Shown in pieces: positions 1 to 64,000 of a DNA stretch of 64,000 nucleotides. Source of the DNA: Gemmataceae bacterium (GTDB taxonomy: Bacteria; Planctomycetota; Planctomycetia; Gemmatales; Gemmataceae); assembly GCA_901538445.1 (NCBI GenBank), contig LR594584.1, positions 4,495,006 through 4,559,005 of the forward strand, given 5' to 3'. Made by a program: the position numbers and the translations under genes. Position 1 is the stretch's first letter; the number at the start of each line of letters is the position of its first letter. Under the pieces are notes generated by a model, which worked only from the letters and a program-made list of their open reading frames with translations, searched no databases and was not told where the DNA came from.

Positions 1-2
1 GC

Positions 3-485
3 GTGCTCCTGAGCGCCGCGGCCGAGGCCGGGCTGCACGGCGCGTGCTTCCTCGGCGAGATGCCGCACATCTTCGCCCAGATCCCGTTCCCGAAGGCGTC
101 GCACGCGATCCTCGAGGCGTTCACCACGCTCTCGGGCATCGACATCGACCTGGACGAACTGGCCGAGCAGGCGAAGCTCGTGGACCAGCAACTGGGCGAG
201 GTGCTGGCCCGGATCGAGGAGCAGGCCCGCGGCCAGCAGTCCGACGACGACGAGGACAGCGACGAGGGCGACGAGAGCGACGGCGACGAAGAGGCCGAGG
301 AGGCCGCGGCCGAGCCCGAGCCGCCGAAGCGCCGCTCGACGGCCCGGAAGCGGATCGAGGAGCTGTTCGAGGAGGCGGCCCGCGACCGCTCGAAGGCGTT
401 CGAGTTGAAGCAGGAGCTGGACCGCCTGAGCGTGTTCAAGGAGTACGAGGACCGGTTCCTCGACCTGTTCAAGAAGGCCGAGTAG
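3..485 (+). CDS. PAC2-family protein, C-terminal part (5' truncated by window edge)
   Basis: The visible 160 residues match the C-terminal part of PAC2-family proteins (named after proteasome assembly chaperone 2). The stretch with GEMPHIFAQIPFPKASHAIL and the following IDIDLDELAEQAK is typical of the family end, where a GE-P motif precedes a helix. After it comes an acidic low-complexity linker (about residues 78-105, rich in D and E) and a charged helical tail. In bacteria the family has no firmly established biochemical role. The frame is open to the first bases of the window, so the true start lies upstream and the GTG at position 3 is only the first in-frame start-like codon. The gene converges with the sulfatase on the other strand, leaving only 9 bases between them. 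Confidence 0.8.
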   Translation: MLLSAAAEAGLHGACFLGEMPHIFAQIPFPKASHAILEAFTTLSGIDIDLDELAEQAKLVDQQLGEVLARIEEQARGQQSDDDEDSDEGDESDGDEEAEEAAAEPEPPKRRSTARKRIEELFEEAARDRSKAFELKQELDRLSVFKEYEDRFLDLFKKAE

Positions 486-494
486 CCGGGCCGG

Positions 495-1970
495 TCACCG
501 CTTCGCGGGCGGCACGTCCGGCGGGAACTGGCGGTGCAGCGCGGCCCGCGCGGCCCTCACCGCGTCGGCGCACGCGGGGTCGTCCGCGCGGTTCGTCAAC
601 TCGGCCGCGTCGCCCGGGTGCTCGTAGAACTCCGCCCCGACCACCTTCCCGGTCGCCCAGTCCCGCCACTCGGTGTACCGCCCGGCCGCGGTCCGCGCGC
701 TGTACCCCATCGCGTCCGGGAGGCCGGTCGGCGTGCGGTCCGCGTACGCCGGCCGCGGGTGCTGCGTGAACGCGGCCGCCTTCACCTCCTTCGCGGGGTC
801 GGCCAGCACCGGCCCGAGGCTCACCCCGTCGAGGCCCGCGGGCGGCTTCAGCCCGCACGCCTCCGCCAGGGTGGGGAACAGGTCCACCAGTTCGACCAGC
901 GCCGGGCTCGCCCGGCCCGCGGCCCGCACCCCCGGGGCCGCGATGACGAGCGGCACCCGCGCGTCGTACTCGAAGCACGACGTCTTGCCCCAGAGCGTGT
1001 GCTCCCCGACGTGGTAGCCGTGGTCCGACACGAACACCACGACCGTGCGGTCCGCGAGCTTGTGTTCGTCGAGCGCCTTGAGCACCTTGCCGACCTGCGC
1101 GTCCATGTAGCTAATGTTCGCGAGGTAGCCGTGCCGCATCTCGGCGGCCTGTTCGCGGGTGGGCTCGAACCGCTTCTGCGGCGGGCCGAGCACCTCGGTA
1201 CTTTCGTGGAGGGCGACCAGCGGGACGCCCTTCGGCCGCGCGCCTTCGAGCGGCCGCAGCTTCTTCGGGTCGTACAGGTCCCAGTACGCCTTCGGGGCAT
1301 TGAACGGGGCGTGCGGCTTCCAGAACCCCACGGCCAGGAAGAACGGCTTGTCCTTCACGGCCGCGAGCGTCTTCACGGCCTCGGCGGCGACTCGGCCGTC
1401 GAAGTACGCCTCGTCGGGCACGTCGCGCCGCTCGCACAGCGGCACCTTGCCGTAGTCGCGGGTCACGGCACGGGAGAGGTTCGGGGGCAGTTCACCGGTC
1501 ACCTGCGGGGTGTCGTCGCCGTGGTTGGCGTAGTGGAGGAACTCGTCGGCGCTCCACGACCGACGGTCCCCCTTCTCCTTCGTATGCCAGTTGTGGAAGA
1601 TCTTGCCGACGCACCGGGTCTGGTACCCGGTGTCCTTGAAGAGCTGCGGGAGCGTGACCACGTCCGGGTTCTTCTCGCGGAAGTGCGTGCCGTTGACCCA
1701 CAGGCGGAGCGCGTCCGGCCGCCGCCCGGTGAGGAACGACGACCGGGACGGGTTGCACACGGCCTGCTGGCAGTACGCCCGGTCGAAGCGGACCCCGCAG
1801 GCGGCGAGCGCGTCGAGGTGCGGGGTCTTGGCGACGGACCCGTAGCACCCGAGGTCGGCCCGGAGGTCGTCGGCGGCGATGAACAGGACGTTCGGCCGGT
1901 CCGCGGCGAAGGCCGGGGCGGCCGCCGCGAGGAGCGCGAGCAGCGCGAGGGCCGGTCGGGAGAGGTTCAT
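495..1970 (-). CDS. Sulfatase, iduronate-2-sulfatase-like, exported
   Basis: This 491-residue protein belongs to the alkaline-phosphatase-superfamily sulfatases, which hydrolyse sulfate esters, usually on sulfated polysaccharides. A signal peptide (residues 1-23, ending AFAA) precedes the PNVLFIAADDLR metal-binding start of the domain. The motif CNPSRSSFLTG carries Cys72, the residue expected to be converted to formylglycine (C-x-P-S-R). SDHGYHVGEH further on is the second metal/substrate site. The arrangement and length fit the iduronate-2-sulfatase branch; the real substrate is unknown. The frame stays open far upstream (to 2648), but the ATG at 1970 directly precedes the signal peptide and is the obvious start. 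A second sulfatase of the same branch lies at 18643-20073. Confidence 0.93.
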   Translation of the reverse strand: MNLSRPALALLALLAAAAPAFAADRPNVLFIAADDLRADLGCYGSVAKTPHLDALAACGVRFDRAYCQQAVCNPSRSSFLTGRRPDALRLWVNGTHFREKNPDVVTLPQLFKDTGYQTRCVGKIFHNWHTKEKGDRRSWSADEFLHYANHGDDTPQVTGELPPNLSRAVTRDYGKVPLCERRDVPDEAYFDGRVAAEAVKTLAAVKDKPFFLAVGFWKPHAPFNAPKAYWDLYDPKKLRPLEGARPKGVPLVALHESTEVLGPPQKRFEPTREQAAEMRHGYLANISYMDAQVGKVLKALDEHKLADRTVVVFVSDHGYHVGEHTLWGKTSCFEYDARVPLVIAAPGVRAAGRASPALVELVDLFPTLAEACGLKPPAGLDGVSLGPVLADPAKEVKAAAFTQHPRPAYADRTPTGLPDAMGYSARTAAGRYTEWRDWATGKVVGAEFYEHPGDAAELTNRADDPACADAVRAARAALHRQFPPDVPPAKR

Positions 1971-2068
1971 GTGCGGCACCGGTCGGGGTGGGGAGCGGCT
2001 CAGGGACACTATAGCCCGCGGCCGCCGCCGCCCCACGGACCGGGCCGCGGGAATCCGCCCGGCGCGGG

Positions 2069-2485
2069 TCACGCGGGGACGCTGATCATCCACGAGAGGC
2101 CGAACTTGTCGGCCACGACGCCGAAGCACGGGGACCAGAACGTGCGGCCGAGCGGCATGTGGACCTGGCCGCCCGCGGCCAGCGCCGCGAACGCCCTCTC
2201 CGCGGCCTCCGGGGTCGCCGGGCTGAGCGCCAGCGACACGCCCTGGAAGTTCGGCTGCCCCTGGCACTCGCAGTCGGACGCCATCACCGTCGATTCGCCG
2301 ATCTTCAGCGCCGAGTGCATCACCTTGTGGCCGGACCCCGGCGGAACGTGCCCGTCGCACGCCCCCGCGTCGGGGCTCTGTTCGAACCGCATCATCGCGG
2401 TGACCTCGGCCCCGAGCGCCTCGCGGTAGAACGTCAGCGCTTCCTCGCACCGGCCGTTGAAGTTCAGGTACGCTTGCACGTGCAT
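2069..2485 (-). CDS. VOC / PhnB-like glyoxalase-fold protein
   Basis: This 138-residue protein matches the PhnB-like (3-demethylubiquinone methyltransferase-like) branch of the vicinal-oxygen-chelate fold. The start MHVQAYLNFNGRCEEALTFY is diagnostic: a short strand, then 'F-NG-EEAL-FY'. The end, with WSPCFGVVADKFGLSW, is the usual 'D-FG--W-I' closing motif. Members of this branch are small dimeric proteins whose substrates are mostly unknown. It lies 41 bases downstream of the DGPF/YCII-domain gene in the same orientation. These two families very often occur together in bacterial genomes, frequently near ECF sigma factors, although no sigma gene is adjacent here. Start chosen at the ATG 2485. 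Confidence 0.88.
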   Translation of the reverse strand: MHVQAYLNFNGRCEEALTFYREALGAEVTAMMRFEQSPDAGACDGHVPPGSGHKVMHSALKIGESTVMASDCECQGQPNFQGVSLALSPATPEAAERAFAALAAGGQVHMPLGRTFWSPCFGVVADKFGLSWMISVPA

Positions 2486-2526
2486 GATGGACCCTTTCGG
2501 TTCGGGATTCGGGTGGGTAGGGGGTG

Positions 2527-2961
2527 TTACGCGGTGGCCTTCTGGCGCTCGATCTCGGCCCGGAGCCGGTCCTCTTGCTCGCGGAGTTCGGGGGTGAACT
2601 CGGCCCCGAAGTCGCTCGCCTCGAACACGGGGCGGATCTCGACCTCACAGTCCTCGGGGTGCGGGTTCGGGCACCGCCGGAGCCACGCGACCGCCTCGTC
2701 CATCGACCGCACCTGCCACAGCCAGAACCCGGCGATGAGTTCCTTCGTCTCGGCGAACGGGCCGTCGATGACGGTGCGGTCGGTGCCGGCGAACCGCACC
2801 CGCTTCGCCTTCGAACTGGGGTGCAGCCCCTCGCCGGCGAGCATGACGCCGGCCCTGACGAGTTCCTCGTTGTACGCGCCCATCGCGGCCATCAGCTTCT
2901 CGTCGGGCATCACGCCGGCCTCGGAGTCCTTCGTCGCCTTGATGAGTACCATCACTCGCAT
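2527..2961 (-). CDS. YCII-related DGPF-domain protein
   Basis: This 144-residue protein has the features of the YCII-related DGPF family: the start MRVMVLIKATKDSEAG, the central phrase with VIDGPFAETKELIAGFW that gives the family its name, and a later segment EIRPVFEASDF. The fold is a dimeric ferredoxin-like alpha+beta barrel. No reaction is established for the DGPF branch; it commonly accompanies ECF41-like sigma factors. It is followed in the same direction by the PhnB-like gene, and the pair is probably co-transcribed. The final 25 residues form a charged helix. The 134 bases between it and the kinase fusion hold no gene. Confidence 0.9.
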   Translation of the reverse strand: MRVMVLIKATKDSEAGVMPDEKLMAAMGAYNEELVRAGVMLAGEGLHPSSKAKRVRFAGTDRTVIDGPFAETKELIAGFWLWQVRSMDEAVAWLRRCPNPHPEDCEVEIRPVFEASDFGAEFTPELREQEDRLRAEIERQKATA

Positions 2962-3095
2962 CGCCGTCTCGCCTAGGTTCGGGTTCGGGGCCGTCCGGCC
3001 GGCCCGCCTCAGATGTGTCGAGCGGCGCGTGCGGGAATCGACACGCCGCGCGAGATTTTTGCCCGGTTTGCGGAACGTGTCGATCCCAGAAGCGG

Positions 3096-4676
3096 TTACC
3101 GCGGGGCGACGTCGAGGCCGCGGAGCGCGTCGAGCCCCCTCGCCACCGCGTCGGCTGGGGTGCCGTCGGTCGGGATGACGTGAAGGACGCGCCGCACAGC
3201 CGGGCCGGGCGGCTCCCAGAGGCCCGCGGCACGGGTGTAGACCTCCCAGTCGGCATCCGACGCATCACCGGTCCGCTCGGCGAGCCGGGCGCGAACCGTC
3301 TCGGGCCGCGCCTCGCAGATCAGCACCCCGACGGGCACGCCGGTCGTCGTCGCGAGGTCGAGAAACGGCCGGCGGGCGCGCTCGGCACCGAAGGTCGCGT
3401 CCACGATCACCCGGCCGCCGTCGCGGAGAATGTTCCGGGCGCGGCCCAGGCACTCGGCGTAGGTCCGCTCGGTCGCTCCGGTGGAGTACAGCTCAGCGCG
3501 CACCTCGGCAGGCGACGGCTCGTGTGCGGGCAGGTTGGCGCGTTCCTTGCGGACGACGTCGGAGCGGATCACTTCGAAGCCGGCGTGCCCGGCGAGGGCG
3601 CGGGCGAGCGTCGATTTCCCGCTCCCCGGCAGGCCGCCGACCAGCACGAGGCACGGCCGCCGGGCGGGGGCTTCCAGTTCGGCGAGCGCGAGCAACCAGT
3701 GGCCGCGGCCGCGGGCGACCGCGGCGTCGCGCTCGGCCGCGGGCACCTCGGGCTCGGCCGCGAGCAACCCGTCCACCATCCCGCGGACCGCGGCCCGGTA
3801 CGCGGTGTAGAGCGGGAGCAGTTCGCGGCCGTCGCGGTCGCCGGTCGCGTCGAAGTACGCCGCGGCGAAGTGCCGGCCCAGGTCTCGGCGGCCGTGGAAC
3901 GCGAGGTCCATGACCGCGAACGCCGCGTCGGCGACCGGGTCGAGGAACCGGAACTGCTCGTTGAACTCGATGCAGTCGATGACGCACAGGTCGCCGGGCG
4001 GGGGCCGGTCCGGGAGGCAGTAGACGTGGTCGAGGTGCAGGTCGCCGTGGCCGTCGATCGGCACCCCTCGGGCGGCGCGCGCCTCGATCAGCGGCCGCAG
4101 GCGCGCGAGTTGCGAGTCGAACAACTCACGGGTGCGGTCGAACACGGTGCCGCTCGCGCGCGGGGCCGCACGGGCGAGCACGTCGGCGACGTTCTGCGCG
4201 ACGACCTCGAACCGGCCGCACGCGGCGGTGCGCGCGTCCGCGTCGGCATCGCGGTGGAACGCGGCGACCCGCCGGGCCAGGGCCGCGACCAGTTCCGGGC
4301 TCGCCTCGTCGCGGCGCACCCGGTCGAGGAGCGTCGCCCCTTCCGGAAGCCGGCGCATCTTCACGGCCCACTCGACCGGCTCCCCTTCCCCGTCGAAGCG
4401 GAGCCCGTCGGCGGTGCGAACGACGGGCACGACGCCGAGGTACACGTCGGGGGCGAGGCGGCGGTTGAGCCGCACCTCCTCGCGGCAGAAGTGGAGCCTC
4501 CGGTCGAGCGTGGTGAAGTCGAGGAACCCCGGGGCGACGGGCTTCTTCAACTTGTAGACGAAGTCGCCCGCGAGGAACACGACCGAGATGTGCGTCTGCC
4601 GCACCTCGACGGCCGCGGCCGGGTGCGGGTACGCTTCGGGCCGCGACAGCCCCTCGATGAGTTGCGGCAGGTCCAT
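3096..4676 (-). CDS. Bifunctional aminoglycoside-phosphotransferase-like / P-loop kinase protein
   Basis: This 526-residue two-domain protein has an N-terminal half (about 1-330) that looks like the aminoglycoside phosphotransferase/choline-kinase fold: HGDLHLDHVY is the Brenner-type catalytic loop and CVIDCIEFNEQFRFLDPVAD supplies the metal-binding Asp. The C-terminal third starts with a P-loop, LVGGLPGSGKST, followed by a zeta-toxin/adenylate-kinase-like domain with VIVDATFG and a late arginine-rich helix. This fusion is a recognised bacterial family annotated 'bifunctional aminoglycoside phosphotransferase/ATP-binding protein'; its substrate is unknown and it is not evidence of antibiotic resistance. 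The ATG at 4676 gives the conserved opening MDLPQLIEGLSRPEAYPHPA. The LRR gene 18 bases away is in the same orientation and upstream of it. Confidence 0.92.
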   Translation of the reverse strand: MDLPQLIEGLSRPEAYPHPAAAVEVRQTHISVVFLAGDFVYKLKKPVAPGFLDFTTLDRRLHFCREEVRLNRRLAPDVYLGVVPVVRTADGLRFDGEGEPVEWAVKMRRLPEGATLLDRVRRDEASPELVAALARRVAAFHRDADADARTAACGRFEVVAQNVADVLARAAPRASGTVFDRTRELFDSQLARLRPLIEARAARGVPIDGHGDLHLDHVYCLPDRPPPGDLCVIDCIEFNEQFRFLDPVADAAFAVMDLAFHGRRDLGRHFAAAYFDATGDRDGRELLPLYTAYRAAVRGMVDGLLAAEPEVPAAERDAAVARGRGHWLLALAELEAPARRPCLVLVGGLPGSGKSTLARALAGHAGFEVIRSDVVRKERANLPAHEPSPAEVRAELYSTGATERTYAECLGRARNILRDGGRVIVDATFGAERARRPFLDLATTTGVPVGVLICEARPETVRARLAERTGDASDADWEVYTRAAGLWEPPGPAVRRVLHVIPTDGTPADAVARGLDALRGLDVAPR

Positions 4677-4694
4677 GGACGCCCCCGGGTGCGG

Positions 4695-6059
4695 TCACCG
4701 CGCGATGCGACAGTTCGGCAGCGCCTTCGCGAGTTCGGCGGCCCCGGCGTCGGTGATCTGCGTGCCGGTGATGTCGAGCGACGTCAGCGCCGCGAGCTTC
4801 GCCAGTTCCTTCGCGCCGGCGTCGGTCACGCCGGTGTTCCACAGGTTCAGCGTCGTCAGTCCCTTGAGTGCGGCCAGATCCTTGACGCCCGCGTCGGTCA
4901 CCTTGGTGCCGAACAGCGAGAGCGTCTTGAGCCCTTTGAGGCCGGCGAGCCCTTTGAGCCCGGGATCGGCAACCTTCGTGCCGCTCAGGTCGAGGTGGGC
5001 CAACCCCGGGAACGCCGCGAGCCCCTTCGCGCCGGCGTCGGTGACCTTCGTGCCGCCGAGGTTCAGCGTGGTCAACTCCTTCGACGCGCCGAGCGCCTTC
5101 AGCCCCGCGTCGCCGACGGCCGTGTTCGAGAGGTCGAGGGCCGCGAGCTTCTTGAACGCCGCGACCTCGCGCATCCCCGCGTCGGTGACCTTCGCCCCCT
5201 TGAGCTTCAGGCTCGTGAGGCCGGCGAGCGGGGCGAGGTTCCGGAGGCCGGCGTCGCCGACGGCGGTGTCGCTCAGGTCGAGCGCGGCCAGCGCCTTGAA
5301 CCGCGTCAGCCCCTTCATGCCGCCGTCGGTGACCTTCGTGAACCCGAGCCCGAGCGCCGAAGGGCTCGCGAGCGTCAGGTCCGCGAGGTGCGCGTCGGTC
5401 ACGGCGAGGTTCGTGACGTCGAGGTCCGCGAGGTTCGGGAACGCGGCGAGTTCCTTGAGCCCCGGGCCGGTCACCTGGGTGCCGTTGAGCGAGAGAGCGG
5501 TGAGGCTCTTGAGCGGGGCGAGCCGCTTCAGCCCCGCGTCGGTGACCGCCAAGTTCCCGACGTGGAGCGAGGCCAGCGCCGGGTACTTCGCGATGTCGGC
5601 CAGCCCGGCCTCGGTCACCTTGGTGTTCGACACGTCGAGGTGTGCGAGCCGCTTCAGCAGCGCGAGGTACTTGAGCGTGGCGTCGGTGACTTCGGTGTTC
5701 GCGACGGACAGCCGCGTGAGCCCGCGGAGCCGGGTGACCACCTTCAGTCCGTCGTCGGTGATCTCGGTGCGGCTCGCGTCGAGCGACGTGAGGTCCGCGA
5801 GGGGGGCCAGTTCGACGATCCCCGAGTTGGTGACGCGGGTCCGCGACACGTCGAGGTGCGTCAGCGTGGTGAGTGCGGCGACCGTGCGCAGGTCGGCGTC
5901 GGTGACGCGGGACTGGTCGAGGGACACGCGGGCGACGGCCCCCTTGTCGTCCCGCTCGACGCGGCCGCCGAGTTTCGCGACCAGCGTGAGGGCTGCGGCC
6001 TCGTCGGCGGCGGCCGCGGACGCACCGAGGAACACGAGGGAGAGGAGGGCGGGGCGCAT
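4695..6059 (-). CDS. Exported leucine-rich repeat protein
   Basis: This 454-residue protein has an N-terminal signal peptide (residues 1-18) and then consists almost entirely of about 17 leucine-rich repeats of roughly 24 residues, each with the pattern L-x-x-L-x-L-x-x-T-x-V-T-D-A-G-L-K-x-L-A. The VTDAG spacing is the GALA/RNI-like type (ribonuclease-inhibitor-like) common in planctomycetes. Such proteins bind other macromolecules; no catalytic residues are present. The last repeat ends with ALPNCRIAR, a common end for these proteins in the group. The repeats are also visible in the DNA as imperfect direct repeats of about 72 bases. Start: the ATG at 6059, followed immediately by the hydrophobic segment. 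Confidence 0.93.
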   Translation of the reverse strand: MRPALLSLVFLGASAAAADEAAALTLVAKLGGRVERDDKGAVARVSLDQSRVTDADLRTVAALTTLTHLDVSRTRVTNSGIVELAPLADLTSLDASRTEITDDGLKVVTRLRGLTRLSVANTEVTDATLKYLALLKRLAHLDVSNTKVTEAGLADIAKYPALASLHVGNLAVTDAGLKRLAPLKSLTALSLNGTQVTGPGLKELAAFPNLADLDVTNLAVTDAHLADLTLASPSALGLGFTKVTDGGMKGLTRFKALAALDLSDTAVGDAGLRNLAPLAGLTSLKLKGAKVTDAGMREVAAFKKLAALDLSNTAVGDAGLKALGASKELTTLNLGGTKVTDAGAKGLAAFPGLAHLDLSGTKVADPGLKGLAGLKGLKTLSLFGTKVTDAGVKDLAALKGLTTLNLWNTGVTDAGAKELAKLAALTSLDITGTQITDAGAAELAKALPNCRIAR

Positions 6060-6069
6060 CGTTAGCTCG

Positions 6070-6168
6070 GAAGTTACGAGTTTCAGGTTTCAGGTTTCGT
6101 GTGTCCAGTCTCGGACGGTCGCCCGGTCGGAACTTGAAACGTTAAACTCGAAACGTGAAACTCAAAAC
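6070..6168. repeat. Intergenic inverted repeat with 7-base periodic arms (TTTCAGG-like)
   Basis: The left arm (about 6070-6103) reads as successive 7-mers such as GAGTTTC, AGGTTTC, AGGTTTC. The right arm (about 6131-6168) is AACTTGA, AACGTTA, AACTCGA, AACGTGA, AACTCAA, the inverse of the left with substitutions. It is markedly AT-rich against the surrounding DNA. It sits just upstream of the LRR start, inside the divergent LRR/Cys-rich-protein gap (6060-6320), so it could influence either leader. The rest of this gap has no gene. Confidence 0.7.
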
Positions 6169-6320
6169 GGCGGGTGTCTGGGCAGCTTACGTCGCACGTG
6201 CGGGCGGAGCAACCGACGGGTCGTGCCGGTTCCGCCGGGATTTCGCGGTCGGGTGTTGGCCCCCGCGTGTTTGTAGCGTACAACGTGTGAGCAGAACCGG
6301 TTGCCTCCCCGACGCTACCC

Positions 6321-6962
6321 ATGTGGTTCCTGCGACGAGTCCCGAGCCCACCCAGGGGCCGCCACATCCTGGCGGTGCTGCTCCTCGTCGCGCACGTCTT
6401 CGCCGCCACCGGCGCACCGGTCCCCGTCCCGCACGCCGCTAACCCGCGCAAATCGCAGTCGCCGTACCCGTGCCGCGACCACGCCTGCGGGTGCCTCACG
6501 GCCGAGCAGTGCTGGGCCGGCGACTGCTGCTGCTTCACTCTGGAACAGAAGCTCGCCTGGGCAGACGGCCGCGGTGTCGACCCCCCGGCCTCGGCTCGCG
6601 CCGCGGCCGACGCGCGGAAGGCGACGCCCCCGAAGAAACCGAAGCGCCCGTGCTGCCGCGGCGAGGACGAGGCCGCGTTGCCCGTGGCCGCGTGCTCCGG
6701 CCCGACGTGCGACCGCGAGGCGGTCGCCGTTGAAGACGCCGCCGACGACACGCTCACGGTGCTGTGGGTCGCCGGCGTCCGCGCCCAAAAGTGCCGCGGG
6801 GAAGGCCCGGCCGGCCTGCTGAAGCTCGACCCGGCCGTTCCGCCCGCCGCCACTCCCGCCGCACCCCTCGCACCGGAACCCGACCGGTTCGCACGCCCCG
6901 CGTCGGTCCCGCCCGTACCCATTTCCCAACAGCCGCCGGCGCGCCCGCCGCGACTGGGCTGA
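6321..6962 (+). CDS. Cys-rich exported hypothetical protein (possible metal binding)
   Basis: This 213-residue protein has a hydrophobic segment (about residues 14-32) that looks like a signal peptide or anchor. It is followed by a compact Cys/His cluster: [16 protein letters not shown] and then [15 protein letters not shown]. Further cysteines occur in [16 protein letters not shown] and QKCRG, and a proline-rich tail closes the protein. I recall similar Cys-cluster proteins in planctomycete genomes near heavy-metal efflux genes, but no function is established. A metal-binding or redox role is an inference from the cysteines alone. It opens a same-strand run with the DUF1559, BNR and cytochrome-TlpA genes. 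Confidence 0.75.
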
Positions 6963-7096
6963 CACGTCTCGCGAACTCCCGAGCCACGCACCCGACGGGT
7001 GAGCGCACACGCGCCCCCGTACCGATTCCATCACACAGCTCGAGCCCGCGCCGGCGCGCCTCGCCGTGCGCCGCGGCTCGCTTCCGAGGTACACAC

Positions 7097-8197
7097 ATGA
7101 CCCGCCGCGCCTTTACACTCATCGAACTGTTGGTGGTGATCGCGATCATCGCCGTGCTGATCGGGCTCCTGCTCCCCGCGGTCCAGAAGGTCCGCGAGGC
7201 CGCCGCCCGCATGAAGTGCCAGAACAACCTGAAGCAGATCGCCCTCGGGTGCCACAACCACGAGAGCGCCAAAACGTACTTCCCCGGCCTCGGCGGCGAC
7301 GCCTCCGGCACCATCGGCCAGGCCAAGGCGTTCAGCCCGCTCGCGAGCGTGCTGCCGTACATCGAGCAGGCCGGGCTCCAGAGCCTCATCGACTTCTCGA
7401 AGGACGCGGTCCTCGGACCGCAGTTCTTCCGCGGGGTGCTGAACCCGCCCCACGACGCGGCCGCCGGCACGAAGGTGAACCTGTTCCTGTGCCCGAGCGA
7501 CGGCCAGAACCCGATCTTCGCGTTCACCGACTCGGCCGGCTACCGGGCCGCGGCGACCCCGCCGGGCGGCGCGGCGTTCACGATGGCCGGCACGAACTAC
7601 GTGTTCAACATGGGCACCGGCTCGGCCGGCAGTTCGTTCGCGTACTACGACAGCCAGTTCCCGACGGACGGCATGTTCTGGTACGGGGCGCGGGTCGGGT
7701 TCCGCGATCTGACCGACGGCTCGTCGAACACGATGATGGCGTCCGAGGCGCTGCTCGGGCCGGGCGGGTCGAACGTCACCAGTGCGACGCCGCCGGCGGG
7801 CGTGCCGCAGCGCCACTACGTCGGCCTGAACACGAGCACCTACACCCCCGGCGGGGCTCCGATCGGGGGTTGGGTCGTGGGTGGTAGCCTCCAGACGACC
7901 CGACCGGGCGACTGCGACTCGGGCTCGCGCAACTGGACCACGAACCGCGGGAGCACGTGGTTCTGGGGCGGCCGCGACTGGAACGTGGTGTTCAGCACGG
8001 CCCTCAAGCCGAACGATTCGCTGCCGGACTGCGGGGCGCACGGCCGCGGGTACTTCGCCGCGCGGAGCCAGCACACCGGCGGCGTGAACGTCGCGATGTG
8101 CGACGGGAGCGTGCGGTTCGTCAGCAACAGCGTCGAGACCCCGACGTGGCAGGGCGCGTCCACCCGCGGCGGCGGCGAAACGGCCAACAACTGGTAA
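7097..8197 (+). CDS. DUF1559 protein with type II pseudopilin N-terminus
   Basis: This 366-residue protein begins with a prepilin-type cleavage/methylation signal, [20 protein letters not shown], followed by the planctomycete DUF1559 hallmark [21 protein letters not shown]. The C-terminus holds the other family mark, a [15 protein letters not shown] segment ('H-x9-DG'-type end). DUF1559 is hugely expanded in planctomycetes and is believed to form pseudopilin-like surface or envelope structures; the exact role is unknown. The ATG at 7097 is chosen because it places the short basic leader right before the pseudopilin helix; the frame is open further upstream, but that part is not protein-like. 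A short hairpin (8206-8231) follows the gene. Confidence 0.95.
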
Positions 8198-8205
8198 CCA
8201 CCCGC

Positions 8206-8231
8206 GGGCACCCGCACACCCGCGGGTGCCC
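8206..8231. terminator. Short GC-rich hairpin between DUF1559 and BNR genes
   Basis: A perfect 10-base stem (GGGCACCCGC with GCGGGTGCCC) and a loop of about 6 bases lie directly after the DUF1559 stop and 34 bases before the next ATG. There is no U-run, so it may act as an attenuator or an mRNA 3'-end stabiliser rather than a full intrinsic terminator. Confidence 0.45.
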
Positions 8232-8264
8232 GCCACCACACACGATTTCGCCCGGAGCGTCACC

Positions 8265-9695
8265 ATGAGTTCGTGCCAGTGCGGCGTCGGCTGGGTCAAG
8301 TTTACCGTCCTCGCGGCGCTCGTCGCCGGCGGCGCGGCCACCGGGTTGTACCTGTCGGGCGCGCTGCCGACCGATGAGGCACCGCAGGCCGTCTGCCCCG
8401 TGGCAACGCAAGGCTCGCCGTGCTGCGACGCGGCCCCCGCGGTCCCGCAGCACCGGTTCCCGCTGGGCCCGCTCGACGTCAAGGACACGATGGAGGCACC
8501 CGAACTCGCGGTGAACTGCTGCGGAAAGGTGTTCCTGACTTGGGCGAGCAAGACCGGCGAGGCCGAGCGCACCGTGTACTTCACGAAGTCCGCGGACGGC
8601 AAGGAGTTCGACGCTCCGCGGGCCGTCAGTAAGGCCGGCGTGTACAAGACCCCCGCACGGGGGAAGATGGCCGGGCACGAGCGGCGCGCGACCCCGCACC
8701 TCGCCGCAATGGGCCAGGAGGTGCTCCTCGCGTGGGGCGACGCGCGGCCCGAAAACGCCGGGATGCGGTACGCGCTGGCGACCTCAACCGACACCGGCAA
8801 GACGTTCGGCGCGCCGCGGCCGGTCCACCAGAGCGAGAAGGCGACGGCCGCGTTCACCTCGTTCGCCCGCGGGCTCGGCGGCGTCCTCGCGTGCGTGTGG
8901 CTCGACAGCCGGAACGGCTCGCAGCAGGTGTACGCCAGCGTGCAACCGGCCGACGCCGAGGCGTTCGGCCCCGAGGTGCTCGTCCACGCCGGGGAGCCCG
9001 GCAAGGGCGTGTGCCCGTGCTGCCCGACGGCGGCGGCGTTCGCGAAGGACGGTACGCTGTACGTCGCGTTCCGCAACATCAGCGACGGGTTCCGCGACAT
9101 CGCCGTGAGCCGCCTGCGGCCGGGGCAGACCGCGTTCGAGGGGCCGTTCCCCGTGGTCGAGAAGACCTGGAAGTTCGAGGGGTGCCCGCACGACGGGCCG
9201 TCGCTCGCAGTGGTCGGTGACACCCTGCACGTCGCGTGGATGGACGCCCGCACCGGCACGCAGCGCAGTTACTTCGCCAGCGCGAACGTCGCCGACATGA
9301 AGTTTGCCGCGCGCGAGTTGAACGCGGCCGCGGCCGGCACGCAGGGGAACGCGAAGCTGTTCGCGGACTCGGCCGGCAACCTGCACGCGGTCTGGGAGCA
9401 GAGCACCGGCACCGAACCGGCCCCGGCATCGCACGCCGGCCACCAGCACGCGGCCCCGAGCACCGGCGGCGGGGCGGGCCGTGCGGTCCAGTACGCGGTA
9501 ATGGCGAAGGGCCAGTCGGCGTTCTGGCCGGTGCGGGCGATCTCGCCCAGGGCCGGCGCGTTCCAGACGCGGCCGAGCATCGCAGTTTCCCCGAACGGGG
9601 CGGTGTTCGTCGCGTGGAACGAGCTCGACACCGCGGGCAAGGCGGTGGTCGTCGCGCAGCTCACGGCTTCCGGTGCGGAGGCGTGCCACCCGTGA
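8265..9695 (+). CDS. Membrane-anchored BNR/sialidase-like beta-propeller protein
   Basis: This 476-residue protein has a transmembrane or signal-anchor segment near residues 11-30 and then a propeller built of BNR/Asp-box-like blades, for example S-x-D-x-G-K-x-F repeats (SADGKEFDAP, STDTGKTFGAP) and WxDxR phrases (AWGDARPEN, VWLDSRNGS, AWMDARTGT). It is usually annotated as exo-alpha-sialidase family, but the catalytic set of true sialidases is not evident and I do not infer sialidase activity. Distinctive cysteines (CCDAAP, NCCGKVF, VCPCCPTAAA) suggest disulfides or metal contacts. Its stop codon overlaps the GTG of the cytochrome c-TlpA gene, so the two are translationally coupled. Start: ATG 8265. 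Confidence 0.85.
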   Translation: MSSCQCGVGWVKFTVLAALVAGGAATGLYLSGALPTDEAPQAVCPVATQGSPCCDAAPAVPQHRFPLGPLDVKDTMEAPELAVNCCGKVFLTWASKTGEAERTVYFTKSADGKEFDAPRAVSKAGVYKTPARGKMAGHERRATPHLAAMGQEVLLAWGDARPENAGMRYALATSTDTGKTFGAPRPVHQSEKATAAFTSFARGLGGVLACVWLDSRNGSQQVYASVQPADAEAFGPEVLVHAGEPGKGVCPCCPTAAAFAKDGTLYVAFRNISDGFRDIAVSRLRPGQTAFEGPFPVVEKTWKFEGCPHDGPSLAVVGDTLHVAWMDARTGTQRSYFASANVADMKFAARELNAAAAGTQGNAKLFADSAGNLHAVWEQSTGTEPAPASHAGHQHAAPSTGGGAGRAVQYAVMAKGQSAFWPVRAISPRAGAFQTRPSIAVSPNGAVFVAWNELDTAGKAVVVAQLTASGAEACHP

Positions 9696-10582
9696 CCCAG
9701 GCCCGCTTCGTGATCCTCGCGGTGGTTGCGGTGGTCGGTGCCGTCGGCGTCGGCTGGGCCGCGGGGAAACTGCGGCCCGCACCGGCACCTGCACAACCCG
9801 CGGCAGCAGCTCCGTTGGCTCCGGCGGCGAACCGCGGGGAGGTGCTGTTCGGCGTGTACTGCGCCTCGTGCCACGGTCCCGAGGGCCGCGGCGACGGGCC
9901 GAGTTCCGCCGCACTCCGACCGCCGCCGCGCGACTTCGCCGCACGCCCGTGGCGGTTCGCGGTCACCCGCGAGTCGATCCGAAAGGTGACCCTCGACGGC
10001 ATTCCCGGCACTGCGATGCCCGCGACCCGCAACGCGCTCGGGCCGGCCGACGCCGACGCGGTCGCCGACTACGTCTTCGGCCTCGCCACGTCGCGGCCCG
10101 CGGTCCCGCACGAGCCGACGGAGGAAGAAGCGATCCTCCAAGCGGCCGGGTTCACGGACCTCCGCGGCACCGCCCCGCCGCAACTGGTCGTGGCCGACAC
10201 CGCGGGCAAAGAGGTGAAGCTCTCCGACCTGAAGGGCCGCACGGTGCTGCTGCACTTCTGGGCGACGACGTGCGTCCACTGCGTGAAGGAACTGCCGCAC
10301 CTGAAGGAGCTGGAGGCGAAGCTCGCGGACCGCAAGCTCACCGTGCTGCACGTTTGCGCCGACGCCGACGAACTCGCCGAGGCCCAGGCGCTGGCTGACA
10401 AGGTCGCGCCGGGGTTGCGGGTCCACGCCGACGCGTCGGGGCTCGGGCCGCAGCGGTTCGAGGTGCAGGCGCTGCCGGCGGTGTGGCTGGTCGCCCCGGA
10501 CGGCAAGGCCGTGGGCCGCGCGACCGGCATGCGCGACTGGGCCGCGCCCGCGGTGCGAAAGGTGCTGGAGCGGGGGTGGTAA
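9692..10582 (+). CDS. Cytochrome c / TlpA-like thioredoxin fusion, membrane anchored
   Basis: This 296-residue protein has an N-terminal transmembrane helix (about 6-24), a c-type cytochrome domain with the heme motif CASCH and a distal Met region (GTAMPAT), and then a TlpA/redoxin domain from about residue 165 with the active site TTCVHCVKELPHL (C-x-x-C). TlpA-like domains reduce disulfides or deliver reductant in the envelope; a one-chain link to a heme domain suggests electron exchange outside the cytoplasm. The GTG start at 9692 overlaps the upstream stop codon (GTGA), and no better start exists before the transmembrane helix. The neighbouring cysteine-bearing BNR protein is a plausible partner. 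Confidence 0.9.
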   Translation: MTQARFVILAVVAVVGAVGVGWAAGKLRPAPAPAQPAAAAPLAPAANRGEVLFGVYCASCHGPEGRGDGPSSAALRPPPRDFAARPWRFAVTRESIRKVTLDGIPGTAMPATRNALGPADADAVADYVFGLATSRPAVPHEPTEEEAILQAAGFTDLRGTAPPQLVVADTAGKEVKLSDLKGRTVLLHFWATTCVHCVKELPHLKELEAKLADRKLTVLHVCADADELAEAQALADKVAPGLRVHADASGLGPQRFEVQALPAVWLVAPDGKAVGRATGMRDWAAPAVRKVLERGW

Positions 10583-10588
10583 GACGCG

Positions 10589-10646
10589 GCGAGCGGCGTT
10601 AGCCCGCCGGTTGAGGCGGAAGCACCGGCGGGCTTACGCCGCTCGC
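10589..10646. terminator. Long GC-rich palindrome between convergent genes (family shared with 15130-15203)
   Basis: The two arms (10589-10611 and 10624-10646) are complementary over 23 bases with one mismatch and enclose a 12-base loop. It lies between the ends of the cytochrome-TlpA gene and the glycosyltransferase gene, so it can serve both as a bidirectional terminator. The inner part of the stem (AGCCCGCCGGT) and much of the loop recur at 15130-15203, so this is a dispersed family rather than a single local hairpin. Confidence 0.75.
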
Positions 10647-10653
10647 TCTGGGA

Positions 10654-11562
10654 TCAGTCCGCGGCCCAGTAACGGACAATGCAGTACAGCGCCTGGAAGG
10701 CGTCCTTGAGTCCGATCTTCTTGCCCTCTTCGTAGGTCCGGCCCGAGTAGCTGATGGGTACCTCGAACACCCGCCACTTCGGCTGGCCCTTGCGCTTGCG
10801 GGCGATCTTCGCCGTCACCTCGGGCTCGAACCCGAACCGGTTGCTCCGCAGCGTCATCCCCTGGATGATCTCGCGGCGGAACACCTTGTAGCACGTCTCC
10901 ATGTCGGTCAGGTTCAGGTTGGTGAACCAGTTCGACAGCATCGTGAGGCCCTTGTTGGCCACCGAGTGCCAGTAGTAGAGTACCCGGTGGCTCTCGCCGA
11001 TGAACCGCGACCCGACGACCACGTCAGCCCGGCCGTCGAGGATGGGCTGGATCAGCTTCGGGTACTCGGCCGGGTCGTACTCCCAGTCGGCGTCCTGCAC
11101 GATGACGAGGTCGCCGGTGCAGTGCTTGAACCCCTCGCGGAGCGCGGCCCCCTTGCCCATGTTCTTGGGCTGGTGGAACACGCGGACGTTGTCGTACTGC
11201 TTCTCGATCTGGGCGAGGATCGCGGGCGTGCCGTCGGTCGAGAAGTCGTTGACCAGGATCAGTTCCTTGGGGATCGCCACCGCCTGGACCCGGCGCACGA
11301 GTTCGGCCAGCCACCGCTCCTCGTTGAACACGGGGATGACGACGGACAGCTTGAACCCCGGCGGGATCGGGAAGACGCCGATGGTGCGGCACGCCGGCGC
11401 GCCGAGGAGCTTCTCCAGCACCTCGTACCGGCGCTCGGGGTGGGCGGCGAGGTAGTCGGCCAGCCGGGCCACCTCGTCGCCCCCCGCGCCCGGCCCCTCT
11501 GCGGGGCGGTCCGCGGTGCGGGCCTCCGGTCCGTTCGTCTTGGTCAGCGCAGCGGTCGTCAT
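10654..11562 (-). CDS. Family 2 glycosyltransferase (dolichyl-phosphate-mannose synthase-like)
   Basis: This 302-residue GT-A glycosyltransferase contains LSVVIPVFNEERWL at the start of the nucleotide-sugar domain, VNDFSTDGT, the DXD-type segment VQDADWEYDP, and GSRF. These are typical of DPM1-like enzymes that pass a sugar from a nucleotide donor to a polyprenyl phosphate. There is no C-terminal GtrA-like membrane domain. About 75 residues, Ala/Glu-rich, precede the catalytic domain. The ATG at 11562 is preferred to the one at 11598 because a GGAGG lies 6 bases in front of it. The divergent neighbour is a sugar aminotransferase, so both may serve surface-glycan synthesis. Confidence 0.9.
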   Translation of the reverse strand: MTTAALTKTNGPEARTADRPAEGPGAGGDEVARLADYLAAHPERRYEVLEKLLGAPACRTIGVFPIPPGFKLSVVIPVFNEERWLAELVRRVQAVAIPKELILVNDFSTDGTPAILAQIEKQYDNVRVFHQPKNMGKGAALREGFKHCTGDLVIVQDADWEYDPAEYPKLIQPILDGRADVVVGSRFIGESHRVLYYWHSVANKGLTMLSNWFTNLNLTDMETCYKVFRREIIQGMTLRSNRFGFEPEVTAKIARKRKGQPKWRVFEVPISYSGRTYEEGKKIGLKDAFQALYCIVRYWAAD

Positions 11563-11655
11563 TCGTTGCCTCCGGCACTCTACGGGCGCGGCGGGCACTG
11601 TAGCACACCCGGCGGCGGGCCGTGCAACCCCAACCCCCGCGCCCGCGGGTCCGCC

Positions 11656-11684
11656 TTGACAGTCCTACCCCGCTAACGTAGGGA
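11656..11684 (+). promoter_or_regulatory. Possible sigma-70-type promoter before the aminotransferase
   Basis: A perfect TTGACA at 11656-11661 is followed after 17 bases by TAGGGA (79-84), a weak -10. It sits about 72 bases before the GTG start of the DegT aminotransferase gene. The -35 match is striking in DNA this GC-rich, but the -10 is poor, so confidence is limited. Confidence 0.35.
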
Positions 11685-11755
11685 TGGGCAACTTTCGTCA
11701 ACCCCCGGACCCGGGACGGACCCCGCGGCCCGCGCATTCCGGCAAGGAGCCGCAC

Positions 11756-12910
11756 GTGAGCACCACCCCCGCCCCCGTCCCGCTGTGTGACATCAACGCC
11801 CGATACCAGTTCCTGAAGCCGCAGATCGACGCGGCCGTGCTCCGGGTCGTCTCGTCGGGCCAGGCGATCCTGGGGCCGGAGGTCGCGGCGTTCGAGAAGG
11901 AGGCGGCCGCGTTCTGCGGGGCCGAGTTCGCCGTCGGGTGCGGGTCCGGGTCCGACGCGCTGGTGCTGGCCCTGCACGCCCTGGGCGTCGGCCCCGGCGA
12001 CGAGGTCATCATCCCGCCGTTCACGTTCTTCGCCACCGCCGGGGCCGTGTGCCGGGTCGGGGCCACCCCGGTGTTCGCCGACATCGACCCGCTCACGTTC
12101 AACATCGACCCGGCGCAGATCGACGCCAAGGTGACCCAACGGACCAAGGCCGTCATCCCGGTCCACCTGTACGGCCAGTGCTGCGACATGGACGCGATCT
12201 GGGAGGTCGCCGAGGAGCACCAACTGTACGTCGTCGAGGACGCGGCCCAGTCGTTTGGGAGCGAGTACAAGGGCCGGCGGTGCGGCACCCTCGGGGCCGT
12301 CGCCGCGATGAGCTTCTACCCGACCAAGAACCTCGGCGCGTTCGGCGACGCCGGGCTGGTGACCACCAACAGCCCCGAGATCGACAAGAAGCTCCGGGCG
12401 CTGCGGGTCCACGGGTCGGAGGTCAAGTACTACCACAAGTACGTCGGGTACAACATGCGGCTCGACGCGGTCCACGCGGCCGCGCTGCGGGTGCAGCTCC
12501 CGCACGTCTCCAACTGGCTCAACAACCGGATCGAGGCCGCGAAGCGGTACGACCGGCTCCTCGAGGAGGCGAGCCTGCACGGGTTCATGCGGCGGCCGGT
12601 CGCCAAGCCGGACCGCAAGCACACGTTCAACCAGTACGTGGTCCGCGTGCCCGGCACGCACCGCGACCCACTCGTGAAGTTCATGAAGGACAACGCCGTC
12701 GGCGTCGAGGTGTACTACCCGCTGAGTCTGCACGAGCAGGAGTGCTTCAAGGACCTGGGGTACTGGACCGGCGACTTCCCGACGAGCGAGGAGGCCGCCG
12801 CCACGGTGCTCGCGCTGCCGATGTTCCCGGAGATCACCGAGGCCCAGCAGCGGCGGGTGGTCGAGGTGTGCGCCGCGTACCTGTCGCAGTCGCTCCGCAA
12901 GGCGGCGTGA
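11756..12910 (+). CDS. DegT/DnrJ/EryC1/StrS-family sugar aminotransferase
   Basis: This 384-residue PLP-dependent enzyme transaminates keto-sugar nucleotides for glycan or polysaccharide precursors. The sequence shows GSGSDALVLALHALGVGPGD (cofactor-phosphate region), VVEDAAQSFGSEYKG with the cofactor-binding Asp, and SFYPTKNLGAFGDAG in which Lys191 is the expected Schiff-base lysine. The C-terminal part has FNQYVVRVP and the usual YYPLSLHEQECF. I chose the GTG at 11756, which has AAGGAG about 7 bases upstream, over the ATG at 11684, whose first 24 residues do not resemble the family. It is divergent from the glycosyltransferase gene. Confidence 0.93.
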   Translation: MSTTPAPVPLCDINARYQFLKPQIDAAVLRVVSSGQAILGPEVAAFEKEAAAFCGAEFAVGCGSGSDALVLALHALGVGPGDEVIIPPFTFFATAGAVCRVGATPVFADIDPLTFNIDPAQIDAKVTQRTKAVIPVHLYGQCCDMDAIWEVAEEHQLYVVEDAAQSFGSEYKGRRCGTLGAVAAMSFYPTKNLGAFGDAGLVTTNSPEIDKKLRALRVHGSEVKYYHKYVGYNMRLDAVHAAALRVQLPHVSNWLNNRIEAAKRYDRLLEEASLHGFMRRPVAKPDRKHTFNQYVVRVPGTHRDPLVKFMKDNAVGVEVYYPLSLHEQECFKDLGYWTGDFPTSEEAAATVLALPMFPEITEAQQRRVVEVCAAYLSQSLRKAA

Positions 12911-12913
12911 CCG

Positions 12914-13046
12914 CGGGGGTCGGGATTCGGGACTCACGGGGATGAGAACGCACTGGAGCCCGGAGGGTTGGCGGACTTCCGCCGTTCCCTTCGGGCTCTC
13001 TTCTGTTTTTGGTTTTCCCCGAATCCAGACCCCCGACTCCTGCGCC
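12914..13046. terminator. Composite hairpin between convergent genes, outer arms with 7-base period
   Basis: The outer arms (about 12914-12934 and 13015-13046) read GTCGGGA-TTCGGGA and CCCCGAA-TCCAGAC-CCCCGAC, words of seven bases in inverted orientation. Inside them is a second GC-rich stem (about 12956-12998, GAGCCC to GGGCTC with a few mismatches) followed by a T-rich run (TTCTGTTTTTGGTTTT) on the + strand. The stem plus T-run looks like a working terminator for the aminotransferase gene. Confidence 0.65.
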
Positions 13047-13050
13047 CGAC

Positions 13051-14487
13051 CTACTTCGCCCCGACGACCAACTTCAGCGTGGGCGGCGGCAGGGTCGGGT
13101 GGTCGCGGCCGGCGAACCCGTGGACGTAGTCGTTGCGGCCGCTGCCCGGCGTGTCGCGGACGAGCAGGAACGTCGCGTACCCGGTCTTTCGGGTGTTCAG
13201 GAACTCGGCCAGTTCCGGGGTGCTGACCGAGCACGCGCCCGACAACACGCCCTGCTTCACGTGGAACTGGCCGACGAGCCGCGTCTTCGCCGGGTTCACG
13301 CCCGCGCCGCCGGGGGCGTTGGCCGGGGCCGACTCCCAGAGCAAATTGTTCTCGGGCCAGGTGTCGAGCGCCGGGTCCGTGAGCCCGTAGACCGAGAACG
13401 TGCTGTCCGGCACCTCGGACACGAACCCCATCCCGGTCGGGGTCTGGGTGAACGTGAGCGTGGCCGACAGCACCCGCGCCCCGGCGAGCGGCGCGAGGTC
13501 GAGGCCGACGTAGGCCTTGCGGTTGTGGTCCGGGAGCCCCTTGGGGGTGCAGCACTTCACCAGCAGCAGCACGTCGGAGCGGTGCAGCAGGTTCGGCTTG
13601 CCCGAGACGTACCCGTCCTTGCCGCGGCCGGCCGCGGTGCTGAGCGTCACGAGCCGCTGCCCGGCCGGGAGCGGGGGCGGGGGCTCGACGGTCCGCGGGG
13701 CCTCGGCCTTCGGGTCGATGGGCGTGGCGTCGTCCGGGGTGAACCGCATCCCGCGGCCGGTGAGCAGTTGCTCCACCTTGCCGGTCTTCCCGTGGGTCAC
13801 GTCCACCCGGCCCTCGAACACCTGCACGTCGGACGTCTTCCCGTCGGTCACGCTGACGCCGAACTCGGTGCCGAGGTCCTTGAGCGACGCGCTGGGGGTG
13901 TCCACGAAGAACCCCTTGGCCGAGTCGGGGCACCGGGCGACGAGCCGGCCGGAGTGCAGCGTGCAGCGGTTCCCGGCCCGGAGTTCGAGGTCGGCCGGGC
14001 CTTCGAGCCGCAGTTCGGCGCCGTTGTCGAACACCACCTTGGCGACGCCCTCGGCGAGCCGGAACCGGCCGGCCCCGAGCCGCGCCCCGGGCTCGGTCGG
14101 GAGCGTGCCGCTCTCCCACTTGCACCCGCTCGACTCGACGAGCCGGGCGAACTCGCGGCGCTGGTTGGCGGAGTACGCGGCGAACCCGACGCCCACGAGC
14201 ACGCACGCGGCGACCGCCCACCCCGCGGCCCGCAGGAGCGACGGCCGGCGCGGGGCCGCCTCGGCCGGGCGGATGTGCTCGACCGGCGCGGCCACCGGCA
14301 CGCTGCTCGCCAGCACGGCGGGGTCGCCGGCAGCCCACTTCAGCGAGGCGTGCAGGTTCAGGTACTCGGCCACGGCCCGGCGGGCGGCCGGGTCGGCGAG
14401 GGTCAGTTCTTCGAGCCGGCGGCCCTGCTCGGGGGCCAGGGAGCCCTCGACGAGCGCGGAACAGAGCGCCTGGAGTTCGTCGGTCAT
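13051..14487 (-). CDS. FecR-domain protein with C-terminal DNRLRE/carbohydrate-binding-like domain
   Basis: This 478-residue single-pass protein has a cytoplasmic N-terminal part (1-80) that resembles anti-sigma factor segments, a transmembrane helix (about 85-105), a FecR domain (about 116-255, with VKVVFDNG-like strands and KDLGTEFGVSV) and a C-terminal beta-rich domain (about 270-478) with SDVLLLVK, ARVLSATLTFTQ and SVYGLTD phrases typical of the DNRLRE/CBM96-like fold. In planctomycetes FecR proteins of this type pair with an ECF sigma factor and sense a signal in the periplasm. Its ATG overlaps the sigma stop codon (ATGA), so the two are translationally coupled. The C-terminal domain would be the ligand sensor; the ligand is unknown. 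Confidence 0.87.
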   Translation of the reverse strand: MTDELQALCSALVEGSLAPEQGRRLEELTLADPAARRAVAEYLNLHASLKWAAGDPAVLASSVPVAAPVEHIRPAEAAPRRPSLLRAAGWAVAACVLVGVGFAAYSANQRREFARLVESSGCKWESGTLPTEPGARLGAGRFRLAEGVAKVVFDNGAELRLEGPADLELRAGNRCTLHSGRLVARCPDSAKGFFVDTPSASLKDLGTEFGVSVTDGKTSDVQVFEGRVDVTHGKTGKVEQLLTGRGMRFTPDDATPIDPKAEAPRTVEPPPPLPAGQRLVTLSTAAGRGKDGYVSGKPNLLHRSDVLLLVKCCTPKGLPDHNRKAYVGLDLAPLAGARVLSATLTFTQTPTGMGFVSEVPDSTFSVYGLTDPALDTWPENNLLWESAPANAPGGAGVNPAKTRLVGQFHVKQGVLSGACSVSTPELAEFLNTRKTGYATFLLVRDTPGSGRNDYVHGFAGRDHPTLPPPTLKLVVGAK

Positions 14488-15014
14488 GCTCGGTTCTCCC
14501 GGGCCAGGGTGCGGGTCACGCACTCGTGGAGCGTGTGGCGGACGCGGGACAGCGCGCGGTACGTGGCCTCGACGGTCCGCTGGGCGCGCTTCGCGACCGC
14601 CTCGATGCTCCCCTCCTCAGTGTACCGGAGGCGGATCAACTCGCGCTGGTCGGGCGGGAGCTTGGCGAGGCACCCGGCCAGCGCCCGGGTCTGGTCCTCG
14701 AGCGCGCCGGCCCCGTCCTCGGTCTCGTGGGCGATCGCGGTGAGGAAGTCGTCGGAGAACTGGAGCCGGTCCCGCTGCCGTTTCTTCCGCCAGGCGAGCA
14801 CCTGGTTCAGCGCCACCCGGCACGCCCACGCGGCGAAGTTCGTGCCCAGTTCGAACGAGTCGAACTCCCGCCACAGCACGAGGTTGGTGTTCTGGAGCAC
14901 CTCTTCGGCGTCGGCGTGGTTCGGGACGAGCGTGTGGACGTAGACGAACAGCCGCCGCTGGTTCTGGGCGAGCAGGCGCACGAACTCATCGACCCGGCTG
15001 GTGGTTTCGTTCAT
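14484..15014 (-). CDS. ECF sigma factor, Rhodopirellula/Verrucomicrobium type
   Basis: This 176-residue sigma-70-family protein has region 2 near the N-terminus (LLAQNQRRLFVYVHTLVPN, then AEEVLQNTNLVLWREF) and region 4 at the C-terminus (LPPDQRELIRLRYTEEGSIEAVA with a helix-turn-helix to about residue 165). The features match the planctomycete/verrucomicrobial subgroup known as TIGR02989. It directs RNA polymerase to a small regulon and is expected to be controlled by the FecR-like membrane protein encoded directly downstream, with which it shares an ATGA overlap. Start: ATG 15014. The 205-base gap upstream contains one palindrome and no gene. Confidence 0.95.
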   Translation of the reverse strand: MNETTSRVDEFVRLLAQNQRRLFVYVHTLVPNHADAEEVLQNTNLVLWREFDSFELGTNFAAWACRVALNQVLAWRKKRQRDRLQFSDDFLTAIAHETEDGAGALEDQTRALAGCLAKLPPDQRELIRLRYTEEGSIEAVAKRAQRTVEATYRALSRVRHTLHECVTRTLARENRA

Positions 15015-15129
15015 CGGCGGGGCTCCGCAGTATCAGAGCCCCTCGGACAACGGTTGGACAGCGATTCCTGCGGGAACGGAACCAACGTTGGAATCGGTGG
15101 AACTGGCCAGGGACTGCTCTGATGGAATC

Positions 15130-15203
15130 TTGGCGGGCGGCGCGGCGTCAGCCCGCCGGTGAAGCGGAATGCACCGGCGGGCTGACGCCGCGCCGCCCGC
15201 CAA
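15130..15203. repeat. Perfect 31-base-arm palindrome (same family as 10589-10646)
   Basis: Arms 15130-15160 and 15173-15203 are perfectly complementary over 31 bases with a 12-base loop. The inner half and the loop are nearly the same as in the element at 10589-10646. It lies between two same-strand genes, after the MFS transporter stop and upstream of the sigma gene, so it probably ends the transporter transcript and shields the sigma operon. Confidence 0.8.
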
Positions 15204-15219
15204 AACCCATCGCGGTCGG

Positions 15220-16698
15220 TCACGCCTTCGGGGCGTCGTGCTCCTCGGCGAGCGCCGGCGGGAGCAGGAACGACAGCACCAGCGCCACGGCGTACACGGC
15301 CCCGCCGATGATCGCCGCGGCGTGCGCCACCTTCTGAGGGTTCCCGTCCACGCCGGTGAACATCGGTGCCAGGATTTCGGTGTTGAGCGTCGCGGCCATC
15401 GTCCCGAGCATGCGGCCGCCGACGTTCGTTGCGAACCCGCTCCCGGTGCCCCGGAGGTGGACCGGGAACACCTTCGGCAGGTACTCGCTGACGTAGCTGA
15501 ACTGCGCGACGGTGAGCAGGCCGCAGAAGAAGATCGCGATCGCGAACACGGTGTAGTCGCCCTGGTACAGCACCAGGTACGCGACCGGGAACAGCACCAC
15601 CCCGGGCAGCAGGAAGATGCGGATCAGCACCCGGCTGGCGACGTACAGCAGCATAATCGCGAACAGGATCCGGCCGGTGAGGCCGCCGAGTTCCTGCCAC
15701 CGCTGGAGGTTGCCCCGCTTCGCTTCGATGGCGTCGGACAGGGGCTTGCGGGCCGCCGCGAGTTCCTTGCCGGCCGCCTTCTTGTCGTCGGGCGTCGCCG
15801 CGGCTTCGAGCTTCTTCTCGGCCGCCTTCACCTGCGGGCCGACCTCCTTCTTCACTTCGTTGAGCGCCGGCAGCCCCGGGGCCATCTGGAGCGGCGTGAG
15901 TTGGAGCGCACCGAACGCGGCCGCGTACCCGCACGCCGAGAGGAGCGTTGTGACGATCGTGGTCCGGCGGAGTTCGGGGGAGAACAACTCGCCGAGCCGG
16001 GGCCGCTTGAGGGTGCCGGCTTCCTTCTTGGCCTTCCAGACGCGGCTCTCGGGCACGAACGGCATCAACAACAGGATGAGCCCGCCCGGGACCAACCCCG
16101 TGAGCAGCGTGTACCGCCACGCGGCCGCGGTCGGCACCGGGAGCCACGAGATGCCCTCCGGGTGCTCGCGGACGTACCCGACGATCTCGTTGAACACCTC
16201 GGTCACGAGGATGCCCCCGAGCGAGGCGCACGCGAGGGTCCACCCGATGGCGATCTCCCGCTGCCGCTTGTCCTGGAACAGTTCCGCGAGCCACGTCACC
16301 GCCGCGATCAGCTCGACGCACACCCCGATGAAGGTCGTGCAGCGGAACAACACGAGGTGCCACAGTTCGGTGCTGTACGCGGCGGCGACCGGCGACAAGG
16401 AGTACACGAGGATGCTGCCGATCATCACCGTCTTGCGGCCGAGGCGGTCGATGAGGAACCCGCCGAGCAGCCCGAACAGGCCGCCGGCGAGCGCCGCGAT
16501 CCAGAGCATGCGGCCGGCCCACAGCCGGACGAGGTCGTCGGTCGGGGGCACCTTGAGGAGTTCCGAGAGCGCCTGCGCCCCGATCACGGGGAACATCAGC
16601 AGTTCGTAGGTGTCGAACAGGAACCCGATGGCGGCGACGAGCAGCACGAGCCAGCGGGTGACGGGCCTGAGGCCCGGCGTTGGTGGGGCAAGCGACAC
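15220..16698 (-). CDS. Major facilitator superfamily transporter
   Basis: This 492-residue polytopic membrane protein of the MFS sugar/aromatic-acid transporter type carries the loop 2-3 signature GGFLIDRLGRKTVMIGS (the G-x3-D-R-x-G-R-K/R motif) and about 12 predicted helices. The central cytoplasmic loop is enlarged: residues about 265-315 are rich in A, K and E and look like a coiled-coil hairpin (VKAAEKKLEAAATPDDKKAA), which is unusual for the family. Substrate unknown. The start is GTG at 16698 with GGAG about 12 bases upstream. No partner gene is adjacent. The 317-base gap on its 5' side (16699-17015) holds no gene, only the inverted repeat at 16884-17000. Confidence 0.9.
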   Translation of the reverse strand: MSLAPPTPGLRPVTRWLVLLVAAIGFLFDTYELLMFPVIGAQALSELLKVPPTDDLVRLWAGRMLWIAALAGGLFGLLGGFLIDRLGRKTVMIGSILVYSLSPVAAAYSTELWHLVLFRCTTFIGVCVELIAAVTWLAELFQDKRQREIAIGWTLACASLGGILVTEVFNEIVGYVREHPEGISWLPVPTAAAWRYTLLTGLVPGGLILLLMPFVPESRVWKAKKEAGTLKRPRLGELFSPELRRTTIVTTLLSACGYAAAFGALQLTPLQMAPGLPALNEVKKEVGPQVKAAEKKLEAAATPDDKKAAGKELAAARKPLSDAIEAKRGNLQRWQELGGLTGRILFAIMLLYVASRVLIRIFLLPGVVLFPVAYLVLYQGDYTVFAIAIFFCGLLTVAQFSYVSEYLPKVFPVHLRGTGSGFATNVGGRMLGTMAATLNTEILAPMFTGVDGNPQKVAHAAAIIGGAVYAVALVLSFLLPPALAEEHDAPKA

Positions 16699-16883
16699 GG
16701 AGCGGGCTCCTGGCAGCGGGGAGGGGCGGCGGGGTGCGGGGCGGCGGCCCCGGCGGATTCGTTATAAGGGGCGGGGCATTCTCGCGTCCCGCGCACGCGG
16801 GACTGTTGCTTTCGGACAGCCCAGGCATAACGATGGTAGCGTCCCGGCTCGGATTACCGGCCGGGGGCCCACCCCTTACACCC

Positions 16884-17000
16884 GTGTTTAGTGTTTCGTG
16901 TTTAGTGTTTAGCAGTGCGTCCCCGGGTGAGCCACCTGCTCACGGCAGCCGTTGAGCACGCCGCCCCGAACTGAACACTGAACACTGAACACGAAACACT
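16884..17000. repeat. Inverted repeat with 7-base periodic arms (GTGTTTA / CTGAACA) in a 5' leader
   Basis: The left arm (16884-16912) is four 7-mers, GTGTTTA, GTGTTTC, GTGTTTA, GTGTTTA. The right arm (16969-16999) is CTGAACA three times and then CGAAACA. The centre (about 16913-16968) is ordinary GC-rich sequence. The right arm ends only a few bases before the AGGAG ribosome-binding site of the DUF1080 gene at 17016, so the stem would lie in its mRNA leader unless transcription begins within it. Confidence 0.75.
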
Positions 17001-17015
17001 CCCCCAGGAGTCCCG

Positions 17016-17642
17016 ATGCGTCTCTCCCGTCTGATGCTGGCCGCCGCGCTCGTCTTGGCGCTGGGCGTGAGCGCCCGCGCCGACGACACCGAAGACTTCC
17101 TCAGCCCCGACAACTGGCAGGGCCGGGGCGAGCTGTTCAAGCTCGACGCCAAGGCCAAGACCATCGTCGGCGAGACGATGGAGGACCCGAAGTACAACAC
17201 GTTCTTCGCGACCAAGAAGAAGTACGGGGACTTCGAACTGAGCTGCAAGATCCTGCTCCGCGACGGGGTCGGCAACAGCGGCATCCAGATCCGCAGCGTG
17301 CTCAAGGACGACAAGAAGTTCGTGGTCCACGGGCCGCAGGTGGACGTGGGCAAGGGGTACTTCGGGGCGCTGTACGGCGAGGGGGTCGGCGGCTACCTGC
17401 TCAAGCCCAAGAAGGACGCGGCCAAGCCGACTGAGGCCAACGAGTACAAGATCGTGGTGAAGGGGAACCACGTCACCATCACGCTCAACGGCGAGGTGAC
17501 CGTGGACGAGGACTTCCCGGACAACAAGGCAAAGAACCCGGCCCCGGCCGAGGGCGTGATCGCGCTCCAGATCCACGGCGGGTACCCCAAGATGAAGGTC
17601 GAGGTCACCGACATCAAGTTCACCGACCTGAGCAAGAAGTGA
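17016..17642 (+). CDS. DUF1080 (3-keto-disaccharide hydrolase-type) exported protein
   Basis: This 208-residue protein has a signal peptide (residues 1-22, ending ARA) and a single concanavalin-like jelly-roll of the DUF1080 family. Family marks are FELSCKILLRDGVGNSGIQIRS, the YEVK-like strand NEYKIVVKGNHVTITLNG, and the closing GVIALQIHGGYPKMKVEVTDIKF. DUF1080 proteins have been linked to hydrolysis of 3-keto-disaccharides and are often lipoprotein or periplasmic enzymes. RBS AGGAG lies 6 bases before ATG 17016. It is followed 51 bases later by a sugar-isomerase-like gene, with a small GC-rich hairpin (17650-17675) between them. Confidence 0.93.
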   Translation: MRLSRLMLAAALVLALGVSARADDTEDFLSPDNWQGRGELFKLDAKAKTIVGETMEDPKYNTFFATKKKYGDFELSCKILLRDGVGNSGIQIRSVLKDDKKFVVHGPQVDVGKGYFGALYGEGVGGYLLKPKKDAAKPTEANEYKIVVKGNHVTITLNGEVTVDEDFPDNKAKNPAPAEGVIALQIHGGYPKMKVEVTDIKFTDLSKK

Positions 17643-17693
17643 GTCCCCGGGGCCCGCGGGCGCGGCCCGCGGGCTCCCGACGAGGGTTCTCCA

Positions 17694-18632
17694 ATGGACC
17701 GCCGCACGTTCCTGGCCGCCGGTGCCGCCCTCGCCTCCGGCTCGCAGCCGCAGCCCAAAGGGCCGGCCACCGAGCCGCCCAAGGGCGGTCCCGCGGCGAC
17801 GAAGTTCCTCGTCGCGTGCATGACCCTGCCGTACGCGCGGTTCCCGCTCGCGCGGGCGCTCAAGGGCATCCAGGCGGCCGGGTACAAGTACGTCGCGTGG
17901 GGCACGACGCACGTCGAGGAGGGCGGCGCGCCCGTCCCGGTGCTCGCGGCCGACGCCCCGCCGGACAAGGCGAAGGAGCTCGCCGCCCGGTGCAAGGACG
18001 TGGGCCTCGAGACCGTGATGATGTTCAGCGGCGTGTACCCCGAGGCGAAGGACGGCCTGGAGGTGCTCACCCACCGGGTCAAGCAGGCCGGGGCCGCCGG
18101 GGTGCCGCAGGTGCTCACGTTCGGCCACACCAAGGGCGGCGACCGCAAGGTGTGGGTCGAGCGGCTCAAGGCGCTCGGGCCGGTCGCCCGGGACCACAAC
18201 GTCACGCTCGTCGTGAAGCAGCACGGCGGCGACACCGGGACCGGTGAGGCGTGCGCCGGGATCACCCGCGAGGTCGACCACCCGAACGTGAAGGTGAACT
18301 ACGACGCCGGGAACGTCCTCGACTACCTGGACAAGGACCCGATCCCGGACATCAAGGCGTGCGCCGCCGAGGTGCGCAGCTTCTGCATCAAGGACCACCG
18401 GAACTGGCCCCGGGACGAGGACTGCGGGCCGGGGTTCGGCGAGATCGACCACTACAAGCTGCTCGCCCCGGTCGCGTTCACCGGGCTCACGATCCCGGTC
18501 GCGTGCGAGAACATCTCGGTCCCGCTCCTCCCCCGCCCCGACAAGCCCGAGGACGTGGACGCGAACGCCAAGCGCGCCCGCGAGTACCTCGAACTCGTGC
18601 TCGGCGGGTTGCAGACGGCCAAGCTCCCGTAG
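17694..18632 (+). CDS. Sugar phosphate isomerase/epimerase-type TIM barrel, exported
   Basis: This 312-residue protein belongs to the xylose-isomerase-like / AP-endonuclease family 2 TIM barrels. A short leader with twin arginine (MDRRTFLAAGAALASG) suggests Tat export. Barrel features include LVVKQHGGDTGTG, VKVNYDAGNVLDY (a metal-ligand strand), FCIKDHRNWPRD and GFGEIDHYKLL, which together give the His/Asp/Glu metal site of this family. In planctomycetes such enzymes accompany DUF1080 proteins and are thought to act on 3-keto sugars, an inference here from neighbourhood. It converges with the sulfatase gene, leaving only 10 bases between the two stop codons. Confidence 0.9.
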   Translation: MDRRTFLAAGAALASGSQPQPKGPATEPPKGGPAATKFLVACMTLPYARFPLARALKGIQAAGYKYVAWGTTHVEEGGAPVPVLAADAPPDKAKELAARCKDVGLETVMMFSGVYPEAKDGLEVLTHRVKQAGAAGVPQVLTFGHTKGGDRKVWVERLKALGPVARDHNVTLVVKQHGGDTGTGEACAGITREVDHPNVKVNYDAGNVLDYLDKDPIPDIKACAAEVRSFCIKDHRNWPRDEDCGPGFGEIDHYKLLAPVAFTGLTIPVACENISVPLLPRPDKPEDVDANAKRAREYLELVLGGLQTAKLP

Positions 18633-18642
18633 GGCACGCCTC

Positions 18643-20073
18643 CTACTTCTTCCGCAGCAGCGCCTTCATCTGCTTCACCGTGTCGGCGTGGGCGGGGTCC
18701 TCGGCGAGGTTCTTCAGTTCGCCCGGGTCCTTCTCGTAGTCGAAGAGCTGAACCCCTTTCTTGCCGCCGTCCCACTCGGTGTACCGGTACCGCTCGGTGC
18801 GGACCGAGTACCCCATGAACCACGGGTTCTTGCCGACGACCTCGCCGGTCAGCGTCGGCGTGCCGCGGCTCACCTGCGTGACCGCCGGCTTGTCCCACTT
18901 CGCCGAAGGGTCGGCCAGCAGCGTCTTCAGGCTCGCGCCGTCGGTCCTCGGAGCTTCGGCACCGGCGAGGTCCGCGAGCGTCGCGTGCAGGTCCACGAGT
19001 TCGACGGTACGCGCGCACGCCTTGCCGTTGCCCTTGGCTCGCGGGTCGTAAACGACGAGCGGCACCCGGGCCGAGTTCTCGAACAGGCTCATCTTCTGCC
19101 ACAGCCCGTGCTCGCCGAGGTGGTACCCGTGGTCGCTCATGAACACCACGATCGTCTTGCCCGCGAGCTTCTGCTGCTCCAGTGCGTCGAGCACGATCCC
19201 GACCTGCGCGTCCATGAACGTCGTCGCGGCGTAGTACGCTTGGAGCGCCTTGCGGCGCAGGTCGTCGGTGAGCCTGGCCTGCTCGGGCTTGGCGCTGCCG
19301 AACGCCGGGGCCGGGCCGGCCTCGCGGTGGCCCTCCGGCACCTCGGGGAGCTTCAGCTTGTCGGCCGGGTACATCTCGAAGTACTTCTGCGGCGCGACGT
19401 AGGGCGTGTGCGGGCGGAAGAACCCGCACGCGAGGAAGAACGGCTTGTCCCTGTTCGCCGCGAGGAGCTTCACCGCCTCGGCGGCGATCTTCCCGTCGGT
19501 CTGCTCGGCGTCGGTGCCGTCGGCCGCGAGCCAGCTCAGCGTGCCGCCGTACCGGCCCGACCCCTTCGCGTTCGGCGCGAGCGAGAAGATCAGGTCCTTC
19601 TCCTCGTCGTCCTTGTCGCGGCCCCGGGGGTTCACGACGAACTGCCAGCTCGGCTTGTCGTCGAGCCCGTCGGTGCCGATCTGCCCCGGCACGCCGTAGT
19701 GGTACAGCTTGCCGACCCGGCCGACGGCGTACCCGGCCTTCTGGAACGTCTGACCCAGGCTCTGCGCGTCTGGCACGTTCTTGCGGAACTGCGTGGCGTT
19801 CTCGTACACCTTGAGCGTGTCGGGCCGGAGCCCGGTGAGGAAACTCGCCCGGCTCGGGTTGCACAGCGGGAACTGGCAGTACGCCCGGTCGAACCGCACG
19901 CCCTTCGCAGCCAGCTTGTCGATGTTCGGGGTGGTGCTGACGGCGCTCCCGTAGCAGCCCAGCGTGTTGTTCGTGAGGTCGTCGGAGACGATGAGCAGCA
20001 CGTTCATCTTCTCGGCGGCGACGGCCGGCGGGGCGCACGCGAGCAGCAGTGCGGCGGCGAGGCAGCGGGTCAT
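18643..20073 (-). CDS. Sulfatase, iduronate-2-sulfatase-like, exported
   Basis: This 476-residue formylglycine sulfatase has a signal peptide at residues 1-20 (ending AVAA), MNVLLIVSDDLTNN for the first metal-binding site, and CNPSRASFLTG with Cys71 as the residue to be oxidised to formylglycine. FMSDHGYHLGEHGLWQK is the second site and SVRTERYRYTEWDGG the C-terminal subdomain. Its architecture is the same as the sulfatase at 495-1970, and the two are clearly paralogous. The ATG at 20073 immediately precedes the signal peptide; the longer open frame to 20166 runs into repeat sequence and is rejected. It sits in a carbohydrate-catabolism neighbourhood with two DUF1080 proteins. Confidence 0.93.
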   Translation of the reverse strand: MTRCLAAALLLACAPPAVAAEKMNVLLIVSDDLTNNTLGCYGSAVSTTPNIDKLAAKGVRFDRAYCQFPLCNPSRASFLTGLRPDTLKVYENATQFRKNVPDAQSLGQTFQKAGYAVGRVGKLYHYGVPGQIGTDGLDDKPSWQFVVNPRGRDKDDEEKDLIFSLAPNAKGSGRYGGTLSWLAADGTDAEQTDGKIAAEAVKLLAANRDKPFFLACGFFRPHTPYVAPQKYFEMYPADKLKLPEVPEGHREAGPAPAFGSAKPEQARLTDDLRRKALQAYYAATTFMDAQVGIVLDALEQQKLAGKTIVVFMSDHGYHLGEHGLWQKMSLFENSARVPLVVYDPRAKGNGKACARTVELVDLHATLADLAGAEAPRTDGASLKTLLADPSAKWDKPAVTQVSRGTPTLTGEVVGKNPWFMGYSVRTERYRYTEWDGGKKGVQLFDYEKDPGELKNLAEDPAHADTVKQMKALLRKK

Positions 20074-20132
20074 GAGTGGGTTACCGTGGGAGAAGGGAAG
20101 GAGCGAGTTGATCCGCAGAAGACGAAGAGATC

Positions 20133-20303
20133 GATCCGCAGATTTCGCAGATGACACAGATTTCATGGCAAAGGCACTTCGTTGAAGGCGAGCCGCGTCA
20201 GTTATGACGCGGGTGAATGTTTACCCGTGTGTTGACACACACGGCTCGCCCGGACACATCTCTTTTGTCTTCAAATCTGTGTCATCTGCGTAATCTGTGG
20301 ATC
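20133..20303. repeat. Nested inverted repeats: 9-base-period outer arms with an inner palindrome (20187-20250)
   Basis: The outer arms (20133-20163 and 20273-20303) contain CAGA every nine bases (GCAGATTTCG-CAGATGACA-CAGATTT) and pair over about 31 bases. Inside lies an independent palindrome (20187-20250) whose right arm, from ACCCGTGTGTTGACACACAC on, is the same as in the element at 32671-32738. This is best read as one repeat inserted in another. The position is the 20074-20320 gap between two same-strand genes, after the DUF1080 gene stop and before the sulfatase. Confidence 0.75.
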
Positions 20304-20320
20304 AATAGCTGCCGACGCTG

Positions 20321-21355
20321 TCACTTCACCGGGACGACCCAGACGTTCCGGTACACGACCGGGTCGCCGTGGTTCTGGAACTGGAACGGGCCGGGGGTCG
20401 GGGCCTCCTTCTGGCCGCCGGGGCACTCCTTCGGGAACTCCACGTTGTCCTGGACCACCACCCCGTTGTGGACGAGCGTGAGGCGGCCGTTCTTGGTCTT
20501 CTTGCCGTCCGCATCGAACTGGGCCGGGGTGAAGTCGATGTCGTAGGTCTGCCACACCATCGGGGGCAGGCACATGTTTTCCTTCGGCTTGTGCTGCGTG
20601 TAGATGCCGCCGCACTCGTTGTTCTCGCCGCTCAGCCCGAAGCTGTCGAGCACCTGGCACTCGTACCGGTCCTGGAAGTACACGCCGCTGTTGCCCCGGC
20701 CCTGGCCCAGGCTGTGCGGCATCCACGGGAGCCGGAACTCGATGTGGGCGGTGAACGCCTGGAACTTCTCCTTGCTCTTCACGCCCATGTTGAGGAACGT
20801 GCCGTCGGACAGCTTCACCAGCTTGCCGCCGTCCCAGTTCTTCTCGTCCCCCTCCTTGGCGAACAGCACCACGGCCCCTTCCGGCGGCTGCTTGCCGAGG
20901 GTCGGCGACTTCCGCTCGACGCGGGTGAGCGCGCCCTCGTCGCCGCCGACGCGGATGCGCGACTTGTCGCCGGCGATGGTGCCCTCGATGTCCTTGCCGG
21001 TGATGGCGACGGTGCCGTCGTCGCCGCGCTTGGCGGCCGCCTTCATCGTGGTCTTGCGGTCCCACCCGTCGCCGGGGAGCCCGCCCTTGAGCACCTTCAC
21101 CTCGAACTCGCCCATGCCGCGGGCGATCACCTGCACGCCCAGCTTGTACTTGTCCTGGTTGTTCGACAGCTCGGCGACGTACTCGCCTTGGACGGCGTAG
21201 TCCTTGTCCTTGGCGACCTCGGTGGGCTCGTTGAGCGCGATCCGCTCCTTCTTCTTCGGGGCGTCGGTCTTTTTCGCGTCTTGAGTGCGGCCGGGGAGCG
21301 CGGCACCGGCGACGAGGCCGGCGGCCAGCGCGCCGCAGAGCAACGTGCGGAACAT
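20321..21355 (-). CDS. DUF1080 domain protein, exported, with N-terminal extra domain
   Basis: This 344-residue protein has a signal peptide (residues 1-24). Residues about 40-145 form an all-beta extension (YVAELSNNQDKYKLGVQVIA, then GTVAITGKDIEGTIAGDKSR), and the DUF1080 jelly-roll occupies about 155-344, with FTAHIEFRLPW, GNSGVYFQDRYECQVLDSFG and the end GDPVVYRNVWVVPV. The GNSG-x-Y-x-Q-x-RYE-Q--DS motif is the best-conserved stretch of the family. Enzymes of this kind are associated with 3-keto-glycoside cleavage. Together with the smaller DUF1080 protein (17016), the TIM barrel (17694) and the sulfatase it makes a carbohydrate-utilisation cluster. Confidence 0.93.
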   Translation of the reverse strand: MFRTLLCGALAAGLVAGAALPGRTQDAKKTDAPKKKERIALNEPTEVAKDKDYAVQGEYVAELSNNQDKYKLGVQVIARGMGEFEVKVLKGGLPGDGWDRKTTMKAAAKRGDDGTVAITGKDIEGTIAGDKSRIRVGGDEGALTRVERKSPTLGKQPPEGAVVLFAKEGDEKNWDGGKLVKLSDGTFLNMGVKSKEKFQAFTAHIEFRLPWMPHSLGQGRGNSGVYFQDRYECQVLDSFGLSGENNECGGIYTQHKPKENMCLPPMVWQTYDIDFTPAQFDADGKKTKNGRLTLVHNGVVVQDNVEFPKECPGGQKEAPTPGPFQFQNHGDPVVYRNVWVVPVK

Positions 21356-21550
21356 GGTGGGTCCTGGGTGGGAAAGAGGGAGGCGGGCACCGCCGGCGGC
21401 GGCACGCTTATTGTCAACGGGTGGCCCCGCGGGTCAATGGCCGGCGGCCGCCCGTTCTCATTTCCTTCTCTCGTGACATCCCCGCGGCGATGCGGTCTAA
21501 TGGGCGGAGTCCGTACCTCGCCCAGTCACACCCTCCCGCGGAGCCCTTCC

Positions 21551-22603
21551 ATGACGGCTGCCAAGAAGAACCCGTGCCCGGACTGCGTTTCGCCCCCGAG
21601 CCTCGCCCGCCGCGACTTCATCCGCGTCCTCGGCGCGTCGGCGGCCACCTTCGCCGTCGGCGGGCTGTCGCTCGTGTCCCCGCTGTCGCCGCTCCAGAAG
21701 GCCCGCGCCGCCCGTGCCGAGAAGCAGGCGCAGGCCGAGGGGCTCGTGGTCGAGCTGTTCAAGTCGATGGACTCGGACCAGAAGAAGAAGCTGGTGATGC
21801 CTTGGGACGCGCCCGCGAAGGCCGGCGGGATCCCGGCCCGGCTCGCGACGCTCAACGCGCCGGCCAGCAAGGACTCGGTCATCGGCCTCGGGTACGACAA
21901 GAAGCAGGTCGAGCTCCTCGACCGCATCTTCCGCTCGATCTGCAACGGCGAGGAGGGGTACAAGCGGCTCAGCCGCAACGGGAAGTTCGACAACAGTGGG
22001 TCGTTCGAGAGCTCCGGCGCGGTGCTGTACGGCGACCCGACCGAGGGCAAGAAGTTCTCGCTCGTGTTCGCCTCGCACCACCTCACCGTGCGGTGCGACG
22101 GGAACTCCGAGGAGGCCACCGCATTCGGCGGCCCGCTCTACTACGGCCACAGCCCCAAGGGGTTCGCCAGCACCAACGTGTTCGCGTACCAGGCCAAGGC
22201 GGTCGGCGCGGTGTTCGAGTCGCTCACCGAAGCGCAGCGCAAGACCACCCTGCTCGACAACCGCAAGTGGACCGACGACCATGGCAAGATGAAGCTGCCG
22301 CCGAAGGACGCGAAGCCGGCCGGTCTGTGCTACGCCGACATGACGAAGGAGCAGAAGGAGCTGACCGAGAAGGCGATGAAGGAGCTCGTCTCGCCGTACC
22401 GTAAGGAGGACGGCGACGAGGTGATGGAGATCGTGAAGGCCAACGGTGGGATGGAGAAGCTGTCGCTCGCGTTCTACAAGGACGACCACACCGAGAAGGA
22501 AGGGTGGAGCTTCTGGCGGCTCGAAGGCCCGGGGTTCGTCTGGAGCTTCCGCGCCCTGGAGCACATCCACACGTTCGTGAACATCGGCTCGAAGCTGGCG
22601 TGA
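21551..22603 (+). CDS. DUF3500 family protein, Tat-exported
   Basis: This 350-residue protein opens with a Cys pair (NPCPDC) and a clear twin-arginine signal (ARRDFIRVLGASAATFAVGG), so it is exported folded. The body matches DUF3500: SLVFASHHLTVRCDGN, then AFGGPLYYGHSP, a central FESLTEAQR-K, and the conserved end FWRLEGPGFVWSFRALEHIHTFVNI. The function is unknown; homologues occur next to sugar-metabolism genes and the conserved His residues near both ends suggest an enzyme. The start at ATG 21551 is chosen because it precedes the Tat signal; the open frame extends far upstream but antisense to the DUF1080 gene. A small gene follows 13 bases later. Confidence 0.9.
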   Translation: MTAAKKNPCPDCVSPPSLARRDFIRVLGASAATFAVGGLSLVSPLSPLQKARAARAEKQAQAEGLVVELFKSMDSDQKKKLVMPWDAPAKAGGIPARLATLNAPASKDSVIGLGYDKKQVELLDRIFRSICNGEEGYKRLSRNGKFDNSGSFESSGAVLYGDPTEGKKFSLVFASHHLTVRCDGNSEEATAFGGPLYYGHSPKGFASTNVFAYQAKAVGAVFESLTEAQRKTTLLDNRKWTDDHGKMKLPPKDAKPAGLCYADMTKEQKELTEKAMKELVSPYRKEDGDEVMEIVKANGGMEKLSLAFYKDDHTEKEGWSFWRLEGPGFVWSFRALEHIHTFVNIGSKLA

Positions 22604-22616
22604 CCGCGGAGGGCTC

Positions 22617-22841
22617 ATGCGAATTCTGCCGCACACGCTCTTCCTGATGTCGCTCCGCGGGCGGATGTCGATCTACGGCCGCCCGTTGCCGACACCTGCT
22701 GAGGCTGTCGAGGGGCTTCGGCAGATGACCGGACAGGACTTCGGCTTGGACGCGGACCAGTGGGCGGCGTGGTTTCGGGCCAATCCCAGTTGGCGGCGCA
22801 CCCGCTGGCGCGGTGCCATCAACCCGGAACAGCCGAACTGA
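22617..22841 (+). CDS. Small hypothetical protein
   Basis: This 74-residue protein has a good ribosome-binding site (GGAGGG three bases before the ATG region) and a conserved-looking core, TPAEAVEGLRQMTGQDFGLD, followed by a W-A-A-W motif. I recall similar 'L-x-x-[LM]-TG-QDFG-D-x-x-x-W-x-x-W' segments at the ends of planctomycete HEAT-repeat or hypothetical proteins, so this is probably a real stand-alone version. No function is known. It appears to be co-transcribed with the DUF3500 gene upstream. Confidence 0.6.
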   Translation: MRILPHTLFLMSLRGRMSIYGRPLPTPAEAVEGLRQMTGQDFGLDADQWAAWFRANPSWRRTRWRGAINPEQPN

Positions 22842-22921
22842 TCGGATCGGACACGCTGGGAAGCGCCGCCCACCGAGACGTGTCGTTCCAACGGGACATT
22901 CTTGCAGTTCAGCGACCGTAT

Positions 22922-23308
22922 CTACCGCCCGCTCACGCGTGGGGCGGTGCCCGGGTCAATGCGGGCTAACGCCTTGCCGGCCGCGTCGCGAACCCGTGCG
23001 TCGTGGTCCTTTCGAAGTGCCTTGAGCGAGGGGATCGCTTCGCGGGCCTGCTCCGCGAACGACCCCAGCCCGATCGCCGCGCTCCGCCGCACGTCGCCCT
23101 CCGCGTCCTTGAGGGCTTCGGCCAGCGCCGGCACGACCGTCGCGGCGTCGTCCCGCCGGTCCGGCAGGAGCCGCACGGCGACGAGCCGGTCGTGCTCGCT
23201 GGTGCTCTTCAGATCGGCGATCAACTCCGCGGTCGTCTTCTCGCGCTTGGCGCACCCGCAGAACGCGACGAGGCACAGCGCGACCAGACCGTGTACCCGA
23301 ATCCCCAT
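22922..23308 (-). CDS. Small HEAT-repeat protein, probably lipoprotein
   Basis: This 128-residue protein begins with a hydrophobic leader (residues 5-19) ending in AFCGCAKRE, a lipobox-like sequence though not a perfect one. It continues as about three HEAT/PBS-lyase-type repeats: VAVRLLPDRRDDAATVVPAL, DVRRSAAIGLGSFAEQ and RVRDAAGKALARID. Such repeats form small alpha-solenoids for protein binding. RBS GGAGGA lies 6 bases before ATG 23308. It follows the DUF1559 gene in the same orientation with 20 bases between, so the two are probably an operon. Confidence 0.8.
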   Translation of the reverse strand: MGIRVHGLVALCLVAFCGCAKREKTTAELIADLKSTSEHDRLVAVRLLPDRRDDAATVVPALAEALKDAEGDVRRSAAIGLGSFAEQAREAIPSLKALRKDHDARVRDAAGKALARIDPGTAPRVSGR

Positions 23309-23328
23309 AATCGGTCCTCCCGGGTGGC

Positions 23329-24294
23329 TCACCAGTCGGTCGTGACTTCGCCGCCCGCCACCGAGGTCAACCCCTCGAACGTGGTCGGGTTGATGCGGGT
23401 CGTGAGGAACTGCACCGACCCGTCGCCGAACAGGAAGTTCGCCCCCTGCCCCGTGTGCGTGCTGGTGAAGATGTCCGGGTCGTAGATCGGGTAGCCGGCG
23501 CTGGGCAGGTGGACGGAGTTGCCGTGGCTGAGGACGAGCGCCTGGCCGTAGTCCCCGTTGTCGTACGCCGCGCCGGGCGGGGGCGTGTTCGGTGCGGTGG
23601 CCGGGACCGTGCTCGCCCACGCCGGGCACTGCCCACCCGCCACCGCCCCGGTCCACGTGCCCGGGGCGTGGTTCCCGCCCCGCTCGCCGGCGACGATCGT
23701 GTTGCTCAGCCCGTCCGTCACCTCGGTCATCCTGGTCCGGCTGTTGCGGTAGAACGCCCCGCGGCTCGGCGATGTGCCGCCGGCTGCGTCGAACGTCTCC
23801 TCGCTCCCCGCGCACCCGAGGTAGTTGCTGTGCGCCACCGTGGCGATCAGGGCCGAGGACGAGTCGTAGACTGGAACGGCCTGCTGGTTCGGGTCCGACG
23901 GGCACTGGAACACCGGGATCGCGGTCAGCGACACCGCGGCGTTCACACCCGTCCCGACCCTCTGGGCGAAGGTGATCTGGGAGTACACGTTCCCCTGTTC
24001 GAGTTGCGGCAACAGGTACGCCGACCACGCCCAGCCCGGCCCGGTGTCGCTGTCGGGCGCGCTCGCCGGGTTCGTGTTCCCATCGACGTACCCCGCGGGG
24101 AACTGGAGATTGGCGTCGTGGTATGCGTGGAGCGCCAGGCCGATCTGCTTGAGGTTGTTCGAGCACTTCATGCGGGCGGCGGCCTCGCGGACCTTCTGGA
24201 CCGCGGGCAACAGCAGCCCGATCAGCACCGCGATGATCGCGATCACGACCAGGAGCTCGATCAGGGTAAAGGCGCGGCGTGCGGCGACCGGCAT
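23329..24294 (-). CDS. DUF1559 protein with type II pseudopilin N-terminus
   Basis: This 321-residue protein has the leader [15 protein letters not shown] and a hydrophobic helix, followed by AAARMKCSNNLKQIGLALHA, the usual DUF1559 start. The C-terminus carries GQGANFLFGDGSVQFL and then DW at the end. DUF1559 proteins are exported by type II/IV-pilus-like machinery and are thought to build envelope-associated structures. The ATG at 24294 is preceded by GGAGG with a 7-base spacer and is preferred to the ATG at 24309. The small HEAT lipoprotein follows it. This is one of three DUF1559-like proteins in the window, the others being at 7097 and the hybrid at 40058. Confidence 0.95.
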   Translation of the reverse strand: MPVAARRAFTLIELLVVIAIIAVLIGLLLPAVQKVREAAARMKCSNNLKQIGLALHAYHDANLQFPAGYVDGNTNPASAPDSDTGPGWAWSAYLLPQLEQGNVYSQITFAQRVGTGVNAAVSLTAIPVFQCPSDPNQQAVPVYDSSSALIATVAHSNYLGCAGSEETFDAAGGTSPSRGAFYRNSRTRMTEVTDGLSNTIVAGERGGNHAPGTWTGAVAGGQCPAWASTVPATAPNTPPPGAAYDNGDYGQALVLSHGNSVHLPSAGYPIYDPDIFTSTHTGQGANFLFGDGSVQFLTTRINPTTFEGLTSVAGGEVTTDW

Positions 24295-24408
24295 GGTGCA
24301 TCCTCCCACGGGGCAGCGGCCCCGTGGGGATCAGGATACACAAGGTAATACGATGTGCAACACTGCTGAGACATTTTCTGACGATGGTGAACGTCGTCCC
24401 AGCCCGGA

Positions 24409-25125
24409 CTACTTCGGCGGGCCGAGCAACTCTTCGGCGCGCCGCGGGTGCTTCTGGACGTAGTTGGCGATGACCCCGAAGAAGTCGAGGAGCTGCTCGG
24501 CGGCGTCCTCGGCGATCTTCGGGGCGGTCGGGCCGATGGCCCGGAGCGCCAGGTTCGCGGCCCGGCTGTCGCTGTGCATGTACGCCTGGGCCGCCGGCGC
24601 GAACATCGCCACCCCGTCCTTCTCGACCTTCCGCGGGTGCGACACGACGATCACGCCCTGCACGGGGATCGGCGGGGCGAGCTTGGTCGCCTTCACTTTG
24701 CCGGTCGCGTACCACACCCGGCCGTCCGGGAACGTGCCGACCGTCTGCCACACCACCTCGCTGCCGAACTCGTCGCCCCAGGCGAACTTCCCGTTCCCGA
24801 GGTCGGTGATCGTGATGCTCGGCACCTTGAGCCGCTGCCACGCCAGGGCCACGCGGTCCGGGTGCTCGTACAGCCACTCGTACAGCGCGACCGTGCAGAC
24901 GACGTCCTCGCCCTTCGCCCGCGTCGCGATGGTCGGGTTCCGAACGCACTTCATGACGGCGTCGCGAAACTCGGGCCGCACCACATCTTCGAGCGCCCGG
25001 GGCGGGCCGCTCGCCGCCCCGGCCTCGGCCGGTGCCGGGGCCGCCCCCGGCGGGGCGGCGTGGGCCGTCGCGACGCCAAGGGCACTGGCCAGGAACGCGC
25101 TTAACACCCGGTTCACCGGTTGCAT
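24409..25125 (-). CDS. Exported hypothetical protein
   Basis: This 238-residue protein has a signal peptide (residues 1-23, ending AHAA), an Ala/Pro linker, and then a mixed alpha/beta body that I do not assign to a family. Visible features are RPEFRDAVMKCVRNPTIATR, a stretch of beta strands with KFAWGDEFGSEVVWQTVG and VWYATGKVKATKL, VQGVIVVSHPRK, and a helical C-terminus. It looks like a planctomycete-restricted conserved protein. It is divergent from the HEAT-repeat gene at 25287, with about 160 bases for the two promoters. Confidence 0.7.
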   Translation of the reverse strand: MQPVNRVLSAFLASALGVATAHAAPPGAAPAPAEAGAASGPPRALEDVVRPEFRDAVMKCVRNPTIATRAKGEDVVCTVALYEWLYEHPDRVALAWQRLKVPSITITDLGNGKFAWGDEFGSEVVWQTVGTFPDGRVWYATGKVKATKLAPPIPVQGVIVVSHPRKVEKDGVAMFAPAAQAYMHSDSRAANLALRAIGPTAPKIAEDAAEQLLDFFGVIANYVQKHPRRAEELLGPPK

Positions 25126-25286
25126 GAGTCACCTCGCCCGGGAGAACAGGCTCCGCCAACAAGGATCGAACCCCGGCCGCGGGTCGCATGAGGAATTTCG
25201 CTTACCACGGCGGGTTGAGCTTGCCCGGCTTGCGCGGTCCGGGGTAGCCTGCCGCCACTCGCGCAGATCGCCAGGAGGGCCGGCTC

Positions 25287-26321
25287 GTGACACGGAAGCG
25301 GAAACTGGTGCTGGGGTTCGCGGCCGCCGCCGGGCTCGTCGCGGCGGGCCTGGGAACCTGGGTGAGCTTGAACGCGGCCGAGTTGAGGGCGACGTGGGGG
25401 GCCCGCCAGGTCCGCACCGCGGCCGCCGACGACGAGCGGGCCGCGGCCGCCGACCGGCTCGTCGCGCTCGGCGAACCCGGCCTCAAGAAGCTGGTCGAAC
25501 TCGTCCGCTCGCCCGACGCGCCGACCCGTGCGGCCTCGGTCGCCGCGCTCGACCGCTACCTCGGCGGCCTGCCCGACGGCGACCCGCGGGCCGTGACCGT
25601 CGGCGGCCAACTCCTCGACGCCTTCCCCGCCCTGGACGCCACCGGCCAGCAGGCGGTTCTCGAACTCGTCCCCGTGGTGCTCAAGAAGGCCGGCAGCGCG
25701 CACGTCGCGAAGTGCCGGGCGGTCGTCGCCACGGGGCTGAGGATGCCGGAGCCCGCGACCCGGGTGTTCACCACCCGGCTCGCGATGCACCCCGACGTCC
25801 AGATGCGGGGCGAACTGGTCCCATTGCTGGCCGCGCCCGAGGGGGAAGTCCGGCGGGCGGCACTGTTCGCGGTCGCGGCAGCCGAGGGCGAGCCGCTGAT
25901 CGGCGACGAGGAACTGTTCCACTACCTGCACGACCCGGACGACGGCGTCCGCAAGGTGTGCCGCGACGCGCTCGTCGGCCGCGACCGCACCGAAACCGAA
26001 ATCGGCCTCGGCCGCCGGCTCACCGACCCGGACCCGCTCGAGCGGCTGAAGTTGCTGCTCGACCTGCGGTACGACGACGACGTGGCCGACCCGGACCCGT
26101 GGCTGGAGCGGCTGAGCCGCGACCCCGAACCAGCGGTGCGGGCCGGCGCGGCGCGGGTCGCGATCGAGGTGGCGACCGAGCGGCAGTTGCTGGTGCCCGT
26201 GTGGCTCGCCCGCGTCTCCGAAACCGACTCGGACGGCACCGTGCGCCGCGTGGCGAGGTTCTTCCGCAAGCAGGCCGCCGCCCGCAACGACCAGCAGATC
26301 AAGCAGGTCGGGGCGCCGTGA
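25287..26321 (+). CDS. Membrane-anchored HEAT-repeat protein
   Basis: This 344-residue protein has an N-terminal hydrophobic helix (about 6-24, LVLGFAAAAGLVAAGLG), so it is anchored or secreted. The rest is alpha-helical with HEAT-like repeats, for example EPGLKKLVELVRSPDAPTRA, AALFAVAAAEGEPL and DGVRKVCRDALVG. No catalytic motif is visible, so a scaffold or binding role is likely. The GTG at 25287 has AGGAGG about 9 bases upstream. It converges with the HhH/ComEA-like gene, leaving only 3 bases between the stop codons. Confidence 0.8.
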   Translation: MTRKRKLVLGFAAAAGLVAAGLGTWVSLNAAELRATWGARQVRTAAADDERAAAADRLVALGEPGLKKLVELVRSPDAPTRAASVAALDRYLGGLPDGDPRAVTVGGQLLDAFPALDATGQQAVLELVPVVLKKAGSAHVAKCRAVVATGLRMPEPATRVFTTRLAMHPDVQMRGELVPLLAAPEGEVRRAALFAVAAAEGEPLIGDEELFHYLHDPDDGVRKVCRDALVGRDRTETEIGLGRRLTDPDPLERLKLLLDLRYDDDVADPDPWLERLSRDPEPAVRAGAARVAIEVATERQLLVPVWLARVSETDSDGTVRRVARFFRKQAAARNDQQIKQVGAP

Positions 26322-26324
26322 CCG

Positions 26325-27017
26325 TCACTCCACGGTGACGAACGGGCGGATCTTCTCCAGCGTCTTCGGGCCGATGCCCTTCACGCGGTCGAGGTCGGCC
26401 GCCGAGCGGAACGGCTTGTCGGCCCGCGCCGCGACGATGCTCTGTGCCGTCACCGGGCCGATGCCGGGGAGTTGCATCAACTGCTCGGCGGTCGCGGTGT
26501 TCACGTTGATCGGCGGGTCGCCCGGCTGGAGCTTCCGGCCGGCTCCCGCAGCCCGGGGGTAGGGGGCCGGGATCGCCGCGGGTGCGGGGCGGCGCTCCAG
26601 CACGAGCGGCTCGCCGGTCGCGGGCACCACGTCCGGCGGGAACGCGGCCGCCTCGACCCGCACGAACGCCCGTACCTTCTCCAGTGTCGCCGGACCGACC
26701 CCTTTCACCCGCCGCAATTCTTCCACCGACCGGAACGCGCCGCGCTTCTGCCGGTCGTCGGCGATCTCGCGGGCCAGCGACGGCCCGAGGCCGGGCACCT
26801 GTTCGAGTTCGGCGCGGTCGGCCCGGTTCAGGTCGAGGAGTGCGACCGGGGCCGGTTCCGTCGGCCGCGCGCCGAGCCACGAGCCGTACCCGCGGAACGC
26901 GAGTAGCCCGAGCGTCACCGCCAGGAACACGCCGAGCGCGACCTGCGCCGACCGCTGCGGGTTCGCGGCGGGCGCTGGGGCGGTCGCGGGCACAGGTGGT
27001 GGCGGTTGGGCGTCCAT
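26325..27017 (-). CDS. ComEA-like helix-hairpin-helix DNA-binding protein (two HhH domains)
   Basis: This 230-residue membrane-anchored protein has a Pro/Ala-rich start, a transmembrane helix (about 26-44, [15 protein letters not shown]-like) and two ComEA-type HhH domains. The first is [20 protein letters not shown] followed by [16 protein letters not shown]. The second is [20 protein letters not shown] followed by [16 protein letters not shown]. ComEA binds double-stranded DNA in the periplasm during natural transformation. Most ComEA proteins carry one such domain, so a tandem pair is noteworthy. No other com genes are in the window. Start: ATG 27017. Confidence 0.88.
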
Positions 27018-27130
27018 CGGCCGTGACGGAAAAGGGTTCGCAACACCCCGTGATGATAATCTATCCGCCGAACGCTCGCCAGAGCCTGAAGCAGGGAACT
27101 GCCGAGTGGTCTGGGATCGAGAGTGACCGA

Positions 27131-27160
27131 GCGAACCCCTCGCTGGCGATCGGGGTTCGC
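27131..27160. repeat. Small GC-rich hairpin near the end of the WD40/cytochrome gene
   Basis: GCGAACCCC (27131-27139) and GGGGTTCGC (27152-27160) form a 9-base stem about 13 bases beyond the stop of the WD40 gene, on its 3' side. It may be a remnant of the larger palindromes found elsewhere, since the arms share GCGAACCC with the element at 43739-43805. Confidence 0.4.
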
Positions 27161-27172
27161 CAGTGGCCCGCG

Positions 27173-28627
27173 TCACTTCTTCTTCGGCTCGTCCTTCTTC
27201 GGTTCTTCCTTCACCACGGTGCCGGGGCTCGCGTTCCAGATCTTCACCGGTTTGCCGTCGGCGACGGTCCACACGCCGACCGTGCCGTCGTAGCTCCCGC
27301 CGGCCACCATCGCGCCGTCCGGGCTGAACGCCACCGCGTACACGTAGTCGGTCAGCCCCGACAGCGTCTTGCCGGCCTTCAGGTCGGCGTCCCAGAGCCG
27401 CACCGTCTTGTCGGCGCTGCTGGTCGCGAACACCGCGTCCTTCGGCCCGGCCACGATTTTGAACACGTCGTCGTTGTGACCGCCGGCGTTCTTCACCTGC
27501 TTGCCCTCGCCGCTCGGCTTCCAGGTGCGGAGTTGCTTGTCGGCCCCGACCGAGAACCCGGCCGAGCCGTCGGCCTTCACCGCGACGCCGTACACGATGT
27601 TCTGGTGCTCGGGGAACGTGACGACCGACTCCTTCGCCTTGAGGTCCCACACCTTCGCCGTCTTGTCGCGGCCCGCGGTCACGAGGTACTTCCCGTCGGC
27701 CGAGAGCGCGCAGCCGAGCACCCAGTCGGCGTGGTTCTCGACCGTCTGTTCGAGCTTCGCCTTGTCGAGCCCACCGGAGAGGTCGAAGACCCGCACGGCC
27801 CGGTCGCACCCGCCGGCCGCGAGCGTCTTGCCGTCGGGGGTGACCGCGAGGCACAGCACCGAGTCCTCGACGTCGAACAGGTGCTTCACCAGCACCGCCT
27901 TGTCGTTGACCCCGTCGAGCACCTCGACGCCGTCCTCGGTCTTGCCCTTCGCGCCGAGGTCGTAGACGCGGACGTCGCCCTCCTGGCCGGGGCGGCCGCC
28001 GGCGACCGCGAGCTTGCCGTCGGGGAGGAACGCGAGCCCGTAGGCCCGCTCGGCCCGCGTGTACAGGCGCTTCGCCAGCTTACCCGTCTCGATCGTCCAG
28101 ACCGTGACCTCGTGGTGCCCGCCGGCGACCAGCGACTTGCCGTCCGGGGTGAACGCGATCGCGTTCACGATCGTCGGGAACGGGTACACCTTGGGCGGCA
28201 CCGGCGGCTTCCACCGGACGCGGAGCTCCTTCACGAGGTCGGCCTTCGGGTCGAGCCCGGCGTCGAGCTTCGCCCCCTGCTTGATCCACTCGGCGATGAC
28301 CGCGGCCTTGTCCTTGGGCACCGCCTCGCCCTTGTCGCGGGGCGGCATCCGCCGCTGGTCGGCGGTCACGATCAGGTCGTGGAACTCGCTCTTGTCGGGC
28401 TTGCCCGGGGTGATCGGCTCGCCGTTCGCGCCGCCGGCCATGATCTTCTCGTAGGTCGTCATGTCGTACTTGCCGGCCTTCTTCTTCGCGTCGTGGCACG
28501 CGAGGCAGTTCTCCTTGAGGACCGGGGCCACGTCGGTGATGAAGCTGACCGGCTTGCCCTGCTGGGCCGGGGCCGGGGCGGCCGAGAGGAGGCACGCGGC
28601 GAACGCGACCGGGAAGAGGCGGGTCAT
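27173..28627 (-). CDS. Planctomycete cytochrome c / WD40 beta-propeller protein, exported
   Basis: This 484-residue protein has a signal peptide (1-21), then a planctomycete-type cytochrome c domain with [21 protein letters not shown] (CLACH is the heme site), a Met-containing segment [14 protein letters not shown], and from about residue 145 a seven-bladed WD40 propeller with blades such as [34 protein letters not shown] and [16 protein letters not shown]. It closes with a Lys/Glu tail. Fusions of this kind are characteristic of Planctomycetes; their electron partner is unknown. The start is ATG 28627; the frame is open for 4 kb further upstream, but that part is antisense to two other genes. 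Confidence 0.92.
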
Positions 28628-28769
28628 GGGGCAGCGCTCCGAAGTGCGGGTGGGGCAGGTGCCGCTAGTGTATCCGCTGGTGCGGCCGCGGGGAACCGGA
28701 AAGCGGGCGGGTGGGGCGGCGGGGTCCGGTTGTGCCGGTGGGGCGCTCCTTGGTGCCCGACCCGGGCCG

Positions 28770-28775
28770 TAGAAT
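28770..28775 (+). promoter_or_regulatory. Possible -10 box upstream of the DUF4214-FKBP gene
   Basis: TAGAAT stands about 120 bases before the ATG at 28895, in otherwise GC-rich DNA. No convincing -35 box is found at the right distance. The call rests only on the hexamer and on its position in the divergent gap 28628-28894. Confidence 0.25.
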
Positions 28776-28894
28776 GCACTTCCACACAACGGGCGTGCCG
28801 GGCCGGGGCCCGCGGAGCCGAAAGGTTCCGGTGCCACCCGGCGCGCCGCACCCGCCGGGCCGAGCCGCTCCCCTCGGAGGTCGCAGAGGGCCAC

Positions 28895-30301
28895 ATGAAC
28901 ATCTTCCGCTGGCTGAACTCGTTGAACGCCCGCCGGGCCGCCGCGCCCCGCCCGACCCGCCGCGCCCCGGCCCTCCGCGGCTGGGAGCAGCTCGAGGACC
29001 GGGTCGTCCCGTCGGCCGCGGGCGACGCCTTCGCCGCCAAGTTGTACGGGGACTTGCTCAACCGGCCCGCGACCCCGGGGGAGGCCGCGCTGGTCTCCCG
29101 GGCCGAGAGCGACGCCATCCTCCGGCAGGCGCTCGCCCTCCAGGGCACCACGGAGTGGGCCAACCAGACGACCAACCAGGTGTACCAGGCGAGCCTGAAC
29201 CGGATCGCGGATCAGGCGAGTCTGGCGTTCTGGTCGGGCCTCTTGCGCACCCAGTCGGTCGAGCGGGTTCAGGCCGCGATCCTCGCGTCCCCGGAGTTCT
29301 ACCAGCGGTCCGGCGGGACGAACGCGGGGTTCGTCGCCGGGCTGTACAAGGTGCTGTTGAAGCGGAACCCGGACGCCGCCGGGGTGTCGTACTACACCCA
29401 GGCGCTGGACTCGGGCACCAGCCGCGAGACCGTGGCGCTCCAGTTCCTCACCAGCACCGAGTACCGCGTCCGGCTCGTGTACGACGTGTACGAGCAGCTC
29501 CTGGGCCGGGCCCCCGAGGCGGCCGGGCTGCAGAACTGGGTCGAGTACCTGGCCGACGGCGGCACCCGGCAGGGGCTGGTCGCCCGCGTCGCGGCGTCGC
29601 CCGAGTACTCGGCCCCCCCTGCCCCGCCGGCCCCCCCTGCCCCGCCGGCCGGCCGCGTCGACGTCACCGCGCCCGCGTCCCGCACGAACGCCAACGGCGC
29701 GGTCGTCACCGGGGTCGCGGTCACCGCCACCGGGACCGGCACCGGGCCGATCTTCTACACCGCGACCAACCTGCCCCCGGGGCTGGGCATCAACCCGCTC
29801 ACCGGCGTCATCAGCGGGACGATCGCCGCGACCGGGAGCAACACCAGCCCGCACAACGTCACCGTGACCGCGTCCCAGAACGGGGTCACCGATTCCGCCT
29901 CGTTCACCTGGGTCGTCACCACGGGCACGATGAGCACGCTGCCGTTCTCGCTCATCGACGACGGCTGGGTTACGCTCCCCTCCGGCACCCGGTACAAGGA
30001 CGTGACCGTCGGGACCGGGGCCGCGGCCGTGGCCGGCGGGAACATCACCGTCAACTACACCGGGTACCTCACCAACGGCACCGTGTTCGACTCCGGCACC
30101 AACTTCGCACCGACACTGGTTGGTGCGACCGCGACCCCGGGGCTGATCCAGGGGTGGGTGGACGCGGTCCCCGGGATGAAGGTCGGCGGGGTCCGGCTCC
30201 TCGACATCCCGTCGGCCCGGGGCTACGGGCCGAACCCGGAAGGCTCGATCCCGGGCTCCTCCGAACTGGTGTTCCGGATCGAGTTGACCGGCGTGTCCTG
30301 A
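28895..30301 (+). CDS. Secreted DUF4214 / Ig-like / FKBP-type peptidyl-prolyl isomerase protein
   Basis: This 468-residue multidomain protein starts with a basic stretch and GWEQLEDRVVPS (about residues 29-40), the planctomycete N-terminal motif related to LEPR-XLL. Two DUF4214-type repeats follow (about 45-235; LYGDLLNRPATPGEAAL and LYKVLLKRNPDAAGVSYYTQ). A Pro/Ala linker (APPAPPAPPAPPA) comes next, then a putative-Ig (He_PIG) domain (YTATNLPPGLGINPLTGVIS), and from about 365 an FKBP-type isomerase with VTVNYTGYL-like strands, FDSG and ELVFRIELTGV. FKBPs catalyse cis-trans proline isomerisation. The ATG at 28895 is chosen because the LEPR-like region starts there. It lies head-to-head with the WD40/cytochrome gene. 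Confidence 0.85.
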   Translation: MNIFRWLNSLNARRAAAPRPTRRAPALRGWEQLEDRVVPSAAGDAFAAKLYGDLLNRPATPGEAALVSRAESDAILRQALALQGTTEWANQTTNQVYQASLNRIADQASLAFWSGLLRTQSVERVQAAILASPEFYQRSGGTNAGFVAGLYKVLLKRNPDAAGVSYYTQALDSGTSRETVALQFLTSTEYRVRLVYDVYEQLLGRAPEAAGLQNWVEYLADGGTRQGLVARVAASPEYSAPPAPPAPPAPPAGRVDVTAPASRTNANGAVVTGVAVTATGTGTGPIFYTATNLPPGLGINPLTGVISGTIAATGSNTSPHNVTVTASQNGVTDSASFTWVVTTGTMSTLPFSLIDDGWVTLPSGTRYKDVTVGTGAAAVAGGNITVNYTGYLTNGTVFDSGTNFAPTLVGATATPGLIQGWVDAVPGMKVGGVRLLDIPSARGYGPNPEGSIPGSSELVFRIELTGVS

Positions 30302-30385
30302 GCCGGGCGCAGCGGGGCGGGGGTGCGGGCCATATACCATTAGCCTGACGGCTGACGGGGCCGCCCCGACACCCCCGAGTTCCCG

Positions 30386-31711
30386 ATGAGCACGCACCTT
30401 CGCCGGGCCGCCGCCGACGAATCGCCCGTTTCCGAAGCCGATCTCGTCGCCTACTTCGCCGCCGGGTGCAAGCCGCCCGAGCGGTGGCGCGTCGGGGCCG
30501 AGTTCGAGAAGTTCGCCCTCGCCCGCGGCACCGGCCGGCAGCTCGGGTTCGACGACGGGATCGAGAGCCGACTTTGTCACCTCGCCGAGCGGTTCGACTG
30601 GGAGCCCCACGGCGAGGGCGGCCGGGTCACCACCCTCACCCGCGGCGGGTCCACCATCTCCATTGAGCCGGGCGGGCAGGTCGAACTGTCCACCGCCCCG
30701 GCCACCGACGTCTCCGAACTCAAGGCCGAACTCGACCTGCACCTCGCCGAGCTGCGGGCCGTGTGCGACCCGGCCGCGGTCGCGTGGTGCGCCGCCGGGG
30801 TGACCCCGTTCAGCCGGGTGGACGAGATCCCCCTCAACCCGCGGCCCCGGCACCGGCTCATGGCCGAGTACCTGCCCACCCGTTGCGAGTACGGCCTGCA
30901 CATGATGAAGGCCACGGCCAGCACGCAGGTCACGTTCGACTACGCCGACGAGGCCGACGCGGGCCGCAAGTTCGCGGTCGCGCTGTGCCTCAGCCCGGTC
31001 GTGAACGCCGCGTTCGCCAACGCCCCGCTCCACGCCGGCCGGGCCACCGGGTTCACCTCGTTCCGGGGCCGCGTCTGGCAGGGCATGGACCCGGACCGCT
31101 CCGGGTTCCTCGCCGAGCTGCTCGCCGGCGACGTCACCTTCGACCGCTGGGCCGGGTTCGTGCTCGACGTGCCGCTGCTGTTCACCGAGATCGGCGGGAC
31201 GTTCCGCCCGGCCCCGGGGGTCACGTTCCGCGAGTGGATGGCCCGCGGGCTGCACGGGCACTACCCGACCCTGCACGAGTGGGACGTTCACATCTCGACC
31301 GTGTTCACCGAGGCCCGGATGAAGCGGTTCATCGAGGTCCGCGGGGCCGACGCGAACCCGACCCCGCTCGCCCTGGCGGTGCCGGCCGTGTGGAAGGGGC
31401 TGCTCTACGACTCCGACGCGCTCCACGCGGCCGTCGATCTGGCCGCCGAGTTCCCGCCCGCGGAACTCGTTGCCCTCTCCGGCGCGGCCGCCCGGGACGG
31501 GCTCCGGGCCGCCCACCGCGGCAAGCCGCTCGCCGACTGGTGCCGCGAGGTGGTCGCGATCGCCGACGCGGGCCTGCGCCGCGGGGACCGGCCGGCCGAG
31601 GCCGCGTTCCTCGACCCGCTCCGCGAGGTCGTCGCGACCGGCCGCTCGCCCGGCGACCGCTGGCCGGTCGGGGGCGTCGCCGCCGTGCTCGCCGCGTGCG
31701 AGTACCCCTGA
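30386..31711 (+). CDS. Glutamate-cysteine ligase, plant-type (GCS2-like)
   Basis: This 441-residue enzyme joins glutamate to cysteine, the first step to glutathione or a related thiol. Family marks of the plant/alphaproteobacterial type are WRVGAEFEKFAL (active-site Glu), SIEPGGQVELSTAP, RYEYGLHMMKATASTQVTFDY-like text (here CEYGLHMMKATASTQVTFDY), VWQGMDPDRSGF and HEWDVHISTVFTEARMKRFIEVRGAD. The full length fits the family. The EgtA group of ergothioneine synthesis is related and cannot be excluded. No glutathione synthetase is in the window. A possible AT-rich promoter region (CATATACCATTAG) lies near 30331, in the short gap after the FKBP gene. Confidence 0.92.
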   Translation: MSTHLRRAAADESPVSEADLVAYFAAGCKPPERWRVGAEFEKFALARGTGRQLGFDDGIESRLCHLAERFDWEPHGEGGRVTTLTRGGSTISIEPGGQVELSTAPATDVSELKAELDLHLAELRAVCDPAAVAWCAAGVTPFSRVDEIPLNPRPRHRLMAEYLPTRCEYGLHMMKATASTQVTFDYADEADAGRKFAVALCLSPVVNAAFANAPLHAGRATGFTSFRGRVWQGMDPDRSGFLAELLAGDVTFDRWAGFVLDVPLLFTEIGGTFRPAPGVTFREWMARGLHGHYPTLHEWDVHISTVFTEARMKRFIEVRGADANPTPLALAVPAVWKGLLYDSDALHAAVDLAAEFPPAELVALSGAAARDGLRAAHRGKPLADWCREVVAIADAGLRRGDRPAEAAFLDPLREVVATGRSPGDRWPVGGVAAVLAACEYP

Positions 31712-31792
31712 GCCCGAGCACGGGAGTGCGGAACGCGGAGTGCGGGCTCTCCTCGACGCTTGCCGTTTCAGTTGACTCGGGAGAAGCGCGGT

Positions 31793-31977
31793 GAGCCCCA
31801 CCTCGCCCCCGCTCTCGGGGGAGAGGTCGCCGCGCTTCGCGGCGGGTGAGGGGGAGCCACGCGAACCCGTTTCCGGCCGCGTTGACGCACCCGGAGCAGG
31901 GCTCACGCACGCCCCCTCACCCGCGACTCGAGGACTCGTCGCGACCTCTCCCCCCCGACGGGGGGCGAGGTGGGGCG
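31793..31977. repeat. Large inverted repeat, CCCTCACCC/CTCTCCCC family, between gene ends
   Basis: The arms (about 31796-31855 and 31912-31977) both contain GAGAGGTCGC-type and GGGTGAGGGG-type segments in inverted orientation with a bubble of mismatches. The same segments recur at 46851-46909 and twice in 51167-51445. This family resembles the REP-like CCCTCACCC-type repeats seen in many bacterial genomes. The gap it occupies (31712-31987) contains no gene. Confidence 0.7.
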
Positions 31978-31987
31978 CGCCGGGCAC

Positions 31988-32644
31988 ACCCTGAACTGTA
32001 CCACGCGCCTCGCACGGGTCTGCCGCGTCGCCCGTCGGCCCGCTCGGGTCGGTCGGCGCGTTCGGCACGCCGCCGCCGGTGGCGTCGGGGTCGTCGGGCG
32101 GGAGGTCGCCGGGGTACACCAGCTCGCCCGCGAGCCGCCGCTTCCACACCACCAGGGTCGCGTAGTTCCGGTCCCAGAAGTCGTTCGGGTCCACCTTCTC
32201 GTACACCTCGCTGAGCCGCGCCAGCTCCTCGTCCACCTGCCGCGCGAACCACCGCTGGTGCGCGATCACCGCGTCGTCCAGGGTCGCGTTCCGCGGGTCC
32301 GGCGGGGGCCGCTTCGCCCGGTCCCGGGCCCGCGCGTTGCGGTGCCGCCTGAACGTGTTCTCGACCCGGCACAGGGCCTCGGCCGCCTTCTGGCCCTCGG
32401 CCGGGTCCCCGGTGCGGAGCTGCACCCGCAGCACGAGCATCGACTCGGTCAGCGTGTCCCGCATCAGCTCGCGCCGCGCGCGGCCGAGCCGGCGCGCATA
32501 GGCCGCGCTGCCGCGGCACAGGGCCTTCAGCTCCTCGGCGTCGAGGCCGAGGGCGCGTGCGGTGGCGGCCCACGTCCACCCGTCGGCGCGGAGGTCCGCG
32601 GCGCGGGCGTACACGGTCTCCATGTCGGGGGTGACGGTGGGCAT
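31988..32644 (-). CDS. Hypothetical protein with HTH-like N-terminus; no stop codon before the repeat
   Basis: The protein-like part is about 219 residues. The N-terminus METVYARAADLRADGWTWAA continues as a helix-turn-helix-like segment (ARALGLDAEELKALC), similar to phage small-terminase or transposase-style DNA binding. A long charged helical region follows (RRELMRDTLTESMLVLRVQL) and then YEKVDPNDFWDRNYATLVVW. The reading frame does not stop: it continues through the repeat at 31793-31977, antisense through the next two genes, and finally ends at 27173 as part of the WD40 gene. The true 3' end is therefore unclear, and I end the feature where the repeat begins. Start: ATG 32644, or ATG 32623. 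Confidence 0.55.
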
Positions 32645-32670
32645 GGGAACACTCGGGGGAAGATGTGGTT

Positions 32671-32738
32671 GGGCGAGCCGTGCGTGTCAACGCACGGGTG
32701 TGCGCCGACACCCGTGTGTTGACACACACGGCTCGCCC
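32671..32738. repeat. Palindrome sharing its right arm with 20187-20250
   Basis: The arms (32671-32701 and 32708-32738) pair over about 31 bases with two mismatches and a very short loop. The right arm from ACCCGTGTGTTGACACACAC onward is identical to the inner palindrome at 20187-20250. It lies 27 bases before the start codon of the HTH-like hypothetical gene, inside the 183-base gap 32645-32827. Confidence 0.8.
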
Positions 32739-32827
32739 GTGCGGCTGAAGAAGTGTCTATCTGTTCATGCCGAACGATCCCGGTTGAGGCAACCGGGATT
32801 CGCCGAAAAGTGTGCCGGCGGCGGGCG

Positions 32828-33274
32828 TCACTCGGTGTGGCCCCACACCTGGACCCCGAACCCGTTCAGGTCGAGGTCCTCGCCCTTCTCGGTTTCGCCG
32901 ACCCCGCCCCGGTCGAGCGAGAGCCGCAGGTACGCCCAGAAGCTCGCCTTCTCGCCCTGCATGTCGTACCCGGCCGCGTCCACGTCGGCCTCCAGGAGCC
33001 ACCGCCACCCGCGGCGCTCCTCCTTGCCCCCGTCGCTGGCCTCCTCCTGCCACCCCTTGAGCACCCGCGACAGGTTCTGGACCGCGGCCTTCCACCCCTT
33101 GGCCTCGGTCACGTGGATCCGCACCTCGTCGGCCGCGGCCTCGACGCTCGCGTTCGGGATCGCCCGCAGGGACTCGAACAGCTTGTGCTCCAGGGCCGAG
33201 CACCGCCACGGGGACCACAGGTAGAACGTGACCCCGGGGGCGTCCATCGACAGCCCGAACAACTCGACCCGCAT
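32828..33274 (-). CDS. Hypothetical protein
   Basis: This 148-residue protein matches no family I recognise. It has no signal peptide or membrane segment. Visible elements are a beta-rich start with MRVELFGLSMDAPGVTFYLW, a Cys-containing helix (WRCSALEHKLFESLRAIPNA), a charged middle (GWQEEASDGGKEERRGWRWL), and an acidic C-terminus ending NGFGVQVWGHTE. It appears soluble and cytoplasmic. It lies divergent from the phosphatase gene at 33474, separated by the 7-base-period repeat at 33318-33405. Codon usage looks native. Confidence 0.65.
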   Translation of the reverse strand: MRVELFGLSMDAPGVTFYLWSPWRCSALEHKLFESLRAIPNASVEAAADEVRIHVTEAKGWKAAVQNLSRVLKGWQEEASDGGKEERRGWRWLLEADVDAAGYDMQGEKASFWAYLRLSLDRGGVGETEKGEDLDLNGFGVQVWGHTE

Positions 33275-33317
33275 GGCGTGACTCCGCGCCCCGTCGCGGG
33301 GCGGCTGGGACCGGAAG

Positions 33318-33405
33318 GCAGAACCTCAGACGGGCAGACGGCAGACGAACAAACGCCGGGTCGTTCGACTGCTGCCCATCTGTCCTCTGCCCGTCTGTCC
33401 TCTGG
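33318..33405. repeat. Inverted repeat with 7-base periodic arms (GGGCAGA / TCTGTCC type)
   Basis: The left arm is CAGAACCT-CAGACGG-GCAGACG-GCAGACG-like. The right arm is CTGCCCA-TCTGTCC-TCTGCCC-GTCTGTC-CTCTGG. The 7-base spacing of CAGA/TCTG is clear in both. It lies in the divergent gap between the hypothetical gene (start 33274) and the phosphatase gene (start 33474), just upstream of an AT-rich stretch (TATGATACC at 33410). Confidence 0.65.
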
Positions 33406-33473
33406 CTCTATGATACCCTGTACGTCCCCTCCCATTTTACGACGCCCCGCCGCACCCGCCCCTGCAACCCGCC

Positions 33474-34304
33474 ATGAACTTGCCGACGACCGTCGAGTAC
33501 CCCGTTATTGCCGTCGGCGACCTGCACGGCCGCGTCGAGTGGCTCGACAAGCTGGTGTCGAAGCTGGAGCGGCTGAGCGAGTGGCCCGCGGCCCGGCTCG
33601 TGTTCCTCGGCGACCTCGTGGACCGCACCGACACGGTGAAGCAACTCGTGTCGCGGGTCATGGAACTGATCGCCGCGAAGCCCGGCAGCACGTGCGTGAT
33701 GGGGAACCACGACCTCGCGCTCGTCGGAGCCGCCGGGCTCGGCGACCGGCCCTCGCCGTTCTGGGTGCAGCGGTACGGCGCGGCCTACGACCACCGGTGG
33801 ACGTTCCGCAGCTACCTCGGGGACGACCCGGACTACCTCCCGGCCGGCCGGTGGGACCGCGAGCTGGAGCGTTTGAAGGCCGCGATCCCGGCCGACCACC
33901 GGGCGTTCCTGGCGAACCTGCCGTGGGTCGCGGAGGCCGCGGGGCACGTGTTCCTGCACTGCGGGCTGTCGCCCGAGTTGGACTGCCCGCCGGCCGTTCA
34001 AGTGGAGTGCCTGAAGCGCAAGGTGTGGGACAAGGCGGCCGTGAGCCCGCGGTTCGGCACCACGACCGACCGCCTGTTCACCCCGGACTACCCGGTGTGG
34101 CTGGGTGCCGACCGCAAGCTCTCGGCGCACCCGCTGCCGTACCCGGGGAAGGTGCAGGTGACCGGGCACGAGAAGGTGCCGCGGCCGGACGCGAACGCGG
34201 TCCGGGTCCGCATCGACACGAGCGGCGGCGTGGTCGAGCCGCTCACCGCGTGCCTGCTCCGCGCCCCCGGGGCCGAGCCCGAGTTCGTCTTTAGCAACGG
34301 GTGA
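33474..34304 (+). CDS. Metallophosphoesterase (PPP-like calcineurin-fold phosphatase)
   Basis: This 276-residue enzyme has the calcineurin-like metallophosphoesterase motifs in order: AVGDLHGRVEWL (GD-x-H-G-R), LVFLGDLVDRTD (GDxVDRG variant with T), CVMGNHDLALVG (GNHD/E), and near the end TGHEKVPRPDANAV plus VRIDTSGG, the last His/Asp elements. It is probably a soluble protein or nucleotide phosphatase of the bacterial PrpA/ApaH-like group; the substrate cannot be told from sequence alone. Start: ATG 33474, shortly before the first strand. It converges with the Ig-like protein gene, 12 bases apart. Confidence 0.9.
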   Translation: MNLPTTVEYPVIAVGDLHGRVEWLDKLVSKLERLSEWPAARLVFLGDLVDRTDTVKQLVSRVMELIAAKPGSTCVMGNHDLALVGAAGLGDRPSPFWVQRYGAAYDHRWTFRSYLGDDPDYLPAGRWDRELERLKAAIPADHRAFLANLPWVAEAAGHVFLHCGLSPELDCPPAVQVECLKRKVWDKAAVSPRFGTTTDRLFTPDYPVWLGADRKLSAHPLPYPGKVQVTGHEKVPRPDANAVRVRIDTSGGVVEPLTACLLRAPGAEPEFVFSNG

Positions 34305-34316
34305 CCGCGCCGCGAC

Positions 34317-35444
34317 TCAGCGCACCGTGAACGCGCGCTCGGTGGGCGCGCGGCGGGGCCGCGCCGCGAGCGGGGTGCCGTCGGTCAGCTCGAACGGCTC
34401 GCCGACGCGGTTCCCGCACGGGTCTTCGAGCCGCGCGTCGGCGACGAGCCGGTACTCGCCCTTCCCCCACGGCCTCTTCGGCGCGAACGTCAGCACCCGC
34501 TCGCCGCCGCCGACGGTCACCTCGCCCTCGACCCGCGTGCCGACGGCATCGACCACCCACACGACGCGGTCGAGCATCGCGCGGTCGAGCGGCTTCGGGA
34601 ACTTCACGATCAGCGGGGAGTCGCCGCCGGCCCGCGGCGGCGCGAGCGCCCACGCGGCCGCGTCGAGCGGCTGGTCGTCGGGCGCGCCGACAACGAACGT
34701 CTTCTTCGCACCCGACAGCAGCGGCCGGCCCTCGGTGTCCTCCCACTTGTCGCTGACGACCAGCGAGTACGAGCGGCCCTCCTCCAGCACCGGGCCATCA
34801 GCCTCGCGGGGCACGAGCCCTTGCTTCACGCGGCCCGGGTGGAACAGGAGCGTGAGCCGGTCGCCGTCGGCCGACCACAACTCTTCGGGGAGTTCGAGGA
34901 ACGGCTCCTTGACCTCGGTGCCGTCGTCGCGAACGAGTTTGACGTGCCGGTACACGTCGCCGCGCGCGACCGGGCCGGAGAACTCGATGTAGAACCGCAG
35001 CGTGTTCTCCGGGAGGCGGTTCGCCGACGGGTACACGGCGGCGACCGACACCCGCGGGCCGGGCGGCGGCTTCGGCAGGCTCAGCGTGGTGAGGGTCGGC
35101 TTCGCGTTCGGATCAGCGGCGACGATCGCGACGTACTCGCGGCCCGGGACGAGCGGGAACTGCGGCTCGAACCGCACGCCGGCGTCGGTGAAGGCGTAGC
35201 TCCCGGCGAGCGGCGTGCGCGCGAGTTGCTCCTCGACCGTGCCCCCGCCCACGACCACGCGGAACGCCGCGGCCCGGCCCTTCGCATCGGCGTCCTTCAA
35301 TCGCGCGACGAACTCCTTCGTCAGCCCCCGCACCTCGACCACCGGCGGCTCGCCCTTCGCGGAGTGGAGTGCGACCGTCGGCGAATCGGCGGCGTGAGCC
35401 ACCTGAGCGGCGAGCGCGAGAGCGAGGCAGGTAAGGTGGCGCAC
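34317..35444 (-). CDS. Exported protein with Ig-like (SbsA/Big_5-type) domains
   Basis: This 375-residue protein has a signal peptide (residues 1-18, ending AHAA) and no catalytic motif that I recognise. It is built of beta-sandwich modules: one around 20-125 (REYVAIVAADPNAKPTLTTL), one around 130-250 with RFYIEFSGPVARGDVYRHVK and the closing YSLVVSDKWEDTEGRPLLSG, and one to the end (FPKPLDRAMLDRVVWVVDAV, YRLVADARLEDPCGNRVGEPF). The 'F--P--R-----V' and 'Y-L--D--LED--GN' patterns are those of SbsA-like Ig domains in surface proteins. A surface or periplasmic structural role is likely. Confidence 0.7.
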   Translation of the reverse strand: MRHLTCLALALAAQVAHAADSPTVALHSAKGEPPVVEVRGLTKEFVARLKDADAKGRAAAFRVVVGGGTVEEQLARTPLAGSYAFTDAGVRFEPQFPLVPGREYVAIVAADPNAKPTLTTLSLPKPPPGPRVSVAAVYPSANRLPENTLRFYIEFSGPVARGDVYRHVKLVRDDGTEVKEPFLELPEELWSADGDRLTLLFHPGRVKQGLVPREADGPVLEEGRSYSLVVSDKWEDTEGRPLLSGAKKTFVVGAPDDQPLDAAAWALAPPRAGGDSPLIVKFPKPLDRAMLDRVVWVVDAVGTRVEGEVTVGGGERVLTFAPKRPWGKGEYRLVADARLEDPCGNRVGEPFELTDGTPLAARPRRAPTERAFTVR

Positions 35445-35460
35445 GGGTGTCTCCGAAGGT

Positions 35461-35535
35461 GCGAGCCACGGGGTTCACCCCCGTGGGAGAGCGGCCACAA
35501 ACGAAAGAACCACGGGGGTGAACCCCGTGGCTCGC
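35461..35535. repeat. Perfect 25-base-arm palindrome between same-strand genes
   Basis: Arms 35461-35485 and 35511-35535 are exactly complementary with a loop of about 25 bases. The stem lies 16 bases after the stop of the propeller-like gene (35552) and 16 bases before the start of the Ig-like gene (35444), on their strand. It is probably a terminator for the former. The arms begin GCGAGCCACGGGG, a word related to the other GC-rich palindromes. Confidence 0.75.
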
Positions 35536-35551
35536 AAACACGCACGACTCA

Positions 35552-36622
35552 TCACGGCAGCGGAACGGTCTTCAGGTCGAAGCCGCTCGCGGTCTTCACG
35601 AGGATCACGGCGCGGGCGTCGTCGAACTTGTCGAGTTGCACCACGTCCTTGAGTTCGGTGACCTTCTCGTAGGCCGGGCCGGCGGTGCCGGCGACGCGGG
35701 CCGAGATCTCCTTGGCCGAGCCGAACTCGGCCGTCGGGATCTTGATGACGCCGTGCGCCGAGTTGGCCGACAGGAGGAAGTCCTTGCCGTCCTTGGTGTA
35801 CGCGATCATGTCGAGCGGCTGGTTCCGGTTGCCCAGCTCGGCGATCGTCACGCCCTTGACCTTCGCGCCCGACTTCAGCTCGCTCACGGGGATCTTCACC
35901 AGCGGCGTGCAGGTGTACGACGCCATGATGTTCTCCTCGCCGCCGATCTTGTACGGCACGAACGTGCGGATCGGGGCGCGGGTCTCGACGGCCCCGTGCG
36001 CCCCGTGGTAGATCTCGATGGCGCGGCCCTTGTCGGCGTCCTTGAACGGGTACGCGATGGCCCGCAGGGTGCTCGCGAACTCCTCGCTCGACAGCCCGGC
36101 GACGTACAGCTTGCCGCCGACGAACGCCATGCTGGTGATCGACTCGGCGCGGGTGCGGCGGTCCTTCGCGTCCTTCGGCTCGAACGGGTTCGGCAGCGCG
36201 ACCTTCGCGAACGGCACGTCCTTGAGCGCGACCGCCTCGACGGCCCCGTCGCGGGTCGCCCGCACGACCGCCGCGGTGCCGGCCCCGGCCCCGCGGGTGA
36301 CCGCGAGGTACACGTTGCCCGACGCCGGGTTCACCTTCACGTCGTTGACCTTCACTTCCTTCTCGGTCACGCCCAGGGCGGCCGCGACCTTGCCGTCGAT
36401 CTTCTCGACGTTCACCGGCTTGTCGCCGGCCGACTTGGCGTCGCCGGTCTCGATCGCGAACACGGTCGCGCCGGCCGAGTCGCCGACGAACAGGAGGCCG
36501 TTCGGCCCGAACGCCAGCGCGGTGGCCGACTTCAGCTCCGGGGTGCCCTTGGTCAGCCCTTCGGCGCGGGCGGTCGCGCCGAGGGCCAGCACCGCGGCCA
36601 CGGCGAGCAGCTTGCTTCGCAT
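35552..36622 (-). CDS. Exported hypothetical protein, probable beta-propeller
   Basis: This 356-residue protein has a signal peptide (1-20, ending ARAE). The body reads like an SMP-30/NHL-type six-bladed propeller: ATALAFGPNGLLFVGDSAGA, VNDVKVNPASGNVYLAVTRG, ESITSMAFVGGKLYVAGLSS, MIAYTKDGKDFLLSANSAHG and DDARAVILVKTASGFDL. No catalytic metal ligands are obvious. Planctomycete genomes contain many such exported proteins; the role is unknown. The ATG at 36622 has GGAG 8 bases upstream and starts the signal peptide. The longer frame to 36733 is not protein-like. Confidence 0.75.
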   Translation of the reverse strand: MRSKLLAVAAVLALGATARAEGLTKGTPELKSATALAFGPNGLLFVGDSAGATVFAIETGDAKSAGDKPVNVEKIDGKVAAALGVTEKEVKVNDVKVNPASGNVYLAVTRGAGAGTAAVVRATRDGAVEAVALKDVPFAKVALPNPFEPKDAKDRRTRAESITSMAFVGGKLYVAGLSSEEFASTLRAIAYPFKDADKGRAIEIYHGAHGAVETRAPIRTFVPYKIGGEENIMASYTCTPLVKIPVSELKSGAKVKGVTIAELGNRNQPLDMIAYTKDGKDFLLSANSAHGVIKIPTAEFGSAKEISARVAGTAGPAYEKVTELKDVVQLDKFDDARAVILVKTASGFDLKTVPLP

Positions 36623-36848
36623 GCGAACTCCAATGAGAGGCAGAACAGGGGGCGAGGCCCAGACGGGAGAGACGAGTCGCCCGGGACGGTTGATTGTCAC
36701 CGTCCCCGCCCGCACATCCAAGGAGAATTCCATGAGAGGCCGGGCGCGGCGAACCGTCCTCGTCAGGTTCCAGCACCGTTAACGCGAGTTGTGTCGTCTC
36801 GAAACCGGTTAGTATTTTGGGAACGGCTCAACTCTGGAGACAGCACCG

Positions 36849-37259
36849 ATGGACGACCGACCTGCAAGACAGCCTTCAGCCGCGCCAGTGAATCTTCGTT
36901 CCGGTGAGAGCTTCGCACCAGAACCCGTACTCCTGCGCACTGCCCTCGTCTTGGAAGCGACCCTTTGTACGATCACCGGAGCAATGCTTGGCGGGTGGCA
37001 AGGCGCGTGGGTGGGGGCGATCCTCGGCACACTCGGTGCCGCATGCTATCGAGTCCTCAATTCCCGGCCGAATCGAGTTTGGAACTGGGTTCGGGGCTTC
37101 GTGTTGGCCGGGGTCGGAGGCGGTGCCGTTTGCGGCGCAACTCAAGGCGGCGTCCCGGTAATCCTTTGTGGGGCGTTCGTGGGCGGTGTGATTGGAGTGA
37201 TCGCGGGTTTGGGGGCTGGGGTTGTGGCCTGGGCGATCGAGCGGCTGTGGCCTGAGTGA
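36849..37259 (+). CDS. Small glycine-rich membrane protein of lower GC
   Basis: This 136-residue protein has an N-terminal cytoplasmic part (1-28) and then glycine-zipper-like membrane helices: about 30-64 (LCTITGAMLGGWQGAWVGAI) and about 85-130 (GFVLAGVGGGAVCGATQGGV, then CGAFVGGVIGVIAGLGAGVV). Such Gly-xxx-Gly helices occur in small pore-like, holin-like or envelope proteins; nothing more specific can be said. The gene and its upstream 60 bases are visibly less GC-rich than their neighbours and codon third positions are more mixed, suggesting acquisition. It is a single gene between a leftward propeller gene and the DUF1015 gene. Confidence 0.65.
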   Translation: MDDRPARQPSAAPVNLRSGESFAPEPVLLRTALVLEATLCTITGAMLGGWQGAWVGAILGTLGAACYRVLNSRPNRVWNWVRGFVLAGVGGGAVCGATQGGVPVILCGAFVGGVIGVIAGLGAGVVAWAIERLWPE

Positions 37260-37391
37260 GCGCGGTTGCTCCTCGGTTGACTGATGCAGGCCTCGTGCCC
37301 CGCCACGTCGCCAGCCCCGCTGATGGGGCGGGCCGCAATCCGTACAGTAACGCTTTCTCCGTTCCGCCGCAGTCGCGAGGAGTGTTCGCCG

Positions 37392-38693
37392 ATGGCCGAC
37401 ATCCGTGGGTTCCGTGGGTTCCGGTACGATCTGGGCCAGGTCGGCTCGCTGTCCGACGTCGTCGCCCCGCCCTACGACGTCATCGACCCGGCGCTCCAGA
37501 AGCAGCTCTACGACCAGAGCCCGTACAACGCGATCCGCGTCGAACTCACCAAGGACGAGCCGGGCGACGACGACCTCAACAACCGGTACACGCGCGCCGC
37601 CGGCACCCTGCGCGACTGGGTCGCCAGCAACGCGCTGCGGCAGGACACGGCCCGCGCGGTGTACATCTACGAGCAGACGTTCACCGCCGAGGGGCAGGAG
37701 TACACCCGCCGCGGGTTCTTCGCCCGGGTGCGGCTGGAGCCGTTCGGGCAGGGCAAGATCTACCCGCACGAGCAGACCATGTCCGGCCCGAAGGCCGACC
37801 GGTTGAAGCTGTACCAGGCGACCGGGTTCAACGTGTCGCCGGTGTTCGGCCTGTACCCGGACCGCGACGGCGAGGTCGCCCGCGTGCTGGAGCCGTTCAC
37901 GCTGAAGGCCCCGCCGGTCGTCGCGAAGGACCACCTCGGCGTCACCAACAAGCTGTGGGTCGTCACCGACACGCACGCGATCAGCACCCTCACCGGGCTG
38001 ATGGGGCCGAAGCCGGTGTACATCGCCGACGGGCACCACCGGTACGAGACCGGGGTGAAGTACCTCGAAGAGCGCAAGGCGGCCGGCGAGGTGGCCGACG
38101 ACGAGGCGGCCCCGAACTTCACCCTGATGATGCTCGTCGGCATGACCGACCCGGGCCTCATCATCCTCCCGACGCACCGGCTGTTCAGCGGCCTCACCGC
38201 GGTCACTTCCGCCGAACTGGAAGCGCTCCTCGGGGAGCACTTCGACGTCGTCGAGCGCACCGGGACCGACGCGAAAGCCGCGTGGGACCACATCCAGATG
38301 GACGGCTCGCAGGCGGCGCTCGGGTTCGGCACCGTGGCCGACGGGAAGTGGTTCGTCGCCAAGCTCCGCGACCCGCGTGTGATGACCGAGGCGGCCCCCG
38401 AGCAGAGTGACGAGTGGCGCGGCCTGGGCGTGAGCATCCTGCACAAGCTGGTCGTGGACCGGCTCGTCGCCCCGAAGCTGGGCACGCCGGCCGTGAAGTA
38501 CGTCCACCTGCTGAAGGAAGTGACCGACGCGGTCGCGGCGAAGGAGTGCCAACTGGCCGTGCTGGTGCCGCCGGCGACGATGGAGCACGTCGAGCAAATC
38601 GCCGGCAACGGCGAGAAGATGCCCGCGAAGTCCACGTACTTCTACCCGAAGCTCCTCACCGGAATGGTGTACAACTCGCTGAAGAAGGACTGA
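37392..38693 (+). CDS. DUF1015 family protein
   Basis: This 433-residue protein is a full-length DUF1015 member. The start is characteristic, MADIRGFRGFRYD followed by SDVVAPPYDVIDPALQKQLY and YNAIRVELTKDEPG. Also visible are YIYEQTFTAEGQEYTRRGFF, IYPHEQTMSGPKADRL, YIADGHHRYETGVKYLEERK, and the end VEQIAGNGEKMPAKSTYFYPK. The conserved HEQT and DGHHRYET motifs are the family's presumed active site. The function is not established; homologues often occur near serine/phosphoserine genes. The ATG at 37392 gives the conserved start. It converges with the DapA-family gene across a strong terminator. Confidence 0.93.
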   Translation: MADIRGFRGFRYDLGQVGSLSDVVAPPYDVIDPALQKQLYDQSPYNAIRVELTKDEPGDDDLNNRYTRAAGTLRDWVASNALRQDTARAVYIYEQTFTAEGQEYTRRGFFARVRLEPFGQGKIYPHEQTMSGPKADRLKLYQATGFNVSPVFGLYPDRDGEVARVLEPFTLKAPPVVAKDHLGVTNKLWVVTDTHAISTLTGLMGPKPVYIADGHHRYETGVKYLEERKAAGEVADDEAAPNFTLMMLVGMTDPGLIILPTHRLFSGLTAVTSAELEALLGEHFDVVERTGTDAKAAWDHIQMDGSQAALGFGTVADGKWFVAKLRDPRVMTEAAPEQSDEWRGLGVSILHKLVVDRLVAPKLGTPAVKYVHLLKEVTDAVAAKECQLAVLVPPATMEHVEQIAGNGEKMPAKSTYFYPKLLTGMVYNSLKKD

Positions 38694-38706
38694 GGCGAGC
38701 CCAAAA

Positions 38707-38815
38707 TTGGCCGCAAAAAAGCACAAAAGTCACAAAATGAGACAGTAAAAAGCTAGAAGAGACCCGTAAAACGGGTCTCTTCTTTTTTGTGACTTTTGTG
38801 CTTTTTTGCGGCCAA
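38707..38815. terminator. Double hairpin terminator: perfect 31-base arms around an inner stem-loop
   Basis: The outer arms (38707-38737 and 38785-38815) are perfectly complementary and have a 9-base beat (GCAAAAAAG-CACAAAAGT-CACAAAA). Inside, 38755-38783 forms another stem (AGAAGAGACCCGT with ACGGGTCTCTTCT, 3-base loop) followed by a T-run on the + strand and flanked by A-rich sequence on the other. Located between convergent DUF1015 and DapA-family genes, this is a credible bidirectional intrinsic terminator. Confidence 0.85.
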
Positions 38816-38828
38816 TGCGTCTTCCTGT

Positions 38829-39725
38829 CTACCGCTTCGGCCGCGTCGCGATCGCCTTGCGGATCACCTTCAGAATCTCCTCGCGCTCGGCCCCGACGAG
38901 CGGCAGCCGCGGGGCGCGGCACAGCTCGGTGCCGTACCCGCACTCGGCGCACGCCAGCTTGATGTACTGCACCAGCTTCACGTGCGTGTCAAGGTGCAGC
39001 AAGGGCGTGTACCACCGGTAGATTTCGAGCGCCTCCTGCCACTTCCCGGCCTTCGCCAGGTCCCAGATGAGGCGGTTCTCGCGGGGGAAGGCGTTGACCA
39101 GCCCCGAGATCCAGCCGACCGCCCCGAGCATCATGCACTCGAGGAACAGGTCGTCCACCCCGGCGAACAGCGGGTACCGGTCGCCGACGAGGTTGATGAT
39201 GTCGGTGATCCGCCGCGGGTTGTCGCTCGACTCCTTGATGCACGCGAACTTCGGCTCGTCGGCCATCTCCGCGAACATCTCGGGGGTGATGTCGACTTTG
39301 TACGCCGGCGGGTTGTTGTAAATCATGATCGGCAGGTCGGTCGCCTTCGCCACGGTGCGGAAGTGGGCGATCGTCTCGCGGGCGTCGGTCTTGTAGACCA
39401 TCGGCGGCAGGACCATGAGCCCGTCGGCCCCGATCTTGGCGGCGTCGGCGGCCCACCGGCACGCGCCCGCGGTGGTGTACTCGGCGACGCCGGTGAGCAC
39501 CGGCACCCGCTTGCGGACGTGCTCGACGGTCGCCTTGAACAGCTCCCGCTTCTCGCCGGCGTCGAGGGCCGTGTTCTCGCCGACGCTGCCGAGCATGACG
39601 AGCCCGTGGACCCCCGCGTCGAGCAGAACATCGACGTGCGCGAGGGTGCCGGGGACGTTGAGCGACTGGTCGGCGTTGAACTGCGTGCAGACGGCGGGGA
39701 ACACCCCGCCCCAGGTGACCTTCAT
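38829..39725 (-). CDS. Dihydrodipicolinate synthase / N-acetylneuraminate lyase family protein
   Basis: This 298-residue class I aldolase TIM barrel has GVFPAVCTQFNADQSLN at the start, GLVMLGSVGENTALDAGEKR (G-x-x-G-E signature), LPIMIYNNPPAY with the catalytic Tyr, and FACIKESSDNPRR whose Lys should form the Schiff base with the keto-acid substrate. Length and motifs fit the DHDPS/NAL family. With no lysine-biosynthesis genes beside it, it may be one of the catabolic members that cleave keto-deoxy sugar acids rather than DapA itself. Start: ATG 39725, which gives the usual short N-terminus. The frame is open further upstream without protein character. Confidence 0.9.
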   Translation of the reverse strand: MKVTWGGVFPAVCTQFNADQSLNVPGTLAHVDVLLDAGVHGLVMLGSVGENTALDAGEKRELFKATVEHVRKRVPVLTGVAEYTTAGACRWAADAAKIGADGLMVLPPMVYKTDARETIAHFRTVAKATDLPIMIYNNPPAYKVDITPEMFAEMADEPKFACIKESSDNPRRITDIINLVGDRYPLFAGVDDLFLECMMLGAVGWISGLVNAFPRENRLIWDLAKAGKWQEALEIYRWYTPLLHLDTHVKLVQYIKLACAECGYGTELCRAPRLPLVGAEREEILKVIRKAIATRPKR

Positions 39726-39878
39726 GTGTGCGTGCCTCGGGAGCGGACCAGCGGGTCGGGTCCAATCGGACCAGTTTACCCCCGCGTGCCCCCGAGTTCT
39801 TGACCGATCGCGTAGCGGAAACTCGAAACGCGGCACAACGAAAGGGAGGAGGTGCGGAGAGGTGTCGGTGTTGTGGTT

Positions 39879-40020
39879 TCTTGACCTCCCCCCTGGTGGG
39901 GGAGGTCGCTCCGAGTCTTCGAGGAGCGGGTGGGGGGCGAGTCACACGAGTCGTTGAGGCTTCCCCCCACCCGGCTCGCGAAGCCTCGCCACCCTCCCCC
40001 ACCAGGGGGGAGGGCAAGAA
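39879..40020. repeat. Inverted repeat, CCTCCCCC...GGGGGAGG family
   Basis: The arms are about 39879-39940 and 39960-40020. The ends are clear (TTCTTGACCTCCCCCCTGG against CCAGGGGGGAGGGCAAGAA), with a second paired block nearer the centre (GGTGGGGGGCGA-type against CCCCCCACCC-type). It fills most of the 332-base gap 39726-40057 between two same-strand genes. The rest of that gap contains no gene. Confidence 0.7.
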
Positions 40021-40057
40021 TGCGACGCGGTACAGATCGGCGAGACTCGTGAAGAAA

Positions 40058-41074
40058 TCACGGCCGGTCGCCGGGGCGGCCGAGGACCGCGTCGTTGGCG
40101 TCGGCCCCGGCGGCCACGCGGCCGAACACGTTGCGGTAGATGTCGTCGCCGTTCGGGCCGATCAGCGCCGAGGTCGCGTGGCGCACGTTCCCCCCGGCGT
40201 ACAGGACGTTCATGCCGACCGCGTGCGGGCACACGGGGCCGCCGGCCGGGGCGACGGCCGCCGCGGGGTAATCGGCCGAGATCGGGACGAGGTCGTGCTG
40301 GGGGTCGGTGCCGCGGGTCAGGCCGAGCAGGTCGCCGGTCGGGGCGCGGTACCCGAGGCTGTAGGCGTACCCGACGGCCGAACCGGGCCGGGCGGGGTCG
40401 GCCGGGCAGCACGCGCGGAACCCGGCCGGGACCTGGCCCGCGTCGACCAGCGCCGACACGAACGTGTCGGCCGTCGGGTTCGCGTCGGTCCCGACCCGCG
40501 GGTACCGCCCGGCGTGCGCCTCGGCGTACCCGGTGAGCCCGGTGTGGAGCGTGCGGAGGTTGTCCTGGCACGCGAGCACCTGGCTCTCGGCCCGGAGCCG
40601 GCCGACGCCGGTGGCGATGAGCCCGACCGCGAACACCGCGACCGAGCACGCGACGATCAGGTCGAACCGGAACCGGCCGCCGACGGCCCGCGGCTCGGGC
40701 GCGTCGCGGTGGGCCGCCCGGAGCGGCCGCGGGGCCGGGAACGCGAGCGGGTGCGGCTCGGGCTCGGGGTAGTCGGTCTCCATCGCCTTCGCCACGGCCA
40801 GCAGGGTCCCGTGGTCCGACTCGACCGACTGCGGGGGCTCGTGCCGGGTCAGGTGCTCGGCGAGCCGCGCGACGGTGCGGAGGGCGAGCAGCGGCGGCGG
40901 CTCGGCGGGCTCGCGGTCCAGTTCGAGCGGGGCCAGCGAGCGGCGGAGGTGGTCGAGCCGGGCCGCGGCCGCCGGGTCGGAGCGGAGGCGCAGTTCGACC
41001 GCGGCGCGCTCGTCGGGGGCGAGCGCGTCGAACAGGTAACCGATCAGGGTCTCGTCGGTCGCGGTGGTCGTCAT
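40058..41074 (-). CDS. Anti-sigma-like protein fused to a DUF1559/pseudopilin-like extracytoplasmic domain
   Basis: This 338-residue protein has a cytoplasmic N-terminus (1-50, ETLIGYLFDALAPDERAAVE) that reads like the anti-sigma helical domain of planctomycete regulators. Next come a Pro-rich linker, a transmembrane helix (137-157) and, right after it, RAESQVLACQDNLRTLHTGL, which has the look of the DUF1559 post-helix segment (C-x-N-N-L-K-x-x). The C-terminal part (AGGNVRHATSALIGPNGDDI) resembles the end of DUF1559-like proteins, which often have a display segment before a final 'G--V-'. It begins 11 bases after the ECF sigma gene in the same orientation, so it is the probable sensor/anti-sigma partner. 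The combination is unusual. Confidence 0.75.
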   Translation of the reverse strand: MTTTATDETLIGYLFDALAPDERAAVELRLRSDPAAAARLDHLRRSLAPLELDREPAEPPPLLALRTVARLAEHLTRHEPPQSVESDHGTLLAVAKAMETDYPEPEPHPLAFPAPRPLRAAHRDAPEPRAVGGRFRFDLIVACSVAVFAVGLIATGVGRLRAESQVLACQDNLRTLHTGLTGYAEAHAGRYPRVGTDANPTADTFVSALVDAGQVPAGFRACCPADPARPGSAVGYAYSLGYRAPTGDLLGLTRGTDPQHDLVPISADYPAAAVAPAGGPVCPHAVGMNVLYAGGNVRHATSALIGPNGDDIYRNVFGRVAAGADANDAVLGRPGDRP

Positions 41075-41085
41075 GGGTCGCCTCG

Positions 41086-41718
41086 TCACTCCGCACTGTG
41101 CGTCGCGCACCCGGCGCTCTCGCCGGCCCAGTCCTCGGTCAACTTGGTCAGCGCCGCGTGGAGCCGGGACTTCACCGTGCCGACCGGGATGTCGAGCGCC
41201 GCCGCCGCGTCCTGGTACTTGAGCCCCTGGAAGTACACCAACAGGACCGTCTGCCGCAAGAGGTCCGGGAGCCGGTCCACGGCGGCACGGACCAGTTCCC
41301 GCTGCTCGGCGCGGTCGGCGGCGTCCGGGGGGGCGTCGCCGGGGGCCGGGAGCAGCTCGAACAGCGGCCGCGGCTCGCCGTCCTCGTCCGGGGCCGAGAC
41401 CGTGTCGGCCGGGCGGTCCGCGAGCCGCCGGTTCCGCCGCCGCAGCGCGTCGATCGCCTGGTTGGTGGCGATCGCGTACAGCCACGGGCGGGCCGGGCGG
41501 CCGGGCTCGTACTGCTGGATCTTCAGGAACACCTGCACGAACGTGTTCTGGAACACGTCGTCGGCGAGGTCGTCGTCCCCGACGTACCGCCGCAGGTAGC
41601 CGAACAGCTCCCGCTCGTACCGGCGGACGAGCGGGCCGAACACGTCCCGTTCGCCGTCGCGCAGCCGCGCGAGGAGGTGTTCGTCGGTCTCCGGGTCTGG
41701 CGGGGGAAGGTCCAGCAC
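41086..41718 (-). CDS. ECF-type RNA polymerase sigma factor
   Basis: This 210-residue sigma-70-family ECF factor has region 2 as RRYERELFGYLRRYVGDDDL, then DDVFQNTFVQVFLKIQQYEP and RPWLYAIATNQAIDALRRR. Region 4 is LPDLLRQTVLLVYFQGLKYQ followed by the helix-turn-helix AAALDIPVGTVKSRLHAALT. The short C-terminal tail contains a Cys (GCATHSAE). It is expected to be released by its membrane partner encoded directly downstream. A central linker rich in acid and Pro (residues 100-130) separates the two domains. Start: ATG 41718. It is a different ECF subgroup from the factor at 14484. Confidence 0.95.
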   Translation of the reverse strand: MLDLPPPDPETDEHLLARLRDGERDVFGPLVRRYERELFGYLRRYVGDDDLADDVFQNTFVQVFLKIQQYEPGRPARPWLYAIATNQAIDALRRRNRRLADRPADTVSAPDEDGEPRPLFELLPAPGDAPPDAADRAEQRELVRAAVDRLPDLLRQTVLLVYFQGLKYQDAAAALDIPVGTVKSRLHAALTKLTEDWAGESAGCATHSAE

Positions 41719-41849
41719 GGCCCCTCACAGCTTCTACGCCGCGGCGCAACGGAACGTTCGCGCGGCGGGTTGCATTTCAGGTTACCACACGGGTGGCGAA
41801 TCGGCGCGGGGCGCGGTAGCCTGCACCCGTTCCCCCACCCGGAGCCGAC

Positions 41850-42332
41850 ATGGGACTGACGATCCGCCCGGCGACCGCGGCCGACGAGGCCGTGCTGGTC
41901 GCGTACAACGCCGCCATCGCGCACGAGACCGAGCACAAGACCCTCGACCCGGCCGTGCTCGCGGCCGGCGTGCGGGCCGTGCTCGCCGACCCGGCCCGCG
42001 GGTTCTACACCGTCGCCGAGAACGACGCCGGCGAGGTGGTGGCGCAGATGATGGTCACGTTCGAGTGGAGCGACTGGCGGAACGGGTGGTTCTGGTGGGT
42101 CCAGAGCGTGTACGTCCGCCCGGACGCCCGCCGGCTCGGCGCGTTCCGCGCGCTGTACCGCGAGGCCCAGGCGCGGGCCGCCGCCGACCCGGGCGTGATC
42201 GGCATCCGGCTGTACGTCGAGCGGGACAACGCCAGGGCGCGAGCGACCTACCGGGCGCTGGGCATGGCGGAGACGACCTACGGCGTGATGGAGGAGTACC
42301 CACTGCCGGGGCGGACCAGCGCCGTGCGGTGA
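41850..42332 (+). CDS. GNAT-family N-acetyltransferase
   Basis: This 160-residue acetyltransferase has the start MGLTIRPATAADEAVLVAYN, the strand FYTVAENDAGEVVAQMMVTFEWSDW, motif A with WVQSVYVRPDARRLGAFRAL (the R/Q-x-x-G-x-G/A loop), and IGIRLYVERDNARARATYRA with the conserved 'N-x-x-A-x-x-Y-x-x-L-G' end. It transfers acetyl from acetyl-CoA to an unknown amine. Members of this subgroup are soluble. It is followed after 51 bases by hpnE in the same direction, which may be accidental. Start: ATG 41850, after an upstream GGAG. Confidence 0.92.
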   Translation: MGLTIRPATAADEAVLVAYNAAIAHETEHKTLDPAVLAAGVRAVLADPARGFYTVAENDAGEVVAQMMVTFEWSDWRNGWFWWVQSVYVRPDARRLGAFRALYREAQARAAADPGVIGIRLYVERDNARARATYRALGMAETTYGVMEEYPLPGRTSAVR

Positions 42333-42383
42333 CCGCCACATTCCGTAAGCTGGCGGGGTTCCCTTCGGGCCGAGGGCGGGTGC

Positions 42384-43751
42384 GTGGCGCGGGTTGCGGT
42401 CATCGGCGGTGGGCTGGCGGGGCTGGCGGCGGCGGCGGCGCTGGCGGCCCGCGGGTTCGGGGTCACGGTGGTCGAGTCGCGGCGGCGGCTCGGCGGCCGG
42501 GCGAGCTCGTTCCCCGACCCGGCGAGCGGTCAACTCGTCGACGCGTGCCAGCACGCGAGCATGGGGTGCTGCACGAACCTCGACCACTTCTTCGCCACGG
42601 TCGGCGTGTCCGGCCTGCTCGCCCGGCAGCCGAAGCTGAACTTCGTCACGCCGGACCGCCGGAAGAGCGTGTTCAAGGCCGACCCGTGGCCGGCCCCGCT
42701 CCACCTCGGCCGCGCGCTGCTCGGCGCGCACTACCTCACCCCCGCCGAGAAGGTCCGCGTCGGCCTCGGCTTCGCGGCGCTCCTGCGCGAGTCGCCCGAC
42801 GCCGACCCGCCGCTCAAGGACTGGCTCCTGCGGCACCACCAGACCGAGCGCACGATCGCACGCTTCTGGGGCGTCGTGCTGGTCAGCGCGCTGAACGAGA
42901 CGGTGGACCGGCTCGGGCTGAAGTACGCCCGCAAGGTGTTCGTCGACGGCTTCCTCCGGCACCGCGACGGGTTCGTCGTCCACCTGCCCACCGTGCCGCT
43001 CGGCCGGCTGTACAGCGACGAACTCCGCGGGTGGTTCGCCCGGCATGGGGTCGAGTTCCGCGAAGGCGTCGCCGTCCGCGACCTCGTCAGCACTCGGAGC
43101 GGCATCAGCCACCTCACAATGCGCGACGGCACCACTATCACCGCGGACTGGTACGTCCTCGCGGTGCCGTTCGAGCGGGTGCTCGACTTGCTCCCGGGCG
43201 AACTCGCCGCAGACCCGTACTTCGCGGGCGTCGCGAACCTGGAGCCGTCGCCGATCACGAGCGTCCACCTGTGGCTCGATCGACCCGTCACGCCGCTGCA
43301 ACACGCGGTGCTGGTCGATTGTCTGGGCCACTGGGTGTTCAACCGCGGCGAGGTCGCGCCCGGCGAGTTCTACCTCCAGGTGGTCATCAGCGCGACGCGC
43401 GACCTGAGCGCGCTGGGGAACGACGAGATCGGGTCGCGGGTCGCCGCCGAGCTGGGCCGGCTGTTCCCGGAGATGGCGCGTGCGAGGGTGCTTCGCTCGA
43501 AGGTCGTCACCGAGCGCACCGCGACGTTCAGCGCCGTCCCCGGCGTGGACCGGTGGCGGCCGCCGCAGGGGTCGCCGGTGCCGAACCTCGCGGTCGCGGG
43601 CGACTGGACCGCGACCGGCTGGCCCGCGACGATGGAAGGGGCCGTGCGCAGCGGCTACCTCGCGGCCGAGGCGATCCTGACGCGCGCCGGCCGCCCCGAG
43701 CGCGTCGTGCGCCCGGAGTTGTGGGAAGCGCGGTCGCCGGGCGAACCCTGA
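42384..43751 (+). CDS. hpnE: Hydroxysqualene dehydroxylase HpnE
   Basis: This 455-residue FAD-dependent oxidoreductase of hopanoid/squalene synthesis removes the hydroxyl of hydroxysqualene to give squalene in the HpnCDE route. An N-terminal dinucleotide-binding motif (AVIGGGLAGLAAAAALAARG) is followed by VVESRRRLGGRASSFPD. The HpnE mark DACQHASMGCCTNLDHFF comes next. The family's late motif near the C-terminus is AVAGDWTATGWPATMEGAVR. The GTG start at 42384 directly precedes the Rossmann motif. hpnC and hpnD are not in this window. The last four codons and stop lie in the left arm of a palindrome (43739-43805), so the C-terminal SPGEP may be repeat-derived. Confidence 0.9.
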   Translation: MARVAVIGGGLAGLAAAAALAARGFGVTVVESRRRLGGRASSFPDPASGQLVDACQHASMGCCTNLDHFFATVGVSGLLARQPKLNFVTPDRRKSVFKADPWPAPLHLGRALLGAHYLTPAEKVRVGLGFAALLRESPDADPPLKDWLLRHHQTERTIARFWGVVLVSALNETVDRLGLKYARKVFVDGFLRHRDGFVVHLPTVPLGRLYSDELRGWFARHGVEFREGVAVRDLVSTRSGISHLTMRDGTTITADWYVLAVPFERVLDLLPGELAADPYFAGVANLEPSPITSVHLWLDRPVTPLQHAVLVDCLGHWVFNRGEVAPGEFYLQVVISATRDLSALGNDEIGSRVAAELGRLFPEMARARVLRSKVVTERTATFSAVPGVDRWRPPQGSPVPNLAVAGDWTATGWPATMEGAVRSGYLAAEAILTRAGRPERVVRPELWEARSPGEP

Positions 43752-43805
43752 GCGTGAGCGAGGGGGTGAAGGCGCAACCCCCTCGCTCGCGCTCAGGGTT
43801 CGCCC
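43739..43805. repeat. Palindrome overlapping the 3' end of hpnE
   Basis: Arms 43739-43767 and 43777-43805 pair over about 29 bases with a 9-base loop and perhaps one mismatch. The stop codon TGA of hpnE lies inside the left arm, so the hairpin is part of its transcript and probably its terminator. The arm shares GCGAACCC with the small hairpin at 27131. Confidence 0.8.
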
Positions 43806-43846
43806 GGGAGCGATTCCTTTTCATTCCCCTCGCCCAACCGGCGCGG

Positions 43847-43852
43847 TACACT
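43847..43852 (+). promoter_or_regulatory. Possible -10 box (TACACT) before the DUF1501 gene
   Basis: TACACT is 57 bases before the ATG at 43909 and is identical to the presumed -10 of the shc gene (61249-61254). No good -35 is visible at 17 bases. The call is weak and rests on the shared hexamer and its position directly after the palindrome. Confidence 0.3.
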
Positions 43853-43908
43853 TCCCGTGTCGGTCCCGCCCACCTGCCTCCCGCCCACCCCCCGTCGGGC
43901 TCCTCGAC

Positions 43909-45285
43909 ATGCTCACCCTCCACTCAGGCCCCGCGAACCGCATCACCCGCCGCGCCGCGATCAAGGCCGGGTTCCTCGGCGTCGGCGGGCTCGGGCTCCC
44001 GGACTACCTCCGCGCGAAAGCGGCGCAGCCGGCGGCGCGCGGGAGCGGTCAGAAGTCGGTCATCCTCATCTGGCTCGACGGCGGGCCGAGCCAGCTCGAA
44101 ACGTTCGACCCGAAGCCCGACGCGCCGGCCGAGTTCCGCGGGCCGTTCGGCGTCCACAAGACCCGCACCCCGGGCGTGGTCGTCAGCGAGCTGATGCCGC
44201 ACCTCGCGACGCGGTTCGACAAGTTCTCGGTGGTCCGGTCGCTGCACCACGACAACGGCGACCACTTCGCCGCGGCCCACTGGATGACCACCGGCCGGTT
44301 CGGCGCGACCAGCGTGAACCAGTCGCAGAAGTTCCCGTCGGTCGGGTCGGTCGTTGCCCGAGTGAAGGGGACGCACACCCCCGGCCTGCCGGCGTACGTC
44401 GGGCTGCCCGCGGCCGAGACGGTGTACCTGTACCCCGGGTACATGGGCGCGGCGTACCTCGGCGGCGCGTACAACCCGTTCGACGCGGACCGCGACCACA
44501 AGTACATCGGCGCGTTCAGCGGGTACCGGGTGCGGACGCCGAAGTGGCTCTCGAGCCTCGCCGCGACGAAGGACGCCGCCGAGAACACCGCCGGGAAGAC
44601 GTCGCTGCTGCGGCAGTTCGACACGGTCCGCCGCGACATCGATCAGAGCGGCGCCATGTCGGTGATGGACAAGTACCAGCAGCAGGCGCTCGACCTGGTG
44701 CTCGGCAGCGAGGCGCGCGTCGCGTTCGACATCGACCGCGAAGACCCGAAGGCGATCGACCGGTACGGCCCGTCGCCGTGGGGCCAGTACGCGGCGATGG
44801 CCCGGCGCTTGGTCGAGGCCGGCGTGCCGTTCGTGACCGTGGACATGCCGCACTGGGACGACCACAGCAGCCTCGTGCAGTCGCACGCGCCGAAGATCCG
44901 CACCGTCGACCGCATCGTCTCGGCATTGCTCGACGACCTCGACGAGCGCGGCCTGCTGGAGAGCACCCTGGTGGTGGTGATGGGCGAGTTCGGCCGCACG
45001 CCGCGGATCAACACCGGCCAGCCGGGCATCCCGATCCCGGGCCGCGACCACTGGGGCAACGCGATCTCGGTGCTGGTCGCCGGGGGCGGCATCAGGCCGG
45101 GCGTCGTGGTCGGCAAGACGAACGACAAGGCCGAGCACCCGGTCGAACGCGCGCTCAAGCCCGAGGCGCTGCTGGCGACGATCTACCACCAACTCGGCAT
45201 CGACGCGAACGAGACGTTCAAGGACCACACCGGCCGCCCCGTGCCGATCGTGGACGACCCCACGCCGATCCGGGAGTTGGTCTGA
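43909..45285 (+). CDS. DUF1501 family protein, exported
   Basis: This 458-residue member of the DUF1501 family, a branch of the alkaline-phosphatase superfamily, is abundant in planctomycetes. An N-terminal leader with ITRRAAIKAGFLGVGGLGLP is Tat-like. The family marks are VILIWLDGGPSQLETFDPKP, VRSLHHDNGDHFAAAHWMTT, WGQYAAMARRLVEAGVPFVT, VVVMGEFGRTPRINTGQPG, and RDHWGNAISVLVAGGGIRPG. DUF1501 proteins are often encoded beside DUF1800 or cytochrome proteins; their role is unknown and no such partner is here. The next gene is a serine hydrolase, separated by a palindrome. Confidence 0.93.
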   Translation: MLTLHSGPANRITRRAAIKAGFLGVGGLGLPDYLRAKAAQPAARGSGQKSVILIWLDGGPSQLETFDPKPDAPAEFRGPFGVHKTRTPGVVVSELMPHLATRFDKFSVVRSLHHDNGDHFAAAHWMTTGRFGATSVNQSQKFPSVGSVVARVKGTHTPGLPAYVGLPAAETVYLYPGYMGAAYLGGAYNPFDADRDHKYIGAFSGYRVRTPKWLSSLAATKDAAENTAGKTSLLRQFDTVRRDIDQSGAMSVMDKYQQQALDLVLGSEARVAFDIDREDPKAIDRYGPSPWGQYAAMARRLVEAGVPFVTVDMPHWDDHSSLVQSHAPKIRTVDRIVSALLDDLDERGLLESTLVVVMGEFGRTPRINTGQPGIPIPGRDHWGNAISVLVAGGGIRPGVVVGKTNDKAEHPVERALKPEALLATIYHQLGIDANETFKDHTGRPVPIVDDPTPIRELV

Positions 45286-45288
45286 TTC

Positions 45289-45366
45289 TTGGCGAGCCGG
45301 GAGCGTCAGCGACCGGAGTTTGCGTTCAACAAGACCTCCGGTCGCTGACGCTCCCGGCTCGCCCAA
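45289..45366. repeat. Palindrome between DUF1501 and serine hydrolase genes
   Basis: The arms (45289-45318 and 45336-45366) pair over about 30 bases with one bulged C. The left arm starts 4 bases after the DUF1501 stop codon. The right arm ends at the purine-rich RBS (AAGAGG) of the next gene. It looks like a terminator or stabiliser between two co-directional genes. Confidence 0.78.
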
Positions 45367-45376
45367 GAGGATGAGT

Positions 45377-46654
45377 ATGCCTACGCGTCGCGAGTTCCTT
45401 GCCTCGTCTGCGGCGCTCGCCTTCCCGCGGGTCGCGCCGGCCGCCGACGTTGCAGTCACCGGGGCCGCCGACCCCGCACTCGCGCCGTTCGACGACCTGT
45501 TCACCACGTTCCTGAAGGAACACACCGTTCCGGGGGCCGGGGTCGCGGTCGCGCGGAACGGGAAGCTCATCTACGCCCGCGGGTTCGGCCTCGCGAACGT
45601 CGAGGCCAAACAACCCGTCGAACCGACCTCCGCGTTCCGGATCGCCAGCGTCTCGAAGCCGATTACGGCCGTCGGCGTGCTGCGGCTCGTCGATGCCGGG
45701 AAGGTGAAACTCGACGACCGCGTGATGAAGCACCTCAAGTTCGAGGTGCCGGCCGGGGGGCAGTTCGACAAGCGGTGGAACGACGTCACCGTGCGGCACT
45801 GCCTGCACCACACCGGCGGGTGGGACCGCGGGAAGAAGGGCGGGTTCGACCCGATCGGCACCCCGTGGAAGATCATGGACGCGCTCGGGCTCACGCGCGC
45901 CCCGACCCCCGACGACGTGGTGCGGTACATGCTCGGCAAGCCGCTCGACTTCGAGCCGGGCGAGAAGATGGTGTACTCGAACCTCGGCTATCTCGTGCTC
46001 GGCCGCGTCATCGAGGCGGTCACCGGCCAGAAGTACGAACCGTGGGTGCGGGCGAACGTGCTGAAGCCGGTCGGCGCGGCGGCGATGCACCTCGGCCGCG
46101 GGCTCCCCGAAGACCGGCCGAAGAGCGAGGTGCGGTACTACGACTCGAAGAAGCGGACCGCCGAGTGCCTGTACCCGCCGCGGGTCCGCGAGACCGTGCC
46201 GCTGCCCGACGGGGGCCAGAACGTCGAGAGCTTCGAGGCGCACGGCGGGTGGGTCGCGTCACCGGTCGATCTGCTGCGGTTCGCGTGCGCCTTCGACCAC
46301 GGCAAGAAGTCGCCGGTCCTGTCCGAGAGCGCCGTCACCGAGATGTGGGCGCGGCCCGACGGGCCCGCCGGCCGCGACGCCGAGGAGAAGCCGCAGGACG
46401 CCTACTACGGGTGCGGGTGGATGGTCCGCCCGGTCGGGAAGGCGGGCAGGGTGACCGCGTGGCACAACGGGCTCATCTCGGGCACCTCGACGCTGCTCGT
46501 CCGCCGCTCCGACGGGCTCAACTGGGCCGTGCTCTTCAACACCGACGCGACCGCGAAGGGCGAGCAACCCGCGTCCCTCATCGACGGCCCGATGCACGCC
46601 GCCGCCGCCGCCGTGAAGACGTGGCCCGACACCGACCTGTTCGAGAAGTACTGA
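45377..46654 (+). CDS. Serine hydrolase, beta-lactamase (class C-like) family, exported
   Basis: This 425-residue protein has a short Tat-like leader (TRREFLASSAALAF) and the beta-lactamase/esterase family fold. It shows FRIASVSKPITAVGVLRLVD (the SxxK motif, S-V-S-K), YSNLGYLVLGRVIEAVTG (the Y-x-N motif), and late WHNGLISGTSTLLV (the H/K-x-G motif as HNG). These three give the acyl-enzyme machinery of penicillin-binding or esterase-type enzymes; the family is broad and antibiotic hydrolysis is not implied. The ATG at 45377 is chosen because AAGAGG is 6 bases upstream. It is the second of two co-directional genes. Confidence 0.9.
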   Translation: MPTRREFLASSAALAFPRVAPAADVAVTGAADPALAPFDDLFTTFLKEHTVPGAGVAVARNGKLIYARGFGLANVEAKQPVEPTSAFRIASVSKPITAVGVLRLVDAGKVKLDDRVMKHLKFEVPAGGQFDKRWNDVTVRHCLHHTGGWDRGKKGGFDPIGTPWKIMDALGLTRAPTPDDVVRYMLGKPLDFEPGEKMVYSNLGYLVLGRVIEAVTGQKYEPWVRANVLKPVGAAAMHLGRGLPEDRPKSEVRYYDSKKRTAECLYPPRVRETVPLPDGGQNVESFEAHGGWVASPVDLLRFACAFDHGKKSPVLSESAVTEMWARPDGPAGRDAEEKPQDAYYGCGWMVRPVGKAGRVTAWHNGLISGTSTLLVRRSDGLNWAVLFNTDATAKGEQPASLIDGPMHAAAAAVKTWPDTDLFEKY

Positions 46655-46678
46655 TGCCAGGTCTTGTTGACTGCTCAC

Positions 46679-46747
46679 TGTAGCCGGCCTCTGTGAGGCC
46701 GGGCCTGTGCGAGTCCCACAGCACCGGCCTCACAGAGGCCGGCTACA
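46679..46747. repeat. Perfect 24-base-arm palindrome after the serine hydrolase gene
   Basis: Arms 46679-46702 and 46724-46747 are exactly complementary with a loop of about 21 bases. It lies 25 bases after the stop codon. The stem reads TGTAGCCGGCCTCTGTGAGG and so on. It is probably a terminator and begins a 425-base gap (46655-47079) that has no gene. Confidence 0.78.
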
Positions 46748-46850
46748 GAACGGATACAAACCACCGCGATGGGCGAGGTGTTGGTGTTGTCTGCGACGAT
46801 CCTCGATAGCGGTGCGAGTGGGTGAGCGAAGCGAAGGCACAGGTGCCCAA

Positions 46851-46909
46851 CCTCGCCCCGGCTCTGCGGGGAGAGGTCGCGACGAGTCTTCGAGTCGCGG
46901 GTGAGGGGC
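46851..46909. repeat. Single copy of the GAGAGGTCGC / GGGTGAGGGG repeat
   Basis: This carries one unit of the family seen at 31793-31977 and 51167-51445, with GCGGGGAGAGGTCGCGACGA and the following CGAGTCGCGGGTGAGGGG. The central GACGAGTCTTCGAGTCG is itself nearly palindromic. It has no inverted partner nearby. Other DNA in the 46655-47079 gap is unremarkable apart from this unit and the palindrome at 46679-46747. Confidence 0.65.
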
Positions 46910-47079
46910 ACCACCTCCAGAACACACCAACCGCCTGAACCCGCGCCCTGCCTTCGCGCGGGAATAATTCCCGCCGCCGCGCATCGTCACTTTTGTTTAC
47001 CTCTCGCCCGCCCCCGAACCACGCTTTTGTGTTGTTCAATCTCACCCGCCCCGCGGCACCCAGCGGAAGGACACCCCCA

Positions 47080-48594
47080 ATGCAGGACACGGTTTTCGGA
47101 ATGCTCGCCGGCGGCGCGGCCCTCGGCCTCCTCGCCACCATGTGGTCGAAGATCAAGGGGTTCGCGTGGCGGTTCGTCGGCATGTTCGTCCAGCGGGTCG
47201 AGATCCCGACCGAGGCCGGGCACGACGCGGTCGTCGCGTACCTGATCGCCAACTTCAAGCGGTCCCGGAACTACGACAAGATGTACGGCGCGAGCTGGGA
47301 GTACCAGCGCGACGGCCGGTACGGGCTCGTCCCCTACGAGATGTTCGGGAACCGGCTCCTGATCCTCTGGAACGGCTGGTTCCCGTTCCTGTTCACCAAC
47401 CAAGTCGAGAGCAAGGCGGCCAGCGGCAAGGGGACCCCCGACGGCTCGGCGGCCGGCATGAAGGTGTACTCGACCGTCACGTTCCTCCGCGGCACGCTCG
47501 ACATGGAGGACGTGCTCCGCAGGGCGTGCGCCGCCCGGAACAACGTCTCGTGGGCGGTCGAGGACGAGCAGACCGCGACGAAGAACCGGTTCTGCATCCA
47601 CCACGTCCCGGCCCGCGGCGACGGCAACAGCGACTACACCGGCAGCAGCGACGGGCTCGCGTGGTACCAGCAGGGGAACTACCGGCTCCTGTCGCACGCG
47701 CCCGACCAGCTCGGCAAGGCCCGAACCAACAACGGCAAGGCGCTCGACAACCTCATCTTCCCGCAGCGCGTGAAGGCGCTCATCAGCGAGATCGAGCTGT
47801 GGAGGAAGAGTAAGGACTGGTACGCCGAGAAGGGGATCGCGTGGAAGCGCGGGTGGCTCCTGTACGGCCCGCCCGGCACTGGGAAGACGGCCGTCGCACG
47901 CGCGTTCGCCGAAGACCTGAACATGCCGATCTACGTCTACAACCTCGCGGAGATGGGGAACCACGAGCTGATGAAGGCGTGGACCGAGATGCAGACGAAC
48001 ACCCCGTGCATCGCGCTCATCGAGGACATCGACAACGTGTTCCACGGCCGCGAGAACGTCGCCCGGCGGCACAGCCTGTTCCCGATGATGGTGCCCGAGA
48101 AGCGCGACGGCGACGGCGGCGACAAGCCCGGCCGCGGGCCGCTCGCGCCGCTCACGTTCGACTGCCTTCTGAACTGCCTCGACGGGGTCGAGCGGGCCGA
48201 CGGGATCTTCACCATCATCACCACCAACGACCTGACCAAGATCGACCCGGCGCTTGGGCTCCCGCGGACGCTCCCCGACGGCGCGACCGAGTTCATCAGC
48301 ACCCGCCCCGGGCGGATCGACAAGGCCGTCGAGCTGACCTACATGGAGGCGGCCGACAAGAAGCGGATGGCGGCCCGCATCCTCGGGGCGTACGAGCCGG
48401 AGCACCTGGAGATGGTCGCGTTCGTCGAAAAGTTCCAGGACCTGCAGGAGACCCCGGCGCAGTTCCAGGAGCGGTGCGCGCAGGTGGCGCTGAAGTGCTT
48501 CTGGCGCGACAGCGCCGCGCCGAAGGCGTGGCCCGAACTCGGCGACGGGATCTTCTCCGACCTCGCTCGCCGCATGATGACCGGGGAGCGGTGA
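47080..48594 (+). CDS. BCS1-like membrane-anchored AAA ATPase
   Basis: This 504-residue protein resembles mitochondrial BCS1: an N-terminal membrane helix (about 5-22, VFGMLAGGAALGLLATM), a middle 'BCS1_N-like' region (about 60-240, EYQRDGRYGLVPYEMFGN and so on) and a C-terminal AAA domain. Walker A is GPPGTGKTAVARAFA starting at residue 263, Walker B is CIALIEDIDNVFHG, and an ISTRPGRIDKAVELTY stretch carries the arginine-finger region. In mitochondria BCS1 moves folded Rieske protein across the membrane; bacterial homologues are of unknown role. An insertion with a glycine/aspartate run (RDGDGGDKPGRG) separates the Walker B and sensor regions. ATG 47080 is preceded by GGAAGG. Confidence 0.88.
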   Translation: MQDTVFGMLAGGAALGLLATMWSKIKGFAWRFVGMFVQRVEIPTEAGHDAVVAYLIANFKRSRNYDKMYGASWEYQRDGRYGLVPYEMFGNRLLILWNGWFPFLFTNQVESKAASGKGTPDGSAAGMKVYSTVTFLRGTLDMEDVLRRACAARNNVSWAVEDEQTATKNRFCIHHVPARGDGNSDYTGSSDGLAWYQQGNYRLLSHAPDQLGKARTNNGKALDNLIFPQRVKALISEIELWRKSKDWYAEKGIAWKRGWLLYGPPGTGKTAVARAFAEDLNMPIYVYNLAEMGNHELMKAWTEMQTNTPCIALIEDIDNVFHGRENVARRHSLFPMMVPEKRDGDGGDKPGRGPLAPLTFDCLLNCLDGVERADGIFTIITTNDLTKIDPALGLPRTLPDGATEFISTRPGRIDKAVELTYMEAADKKRMAARILGAYEPEHLEMVAFVEKFQDLQETPAQFQERCAQVALKCFWRDSAAPKAWPELGDGIFSDLARRMMTGER

Positions 48595-48607
48595 TCGAGA
48601 AGAGAGT

Positions 48608-48774
48608 GATCCACAGATTTCGCAGAAGACACAGATTTTCAGACACAGAGGACAGAGGACAGAGGACAGAGGACAGAGGACAGAGGACAGAGGAGCGTAC
48701 CTCCGGTCTTCGACTGATCTCTGGCTTCTGTCCTCTGGTTCTTAATCTGTGTCCATCTGCGTAATCTGCGGATC
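48608..48774. repeat. Nested inverted repeat: 9-base outer arms and seven exact CAGAGGA 7-mers
   Basis: The outer arms (48608-48637 and 48744-48774) pair and show CAGA at 9-base steps. Between them, CAGAGGA occurs seven times exactly in tandem (48646-48694), followed by a shorter inverse stretch with TGTCCTCTGG (48729-48738). It lies between the BCS1 gene end and the desaturase gene end and overlaps the desaturase stop codon. It is likely to form a large hairpin and end transcription from both sides. Confidence 0.85.
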
Positions 48775-49678
48775 AAACTGTCTTCTGGATCAGGTTCTTC
48801 GCGAGCGCCTTGGGGGTCGGTTCGCGGATGTCCCACACGAGACCCACGAACCCGAGCGTGCGGATCACGTAGTAGCTCACGTCCACCTCCCACCACTTGA
48901 ACCCCTGGCGGGCGCAGCTCTGGTAGTGGTGGTGGTTGTTGTGCCAGCCCTCGCCGAGGGTGAGGATCGCGGCCCACCAGCAGTTCTTGCTGTGGTCGGT
49001 CGTGTTGTACCGCCGGGTACCGAACAGGTGGCACGCCGAGTTCACCAGGAACGTCCCGTGGTACAGCAGGATCGTGCTGACCAGGAACCCCCACACGAGC
49101 CCGCTCATGCCGTCGATCGCGTAGCACGCGGCCGCGAGGAGCAGCCCCGGCACCCAGGTGAGGTACGAGTCGAGCGCCCGCAGCTCGGGGAACCGGGCGA
49201 AGTCCTGCATCGTGTCCTTCGGCGCGTTCCGCGACTTGCTGCTGATCACCCAGCCGACGTGCGCCCACCACACCGACTTCTTGATCGGCGAGTGCGGGTC
49301 CTCGTCCTGGTCCGAGTGCTTGTGGTGGTGCCGGTGGTGCCCGGCCCACCACAGCGGCCCCTTCTGCATCGCCGAGCACCCGAGCCACGCCAGGACGAAC
49401 TGGAACCACCGGCTCGTCTTGTAGGTGCGGTGGGCGAAGTACCGGTGGTACACCCCGGTGATGCCGAACATCCGGGCGACGTACAGGCCGACGCACAGTG
49501 CCGCCGACGTCCACGTCAGCGGCACGAAGAACGGCGCGACCACCGCGGCCACGTGGAGCAGGATGAACGGGACCGGCTTCAGGACGCGCTGGATCCGGCT
49601 GACGTTCGGGGCGGGTGGTAGGGTGATGTTGGGGAGCGCGGGGAGCACTCCCGAGGGTGCTGCGGTCGAAATGGCCAA
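48773..49678 (-). CDS. Acyl-CoA / fatty acid desaturase (delta-9 type)
   Basis: This 301-residue integral membrane di-iron desaturase has the three histidine boxes in order: HRYFAHRTYK, HHRHHHKHSD and GEGWHNNHHHYQS. Hydrophobic segments of about four helices flank them. It introduces a cis double bond into acyl chains, using O2 and an electron donor, and so adjusts membrane fluidity. No ferredoxin or rubredoxin gene is adjacent. Start: ATG 49678. Its stop codon lies at the end of the repeat at 48608-48774, so the last codons come close to the repeat arm. The divergent neighbour is the SRPBCC gene. Confidence 0.93.
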   Translation of the reverse strand: MAISTAAPSGVLPALPNITLPPAPNVSRIQRVLKPVPFILLHVAAVVAPFFVPLTWTSAALCVGLYVARMFGITGVYHRYFAHRTYKTSRWFQFVLAWLGCSAMQKGPLWWAGHHRHHHKHSDQDEDPHSPIKKSVWWAHVGWVISSKSRNAPKDTMQDFARFPELRALDSYLTWVPGLLLAAACYAIDGMSGLVWGFLVSTILLYHGTFLVNSACHLFGTRRYNTTDHSKNCWWAAILTLGEGWHNNHHHYQSCARQGFKWWEVDVSYYVIRTLGFVGLVWDIREPTPKALAKNLIQKTV

Positions 49679-49786
49679 CTCCGTAGATAGCGGTCCGATG
49701 GGCGAACCGGGACAAACCGTCCCCTAATAGGATAGGACCGGCGACGCGGGAATGCTCGCCAGAAATTCGCCCCCCTGCAAGCCCGG

Positions 49787-49792
49787 TATAAT
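49787..49792 (+). promoter_or_regulatory. Perfect TATAAT -10 box before the SRPBCC/CoxG gene
   Basis: TATAAT stands 44 bases before the ATG at 49836, rare in DNA this GC-rich. The upstream region is AT-richer (AGAAATTCGC at 49761) but has no clear TTGACA. It is likely the promoter of the CoxG-like gene. Confidence 0.5.
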
Positions 49793-49835
49793 GGGGAACC
49801 CGCCCGGCGGCCGGGCGAGGTTCCCGGAGCTGCCC

Positions 49836-50279
49836 ATGACCCACTTCGAAGGCGACAAGTTCTTCCCGGTGCCGCTCGCGGCCGCCGCGGCTAAGCTGTC
49901 CGACGCCGGGTTCCTCGCCGGCACGCTCCCCGACGCCGAGATCAGCGAGCTGACGCCCGAGCGGGCCGCGTGGAAGATCAAGCCGAAGCTCGCGTTCCTC
50001 TCCGGCAGCCTGAACGTCGAACTGACCCGGACCGCCGCCGAGCCCAACCAGTCCGTCGCGTTCCAGGTGGTCGCGAAGGCGATCGGCGCGACGAGCACCG
50101 TGGTCGTGTTGCTGGCGTTCGCGGAGAAGGACGGCGGCACCGCGGTCCACTGGACCGGCGACCTGACGCAAGTCACCGGGCTGCTGAAGATGGTCCCGAA
50201 GGGGCTCCTCCAGGGCTCGGCGCACAAGGTGATCGAGGAGGTGTGGACCGCCGTCGAGGCGCGGCTCGCGGGGGTGTAA
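49836..50279 (+). CDS. SRPBCC / CoxG-like lipid- or ligand-binding protein
   Basis: This 147-residue protein belongs to the START/SRPBCC helix-grip fold, near the 'carbon monoxide dehydrogenase subunit G' (CoxG) group. The start MTHFEGDKFFPVPLAAAAAK and the central VELTRTAAEPNQSVAFQVVA followed by TAVHWTGDLTQVTGLLK fit the family strand order, and the C-terminal helix (LLQGSAHKVIEEVWTAVEA) is typical. Many such proteins bind hydrophobic ligands or membranes, and no CO dehydrogenase is nearby, so the CoxG label is only a family name. The ATG at 49836 has GGAG before it. The longer ORF beginning at 49752 is not preferred. Confidence 0.82.
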   Translation: MTHFEGDKFFPVPLAAAAAKLSDAGFLAGTLPDAEISELTPERAAWKIKPKLAFLSGSLNVELTRTAAEPNQSVAFQVVAKAIGATSTVVVLLAFAEKDGGTAVHWTGDLTQVTGLLKMVPKGLLQGSAHKVIEEVWTAVEARLAGV

Positions 50280-50305
50280 GGCATCGGCGTGGGAACGATC
50301 CACCA

Positions 50306-50416
50306 GTCCCAGGGGTTGAAACCCCTGGCTATTGCCGGTAACCCCTTCGGGGTCCATAAGGCATCGTGACACCAACGGTGTCACCGAGAATAGCCAGGGG
50401 TTTCCAACCCCTGGAC
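50306..50416. repeat. Composite palindrome with two inner hairpins
   Basis: The outer arms (50307-50333 and 50389-50415) pair over about 27 bases with a mismatch. Two small stems lie inside (50341-50353, ACCCC/GGGGT; 50368-50382, GACACC/GGTGTC). It follows the SRPBCC gene and ends before the convergent hypothetical gene, so it can stop both transcripts. A fragment of 7-mer text (TTGAACC repeated) follows at 50457-50490. Confidence 0.72.
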
Positions 50417-50502
50417 TGCAATTCCACTCGCTTCGAGTTCGCGCGTCCCGGGCCTTCAACTTTGAACCTTGAACCTTAAACTCGAACCTACCCGCCTCGG
50501 TC

Positions 50503-51093
50503 TCACTTCACGGCTTCGACGCGGAGCGCCTGGACCGTCTTCACCAGCGCGTCCATTGCGGTCTGGTCGGGCGCGCCGGTGAGCTTCATCCGCAAGGTGC
50601 CGGTGGCGTCGAACACGAGCACGTTCGGCTCGCCGGCGGTCTGGCCGAACCCGGTCTTGAGCGTGTCCGCGAAGTCGAGCCACACGACCGCGTCGGGCGA
50701 CGCCTTGGCGATCTGGTTGCGGACGATCCGCTGGATCGCCGCCGGCACCTTCCCGCAGCACGCGACCGGCACCACCGCGACGTTCGGCGACGCCTGGCCG
50801 GGCTTGAGGTTCGCGAGCGGCACGACCGGCGCGGCCTGGGCCTTCGCGGGCGGCTGGCCCTTGGCGTCCGGGTGCCAGCAGACGTGCAGCGCCTCGCCGA
50901 GCGCGCGGCAGGCGTCGGTCGCCTTGCGGTCGCCGTACACCACGACGACGACCTGCCCGCGGAGGTCGGCGAGGTCGGCCTTGCGGTCGAACTGGTCGCC
51001 GAGGACGAGACTGGTCGGGGCGACCGCCGGCGGCTGGGCCGCGACCGGCAGAGCAACGACCGCGACGGCGGCGAGACAGAGCAAGCGGTTCAT
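50503..51093 (-). CDS. Exported hypothetical protein, thioredoxin-like
   Basis: This 196-residue protein has a signal peptide (residues 1-19, ending VAAQ). The body looks like a thioredoxin/redoxin fold: LVLGDQFDRKADLADLRGQV followed by VVVVYGDRKATDACRALGEA resembles the redoxin start (the usual C-x-x-C position is replaced by DRKATDAC), and VPVACCGKVPAAIQRIVRNQ contains a vicinal Cys pair. A later strand NVLVFDATGTLRMKLTG fits the last redoxin strand. Function unknown. Start: ATG 51093, with GAGGGA upstream. No operon partner is evident. Confidence 0.68.
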   Translation of the reverse strand: MNRLLCLAAVAVVALPVAAQPPAVAPTSLVLGDQFDRKADLADLRGQVVVVVYGDRKATDACRALGEALHVCWHPDAKGQPPAKAQAAPVVPLANLKPGQASPNVAVVPVACCGKVPAAIQRIVRNQIAKASPDAVVWLDFADTLKTGFGQTAGEPNVLVFDATGTLRMKLTGAPDQTAMDALVKTVQALRVEAVK

Positions 51094-51166
51094 TGCGTTC
51101 CCTCTCGGTGTGACTGCTGAGGTTGCGTAACGCGCAACCGCTCCGGGTACTCGTCGATCGTGGTCG

Positions 51167-51445
51167 CCCCTCACCCGCCGCTCGAGGACTCGCGGCGACC
51201 TCTCCCCGCAAAGCCGGGGCGAGGTGGGGAACCTGCGCTTCCTCGTCGCTGCGAGGGGAACCGGGAACATCCCTGGGACCGCGGGCGTCCCGCCCGCTCT
51301 TCCGCGCGGCCCAGGTGCGGGCGGGACGCCCGCGGTCCCAGGCTCCGACCGGTCCGCGTTGAGTGTCAACCGGCGAGCCCCACCTCGCCCCGTTCCTACG
51401 GGGAGCGGTCGCGACCCGGCTCTGCGGGTCGCGGGTGAGGGGCAG
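51167..51445. repeat. Nested repeat: GAGAGGTCGC-family arms around a perfect 26-base palindrome
   Basis: The outer units (about 51167-51230 and 51381-51445) are inverted copies of the family seen at 31793 and 46851. Between them, 51272-51297 and 51317-51342 are perfectly complementary over 26 bases. The element fills most of the 389-base gap 51094-51482. No gene is visible in this gap. Confidence 0.8.
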
Positions 51446-51482
51446 CCACCTTCCCTTCTCACCAGTGCGCGTTCACCGCCGA

Positions 51483-52682
51483 TCACGCGGTGCCCTGCCG
51501 CAGGCGGCGCTCGTCGGCCTTGAGGCGGGCGACGGCGACCGCCAGGAACACCGCGGCGAACGCGGTCACGACCAGCACGTTCGGCAGCACGGCCCGCAGG
51601 CCGAGCCCCTCCCACGTCACCCCGCCCAGGCCGCGCATCGCCCACGACGTCGGGAGTGACATCGCGGTGTCGCGGATCCACTCGGGGAGCAGGAACGCCG
51701 GGAGCCACAGCCCGCCGATCATCGACACGCCCAGGATCACGAGGATGCTGACGCTGCGGGCGCGGGCCTCGGTGCCGCCGACGGCGGCGACCAGGAGCCC
51801 GGTCGCGGCCGCGAGCACGCACGCGGCGACCGCCAGCAGCACGAACCCGACGAACGAGCCGGTGACCTTCACGCCGAACACGGCGTAGCCGAACCCGAAC
51901 GTGACCAGCACCTGGAGCATCGCGATCGCGGCCGTCGAGAGCGCCTTGCCGGCTAGCAGGCACCCGAGCGACACCGGGGCCGCCCGGGTCCGCTTCCACA
52001 CGCCCCGCTGCCGCTCGCGGAGGAACACGAGCCCGCTCTCCATGCCCCAGAACAGCAGGTACTGGAGCGTCATCCCGCAGAAGCTGTGCGAGTACGAGTT
52101 GAACTGCGCCGCGGCCCCCTCGGACACCGGCGTCGCCGCCACGGCGAACGGTGCCGCGAGCGCCCCTTCGGCGCGGTCGCCCATCAGCCCGCCGAACTTC
52201 GCGCGCGCGAGCCGCCGCATCGTCGCCTCCGTGGCGAGCCCCTCGGCCCACTGCCGCTCGGTCGCCGCGGCCGGGTGGTGGAGGATGCCGAGCGTGGGCC
52301 GGTCGCCGGCCGCGCCGGGCGTCCACTCGGCGAGCCGCTCGAACCCGGCGGGCAGCACGAGCGCGACCGCCGGCCGCCGGCCCGACACCGCGGCGGTGGC
52401 CTCGGCGCGCGTGGCGAGCTTCGCGTCGAGCTTCGGCGACGCGAGCAGGTCGGCGGCGACCTGCGCCGTGAACGGGCCGGCGTCCTCGACGACGATCAGC
52501 ACCGGCAACTTCGTCTCGGTCGCGCCGGGCGCGGGCCGGTTGAACACCATGCCGAACACCGACGCGAGCAGGACCGGCACGACGAAGCACAGCACCGCGG
52601 CGCGGCGGTCGGCCCAGAACAGCCGCCAGTCCTTGGCCGCGAGGGTCAGCACGAGTGCGAGGCGGGGCGGGGTCGTCGTCAT
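51483..52682 (-). CDS. ABC-2 type transporter permease
   Basis: This 399-residue membrane subunit of the ABC-2 exporter family has an N-terminal helix (about 24-44, AVLCFVVPVLLASVFGMVF), a large extracytoplasmic domain (about 50-215, LPVLIVVEDAGPFTAQVAAD), then five or so further helices starting at LQYLLFWGMESGLVFL. The LRERQRGVWKRTRAAPVS loop is the usual ABC-2 cytoplasmic coupling motif. Its ATG overlaps the stop codon of the ATPase gene (ATGA), so the two are co-translated. The substrate is unknown. A third exporter component such as a membrane-fusion protein is not adjacent. Confidence 0.92.
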   Translation of the reverse strand: MTTTPPRLALVLTLAAKDWRLFWADRRAAVLCFVVPVLLASVFGMVFNRPAPGATETKLPVLIVVEDAGPFTAQVAADLLASPKLDAKLATRAEATAAVSGRRPAVALVLPAGFERLAEWTPGAAGDRPTLGILHHPAAATERQWAEGLATEATMRRLARAKFGGLMGDRAEGALAAPFAVAATPVSEGAAAQFNSYSHSFCGMTLQYLLFWGMESGLVFLRERQRGVWKRTRAAPVSLGCLLAGKALSTAAIAMLQVLVTFGFGYAVFGVKVTGSFVGFVLLAVAACVLAAATGLLVAAVGGTEARARSVSILVILGVSMIGGLWLPAFLLPEWIRDTAMSLPTSWAMRGLGGVTWEGLGLRAVLPNVLVVTAFAAVFLAVAVARLKADERRLRQGTA

Positions 52683-53647
52683 GGCGCGTTCGCTCCGCTG
52701 TGCTCCGGGGCGGCCGGGGCGGCCTCCCGGAGGGTCCGGTCCAGCGTCCCGGCGGGGGTGCGGAACGTCTCCAGTTCGACGCCCTCGGCCAGCACCGCCG
52801 CGAGCGCCACCCCCAGCTCTTCCGAGGTCGGCGCGCTCAGCCGCAGCCGCCGCCCGGTGACCTCCAGTTCGACCTCCGCGCCGAGCCGCTGCCGGAGCGC
52901 CTTCAGCACGAAGCCCGCGGGCCGCGAGCGGACGTGGCCGTACAGCACCTGCCGGCCGACGGTCCCGCACCGGAGCAGGTCGGTGGGCCGGCCGCACGCG
53001 ACGAGCTGCCCGCGGTCGAGCACCGCGATCCGGTCGCACCCGAGTTCGGCCTCGTCGAGGTGGTGGGTCGAGAGCAGCACCGCGTGGCCGTCGTCGCGGA
53101 GCCGGCCCAGGTCGGCGAACAGCGCGTCGCGGCTCGCCGGGTCGAGGGCCGCCGTCGGCTCGTCCAGCAGCAGCAGCGCCGGGTCGTGGACCAGCGCGAC
53201 GGCGAGGTTCAGCCGCTGCCGCATCCCGCCCGAGAACGTCGCGACCCGCTGGTCGGCCCGGTCGCCGAGCTGCACGCGGCCGAGGACGCGGACCACCCGC
53301 CGCCGCAGGTCGGCCCCGGTCAGCCCGTAGAGCTTGCCGAAGAAGCTCAGGTTCTCGGCCGCGGTGAGCTCCTCGTACAGCGCGCAGTCCTGGGGGACGA
53401 ACCCGACGCGCATGGCGAAGGCGTGCGGGTCGTCGGCGTGGTACACGCCCTCGACGGCGACGCTCCCCTCGCACACGTCGAGCACCCCGGCGGCGGCGCA
53501 CAGCGTCGTGCTCTTCCCGGACCCGTTCGGCCCGAGGAGCCCGACGATCTCGCCGCGGCGGACGTGGAGCGACACGCCGTCCACGGCGAACCGGTCGCCG
53601 TACCGGACGCGGACGTTGACCAGGCTGAGTGCCACCGGCGTTGGCAT
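52679..53647 (-). CDS. ABC transporter ATP-binding protein
   Basis: This 322-residue ATPase has Walker A GPNGSGKSTTL, the ABC signature FSGGMRQRLNLAV, Walker B PALLLLDEPTAALD and the switch H in VLLSTHHLDEAE. A C-terminal extension from about residue 230 (GFVLKALRQRLGAEVELEVT) is the alpha/beta regulatory domain common in ABC-2 exporter ATPases such as CcmA/DrrA types. It energises the permease encoded immediately downstream. The start is ATG 53647; the frame is open further upstream but lacks protein character. Confidence 0.95.
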   Translation of the reverse strand: MPTPVALSLVNVRVRYGDRFAVDGVSLHVRRGEIVGLLGPNGSGKSTTLCAAAGVLDVCEGSVAVEGVYHADDPHAFAMRVGFVPQDCALYEELTAAENLSFFGKLYGLTGADLRRRVVRVLGRVQLGDRADQRVATFSGGMRQRLNLAVALVHDPALLLLDEPTAALDPASRDALFADLGRLRDDGHAVLLSTHHLDEAELGCDRIAVLDRGQLVACGRPTDLLRCGTVGRQVLYGHVRSRPAGFVLKALRQRLGAEVELEVTGRRLRLSAPTSEELGVALAAVLAEGVELETFRTPAGTLDRTLREAAPAAPEHSGANAP

Positions 53648-53932
53648 GGCCGTCCCGAGTGCGTGGTGAGGTTCGGCAGGGCTTTTAGCGTCGGGCCGCG
53701 GCGGTGAAAAGGGCAAACCCGGAGGAGTTCCCGTGAATTTGGGCGCGCGGGAAGCGTGGCTTCCCCGGTGTGCCGGAGTCGCGGTTTCTCCCGAGAAACG
53801 CCGAACACCGTGACACGTTCCGGGCAGGGATCGCGATTCACGCGGTAGGGTGCATTCGGCTACCCTGCCGAGCAACGCTCGGTCGCTCACACTTCGGCGT
53901 CGTCTCTCCCCACGATGCCGCCGGAGACCGCC

Positions 53933-56359
53933 ATGCATTGGAAGGCCACGGCCCGTCGCCTGCTCACGCAGGTTTTCGCCCGCCCGACCGAGAAACGCCC
54001 GAGACCGTACCCCCCGCCCTCGGGAGCCCGGTTCCGCCCGCAGATGGAACCGCTCGGGGACCGCGTCGTGCCCGCGACGCTCGCACTCTGGAACTTCAAC
54101 TCCCCGTCACCGGACGGCAACCCGGCCACCGGCACGACGGCCGCGGCCGTCGGGTCCGGCACGCTCACGGCCATCGGCGGCGTGAGTACGTCGTTCGTGT
54201 CCGGGGCCGGGTCCACCGACTCGGGTGCCGACAACTCGGCCCTGAACCTCACGGCGTTCCCCACCCAGGGCACGGCCAACAAGTCGGCCGGTGTGGAACT
54301 GGCCGTAGACACCACCGGGTACGGGGCCGTGGTCCTCACGTTCGACCAGCGGAACACCGCCCCGGCCTCGGCCCTCGAGGTGGTGCAGTTCTCCCCGAAC
54401 GGCGGGGCCAACTGGTTCGATGCGGTGACCCTGACCGCGAACCCGCCCGGGGCGTGGGCCAACGCCCGAACCGTGGTCCTGCCGGCCGGGGCCGCGAGCA
54501 ACAACCCGAACCTGCGGCTCCGGATCGTGGCCGCGTTCAACGGCGGCGGGTACGCGGGCACCGGCGGCGGGTACGCGCCGAGCGGGGCGTGGGCGCTCGA
54601 CAGCGTCCGGGTCGAGGGGGCCGCCCTGCCGACCGTGACCGTGGCGGCGATCAACGACGCGGCCGAGGGCGGGGCCGCCGGCACCCTCCGGTTCACCCGC
54701 ACCGGGAGCACGAGTGCGGCGCTGACCGTGAGCTATGCGGTGAGCGGCAGTGCGACGGCCGGCACCGACTACACCGCACTGACCGGCACCGTGACGTTCG
54801 CCGCCGGGGCCGCCACCGCCGATGTGACGGTTGCGGCGCTGCACGACGGGGTGATCGACGACGACGAAACGGTGTCGGTGACCGTGACGAGCGGCACCGG
54901 GTACGCCGTGGGCTCCCCGGCGTCGGATTCGGTCACCATCATCGACACCGACATTCTCCCGGTCGCGTTCGACGGGTGGGTGACCACGTCCGTCAACGAA
55001 GACGCGGACGTCGAGGTGCTCGACCTCGCCACGTCCCTGTACGGCGACACCCTCACCGTGACGGGCGTGACCGACGGGGACCACGGGACCGTGGTGATCA
55101 ACCTCGACGGCACGGTCACGTACACCCCGGACACCAGCTTCGTCGGCGACGATACGTTCACGTACACGGTCGAAGACCCGTTCGGCAACGAGGCGACCGG
55201 GACCGTGTCGGTCACGGTCACCGCTCCAGTGGCCCCGCCCACGTCCGTCTGGACCGGCACTAACACCGCGGTTATCGTCGAGGTGTTGGACCTGGCGTTC
55301 GACCCAGACGGGGACACCCTGACCACCGCGGCGGTGACCCAGGGGACCAACGGGACCGTGGTTATCAACCTGGACGGGACCGTGACGTACACGCCGAACA
55401 CGTCGTTCACGGGGGACGACTCGTTCACGTACACGGTGGAAGACCCGGACGGGAACGAGGCGTCGCACACGATCACCGTCACCGTCGGCCCGACCGACCC
55501 GGTGGCCCTGGACAACGCCGTGCAGACCGACACCGACACTCCGGTGACCGTGTCCCTGGCGGACCTCGCGTTCCAACCGGCCGGCGGGTCGGTCACGTTC
55601 ACCGTGTCCTCGGGGTCATACGGCACCGTGGTGGACAACCTGGACGGGACCGTGACGTACACCCCGGACACCAGCTACACCGGCACCGACACGTTCTCTT
55701 ACATCGTCACCGACGCCAGTTTCAACACCGCCTCCGGCACCATCACCGTCACCGTCGGGCCGATCGTAGCGTCGCCAGTGGCCGGTACCGTGGACGCTCT
55801 GGAGAGCATCGAAGAGCTGCTCGATAACTACGACGATGACACACCAGACGCGATCCTCGCTGCCTTTCCCGACATCGAAGAAGACGTTGACGACTACGTC
55901 GATGATGTGACCTCGCTGATCTCTGCAAACAGTGTCGCGGCTCTCGGGGCGAACTTGGATGTCAAAGACTTCGCCGAAACGATGTTTCCGGCGTTTAAGG
56001 AAGGTCTGTACTCAAACTATCTCGTCGCCAAGAATCTCGAGGCGATTCTTTGGGATCTTCTGGGCGCGAACAAGAACCTGATGGATTCCATCAACGACCA
56101 GATCAAGGCTGAGCTCATGCGTCCCGTCCCGAACGGAGCCAAGATCGAGTTGCTTACCGCCTCGTATAAGAAGCTCGGAGAGTTCCACAACTCACTGATT
56201 CCCACTTGGGGGAAAGTGTGGAAGGCTCGAAACCTGGCCTACAACGAAAGCGCTGAGGCGTGGCTTTCCATCGCGAAAGCCAGCCCAACCGTGGCCGGAT
56301 GGCTCACCGCACCTCCTGTGCCCGCAAACCGTGTCCCCGCTGACCTTATCCCCAAGTGA
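53933..56359 (+). CDS. Large secreted surface protein: jelly-roll, Calx-beta and three cadherin-like repeats, low-GC C-terminus
   Basis: This 808-residue protein has a basic N-terminus and then PQMEPLGDRVVPATLALW (about 35-52), the planctomycete ExLxDRVVP motif also seen in the protein at 28895. Domain order is a jelly-roll-like region (about 50-230), a Calx-beta domain (about 235-340, SYAVSGSATAGTDYTALTGT and DDDETVSVTV), three Ig/cadherin-like repeats (about 350-615, each with the shared core NLDGTVTYTP), then about 190 helical residues (VDALESIEELLDNYDDDTPD) that match nothing I know. The repeats are typical surface-adhesin modules that bind calcium. The C-terminal module is visibly lower in GC than the rest. 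The ATG at 53933 is preferred to 53915 for its GGAG. Confidence 0.85.
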   Translation: MHWKATARRLLTQVFARPTEKRPRPYPPPSGARFRPQMEPLGDRVVPATLALWNFNSPSPDGNPATGTTAAAVGSGTLTAIGGVSTSFVSGAGSTDSGADNSALNLTAFPTQGTANKSAGVELAVDTTGYGAVVLTFDQRNTAPASALEVVQFSPNGGANWFDAVTLTANPPGAWANARTVVLPAGAASNNPNLRLRIVAAFNGGGYAGTGGGYAPSGAWALDSVRVEGAALPTVTVAAINDAAEGGAAGTLRFTRTGSTSAALTVSYAVSGSATAGTDYTALTGTVTFAAGAATADVTVAALHDGVIDDDETVSVTVTSGTGYAVGSPASDSVTIIDTDILPVAFDGWVTTSVNEDADVEVLDLATSLYGDTLTVTGVTDGDHGTVVINLDGTVTYTPDTSFVGDDTFTYTVEDPFGNEATGTVSVTVTAPVAPPTSVWTGTNTAVIVEVLDLAFDPDGDTLTTAAVTQGTNGTVVINLDGTVTYTPNTSFTGDDSFTYTVEDPDGNEASHTITVTVGPTDPVALDNAVQTDTDTPVTVSLADLAFQPAGGSVTFTVSSGSYGTVVDNLDGTVTYTPDTSYTGTDTFSYIVTDASFNTASGTITVTVGPIVASPVAGTVDALESIEELLDNYDDDTPDAILAAFPDIEEDVDDYVDDVTSLISANSVAALGANLDVKDFAETMFPAFKEGLYSNYLVAKNLEAILWDLLGANKNLMDSINDQIKAELMRPVPNGAKIELLTASYKKLGEFHNSLIPTWGKVWKARNLAYNESAEAWLSIAKASPTVAGWLTAPPVPANRVPADLIPK

Positions 56360-56367
56360 GGACCCTG

Positions 56368-56817
56368 ATGCTTGCAATCATGCTTCTGTGCAGCGTTTAC
56401 AACCCGCAAGCTCTCAGTCCGCCGCCAGTGGGTCCTCGTGGGACACCCTGGGCTCCCACGGACCCGCGCGAGTATTTGCAGGAGCACCTTGAGACGACCC
56501 GAGACCGTCGAAAGGGGGTCGAGGGAATGGTGGAGATGTTCGAGCGGCACCTGAGAGAGTCACCGTACCTCTTCACGCCGAGCCAAGCCGCGAGGGAGAG
56601 GCAACACCTGGAGTGGTTGAAAGTGCAAGGGGGATTCATGGCTCGGATCGAAGAAGAACTTGAGCGGTACGACCGTGAACGGCGAGCCGACCCGACCCTC
56701 CGGCCCGTCGAGGACCATCTCGAACGCTTTCAGGCGATCATGCGAGAGTGGAATCACTGGGACGCGGCCTGGAGAGACGGCCGCGTCGCCCCCATGCCCC
56801 GCGAGGTGACGCGCTGA
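56368..56817 (+). CDS. Small exported helical protein following the adhesin
   Basis: This 149-residue protein has an N-terminal hydrophobic leader (MLAIMLLCSVYNPQALS), then a Pro-rich spacer and charged helices with coiled-coil character (EYLQEHLETTRDRRKGVEGM, RERQHLEWLKVQGGFMARIE, RYDRERRADPTLRPVEDHLE). It lies 8 bases after the adhesin stop codon; an alternative GTG start at 56356 would overlap that stop (GTGA). A GAGGA stands 5 bases before the ATG at 56368. Base composition is similar to the low-GC end of the adhesin gene. I recognise no family. It may partner the adhesin's C-terminal module. Confidence 0.6.
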   Translation: MLAIMLLCSVYNPQALSPPPVGPRGTPWAPTDPREYLQEHLETTRDRRKGVEGMVEMFERHLRESPYLFTPSQAARERQHLEWLKVQGGFMARIEEELERYDRERRADPTLRPVEDHLERFQAIMREWNHWDAAWRDGRVAPMPREVTR

Positions 56818-56901
56818 CGTGCCGCCTGTGGCAGCCGGCCAACCCTCGCGCCCACGGCCGTTCGCGGCCGCGGGCGCTCGCGTTCGTGCCGCCCCTCCCG
56901 G

Positions 56902-56929
56902 CTGACCGGCAGGGGGCGGTTCGTATCAT
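56902..56929 (+). promoter_or_regulatory. Possible promoter giving a leaderless IMPase mRNA
   Basis: CTGACC (56902-56907) and TATCAT (56924-56929) are 16 bases apart. The -10 ends only 6 bases before the ATG at 56936, so transcription would start at or very near the start codon. There is no Shine-Dalgarno sequence in the interval, which agrees with a leaderless message. Confidence 0.35.
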
Positions 56930-56935
56930 GACCGC

Positions 56936-57748
56936 ATGAGCACACCCGACCGCACGCAGCTCGCGAAGTTCCTGGCCGTCGCCGTCGAGGCCGCGGCCCG
57001 CGGGGCCGCCGAACTCGAGTCGTGGCGGTCCCGGTTCTCCGTCACCGAGAAGTCCCGGGCCGACCTCGTCACCGACGCCGACCACGCCTCGCAGCGGGTC
57101 GTCAAGGAGGTGCTCCTCGGCGCGTTCCCCGACCACCTGTTCCTCGGCGAGGAGGAGTGCGTCGGGAAGACCGTCGAGGAGACCCGGCCGCCGGCCGACG
57201 CCCCGTTCGTCTGGGTCGTGGACCCGCTCGACGGCACCGCCAACTACGTCCACGACGTGCCCGCGTACTGCGTGTCGATCGGCCTGTGGGCGCACGGCGC
57301 GCCGGCCGTCGGCGTGATCCACGACCCGCGGCTCAACGAGGTGTTCACCGCCGCCACCGGCCTCGGCGCGCACCTCAACGGGAAGCCGATGAAGGTGAGC
57401 GGCGTGGGCCGGGTCGCCGACGCGATGCTCTCGACCGGGTTCCCGGCGAGCTACCAGAAGGCGCTGGCGAACCTGGAAACGTGGGCGAAGCTCCTCGAAC
57501 ACGCACAGTCGCTCCGCCGCACCGGCTCGACGGCCCTGAACCTCGCCTACGTCGCCGCGGGCCGGTTCGACGGGTACTGGGCGCACGACAACTACCCGTG
57601 GGACGTGCTCGCCGGGGCGGTGCTCGTCGCCGAGGCGGGGGGCACCCTCACCACCATCGACGGCAAGCCGCTCGACCCGTTCCGGCCCGACATCCTGGCG
57701 ACCAACGGCCGGTTCCACGCCGAGCTGCTCGCGACCGTTCAGCGGTGA
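56936..57748 (+). CDS. Inositol monophosphatase family protein
   Basis: This 270-residue enzyme of the IMPase/FBPase/CysQ superfamily has the metal-site motifs in order: LFLGEEECVG (Glu), VVDPLDGTANYVHDVP (DPLDGT), and YWAHDNYPWDVLAGAVLVAE (WD-x-x-AG). Length fits IMPases, which hydrolyse inositol-1-phosphate or related sugar phosphates. CysQ (PAP phosphatase) would be attractive with sulfotransferases nearby, but the sequence does not decide it. Start: ATG 56936 (no clear SD). It is followed by a hypothetical protein gene in the same direction, 28 bases away. Confidence 0.92.
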   Translation: MSTPDRTQLAKFLAVAVEAAARGAAELESWRSRFSVTEKSRADLVTDADHASQRVVKEVLLGAFPDHLFLGEEECVGKTVEETRPPADAPFVWVVDPLDGTANYVHDVPAYCVSIGLWAHGAPAVGVIHDPRLNEVFTAATGLGAHLNGKPMKVSGVGRVADAMLSTGFPASYQKALANLETWAKLLEHAQSLRRTGSTALNLAYVAAGRFDGYWAHDNYPWDVLAGAVLVAEAGGTLTTIDGKPLDPFRPDILATNGRFHAELLATVQR

Positions 57749-57776
57749 GCCCGGCACCCGGGGAGGGCAGGACGCG

Positions 57777-58283
57777 ATGAACCGCGACTGGATCCTGGTT
57801 CGGGGCGGCACCGCGGAGGCGATCCGTGCGGCCGTGGTCGGGCACTCGAAGGTCGCCGCGCCCGTCGTGCCGGCCGAGTTCCGGGTGCAGGTGTACCGGC
57901 TCGGCGGCGGCGACCACGCGGTCCGGGCCGACCCGCCGCTGCCGCCGTACACCTTCGCGAACCTCATCAACTGGCTCGACGACCCCGACGAGACCGGCGC
58001 GGCCTCGGCTGTCGGGTGGCTCACCTCGCCCGGGAGCGGAACGCGCTACTTCCTTGCCCCCAAGGTCGCCAACGCCGGGGGCGACACGCTCGTCGGCCTG
58101 GGGGACGACGGCGAACGGGTCGAGGTGTTCCTCCCGGATTGCAGCCTCACCGTCGCTCGCAAACGCTTCACGCCCGCGGACGAGCCGTCGGTGGACTTCT
58201 CGCAACTTGAGCCCGCCGAAGAGTTTGTCGTGGTCGCGGACGCGGACCGCGACTTCGGGAACCCGGACTTCGTGCCGGGGTGA
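57777..58283 (+). CDS. Hypothetical protein
   Basis: This 168-residue soluble protein starts MNRDWILVRGGTAEAIRAAV and continues with a mixed alpha/beta layout: EFRVQVYRLGGGDHAVRADP, YTFANLINWLDDPDETGAAS, RYFLAPKVANAGGDTLVGLG and a late acidic stretch FVVVADADRDFG. I assign no family. There are no membrane segments or signal peptide. It lies directly after the IMPase gene and is probably co-transcribed with it; an RBS-like GGGAGGGCAGGA stands upstream. Codon usage is native. Confidence 0.7.
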   Translation: MNRDWILVRGGTAEAIRAAVVGHSKVAAPVVPAEFRVQVYRLGGGDHAVRADPPLPPYTFANLINWLDDPDETGAASAVGWLTSPGSGTRYFLAPKVANAGGDTLVGLGDDGERVEVFLPDCSLTVARKRFTPADEPSVDFSQLEPAEEFVVVADADRDFGNPDFVPG

Positions 58284-58485
58284 CGCCGGGTTTGGGTGGA
58301 AATCACGGGAGCTCGCGAGACCGGCACACTCCTCGCTAGGTCAAAACGTCACACGAGGAGTTGCGATTGGGTCGGAGTGAACTAGACTTGACGGTGATTC
58401 GGGCCTTATTATCAGCTTCTGCCCCGGGTGCGGAGCCGCACTCGGGCCGTGGCCCCCACGAACGTTTGCCGCACGACCGACCCTG

Positions 58486-59415
58486 ATGACCGAAGACGAC
58501 CCACTCCCGGACCTCATCAAGGCACTCCGGAGCGAGTCCGCGGCCGACCGCTTGCGGGCCGCCAAGGACCTGGGCCGGCTCGGGTGGCTCGCGCGCGACG
58601 CGATGTCCCCACTGATCGACGTGCTGGACGACCCGGACACCAAGGTCCGCGAGGCGGCCGCGCAGGCGCTCGGGCAGATGGGGCCGGAGGCCCTGCCCTC
58701 GCTGTCGGCCATGCTGGGGCACAAGGACAAGTACGTGCGGCGGCACGCGGTGTGGGCCATGGCGAAGCTGGGGCCCCTGGCCAAGCCGGCGCTGCCCGAC
58801 CTGTGCGAGGCGCTCCGCGACCCGGACCCGCGGACCGCGAGCGGCGCGGCCCAGGCGCTCGGCCAGATGGGGACCGACGGGGCCGACGCGGTCCCGGCGC
58901 TCACCGAGGCCATGCGGGGCACGAACATCGTCCTGTGCCGGCTCGCGTCGAAGGCGCTGAGCCAGATCGGGCAACCGGCGCTCAACACGCTGATCGCGCA
59001 CCTCCAGCACTCCGACCCGTTCGTCCGCGGCGAGTCGGCGATGGCCCTCGGGTGGATGGGGCCGGTCGCCAAGCCCGCGGTGCCGATCCTCACCAGCATC
59101 GTCCGCGGGCCCCGGGTCTCGACCCACACGCCGCCCCCGGTGTTCCACGCCCCCCCGCGGTCCGGCCCGGTCGCCGACGAGGACAGCGACCGCGACGTGA
59201 GCGAGTCGCCCACGCCGACCCAGTCGCCGGCCGCCGACTCCGCCGACTCGACCACTCCTGAAGAGGCGTGCCGGGTGTACGCGGCCCAGGCGCTCGGGCG
59301 GTTCGGCCCGGCCGCCGAGGACGCGCTCGACGACCTCCGCGAGGTCGTCCGCACCGGGTTCGAGGCGCTCCGCCGCGCCGCCCAGCAGTCGATCCGCCAG
59401 ATCCAGGGCGGCTGA
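58486..59415 (+). CDS. HEAT-repeat (PBS-lyase-type) protein
   Basis: This 309-residue cytoplasmic alpha-solenoid has repeats that are well formed, each about 31 residues and of the PBS-lyase type: DPDTKVREAAAQALGQMGPE, DKYVRRHAVWAMAKLGPLAK, DPRTASGAAQALGQMG, SDPFVRGESAMALGWMGPVA and AAQALGRFGPAAEDALD. A low-complexity acidic/Ser-Pro insert (about 225-255) splits the solenoid before the last repeat. No catalytic residues are present. Start: ATG 58486. It converges with a sulfotransferase gene. Confidence 0.88.
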   Translation: MTEDDPLPDLIKALRSESAADRLRAAKDLGRLGWLARDAMSPLIDVLDDPDTKVREAAAQALGQMGPEALPSLSAMLGHKDKYVRRHAVWAMAKLGPLAKPALPDLCEALRDPDPRTASGAAQALGQMGTDGADAVPALTEAMRGTNIVLCRLASKALSQIGQPALNTLIAHLQHSDPFVRGESAMALGWMGPVAKPAVPILTSIVRGPRVSTHTPPPVFHAPPRSGPVADEDSDRDVSESPTPTQSPAADSADSTTPEEACRVYAAQALGRFGPAAEDALDDLREVVRTGFEALRRAAQQSIRQIQGG

Positions 59416-59492
59416 CCCGCGGCCGGCGGCCGGTCACGCCGCCTTCCGCAGGAGCGGGCGAAAGCCCCCACGAATCACGGGGACCGGACCGG

Positions 59493-60290
59493 TCACCACC
59501 GCTCGTCCCGCTCGTACCCGGTCGCGACGAGGAGGGACCCGTACCGCTCCTTGAACTCGGCCGCGACGCGGGGCGTGAAGTGGTTCCGCCAGTCCCCCGC
59601 GATGCCCTTCCGCTGGTGCGAGTTTACGTCCTCCACGCCGGGCTTCCGGCCCGCGAACACTTCGAACCGGTTGGCCCGCACCACCTGCCGGAACAGGTTC
59701 GGATCGACCTTCAGGCGGCACTTGCGGAGGAACAGGTCCTCGAGGATCGCTTCATCGTTACGGAGCAGATCCTCGTACTTCAGGACGGGTTCGCCGGACG
59801 TGATCCACGACCACTGGATCTGGGAGGTGCGCATGATCGACCCGTCCATCATCATGATCAGGCCTTCCTCCTTGCTCATTCTGGAGAGCGCCGTCCGTGT
59901 GGTCTGCATCCAGTCCTGGAGGATGTCGTGGCTCTTGAGCAGGCTGAAGTAGTGCGAGATGAGGGTGTCCCGCAGGTCGCGGATCATCACGAACTTGCAG
60001 TGGTCCTTCGGCAGCGCCACGCTCTCGAACTTTTGACGTGTGAGGTACAGCGTCGGGTACACCTTCCCAGGCACCACGGGGACGTCCAGGAATTGGTGGT
60101 GGGAGGCTTCAGGGGCCACGATCCGGTCCGGGACGAGCGCCTGGAAGAGGCGGTGGATCCACTGCGACCCGGCCTTGTAGTGCGTGATGTGGAACACTGT
60201 TGGGGAGGACCGCGGGGCGGGACGTGAGTCAATTGCACGGCCGAACAGCATCCCGGCCCACGTCTGGAAGCCCGTCGTGTTCTTCTGCAT
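59493..60290 (-). CDS. Sulfotransferase-domain protein (copy 2 of a tandem pair)
   Basis: This 265-residue PAPS-dependent sulfotransferase-fold protein has the 5'-phosphosulfate loop as HYKAGSQWIHRLFQ (the K-x-G-S/T-x-W motif), the 3'-phosphate site FVMIRDLRDTLISHYFSLLK (the R-D-x-R-D-x-x-x-S motif), and late RKGIAGDWRNHFTP (the R-K-G-x-x-G-D-W-x-x-x-F motif). These are the core elements of cytosolic/bacterial sulfotransferases. It lacks a signal peptide. It is about 60% identical by eye to the gene at 60348, so the two arose by tandem duplication. Substrate unknown. Start: ATG 60290. Confidence 0.92.
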   Translation of the reverse strand: MQKNTTGFQTWAGMLFGRAIDSRPAPRSSPTVFHITHYKAGSQWIHRLFQALVPDRIVAPEASHHQFLDVPVVPGKVYPTLYLTRQKFESVALPKDHCKFVMIRDLRDTLISHYFSLLKSHDILQDWMQTTRTALSRMSKEEGLIMMMDGSIMRTSQIQWSWITSGEPVLKYEDLLRNDEAILEDLFLRKCRLKVDPNLFRQVVRANRFEVFAGRKPGVEDVNSHQRKGIAGDWRNHFTPRVAAEFKERYGSLLVATGYERDERW

Positions 60291-60347
60291 GGCAGCCCCC
60301 TCTCCGTTTTTGTGACACCGAGACGCTTCGAGCCCCCGATCGGCCCG

Positions 60348-61121
60348 TTACCAGTTGAAGTCCTTCTCGTACCCGGTCGCGATCAGCAGCGACCCGTACC
60401 GCCTCTTGAACTCGCTGATGAGGCGGGGCGTGAAGTGGTTCCGCCAGTCGCCGGCGATCCCCTTGCGTTGGTGGGAGCTCACGTCCTCGCTGCCCGGCTT
60501 GCGGCCCGAGAACGCCTCGAACCGGTAGCACCTCACGGCGTCGCGGAACAGGCCCGGGTCGACCGACAGGCGGCACCGGCGGAGCAGAACGTCGGCCAGG
60601 ATGTCCTCGTCGCGGGTCAGGAGGTCCTCGTACTTGACGAGGGGCTCCCCCGTGGCGACCCAGGACCACTGGATCTGCCCGCTGATCACCAGGTTCTCCA
60701 TGGTCAACAGGAGGCCGTCCTCCTCGGTCGCACTGGCCAGGATCTCGCGGCGGGTCCGCATCGTCTCGGTCATGATCTCGTGGCTCTTCAACTGGCTGAA
60801 GTAGAGCGACACGAGCGTGTCCCGGAGGTCGCGGATCACCACGAACTTGCGGTGGCGGGCCGGCCGCGGGACGCTCTCGAACTGCTGCCGGGTCAGGTAC
60901 AGGGTCGGGTACACCTTGCCGGGGACAACGGGCCGGTCCAGGAACTGGCGGTGCAGCGCGTCCGGGGCCACGACCCGGTCCGGGACGAGCGCCTGGAGAA
61001 GGCGGTAGATCCACTGGGACCCGGCCTTGTAGTGGGTCAGGTGGAACACCGTCGGCTCCGCGGACTTGAACCGGGGGACCCACGGGACCAACCGGTTGAG
61101 TCCGATGAGATTGCGGACCAT
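60348..61121 (-). CDS. Sulfotransferase-domain protein (copy 1 of a tandem pair)
   Basis: This 257-residue homologue of the next gene has the same motifs: HYKAGSQWIYRLLQALVPDR, FVVIRDLRDTLVSLYFSQLK and RKGIAGDWRNHFTPRLISEF. ATG 61121 has GGAGGGA upstream and gives MVRNLIGLNRLVPWVPRFKS, an N-terminus unlike that of its paralogue. Both transfer sulfate from PAPS to a hydroxyl or amino acceptor. It is divergent from squalene-hopene cyclase, separated by 172 bases, so both may draw on the same control region. No PAPS-synthesis genes are in the window. Confidence 0.93.
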   Translation of the reverse strand: MVRNLIGLNRLVPWVPRFKSAEPTVFHLTHYKAGSQWIYRLLQALVPDRVVAPDALHRQFLDRPVVPGKVYPTLYLTRQQFESVPRPARHRKFVVIRDLRDTLVSLYFSQLKSHEIMTETMRTRREILASATEEDGLLLTMENLVISGQIQWSWVATGEPLVKYEDLLTRDEDILADVLLRRCRLSVDPGLFRDAVRCYRFEAFSGRKPGSEDVSSHQRKGIAGDWRNHFTPRLISEFKRRYGSLLIATGYEKDFNW

Positions 61122-61224
61122 GATCTCCCTCCCTGGACGGGCCAGCCCGGCCGGCGTGCCGCTCGCAGCGGATATCGGCATTGACAGCGCGCGGCCTGTA
61201 GCGGAACTGCGGGTTCGGTTGCCC

Positions 61225-61254
61225 TTGCGGGGTGCGCCGCGGGCCGGATACACT
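61225..61254 (+). promoter_or_regulatory. Possible promoter for squalene-hopene cyclase
   Basis: TTGCGG (61225-61230), an 18-base spacer and TACACT (61249-61254) form a promoter-like pair 40 bases before the GTG start. TACACT also precedes the DUF1501 gene at 43847. An AAAGGA ribosome-binding site stands about 7 bases before the GTG. Confidence 0.4.
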
Positions 61255-61293
61255 CGGTGCCACAGCGCCGACGACCGCACGGAAAGGACTCCC

Positions 61294-63342
61294 GTGACAC
61301 GAGCCACAGCGACCGCCGCCGCGGTCCCCCCCGCACCCCGCGAAGAAGACTGGGCCGAGGAAGTGGCCGCCGCCGCCGGCCGCGCGCGGGCCGGGCTCCT
61401 CGCCGACCAGCGGCCCGACGGCCACTGGTGCGGCGAACTCGAGGGCGACACGATCCTCGAGTCGGAGTTCGTCCTCCTCCTCGCGTTCCTGGGCCGCGGC
61501 GACGACCCGCGGGTCGCCCGCGCCGCCAACTACCTCCGCACCAAGCAGCAGGCCGACGGCGGCTGGCCCAACTACCCCGGCGGCCCGGCCGAGATCAGCG
61601 TCTCGGTGAAGGCGTACTTCGCGCTCAAGATTGCCGGCGACCCGGCCGACGCCCCGCACATGAAGCGGGCCGCGGCCCGCGTCCGCAAGCTCGGCGGCGC
61701 GGAGGCGACCAACTCGTTCACCCGGTTCTACCTCGCCCTCCTCGGCCAACTCCCCTACTCCGCCTGCGCGAGCGTGCCGGCGGAACTAATCCTGCTCCCG
61801 CGGTGGTTCTTCTTCAACGTCTACGCGATGTCGGCGTGGAGCCGCACGATCTTCGTCCCCCTCTCGGTGGTGGACGCCTACAAGCCCGTGACGCTGCTCC
61901 CCGACGCGCTCGGCATCCGCGAGTTGTTCCTCGCGCCGCCCGAGACGCCCCGGTGGCCCACGAAGCCGACCGCACAGTGGTTCTCGTGGACGAACTTCTT
62001 CCTCGGCATCGACTGGTGCATCAAGAAAGCGCAGCGGCTCGGGCTCACCCCGCTGCGGCGGTGGGCGGTGAAGCGGGCGGTCGCGTGGATGCGGGACCGC
62101 GCCCGCGACGGCGAGAGCGACGGCATCGGGGCCATCTTCCCGCCCATCGTGTACCACGCGATCGTGCTGAAGGCGCTCGGCGTGCCGGCCGGCGACCCCG
62201 AAATGCAGTGGGTCATGGGCCAGCTCGACGACCTCTCGATCGAGGAGAACGGCGCGCTGCGGCTCCAGCCGTGCAAGTCGCCGGTGTGGGACACGGCGCT
62301 GGCGCTGATCGGCGTCGCCGACGCCGGCGAGCCGGCCGGGTCCGACGAGGTCGGGGCCGCGGTGCGGTGGCTCCTCGACCGCGAGGTGCGGCGCTCCGGC
62401 GACTGGGCGAAGAACCTCCCCGGCGTCGAGCCGGGCGGCTGGTTCTTCGAGTACCGCAACGCCCACTACCCGGACGTGGACGACACCGCGATGGTGCTCA
62501 TCGCGCTGGCCCGCTGCGGGCACCACACCCGGGCCGCGGCGCTGCCGGCGGTCCACCGGGCGCTGAACTGGCTCGTCGCGATGCAGAACACGAACGGCGG
62601 CTGGGGCGCGTTCGACCGGAACATCGAGAACGAGGTGCTGGAGAAGGTGCCGTTCGCGGACCACAACGCGATGCTCGACCCGGCGTGCCCGGACATCACC
62701 GCCCGCGTGCTCGAGGCGCTGAGCCACTACGGGTACCGCGTCGGCCAGGAGCCGGTGGACCGCGCCGTGCGGTTCGTCCTCGGCCGCCAGGAGGAGACCG
62801 GCGCGTGGTTCGGCCGGTGGGGCGTGAACTACGTGTACGGCACCTGGCAGGTGCTCGTCGGCCTCGCCGCGGTCGGGTTCGACATGAGCCTGCCCGCGGC
62901 GCGCCGGGCCGTGCGGTGGCTCAAGGACGTGCAGAACGCCGACGGGGGCTGGGGCGAGAGCTGCCACAGCTACGACGACCCGTCGCAGGCCGGCATCGGC
63001 GAGTCGACCGCGTCGCAGACCGCGTGGGCCGTGCTCGGCCTGCTCGCCGCGGGCGAGGCCGCGTCGGTCGAGGTGCGGGCCGGCGTCGAGTACCTCGTCG
63101 GCACGCAGAACGCCGCCGGCGTGTGGACCGAGGGGCCGTTCACCGGCACCGGGTTCCCGCGGGTGTTCTACCTGAAGTACCACATGTACCCGGTCTACTT
63201 CCCGCTCATGGCCCTGGCCCGCTACCAGAAAGTGGTGAGTGGCGAGTGGTCAGTGGTCAGGAAAACCGGGGGCCGACTCGATCCGGCGCACGGCCCCTCC
63301 CGACCACTCGGGCTGTCCCAGAAGAAACCGACCGATTACTGA
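61294..63342 (+). CDS. shc: Squalene-hopene cyclase
   Basis: This 682-residue triterpene cyclase forms hopene or diplopterol from squalene at the membrane. It carries the catalytic acid motif YPDVDDTAMV (DXDD at 394-397) and several QW repeats, such as QQADGGWPNY, MQNTNGGWGAFD, QEETGAWFGRWGVNYVYGTW and QNADGGWGES. The conserved end of cyclases, MYPVYFPLMALARYQK, is reached near residue 645, but about 36 further residues follow (VVSGEWSVVRKTGGRLDPAH). Those come from the inverted repeat at 63231-63361, whose right arm supplies the stop codon. HpnH follows 30 bases later. Start: GTG 61294, with a purine-rich RBS. Confidence 0.93.
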   Translation: MTRATATAAAVPPAPREEDWAEEVAAAAGRARAGLLADQRPDGHWCGELEGDTILESEFVLLLAFLGRGDDPRVARAANYLRTKQQADGGWPNYPGGPAEISVSVKAYFALKIAGDPADAPHMKRAAARVRKLGGAEATNSFTRFYLALLGQLPYSACASVPAELILLPRWFFFNVYAMSAWSRTIFVPLSVVDAYKPVTLLPDALGIRELFLAPPETPRWPTKPTAQWFSWTNFFLGIDWCIKKAQRLGLTPLRRWAVKRAVAWMRDRARDGESDGIGAIFPPIVYHAIVLKALGVPAGDPEMQWVMGQLDDLSIEENGALRLQPCKSPVWDTALALIGVADAGEPAGSDEVGAAVRWLLDREVRRSGDWAKNLPGVEPGGWFFEYRNAHYPDVDDTAMVLIALARCGHHTRAAALPAVHRALNWLVAMQNTNGGWGAFDRNIENEVLEKVPFADHNAMLDPACPDITARVLEALSHYGYRVGQEPVDRAVRFVLGRQEETGAWFGRWGVNYVYGTWQVLVGLAAVGFDMSLPAARRAVRWLKDVQNADGGWGESCHSYDDPSQAGIGESTASQTAWAVLGLLAAGEAASVEVRAGVEYLVGTQNAAGVWTEGPFTGTGFPRVFYLKYHMYPVYFPLMALARYQKVVSGEWSVVRKTGGRLDPAHGPSRPLGLSQKKPTDY

Positions 63343-63361
63343 CCACCCACCACTGACCACT
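63231..63361. repeat. 7-base-period inverted repeat inside and after the shc 3' end
   Basis: The left arm (63231-63260) is AGTGGTG-AGTGGCG-AGTGGTC-AGTGGTC-AGG. The right arm (63339-63361) is CTGACCA-CCCACCA-CTGACCA-CT. The left arm is in the shc coding sequence and the right arm contains the stop codon and leads up to the hpnH RBS (ATG at 63373). The two genes are therefore separated only by this repeat. Confidence 0.8.
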
Positions 63362-63372
63362 CCGAGGCCGCA

Positions 63373-64000
63373 ATGCGATTCCCCCTGAGCCTGACCACCG
63401 ACATGGCGGGCTACATGATCAAGAAGAAGCTCCAGCGCAAGCAGCGGTTCCCGCTGGTGCTGATGCTGGAACCGCTCCACGCGTGCAACCTCACCTGCAC
63501 CGGGTGCGGCCGCATCCGCGAGTACGAGTCGACCATCAAGGAGAAGCTCTCCGTCGAGGAGTGCCTGGAGTCGGTGGACCAGGCCGGCGCGCCGATCGTG
63601 AGCATCTGCGGGGGCGAGCCGCTCATCTACCCGCAGATCGGCGAGCTGGTCCGCGGCATCCTGAAGAAGCGGAAGCACATCTACCTCTGCACCAACGGGA
63701 TGTTCATCACCAAGAAGCTGAACCAGTTCAAGCCGACGTCGCGGTTCTTCTTCAACGTCCACCTCGACGGGCTGGAGAAGACGCACGACCTGATGGTCGA
63801 GCGGAAGGGCGTGTTCGCCGCGGCCGTCGAGGGGATCAAGGCCGCGAAGAAGGCCGGGTTCATGGTCTGCACGAACACGACCGTGTACAAGGAAACCGAC
63901 ATGGCGGAGATCGACGCCCTGTACGGCTACCTCACCGAACTCGGCGTGGACGGGTTCATGCTGTCGCCGGCCTACGGGTACGCGGCGGTGTGCAGCACGA
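63373..64000 (+). CDS. hpnH: Radical SAM adenosyl-hopene transferase HpnH (3' truncated by window edge)
   Basis: The visible 209 residues are the N-terminal half of HpnH, which adds a 5'-deoxyadenosyl group to hopene to give adenosylhopane for extended hopanoids. The start MRFPLSLTTDMAGYMIKKKL is typical of the family. EPLHACNLTCTGCGRIREY carries the radical SAM Cys triad (C-x3-C-x2-C). ICGGEPLIYPQIGELV follows, then VHLDGLEKTHDLMVERKGVF. The frame is open to the window's end, so about a third to a half of the protein is missing. It lies 30 bases after shc and is probably co-transcribed with it, consistent with a hopanoid operon. Confidence 0.93.
   Translation, partial: MRFPLSLTTDMAGYMIKKKLQRKQRFPLVLMLEPLHACNLTCTGCGRIREYESTIKEKLSVEECLESVDQAGAPIVSICGGEPLIYPQIGELVRGILKKRKHIYLCTNGMFITKKLNQFKPTSRFFFNVHLDGLEKTHDLMVERKGVFAAAVEGIKAAKKAGFMVCTNTTVYKETDMAEIDALYGYLTELGVDGFMLSPAYGYAAVCST

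What the first reader, a model, noticed from the sequence alone, without database searches (positions are those of the whole stretch)
40058..41718. ECF sigma factor paired with an anti-sigma/pseudopilin (DUF1559-like) hybrid
The gene 11 bases downstream of the sigma gene encodes an anti-sigma-like N-terminus, a transmembrane helix and then the DUF1559-type segment QVLACQDNLRTLHTGL with a DUF1559-like C-terminus. DUF1559 proteins normally carry a prepilin leader; here the leader is replaced by a cytoplasmic regulator. This would make the DUF1559 domain a sensor or a reporter of envelope-assembly state, which would be a new role for the most abundant planctomycete domain family.
Basis: partly seen in the sequence, partly recalled or inferred. 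Interest (0 to 1): 0.7.

Follow-up and report, generated by a model that had tools for sequence, protein, structure and literature searches.

The report
Anti-sigma factor with pilin-like sensor
In planctomycete bacteria a gene switch (an ECF sigma factor) is paired with a membrane protein whose inner end should hold the switch off and whose outer end is a pilus-subunit-like domain that seems never to be processed, suggesting that a pilin has been turned into a sensor across the cell membrane.

Summary
Window 41086-41718(-) is an ECF sigma factor; 11 bp downstream, 40058-41074(-) encodes a 338-aa protein with a four-helix class I anti-sigma domain (residues 7-78), a linker, one transmembrane helix, and a type IV pilin-like domain (134-338). 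I collected 103 full-length homologues; 102 have the sigma gene immediately upstream on the same strand. Nine more distant planctomycete hybrids also have one. All hybrids fall on one side of a supported branch of the pilin-domain tree. The pilin-like half is not DUF1559 proper: it matches DUF1559 over the N-terminal helix and a short C-terminal motif, but matches leader-bearing H-X9-DG, GspG-like pseudopilins over the whole domain (hhalign E 9e-33). The prepilin cleavage motif is degenerate, while an acidic residue is kept at the Glu5 position. GAAC-N17-CGTA lies just upstream of the sigma gene in 64 of 82 homologous regions (N16 in nearly all others; shuffles 0-1), indicating autoregulation. 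Most likely it is an autoregulated sigma/anti-sigma switch whose sensor is an unprocessed pilin-like domain. The signal is unknown; sensing of pilin subunits or their assembly machinery is plausible but untested. I found no description of this architecture in the open papers searched.

The parts
41735..41759 (-). predicted autoregulatory ECF promoter GAAC-N17-CGTA, ending 16 nt before the sigma start codon
   Evidence: Best of all 4-mer/gap/4-mer patterns upstream of homologous sigma genes: 64 of 82, shuffles 0-1 of 82; nearly all others have N16. Only match in the window; a single window match is itself within chance, the cross-species conservation is the evidence.
41086..41718 (-). ECF sigma factor, 210 aa, GTG start (stop codon included)
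   Evidence: Pfam Sigma70_r2 and Sigma70_r4_2, TIGR02937
40058..41074 (-). hybrid anti-sigma / pilin-like membrane protein, 338 aa (stop codon included)
40841..41056 (-). class I anti-sigma domain, residues 7-78 (helices 7-14, 20-32, 34-51, 63-78), no zinc motif
   Evidence: AlphaFold model; RsiW 5wuq Z 6.0 and RskA 4nqw Z 4.9; NF052375
40676..40840 (-). low-confidence linker, residues 79-133 (a short helix 88-100 predicted)
40517..40675 (-). pilin-like alpha-1 helix, residues 134-186; transmembrane part about 139-157; Asp138 at the pilin Glu5 position, Arg161 at Arg28, Cys169 at Cys36 (the position of Pro22 is Thr155 here)
40061..40516 (-). pilin-like globular head, residues 187-338, predicted extracytoplasmic; Cys223 kept in nearly all homologues
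40190..40225 (-). H-X9-(D/G)G motif HAVGMNVLYAGG (residues 284-295); homologues have H-X9-DG
   Evidence: TIGR04294 hits in 24 of 56 homologues; position 294 is D in 46 and G in 35 of 83

Best explanation
A two-gene ECF signalling switch. The cytoplasmic anti-sigma domain of the hybrid holds the ECF sigma factor at the inner membrane. One pilin-type helix crosses the membrane and presents a pilin-like domain outside the cytoplasm. That domain started as a pseudopilin but is no longer a good prepilin peptidase substrate, so it stays a single-pass sensor. A signal on the pilin-like domain (most plausibly binding or loss of pilin-family subunits or of their assembly machinery in the membrane, or else an envelope ligand) frees the sigma factor, probably through regulated proteolysis of the hybrid as in RsiV/RseA-type systems. 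Free sigma transcribes its own operon from GAAC-N17-CGTA. Shown by sequence: architecture, pairing, pilin homology, degenerate cleavage site, acidic residue at position 5, conserved promoter-like element. Inferred: binding to sigma, topology, proteolytic release. Guess: the signal (pilin-related about 0.35).
For: Anti-sigma model hits in 56 of 56 homologues and predicted helices 7-14, 20-32, 34-51, then 63-78 after a linker, as in the class I anti-sigma definition (PMC7406223). RsiW Z 6.0 over 70 residues, RskA Z 4.9. Sigma immediately upstream, same strand, in 102 of 103 homologues, often overlapping or within 5 bp. Pilin-like half: hhalign to H-X9-DG pseudopilins E 9e-33 over 204 columns, heads alone E 1.4e-20; controls (shuffled, reversed, sigma) probability 1% or less. 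All rows of the C-domain structural comparison are pilins (PilV, TcpA, CofA, FimA; Z 3.3-4.6); the best PDB sequence hits of the profile include pilins, GspG and an anti-sigma factor (E 0.016-0.2). Degenerate cleavage site: Gly/Ala at -1 followed by a hydrophobic +1 in 4 of 83; no TIGR02532 match among the families listed for 56 members. Asp/Glu at position 5 in 77 of 83. Promoter element 64 of 82 against 0-1 in shuffles. The genome has a prepilin peptidase and M50 (site-2 type) proteases. Hybrids form one side of a branch, SH-aLRT 95.
Against: Nothing here shows sigma binding, topology or the signal. The window protein scores below the anti-sigma model's curated cut-off. Structural Z scores are moderate and Foldseek E-values are not significant. 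No pilin or secretion gene is a conserved neighbour. A promoter scan found no convincing second target in the own genome. Twelve of 83 homologues keep a loose [GAS]-hydrophobic-xxx-[DE] site, and the window protein has Gly133 at -1 (but Arg at +1), so processing is not excluded.
Confidence: 0.75

Rival explanations
1. Same switch, but the pilin-like domain is only a convenient extracytoplasmic receptor that binds an unrelated envelope or environmental ligand, or is the target of a site-1 protease under envelope stress; pilins are not involved.
For: Membrane anti-sigma factors with varied fused domains are common (PMC7406223); RsiV is a receptor for lysozyme (PMC4183432 abstract). No pilin or secretion gene is linked to the pair. 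Asp/Asn/Ser at the helix start may be a plain N-cap.
Against: An acid is kept at exactly the Glu5 position in 77 of 83 and the helix is kept in pilin register, more than a bare membrane anchor needs.
Confidence: 0.42
2. The prepilin peptidase itself cleaves the hybrid at the cytoplasmic face of the membrane and so frees the anti-sigma domain; activity of the pilin-processing machinery is the signal.
For: Topology and site position are right; L122 and L151 (G|W-N/S-L-V-D) and L182 and L183 (S|F-T-M-M-D) keep near-canonical sites; the window protein has Gly133 at -1; the genome has one prepilin peptidase match.
Against: Only 4 of 83 have Gly/Ala at -1 with a hydrophobic +1; the residues before the acid are mostly Arg, Trp and Phe; the leader normally ends in Gly or Ala (PMC10191384).
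Confidence: 0.08
3. The hybrid is a pilin-like structural protein and the N-terminal resemblance to anti-sigma factors is not functional.
For: The window protein is below the curated anti-sigma cut-off; no binding data.
Against: All 56 homologues hit the anti-sigma model, the sigma gene is adjacent in 102 of 103, the predicted helix pattern is that of class I domains.
Confidence: 0.04
4. Artefact: two genes joined by a sequencing error or wrong start.
For: None found.
Against: Same architecture in about 100 homologues from many independent assemblies.
Confidence: 0.01

Closest known systems
Class I membrane anti-sigma factors (RsiW, RskA, RseA, RsiV) with ECF sigma partners
   Same: N-terminal four-helix anti-sigma domain, one membrane helix, extracytoplasmic sensor domain, gene next to the sigma gene, probable autoregulated promoter
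   Different: The sensor domain is a type IV pilin-like domain and its membrane helix is the pilin alpha-1 helix; I found no such sensor described in the papers held here
H-X9-DG / GspG-like pseudopilins (TIGR04294, TIGR01710)
   Same: Alpha-1 helix with acid at 5, (usually) Pro22, Arg28, Cys36; second Cys; C-terminal NH-x-x-(K/G)GQNVL-x-DGHV motif; whole-domain profile match
   Different: No good cleavable leader; an anti-sigma domain of about 80 residues plus linker sits where the leader should be
DUF1559 / SBP_bac_10 (PF07596)
   Same: Alpha-1 helix and the C-terminal H-X9-DG motif; many hybrids give weak profile hits
   Different: DUF1559 is a separate, strongly supported branch with its own central region (ITDGTSNT in the own-genome consensus) and a canonical leader
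PilS/PilR pilin-inventory sensing
   Same: Works-like precedent only: a membrane regulator that senses pilin subunits in the inner membrane (PMC8088505)
   Different: PilS is a histidine kinase, not a pilin homologue and not an anti-sigma factor

Membership tests
ECF sigma factor | sigma regions 2 and 4 only | tested here: met
   Sigma70_r2 and Sigma70_r4_2 above Pfam cut-offs, 210 aa
Class I anti-sigma factor | three-helix bundle, linker and fourth helix at the N-terminus | tested here: met
   Predicted helices 7-14, 20-32, 34-51, 63-78; RsiW/RskA matches; definition from PMC7406223
Class I anti-sigma factor | encoded next to the cognate ECF sigma gene | tested here: met
   102 of 103
Class I anti-sigma factor | zinc motif Hx3Cx2C (optional subtype, not required for membership) | tested here: not met
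   Absent in the window protein; so the non-zinc subtype; a distant homologue L357 has HLESCTEC
Class I anti-sigma factor | binds and inhibits the sigma factor | not testable with these tools
   needs an experiment
Type IV pilin / pseudopilin | pilin fold: long N-terminal helix plus alpha/beta head | tested here: met
   53-residue helix 134-186; C-domain pLDDT 88; structural rows all pilins, moderate Z
Type IV pilin / pseudopilin | class III signal (leader ending in Gly/Ala, then a hydrophobic stretch) | tested here: not met
   4 of 83 have Gly/Ala at -1 with hydrophobic +1; window has G|RFRFD; TIGR02532 not among families hit
Type IV pilin / pseudopilin | Glu at position 5 | tested here: inconclusive
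   Acid kept at the position: Asp 73, Glu 4 of 83, but mostly Asp and also Asn/Ser, which would fit a helix cap too
DUF1559 (SBP_bac_10) | match to PF07596 above cut-off | tested here: not met
   No hit for the window protein at E<=10; 41 of 56 homologues hit at E<=1, best 8.2e-8
DUF1559 (SBP_bac_10) | whole-domain similarity to DUF1559 proteins | tested here: not met
   68 helix columns, and 23 columns of the head, only; separate branch in the tree

The most novel reading that the evidence does not exclude
The hybrid is a permanently unprocessed pilin subunit that takes inventory of mature pseudopilins or their assembly platform inside the inner membrane, through its retained position-5 acid and pilin-type helix, and turns that into sigma-factor release: a transcriptional sensor of filament or secretion-machine assembly, conserved across much of Planctomycetota.
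Probability: 0.28. Interest if true: 0.82.

Novelty: new variant of a known kind. Interest (0 to 1): 0.64.

Why it matters
Planctomycetes carry very large families of prepilin-like proteins of unknown function (123 SBP_bac_10 matches in this genome; 68 paralogues in P. limnophila, two of them essential, PMC10632474). A conserved sigma/anti-sigma switch built from a pilin relative gives a direct genetic handle on what such domains sense: delete the hybrid, read the regulon. It also gives a precise case of a secretion-filament subunit turned into a signalling receptor, and a likely promoter sequence with which the pathway can be assayed at once.

Tried and rejected
Regulon from the promoter element: 87 GAAC-N17-CGTA sites in the own genome (27 for the reversed pattern). 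Of those just before an ORF and outside apparent coding sequence, the pseudopilin gene in L309 looked attractive, but the site overlaps what looks like a terminator hairpin (CCTGACG...CGTCAGG) and one of 123 such genes is near chance. The longer pattern CGCGAACG-N16-CGTA gives only two sites in the own genome: the sigma gene and one that, judged from its conserved sequence in relatives, is coding. Redox sensing by the conserved Cys pair: rejected as special, because leader-bearing pilins keep the same Cys pair. Conserved neighbours: only the sigma gene is general; an FHA-domain gene downstream is limited to a few relatives. Foldseek alone found no significant PDB match; only the VIA second look and profile searches showed the pilins. 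Key ECF classification and planctomycete comparative papers were not held, so earlier mention of this fusion there cannot be excluded.

Full report
What is there. On the minus strand, 41718 to 41086 is an ECF sigma factor of 210 aa (regions 2 and 4). Eleven bases later, 41074 to 40058 encodes 338 aa. The first 80 residues match NCBIfam anti-sigma models (E 4.4e-9, residues 10-82). The strongest hydrophobic stretch is 139-157.

Is it a real, conserved protein? A search of 59 relatives found homologues in 43; the genus and family members match over both halves. A profile search of 392 planctomycete genomes and of a collection of bacterial and archaeal genomes extended this. Of 103 full-length hybrids (83 after removing those over 95% identical), 102 have a homologue of the window's sigma gene immediately upstream on the same strand; the gap is often 5 bp or less, or the genes overlap. 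The exception is L187. Nine more distant hybrids (L166, L351-L355, L357, L359, L360) have the same architecture and a sigma gene next to them. One family of the same class (f4) shows only pilin-helix hits in the sampled genomes.

The anti-sigma half. All 56 aligned homologues hit the anti-sigma model at E<=1. AlphaFold2 (pLDDT 83) predicts helices 7-14, 20-32, 34-51 and, after a linker, 63-78. This is the pattern that defines class I anti-sigma domains, three helices for sigma region 4 and a fourth for region 2 (PMC7406223). The best structural neighbours of this half are RsiW (Z 6.0, 70 residues, rmsd 5.4) and RskA (Z 4.9). There is no zinc motif.

The pilin-like half. Residues 134-186 form one long helix. 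In the C-domain model (pLDDT 88) every row of the structural comparison is a pilin: PilV, TcpA, CofA, FimA, Z 3.3-4.6. These Z values are moderate and Foldseek E-values are not significant, so the case rests mainly on sequence profiles. Against 18 leader-bearing H-X9-DG pseudopilins that themselves hit GspG, hhalign gives E 9e-33 over 204 columns, and E 1.4e-20 for the heads alone. Shuffled or reversed profiles, and the sigma alignment as a control, give a probability of 1% or less. Against the genome's own DUF1559 proteins the match is the helix (68 columns, 98.5%) and 23 columns of the head. In an ML tree all 54 hybrids lie on one side of a branch with support 95, DUF1559 is a separate group with support 100, and the H-X9-DG pilins lie with DUF1559 (unrooted, quick method).

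The cleavage site. Counted without gaps from the invariant Cys (pilin position 36), Pro22, Arg28 and position 5 fall in pilin register. Position 5 is Asp in 73, Glu in 4, Asn in 5 and Ser in 1 of 83; Gly/Ala at -1 followed by a hydrophobic residue occurs in 4 of 83. Profile-profile alignments and the PDB profile search also put this Asp opposite Glu5. Glu5 is needed for pilus and pseudopilus assembly (PMC5059446), and the pilin leader normally ends in Gly or Ala (PMC10191384). So the protein has mostly lost the processing signal but kept the assembly acid. A plain helix cap is the sober rival reading. The window protein reads G133|R134-F-R-F-D138, with Gly at -1 but Arg at +1 and +3.

The promoter. 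An exhaustive count of 4-mer/gap/4-mer patterns upstream of 82 homologous sigma genes gives GAAC-N17-CGTA first, in 64, against 0-1 in shuffles; nearly all the others carry GAAC-N16-CGTA. In the window it is 41735-41759, 16 nt before the sigma start. This is the form of an autoregulated ECF promoter. A search for further targets was not conclusive.

How it probably works. The hybrid tethers the sigma factor at the membrane; a signal on the pilin-like domain leads to release, by proteolysis or conformational change; free sigma transcribes its own operon. M50 proteases and a prepilin peptidase are present in the genome. What the domain senses is not shown. Sensing of pilin subunits has a precedent in PilS (PMC8088505), but the pair has no conserved pilin neighbour, so I give that reading about 0.3.

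Novelty. The kind (ECF sigma with class I membrane anti-sigma) is known; the sensor is new to me, and no paper found here joins pilins and anti-sigma factors in one protein. Several key papers were not held, so earlier mention cannot be ruled out.

Noticed in passing
L038, L136, L139, L124: Hybrids with what look like two tandem anti-sigma-type domains before the pilin-like helix.
   Followed up: partly
L170:3729-5744 and 5901-7901: Two tandem ORFs of about 650 aa in a Sedimentisphaerales contig with leaderless pilin-like N-termini and no sigma gene found nearby; perhaps another re-use of pilin domains.
   Followed up: partly
L122, L151, L182, L183: Hybrids that keep near-canonical prepilin sites (G|W-N/S-L-V-D, S|F-T-M-M-D); good test cases for cleavage by prepilin peptidase.
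   Followed up: no
L357:1150-2262: Distant hybrid with a zinc-type anti-sigma motif (HLESCTEC) fused to a pilin-like domain, without the position-5 acid.
   Followed up: no
L100, L101, L103, L104, L105, L107, L110, about 1-2 kb downstream of the pair: An FHA-domain gene follows the pair in several Gemmata relatives; in the window a DHDPS-family gene (38829-39836) lies there instead.
   Followed up: no
own genome, 123 SBP_bac_10 matches: Very large DUF1559 family with a single prepilin peptidase (PF06750) match in the genome.
   Followed up: no
upstream of sigma genes in Gemmata relatives (L013, L015, L016, L017, L018, L025, L026): A second conserved block, TGTGGTACACT/TATGATACACT-like, further upstream of the GAAC element; could be a housekeeping promoter or regulator site.
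   Followed up: no

Follow-up and report, generated by a model that had tools for sequence, protein, structure and literature searches.

We are fairly confident that the strong hairpin at 48607-48775 of the window (the whole analysed stretch of 64,000 nucleotides from a 7.86-Mb, four-contig Gemmataceae genome) is a non-autonomous composite without a gene, built from two nested hairpin elements and lying between converging genes. It is best read as a gene-less hairpin of a heptad class nested in a gene-less hairpin of a nonad class, between two stop codons. Full-length members of the heptad class would carry a gene for an S23/23S-IVP (Avd-like) four-helix bundle, and those of the nonad class a GxxExxY PD-(D/E)XK-type gene between arms of ~9-base units. 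The evidence comes from the anatomy of the hairpin, its dispersed copies, the link between repeat period and gene, gene-bearing copies with the same arms, the agreement between the two arms of a copy, and the entry of heptad elements with a gene into stop-codon sites of cyanobacterial plasmids.

Anatomy of the window hairpin

The upstream gene (47080-48594, + strand, stop codon 48592-48594) is followed by the left outer arm of the hairpin, TGATCCACAGATTTCGCAGAAGACACAGATTTTCAGACA (48607-48645, + strand), which reads CAGATTTCG-CAGAAGACA-CAGATT with a 9-base step and pairs with the right outer arm (48739-48775, + strand). The final three bases of the right arm are the stop codon (TGA, - strand) of the downstream converging gene (48773-49612, - strand; start from simple codon-score gene calls). 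Enclosed by these arms is the inner hairpin (48646-48738), composed of seven exact CAGAGGA units forming its expanded left arm (48646-48694, + strand), the apex (48695-48713, + strand) and a degenerate right arm of ~3 units (48714-48738, + strand). The initial annotation had described seven perfect units, outer arms with a 9-base step and a short inverse stretch after the array, and each of these was found as described, TRF returning a period of 7, 7.1 copies and 100% matches for the array. The seven units face the partner CTGATCTCTGGCTTCTGTCCTCTG; since the opposite arm offers partner sequence for only ~3 of them, the CAGAGGA array is confined to one arm. Folding of the transcript, which had been proposed as a check, gave -101.3 kcal/mol for the window hairpin, compared with -58.4 (sd 4.1) for 200 shuffles, none of which was as good.

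The inner arms are inverted, degenerate 7-base units with the YAG direction inward, as in the heptad class, and the outer arms are inverted ~9-base units like those of a gene-bearing nonad locus of the same genome (L062, see below). The window contains no match to PF05635 (S23/IVP), that is, no such gene between arms, and the copy is therefore filed only as a gene-less heptad derivative; equally, there is no match to PF13366 (GxxExxY) in the window, so the outer hairpin is filed as a gene-less nonad derivative. An Rfam search of the window gave no match. The hairpin sits between two protein genes and not in a 23S rRNA gene, the location of a 23S intervening sequence (IVS). Its stem follows stop codons, and by eye there is no T run after 48775 or, on the other strand, before 48607. 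Once installed, the hairpin may provide the two neighbouring genes with a 3' end, acting as terminator or stabiliser.

Several further hairpins of these kinds are present in the window, and the 18-base arm pattern has seven matches in it against 0.16 expected. The recurrence of the outer arms near 20133-20303, also pointed out in the initial annotation, proved to be real: a sister nonad hairpin without a gene lies at 20130-20306 (fold -106.1, z -10.7) and holds another hairpin, GGCGAGCC..GGCTCGCC, at 20187-20250. A gene-less nonad-style hairpin with CCGCAAAAAAGCACAAAAGTCACAAAA arms lies at 38706-38816, and gene-less heptad-style hairpins were recognised by eye at 6079-6164 (GTTTCAGGTTTCAG / CTTGAAACGTTAAAC arms) and 16884-17001 (GTGTTTAGTGTTT / AACACTGAACACTGAACAC arms). 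The window also holds more perfect hairpins of other families (20187-20250, 32671-32738, 43737-43807, 45291-45363 and 10589-10646), many of which end in GGCGAGCC / GCGAACC; one type is also nested in five nonad hairpins of the genome.

Gene-less and gene-bearing copies across the genome

The pattern CAGATTNCRCAGA has 73 matches in the genome and its reversed control none. The nonad arm motif was found at 44 places, as 29 facing pairs and 15 single arms. Within the 29 pairs, the two arms of one element agree at 36.8 of 48 positions, compared with 32.4 ± 0.9 when right arms were permuted (1000 permutations, maximum 35.2 of 48). Three CAGAGGA units in tandem gave 67 genome matches, against none for the reversed pattern, and arrays of at least three units occur at 16 places, with 3-20 units. 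Five of these places are inside nonad pairs (3, 5, 7, 10 and 20 units) and 11 outside exact nonad pairs (3-14 units), although one of the latter, L192, adjoins a degenerate nonad arm. These differing unit numbers lend indirect support to the expansion of units that had been suggested for the window copy. As a separate observation, the three-unit pattern has 91 and 40 matches in two genomes of the same genus (G013 and G018), far above most relatives.

The initial annotation had further proposed that the 7-mer core grew inside a pre-existing hairpin. This is not quite what we found: the 7-mer hairpin is a separate element with a recurrent apex (GGAGCRTACC...CTGATCTCTG). Of the 16 arrays, 11 lie outside exact nonad pairs; a heptad core or array is present in 11 of the 44 nonad loci; and the same ends flank an S23-family gene at another place in the genome. 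Wherever the apex motif was seen, the array is always on one and the same flank of it. An element nested in one of another type, with later slippage on one arm, fits better than growth from nothing, and the seven exact units would have grown by replication slippage on that arm.

The 44 nonad loci lie in 31 tandem, 11 convergent and 2 divergent gene spacers, compared with 19, 8 and 12, respectively, for all spacers of the window. Divergent spacers are therefore rarer at nonad loci (2/44 vs 12/39, p=0.002), the orientations resting on gene calls by a simple codon score. Dispersed, intergenic and palindromic copies, more of them gene-less than gene-bearing, are also typical of the REP/REPIN palindromes that are moved by a RAYT (Y1) transposase (PMC3733652), and the hairpins could be of this type: the genome contains four matches to Y1_Tnp, the same source reports GTAG-tagged repeats from Planctomycetes, and some relatives have, by eye, a GTAG-headed hairpin in the orthologous gene slot. 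We regard this explanation as very unlikely. The window hairpin ends in TGATCC, with no GTAG or CGTC tag at the base of the palindrome, and the arm ends of these hairpins in general are without either tag; the arms are periodic and much longer than a REP; the genes inside belong to other families; and no paired arms of the heptad or nonad kind came up in a keyword listing of the regions around the four Y1 genes.

Hairpins of these kinds enclose genes of both families in the same genome (GxxExxY, PF13366, and, in several cases, S23/IVP, PF05635), which favours the nested-element reading. In L062, a GxxExxY gene is flanked by CAGATTACACAGAAGACACAGA arms of the CAGATTACA-CAGAAGACA type. Its protein was modelled with a pLDDT of 95.8, and the nearest structure is 4ic1 (SSO0001), which we take to be Cas4-like; in 21/21 GxxExxY proteins the motif residues G, E and Y and the PD-(D/E)XK-type residues D, E and K are invariant. 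L066 holds an S23 gene enclosed by CAGAGGA-type ends, and these two ends share an identical 24-base outer block. This block recurs in gene-less CAGAGGA elements, with mismatches at the two ends of 0/1 (L190), 0/2 (L032), 0/3 (L188), 3/1 (L185) and 0/5 (L189); in none of the other 6 of 11 gene-less elements does it stand at both ends. The L066 model (pLDDT 94) matched the structures 2gsc (TM 0.92) and 2rld, with five chains each, and Avd 4dwl (TM 0.84), so that the predicted protein appears similar to the Avd protein of diversity-generating retroelements (PMC10053308). The encoded proteins, supplied in trans, may recognise the repeated units and help to move or copy the elements. As many copies are gene-less, host enzymes rather than either protein could move them.

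Repeat period and the gene carried

Beyond this genome, S23/23S-IVP genes lie within inverted repeats of 7-base units and GxxExxY genes within inverted repeats of ~9-base units. Each locus was scored by the best inverted repeat between the two flanks of the gene, with a threshold of 36. Degenerate seven-base inverted repeats enclose the S23/23S-IVP gene in 113 of 155 loci from at least 15 phyla (phylum-level names counted from the record titles of above-threshold scan loci), and ~nine-base ones enclose the gene of the GxxExxY nuclease family in 59 of 85 loci; the same score was reached by 1 of 308 displaced-window controls. The 155 loci are four partly overlapping sets. Overlap between sets is seen, for example, in the L266 protein, which is 100% identical to query row L109, and in the L329 arms, which equal those of L110. 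In each set, between about a quarter and a half of the genes are without arms above the threshold, which counts against the nested-element reading.

For Planctomycetes, the threshold was exceeded at 21/29 GxxExxY loci (displaced 1/58) and 20/28 IVP loci (displaced 0/56), after truncated loci (3/32 and 6/34) and the weak match L069 had been dropped. Loci fetched afterwards for validation, 28 and 40 taken in listing order from longer lists, gave 24/28 for GxxExxY and 30/39 for IVP; L226 was also left out before counting. In the bacterial genome scan, 52/76 IVP loci were above the threshold (displaced 0/142; 4/80 dropped before counting), as were 14/28 GxxExxY loci in genomes reached via the scanned IVP loci (displaced 0/52; 2/30 dropped). 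Among plasmid IVP loci, a set of 12 out of 36 records, 11/12 were above the threshold; the displaced controls belong to the Planctomycetes and bacterial-genome sets. When flanks were cross-paired between loci, the threshold was reached in 1/29, 4/28, 0/28 and 1/39 cases, 4/28 and 1/39 being the validation values for GxxExxY and IVP, respectively; the reason is that some loci have arms similar to those of others. GxxExxY genes were also found at four loci in viral contigs and in 8 plasmid records.

The arms of the two families differ in period. IVP arms showed high autocorrelation at lag 7 (0.64-0.79) and lag 14 (0.64-0.77), with other lags at or below 0.40. In all 62 IVP arms of the bacterial scan that scored at least 32, lag 7 or 14 was the best, as it was in 15/20 and 22/30 arms of the Planctomycetes and validation scoring. 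Heptad arms have a median length of 33 nt, and their direction is conserved in 102/102 arms, with YAGTGGn reading inward. In GxxExxY arms the autocorrelation was highest at lag 9, at a loose 0.42-0.43, and lag 9 was best in 12/21, 13/24 and 7/16 arms; the period is loose here and the nonad consensus weak (2.62 vs 2.02 bits when shuffled), a further point against the nested-element reading. On an Azospirillum plasmid, the arms around an S23 gene are CAGAGGACGGATGACAGAGGACGG, of the same 7-mer type as the window array, and S23 genes on Nostoc plasmids lie between TAGGGAG or CAGGGAA arms.

Such palindromes could in principle be made by replication itself, with slippage of heptamers and strand switching that inverts an arm, the enclosed genes being bystanders. 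The exact arrays of 3-20 units agree with this, and heptamers are reported to be over-represented in bacteria, and slippage has been put forward (PMC4692102). We judge this account most unlikely, since it predicts neither the outer blocks common to gene-bearing and gene-less copies nor the link of period to gene, under which the lag of the other class is rare (lag 9 best in 2/50 IVP arms, lag 7 in 1/45 GxxExxY arms).

Insertion, turnover and related systems

MITEs are short and gene-less, with inverted ends like those of a gene-bearing relative, and are flanked by a short target duplication. The hairpins described here are similar in that short gene-less copies have the ends of a gene-bearing relative, but their ends share period and direction and not a fixed sequence; to our knowledge, no transposase family occurs in hairpins of these classes. 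Among the S23 plasmid records compared, which cover the heptad class outside this genus, whole S23 elements occupy a site on cyanobacterial plasmids in some records and are missing from it in others, the flanks being ~90-98% identical. These elements insert at stop codons: in all four cases the site falls at the stop codon of the gene upstream. At site A, a 428-bp element is associated with a 5-bp duplication, GTAAT, overlapping the stop codon, and the junction is identical in both empty records compared; this is the only junction with a clean duplication. Site C2 (506 bp) has a 3-bp overlap. At site C1 (418 bp), TTCTA can be seen by eye on either side with one base missing, which the strict count scores as no duplication. 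Site B is messy, and one record there has a gene-less heptad hairpin (L401). A megablast search around L384 found no empty site. The window copy, too, probably arrived by insertion. Two contexts on plasmids are recorded here as side observations: cas6 and cas4 flank an S23-family gene in two genera of cyanobacteria (L388 and L390, Anabaena and Pseudanabaena plasmids), and the two ribonucleotide reductase genes of a Nostoc edaphicum plasmid have an S23 element between them, on the strand opposite to theirs (L384).

The same slots turn over among relatives. The slot after purH (a gene identified by its sequence) holds the GxxExxY hairpin of this genome; in 13 of 17 species of the genus, this slot gave a palindrome score of at least 41, shuffles reaching up to 23. 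The slot of a further species, G005, also holds a facing pair, its score being only 10 because the slot was cut at 200 bases. The arms in this slot can be sorted into at least eight groups between which no similarity was detected; several are nonad-style, and a GxxExxY gene is present there in three species (G000, G005 and G016). After the upstream gene of the window, relatives have other hairpins (by eye), and G009 keeps the same downstream gene adjoining it. Separately, GTAG-headed REP-like hairpins occur in the orthologous gene slot of two relatives (L137 and L142), and facing nonad arms ~1.4 kb apart, a larger span than a GxxExxY element, occur at G016:C1:556506-557950.

Unrelated hairpins in one slot could also result from selection for any 3' hairpin. 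The window hairpin might then be only a terminator or 3'-end hairpin, its stem selected while the sequence drifts and short units slip, with no mobile element involved; the location after stop codons, the few divergent spacers and the strong folds are in line with this as well. We nevertheless consider it improbable, because the sequence common to dispersed copies extends far beyond a stem, arms of the same sequence carry genes, and plasmids show whole units present or absent. Nor does it predict a period of 7 with one gene family and of ~9 with the other.

Heptamers of this kind are already known from two systems. In the 23S IVS of Coxiella burnetii, an S23p gene lies inside a stem of terminal inverted repeats, with three or two tandem heptamers GACAGAT depending on the strain; it is termed selfish, and earlier proposals of a mobile element are cited (PMC4990558). 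It shares with the heptad class the IVP-family gene, the inverted ends and the tandem heptamers, but it is located within rRNA, from which RNase III removes it, and the available text concerns a single element, with no period rule, gene-less dispersed copies or GxxExxY. In our set, unlike in Coxiella, a screen of the surroundings of the 155 IVP loci for six 23S rRNA signature motifs gave only two single weak matches, which we took as chance. The heptamers GGGNATC / GGGGA(C/T)T of Xanthomonas and Nostoc are dispersed and intergenic, with a variable unit number, 70-75 inverted pairs per genome in Xanthomonas, a location near stop codons and few copies between divergent genes (PMC4692102). They thus resemble the heptad class in being seven-base, intergenic and paired in inverted orientation near stop codons; they were interpreted as G-quadruplex repeats, and the terms four helix and transposase are absent from the available part of that paper. 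Our search, confined to open-licence PMC articles, found no report joining these heptamer systems or describing GxxExxY hairpins, and searches with the repeat letters returned unrelated texts.

A wider proposal, towards which we are almost evenly disposed while leaning slightly against it, is that these hairpins form a domain-wide, unrecognised class of miniature mobile elements in which the repeat period is the recognition code. TRAP, which reads triplets, one unit per subunit, offers a model. Pentameric Avd-like S23 proteins might similarly read 7-base units, for example one per subunit, the median arm of 33 nt being close to 5 x 7, and GxxExxY nucleases might read ~9-base units. With nothing but period, direction and pairing being read, unit sequences would be free to change. 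Full elements would enter at stop codons and leave gene-less copies behind as 3' gene ends, and the 23S rRNA IVS would be those that ended up in rRNA.

No role has been established for S23/IVP and GxxExxY, two widespread families. If each belongs to hairpins of its own period, both would gain a testable job. In that case, too, the rRNA IVS would no longer be an oddity, the heptamer repeats of several phyla would share a common origin, and a source of new bacterial gene ends would have been identified.
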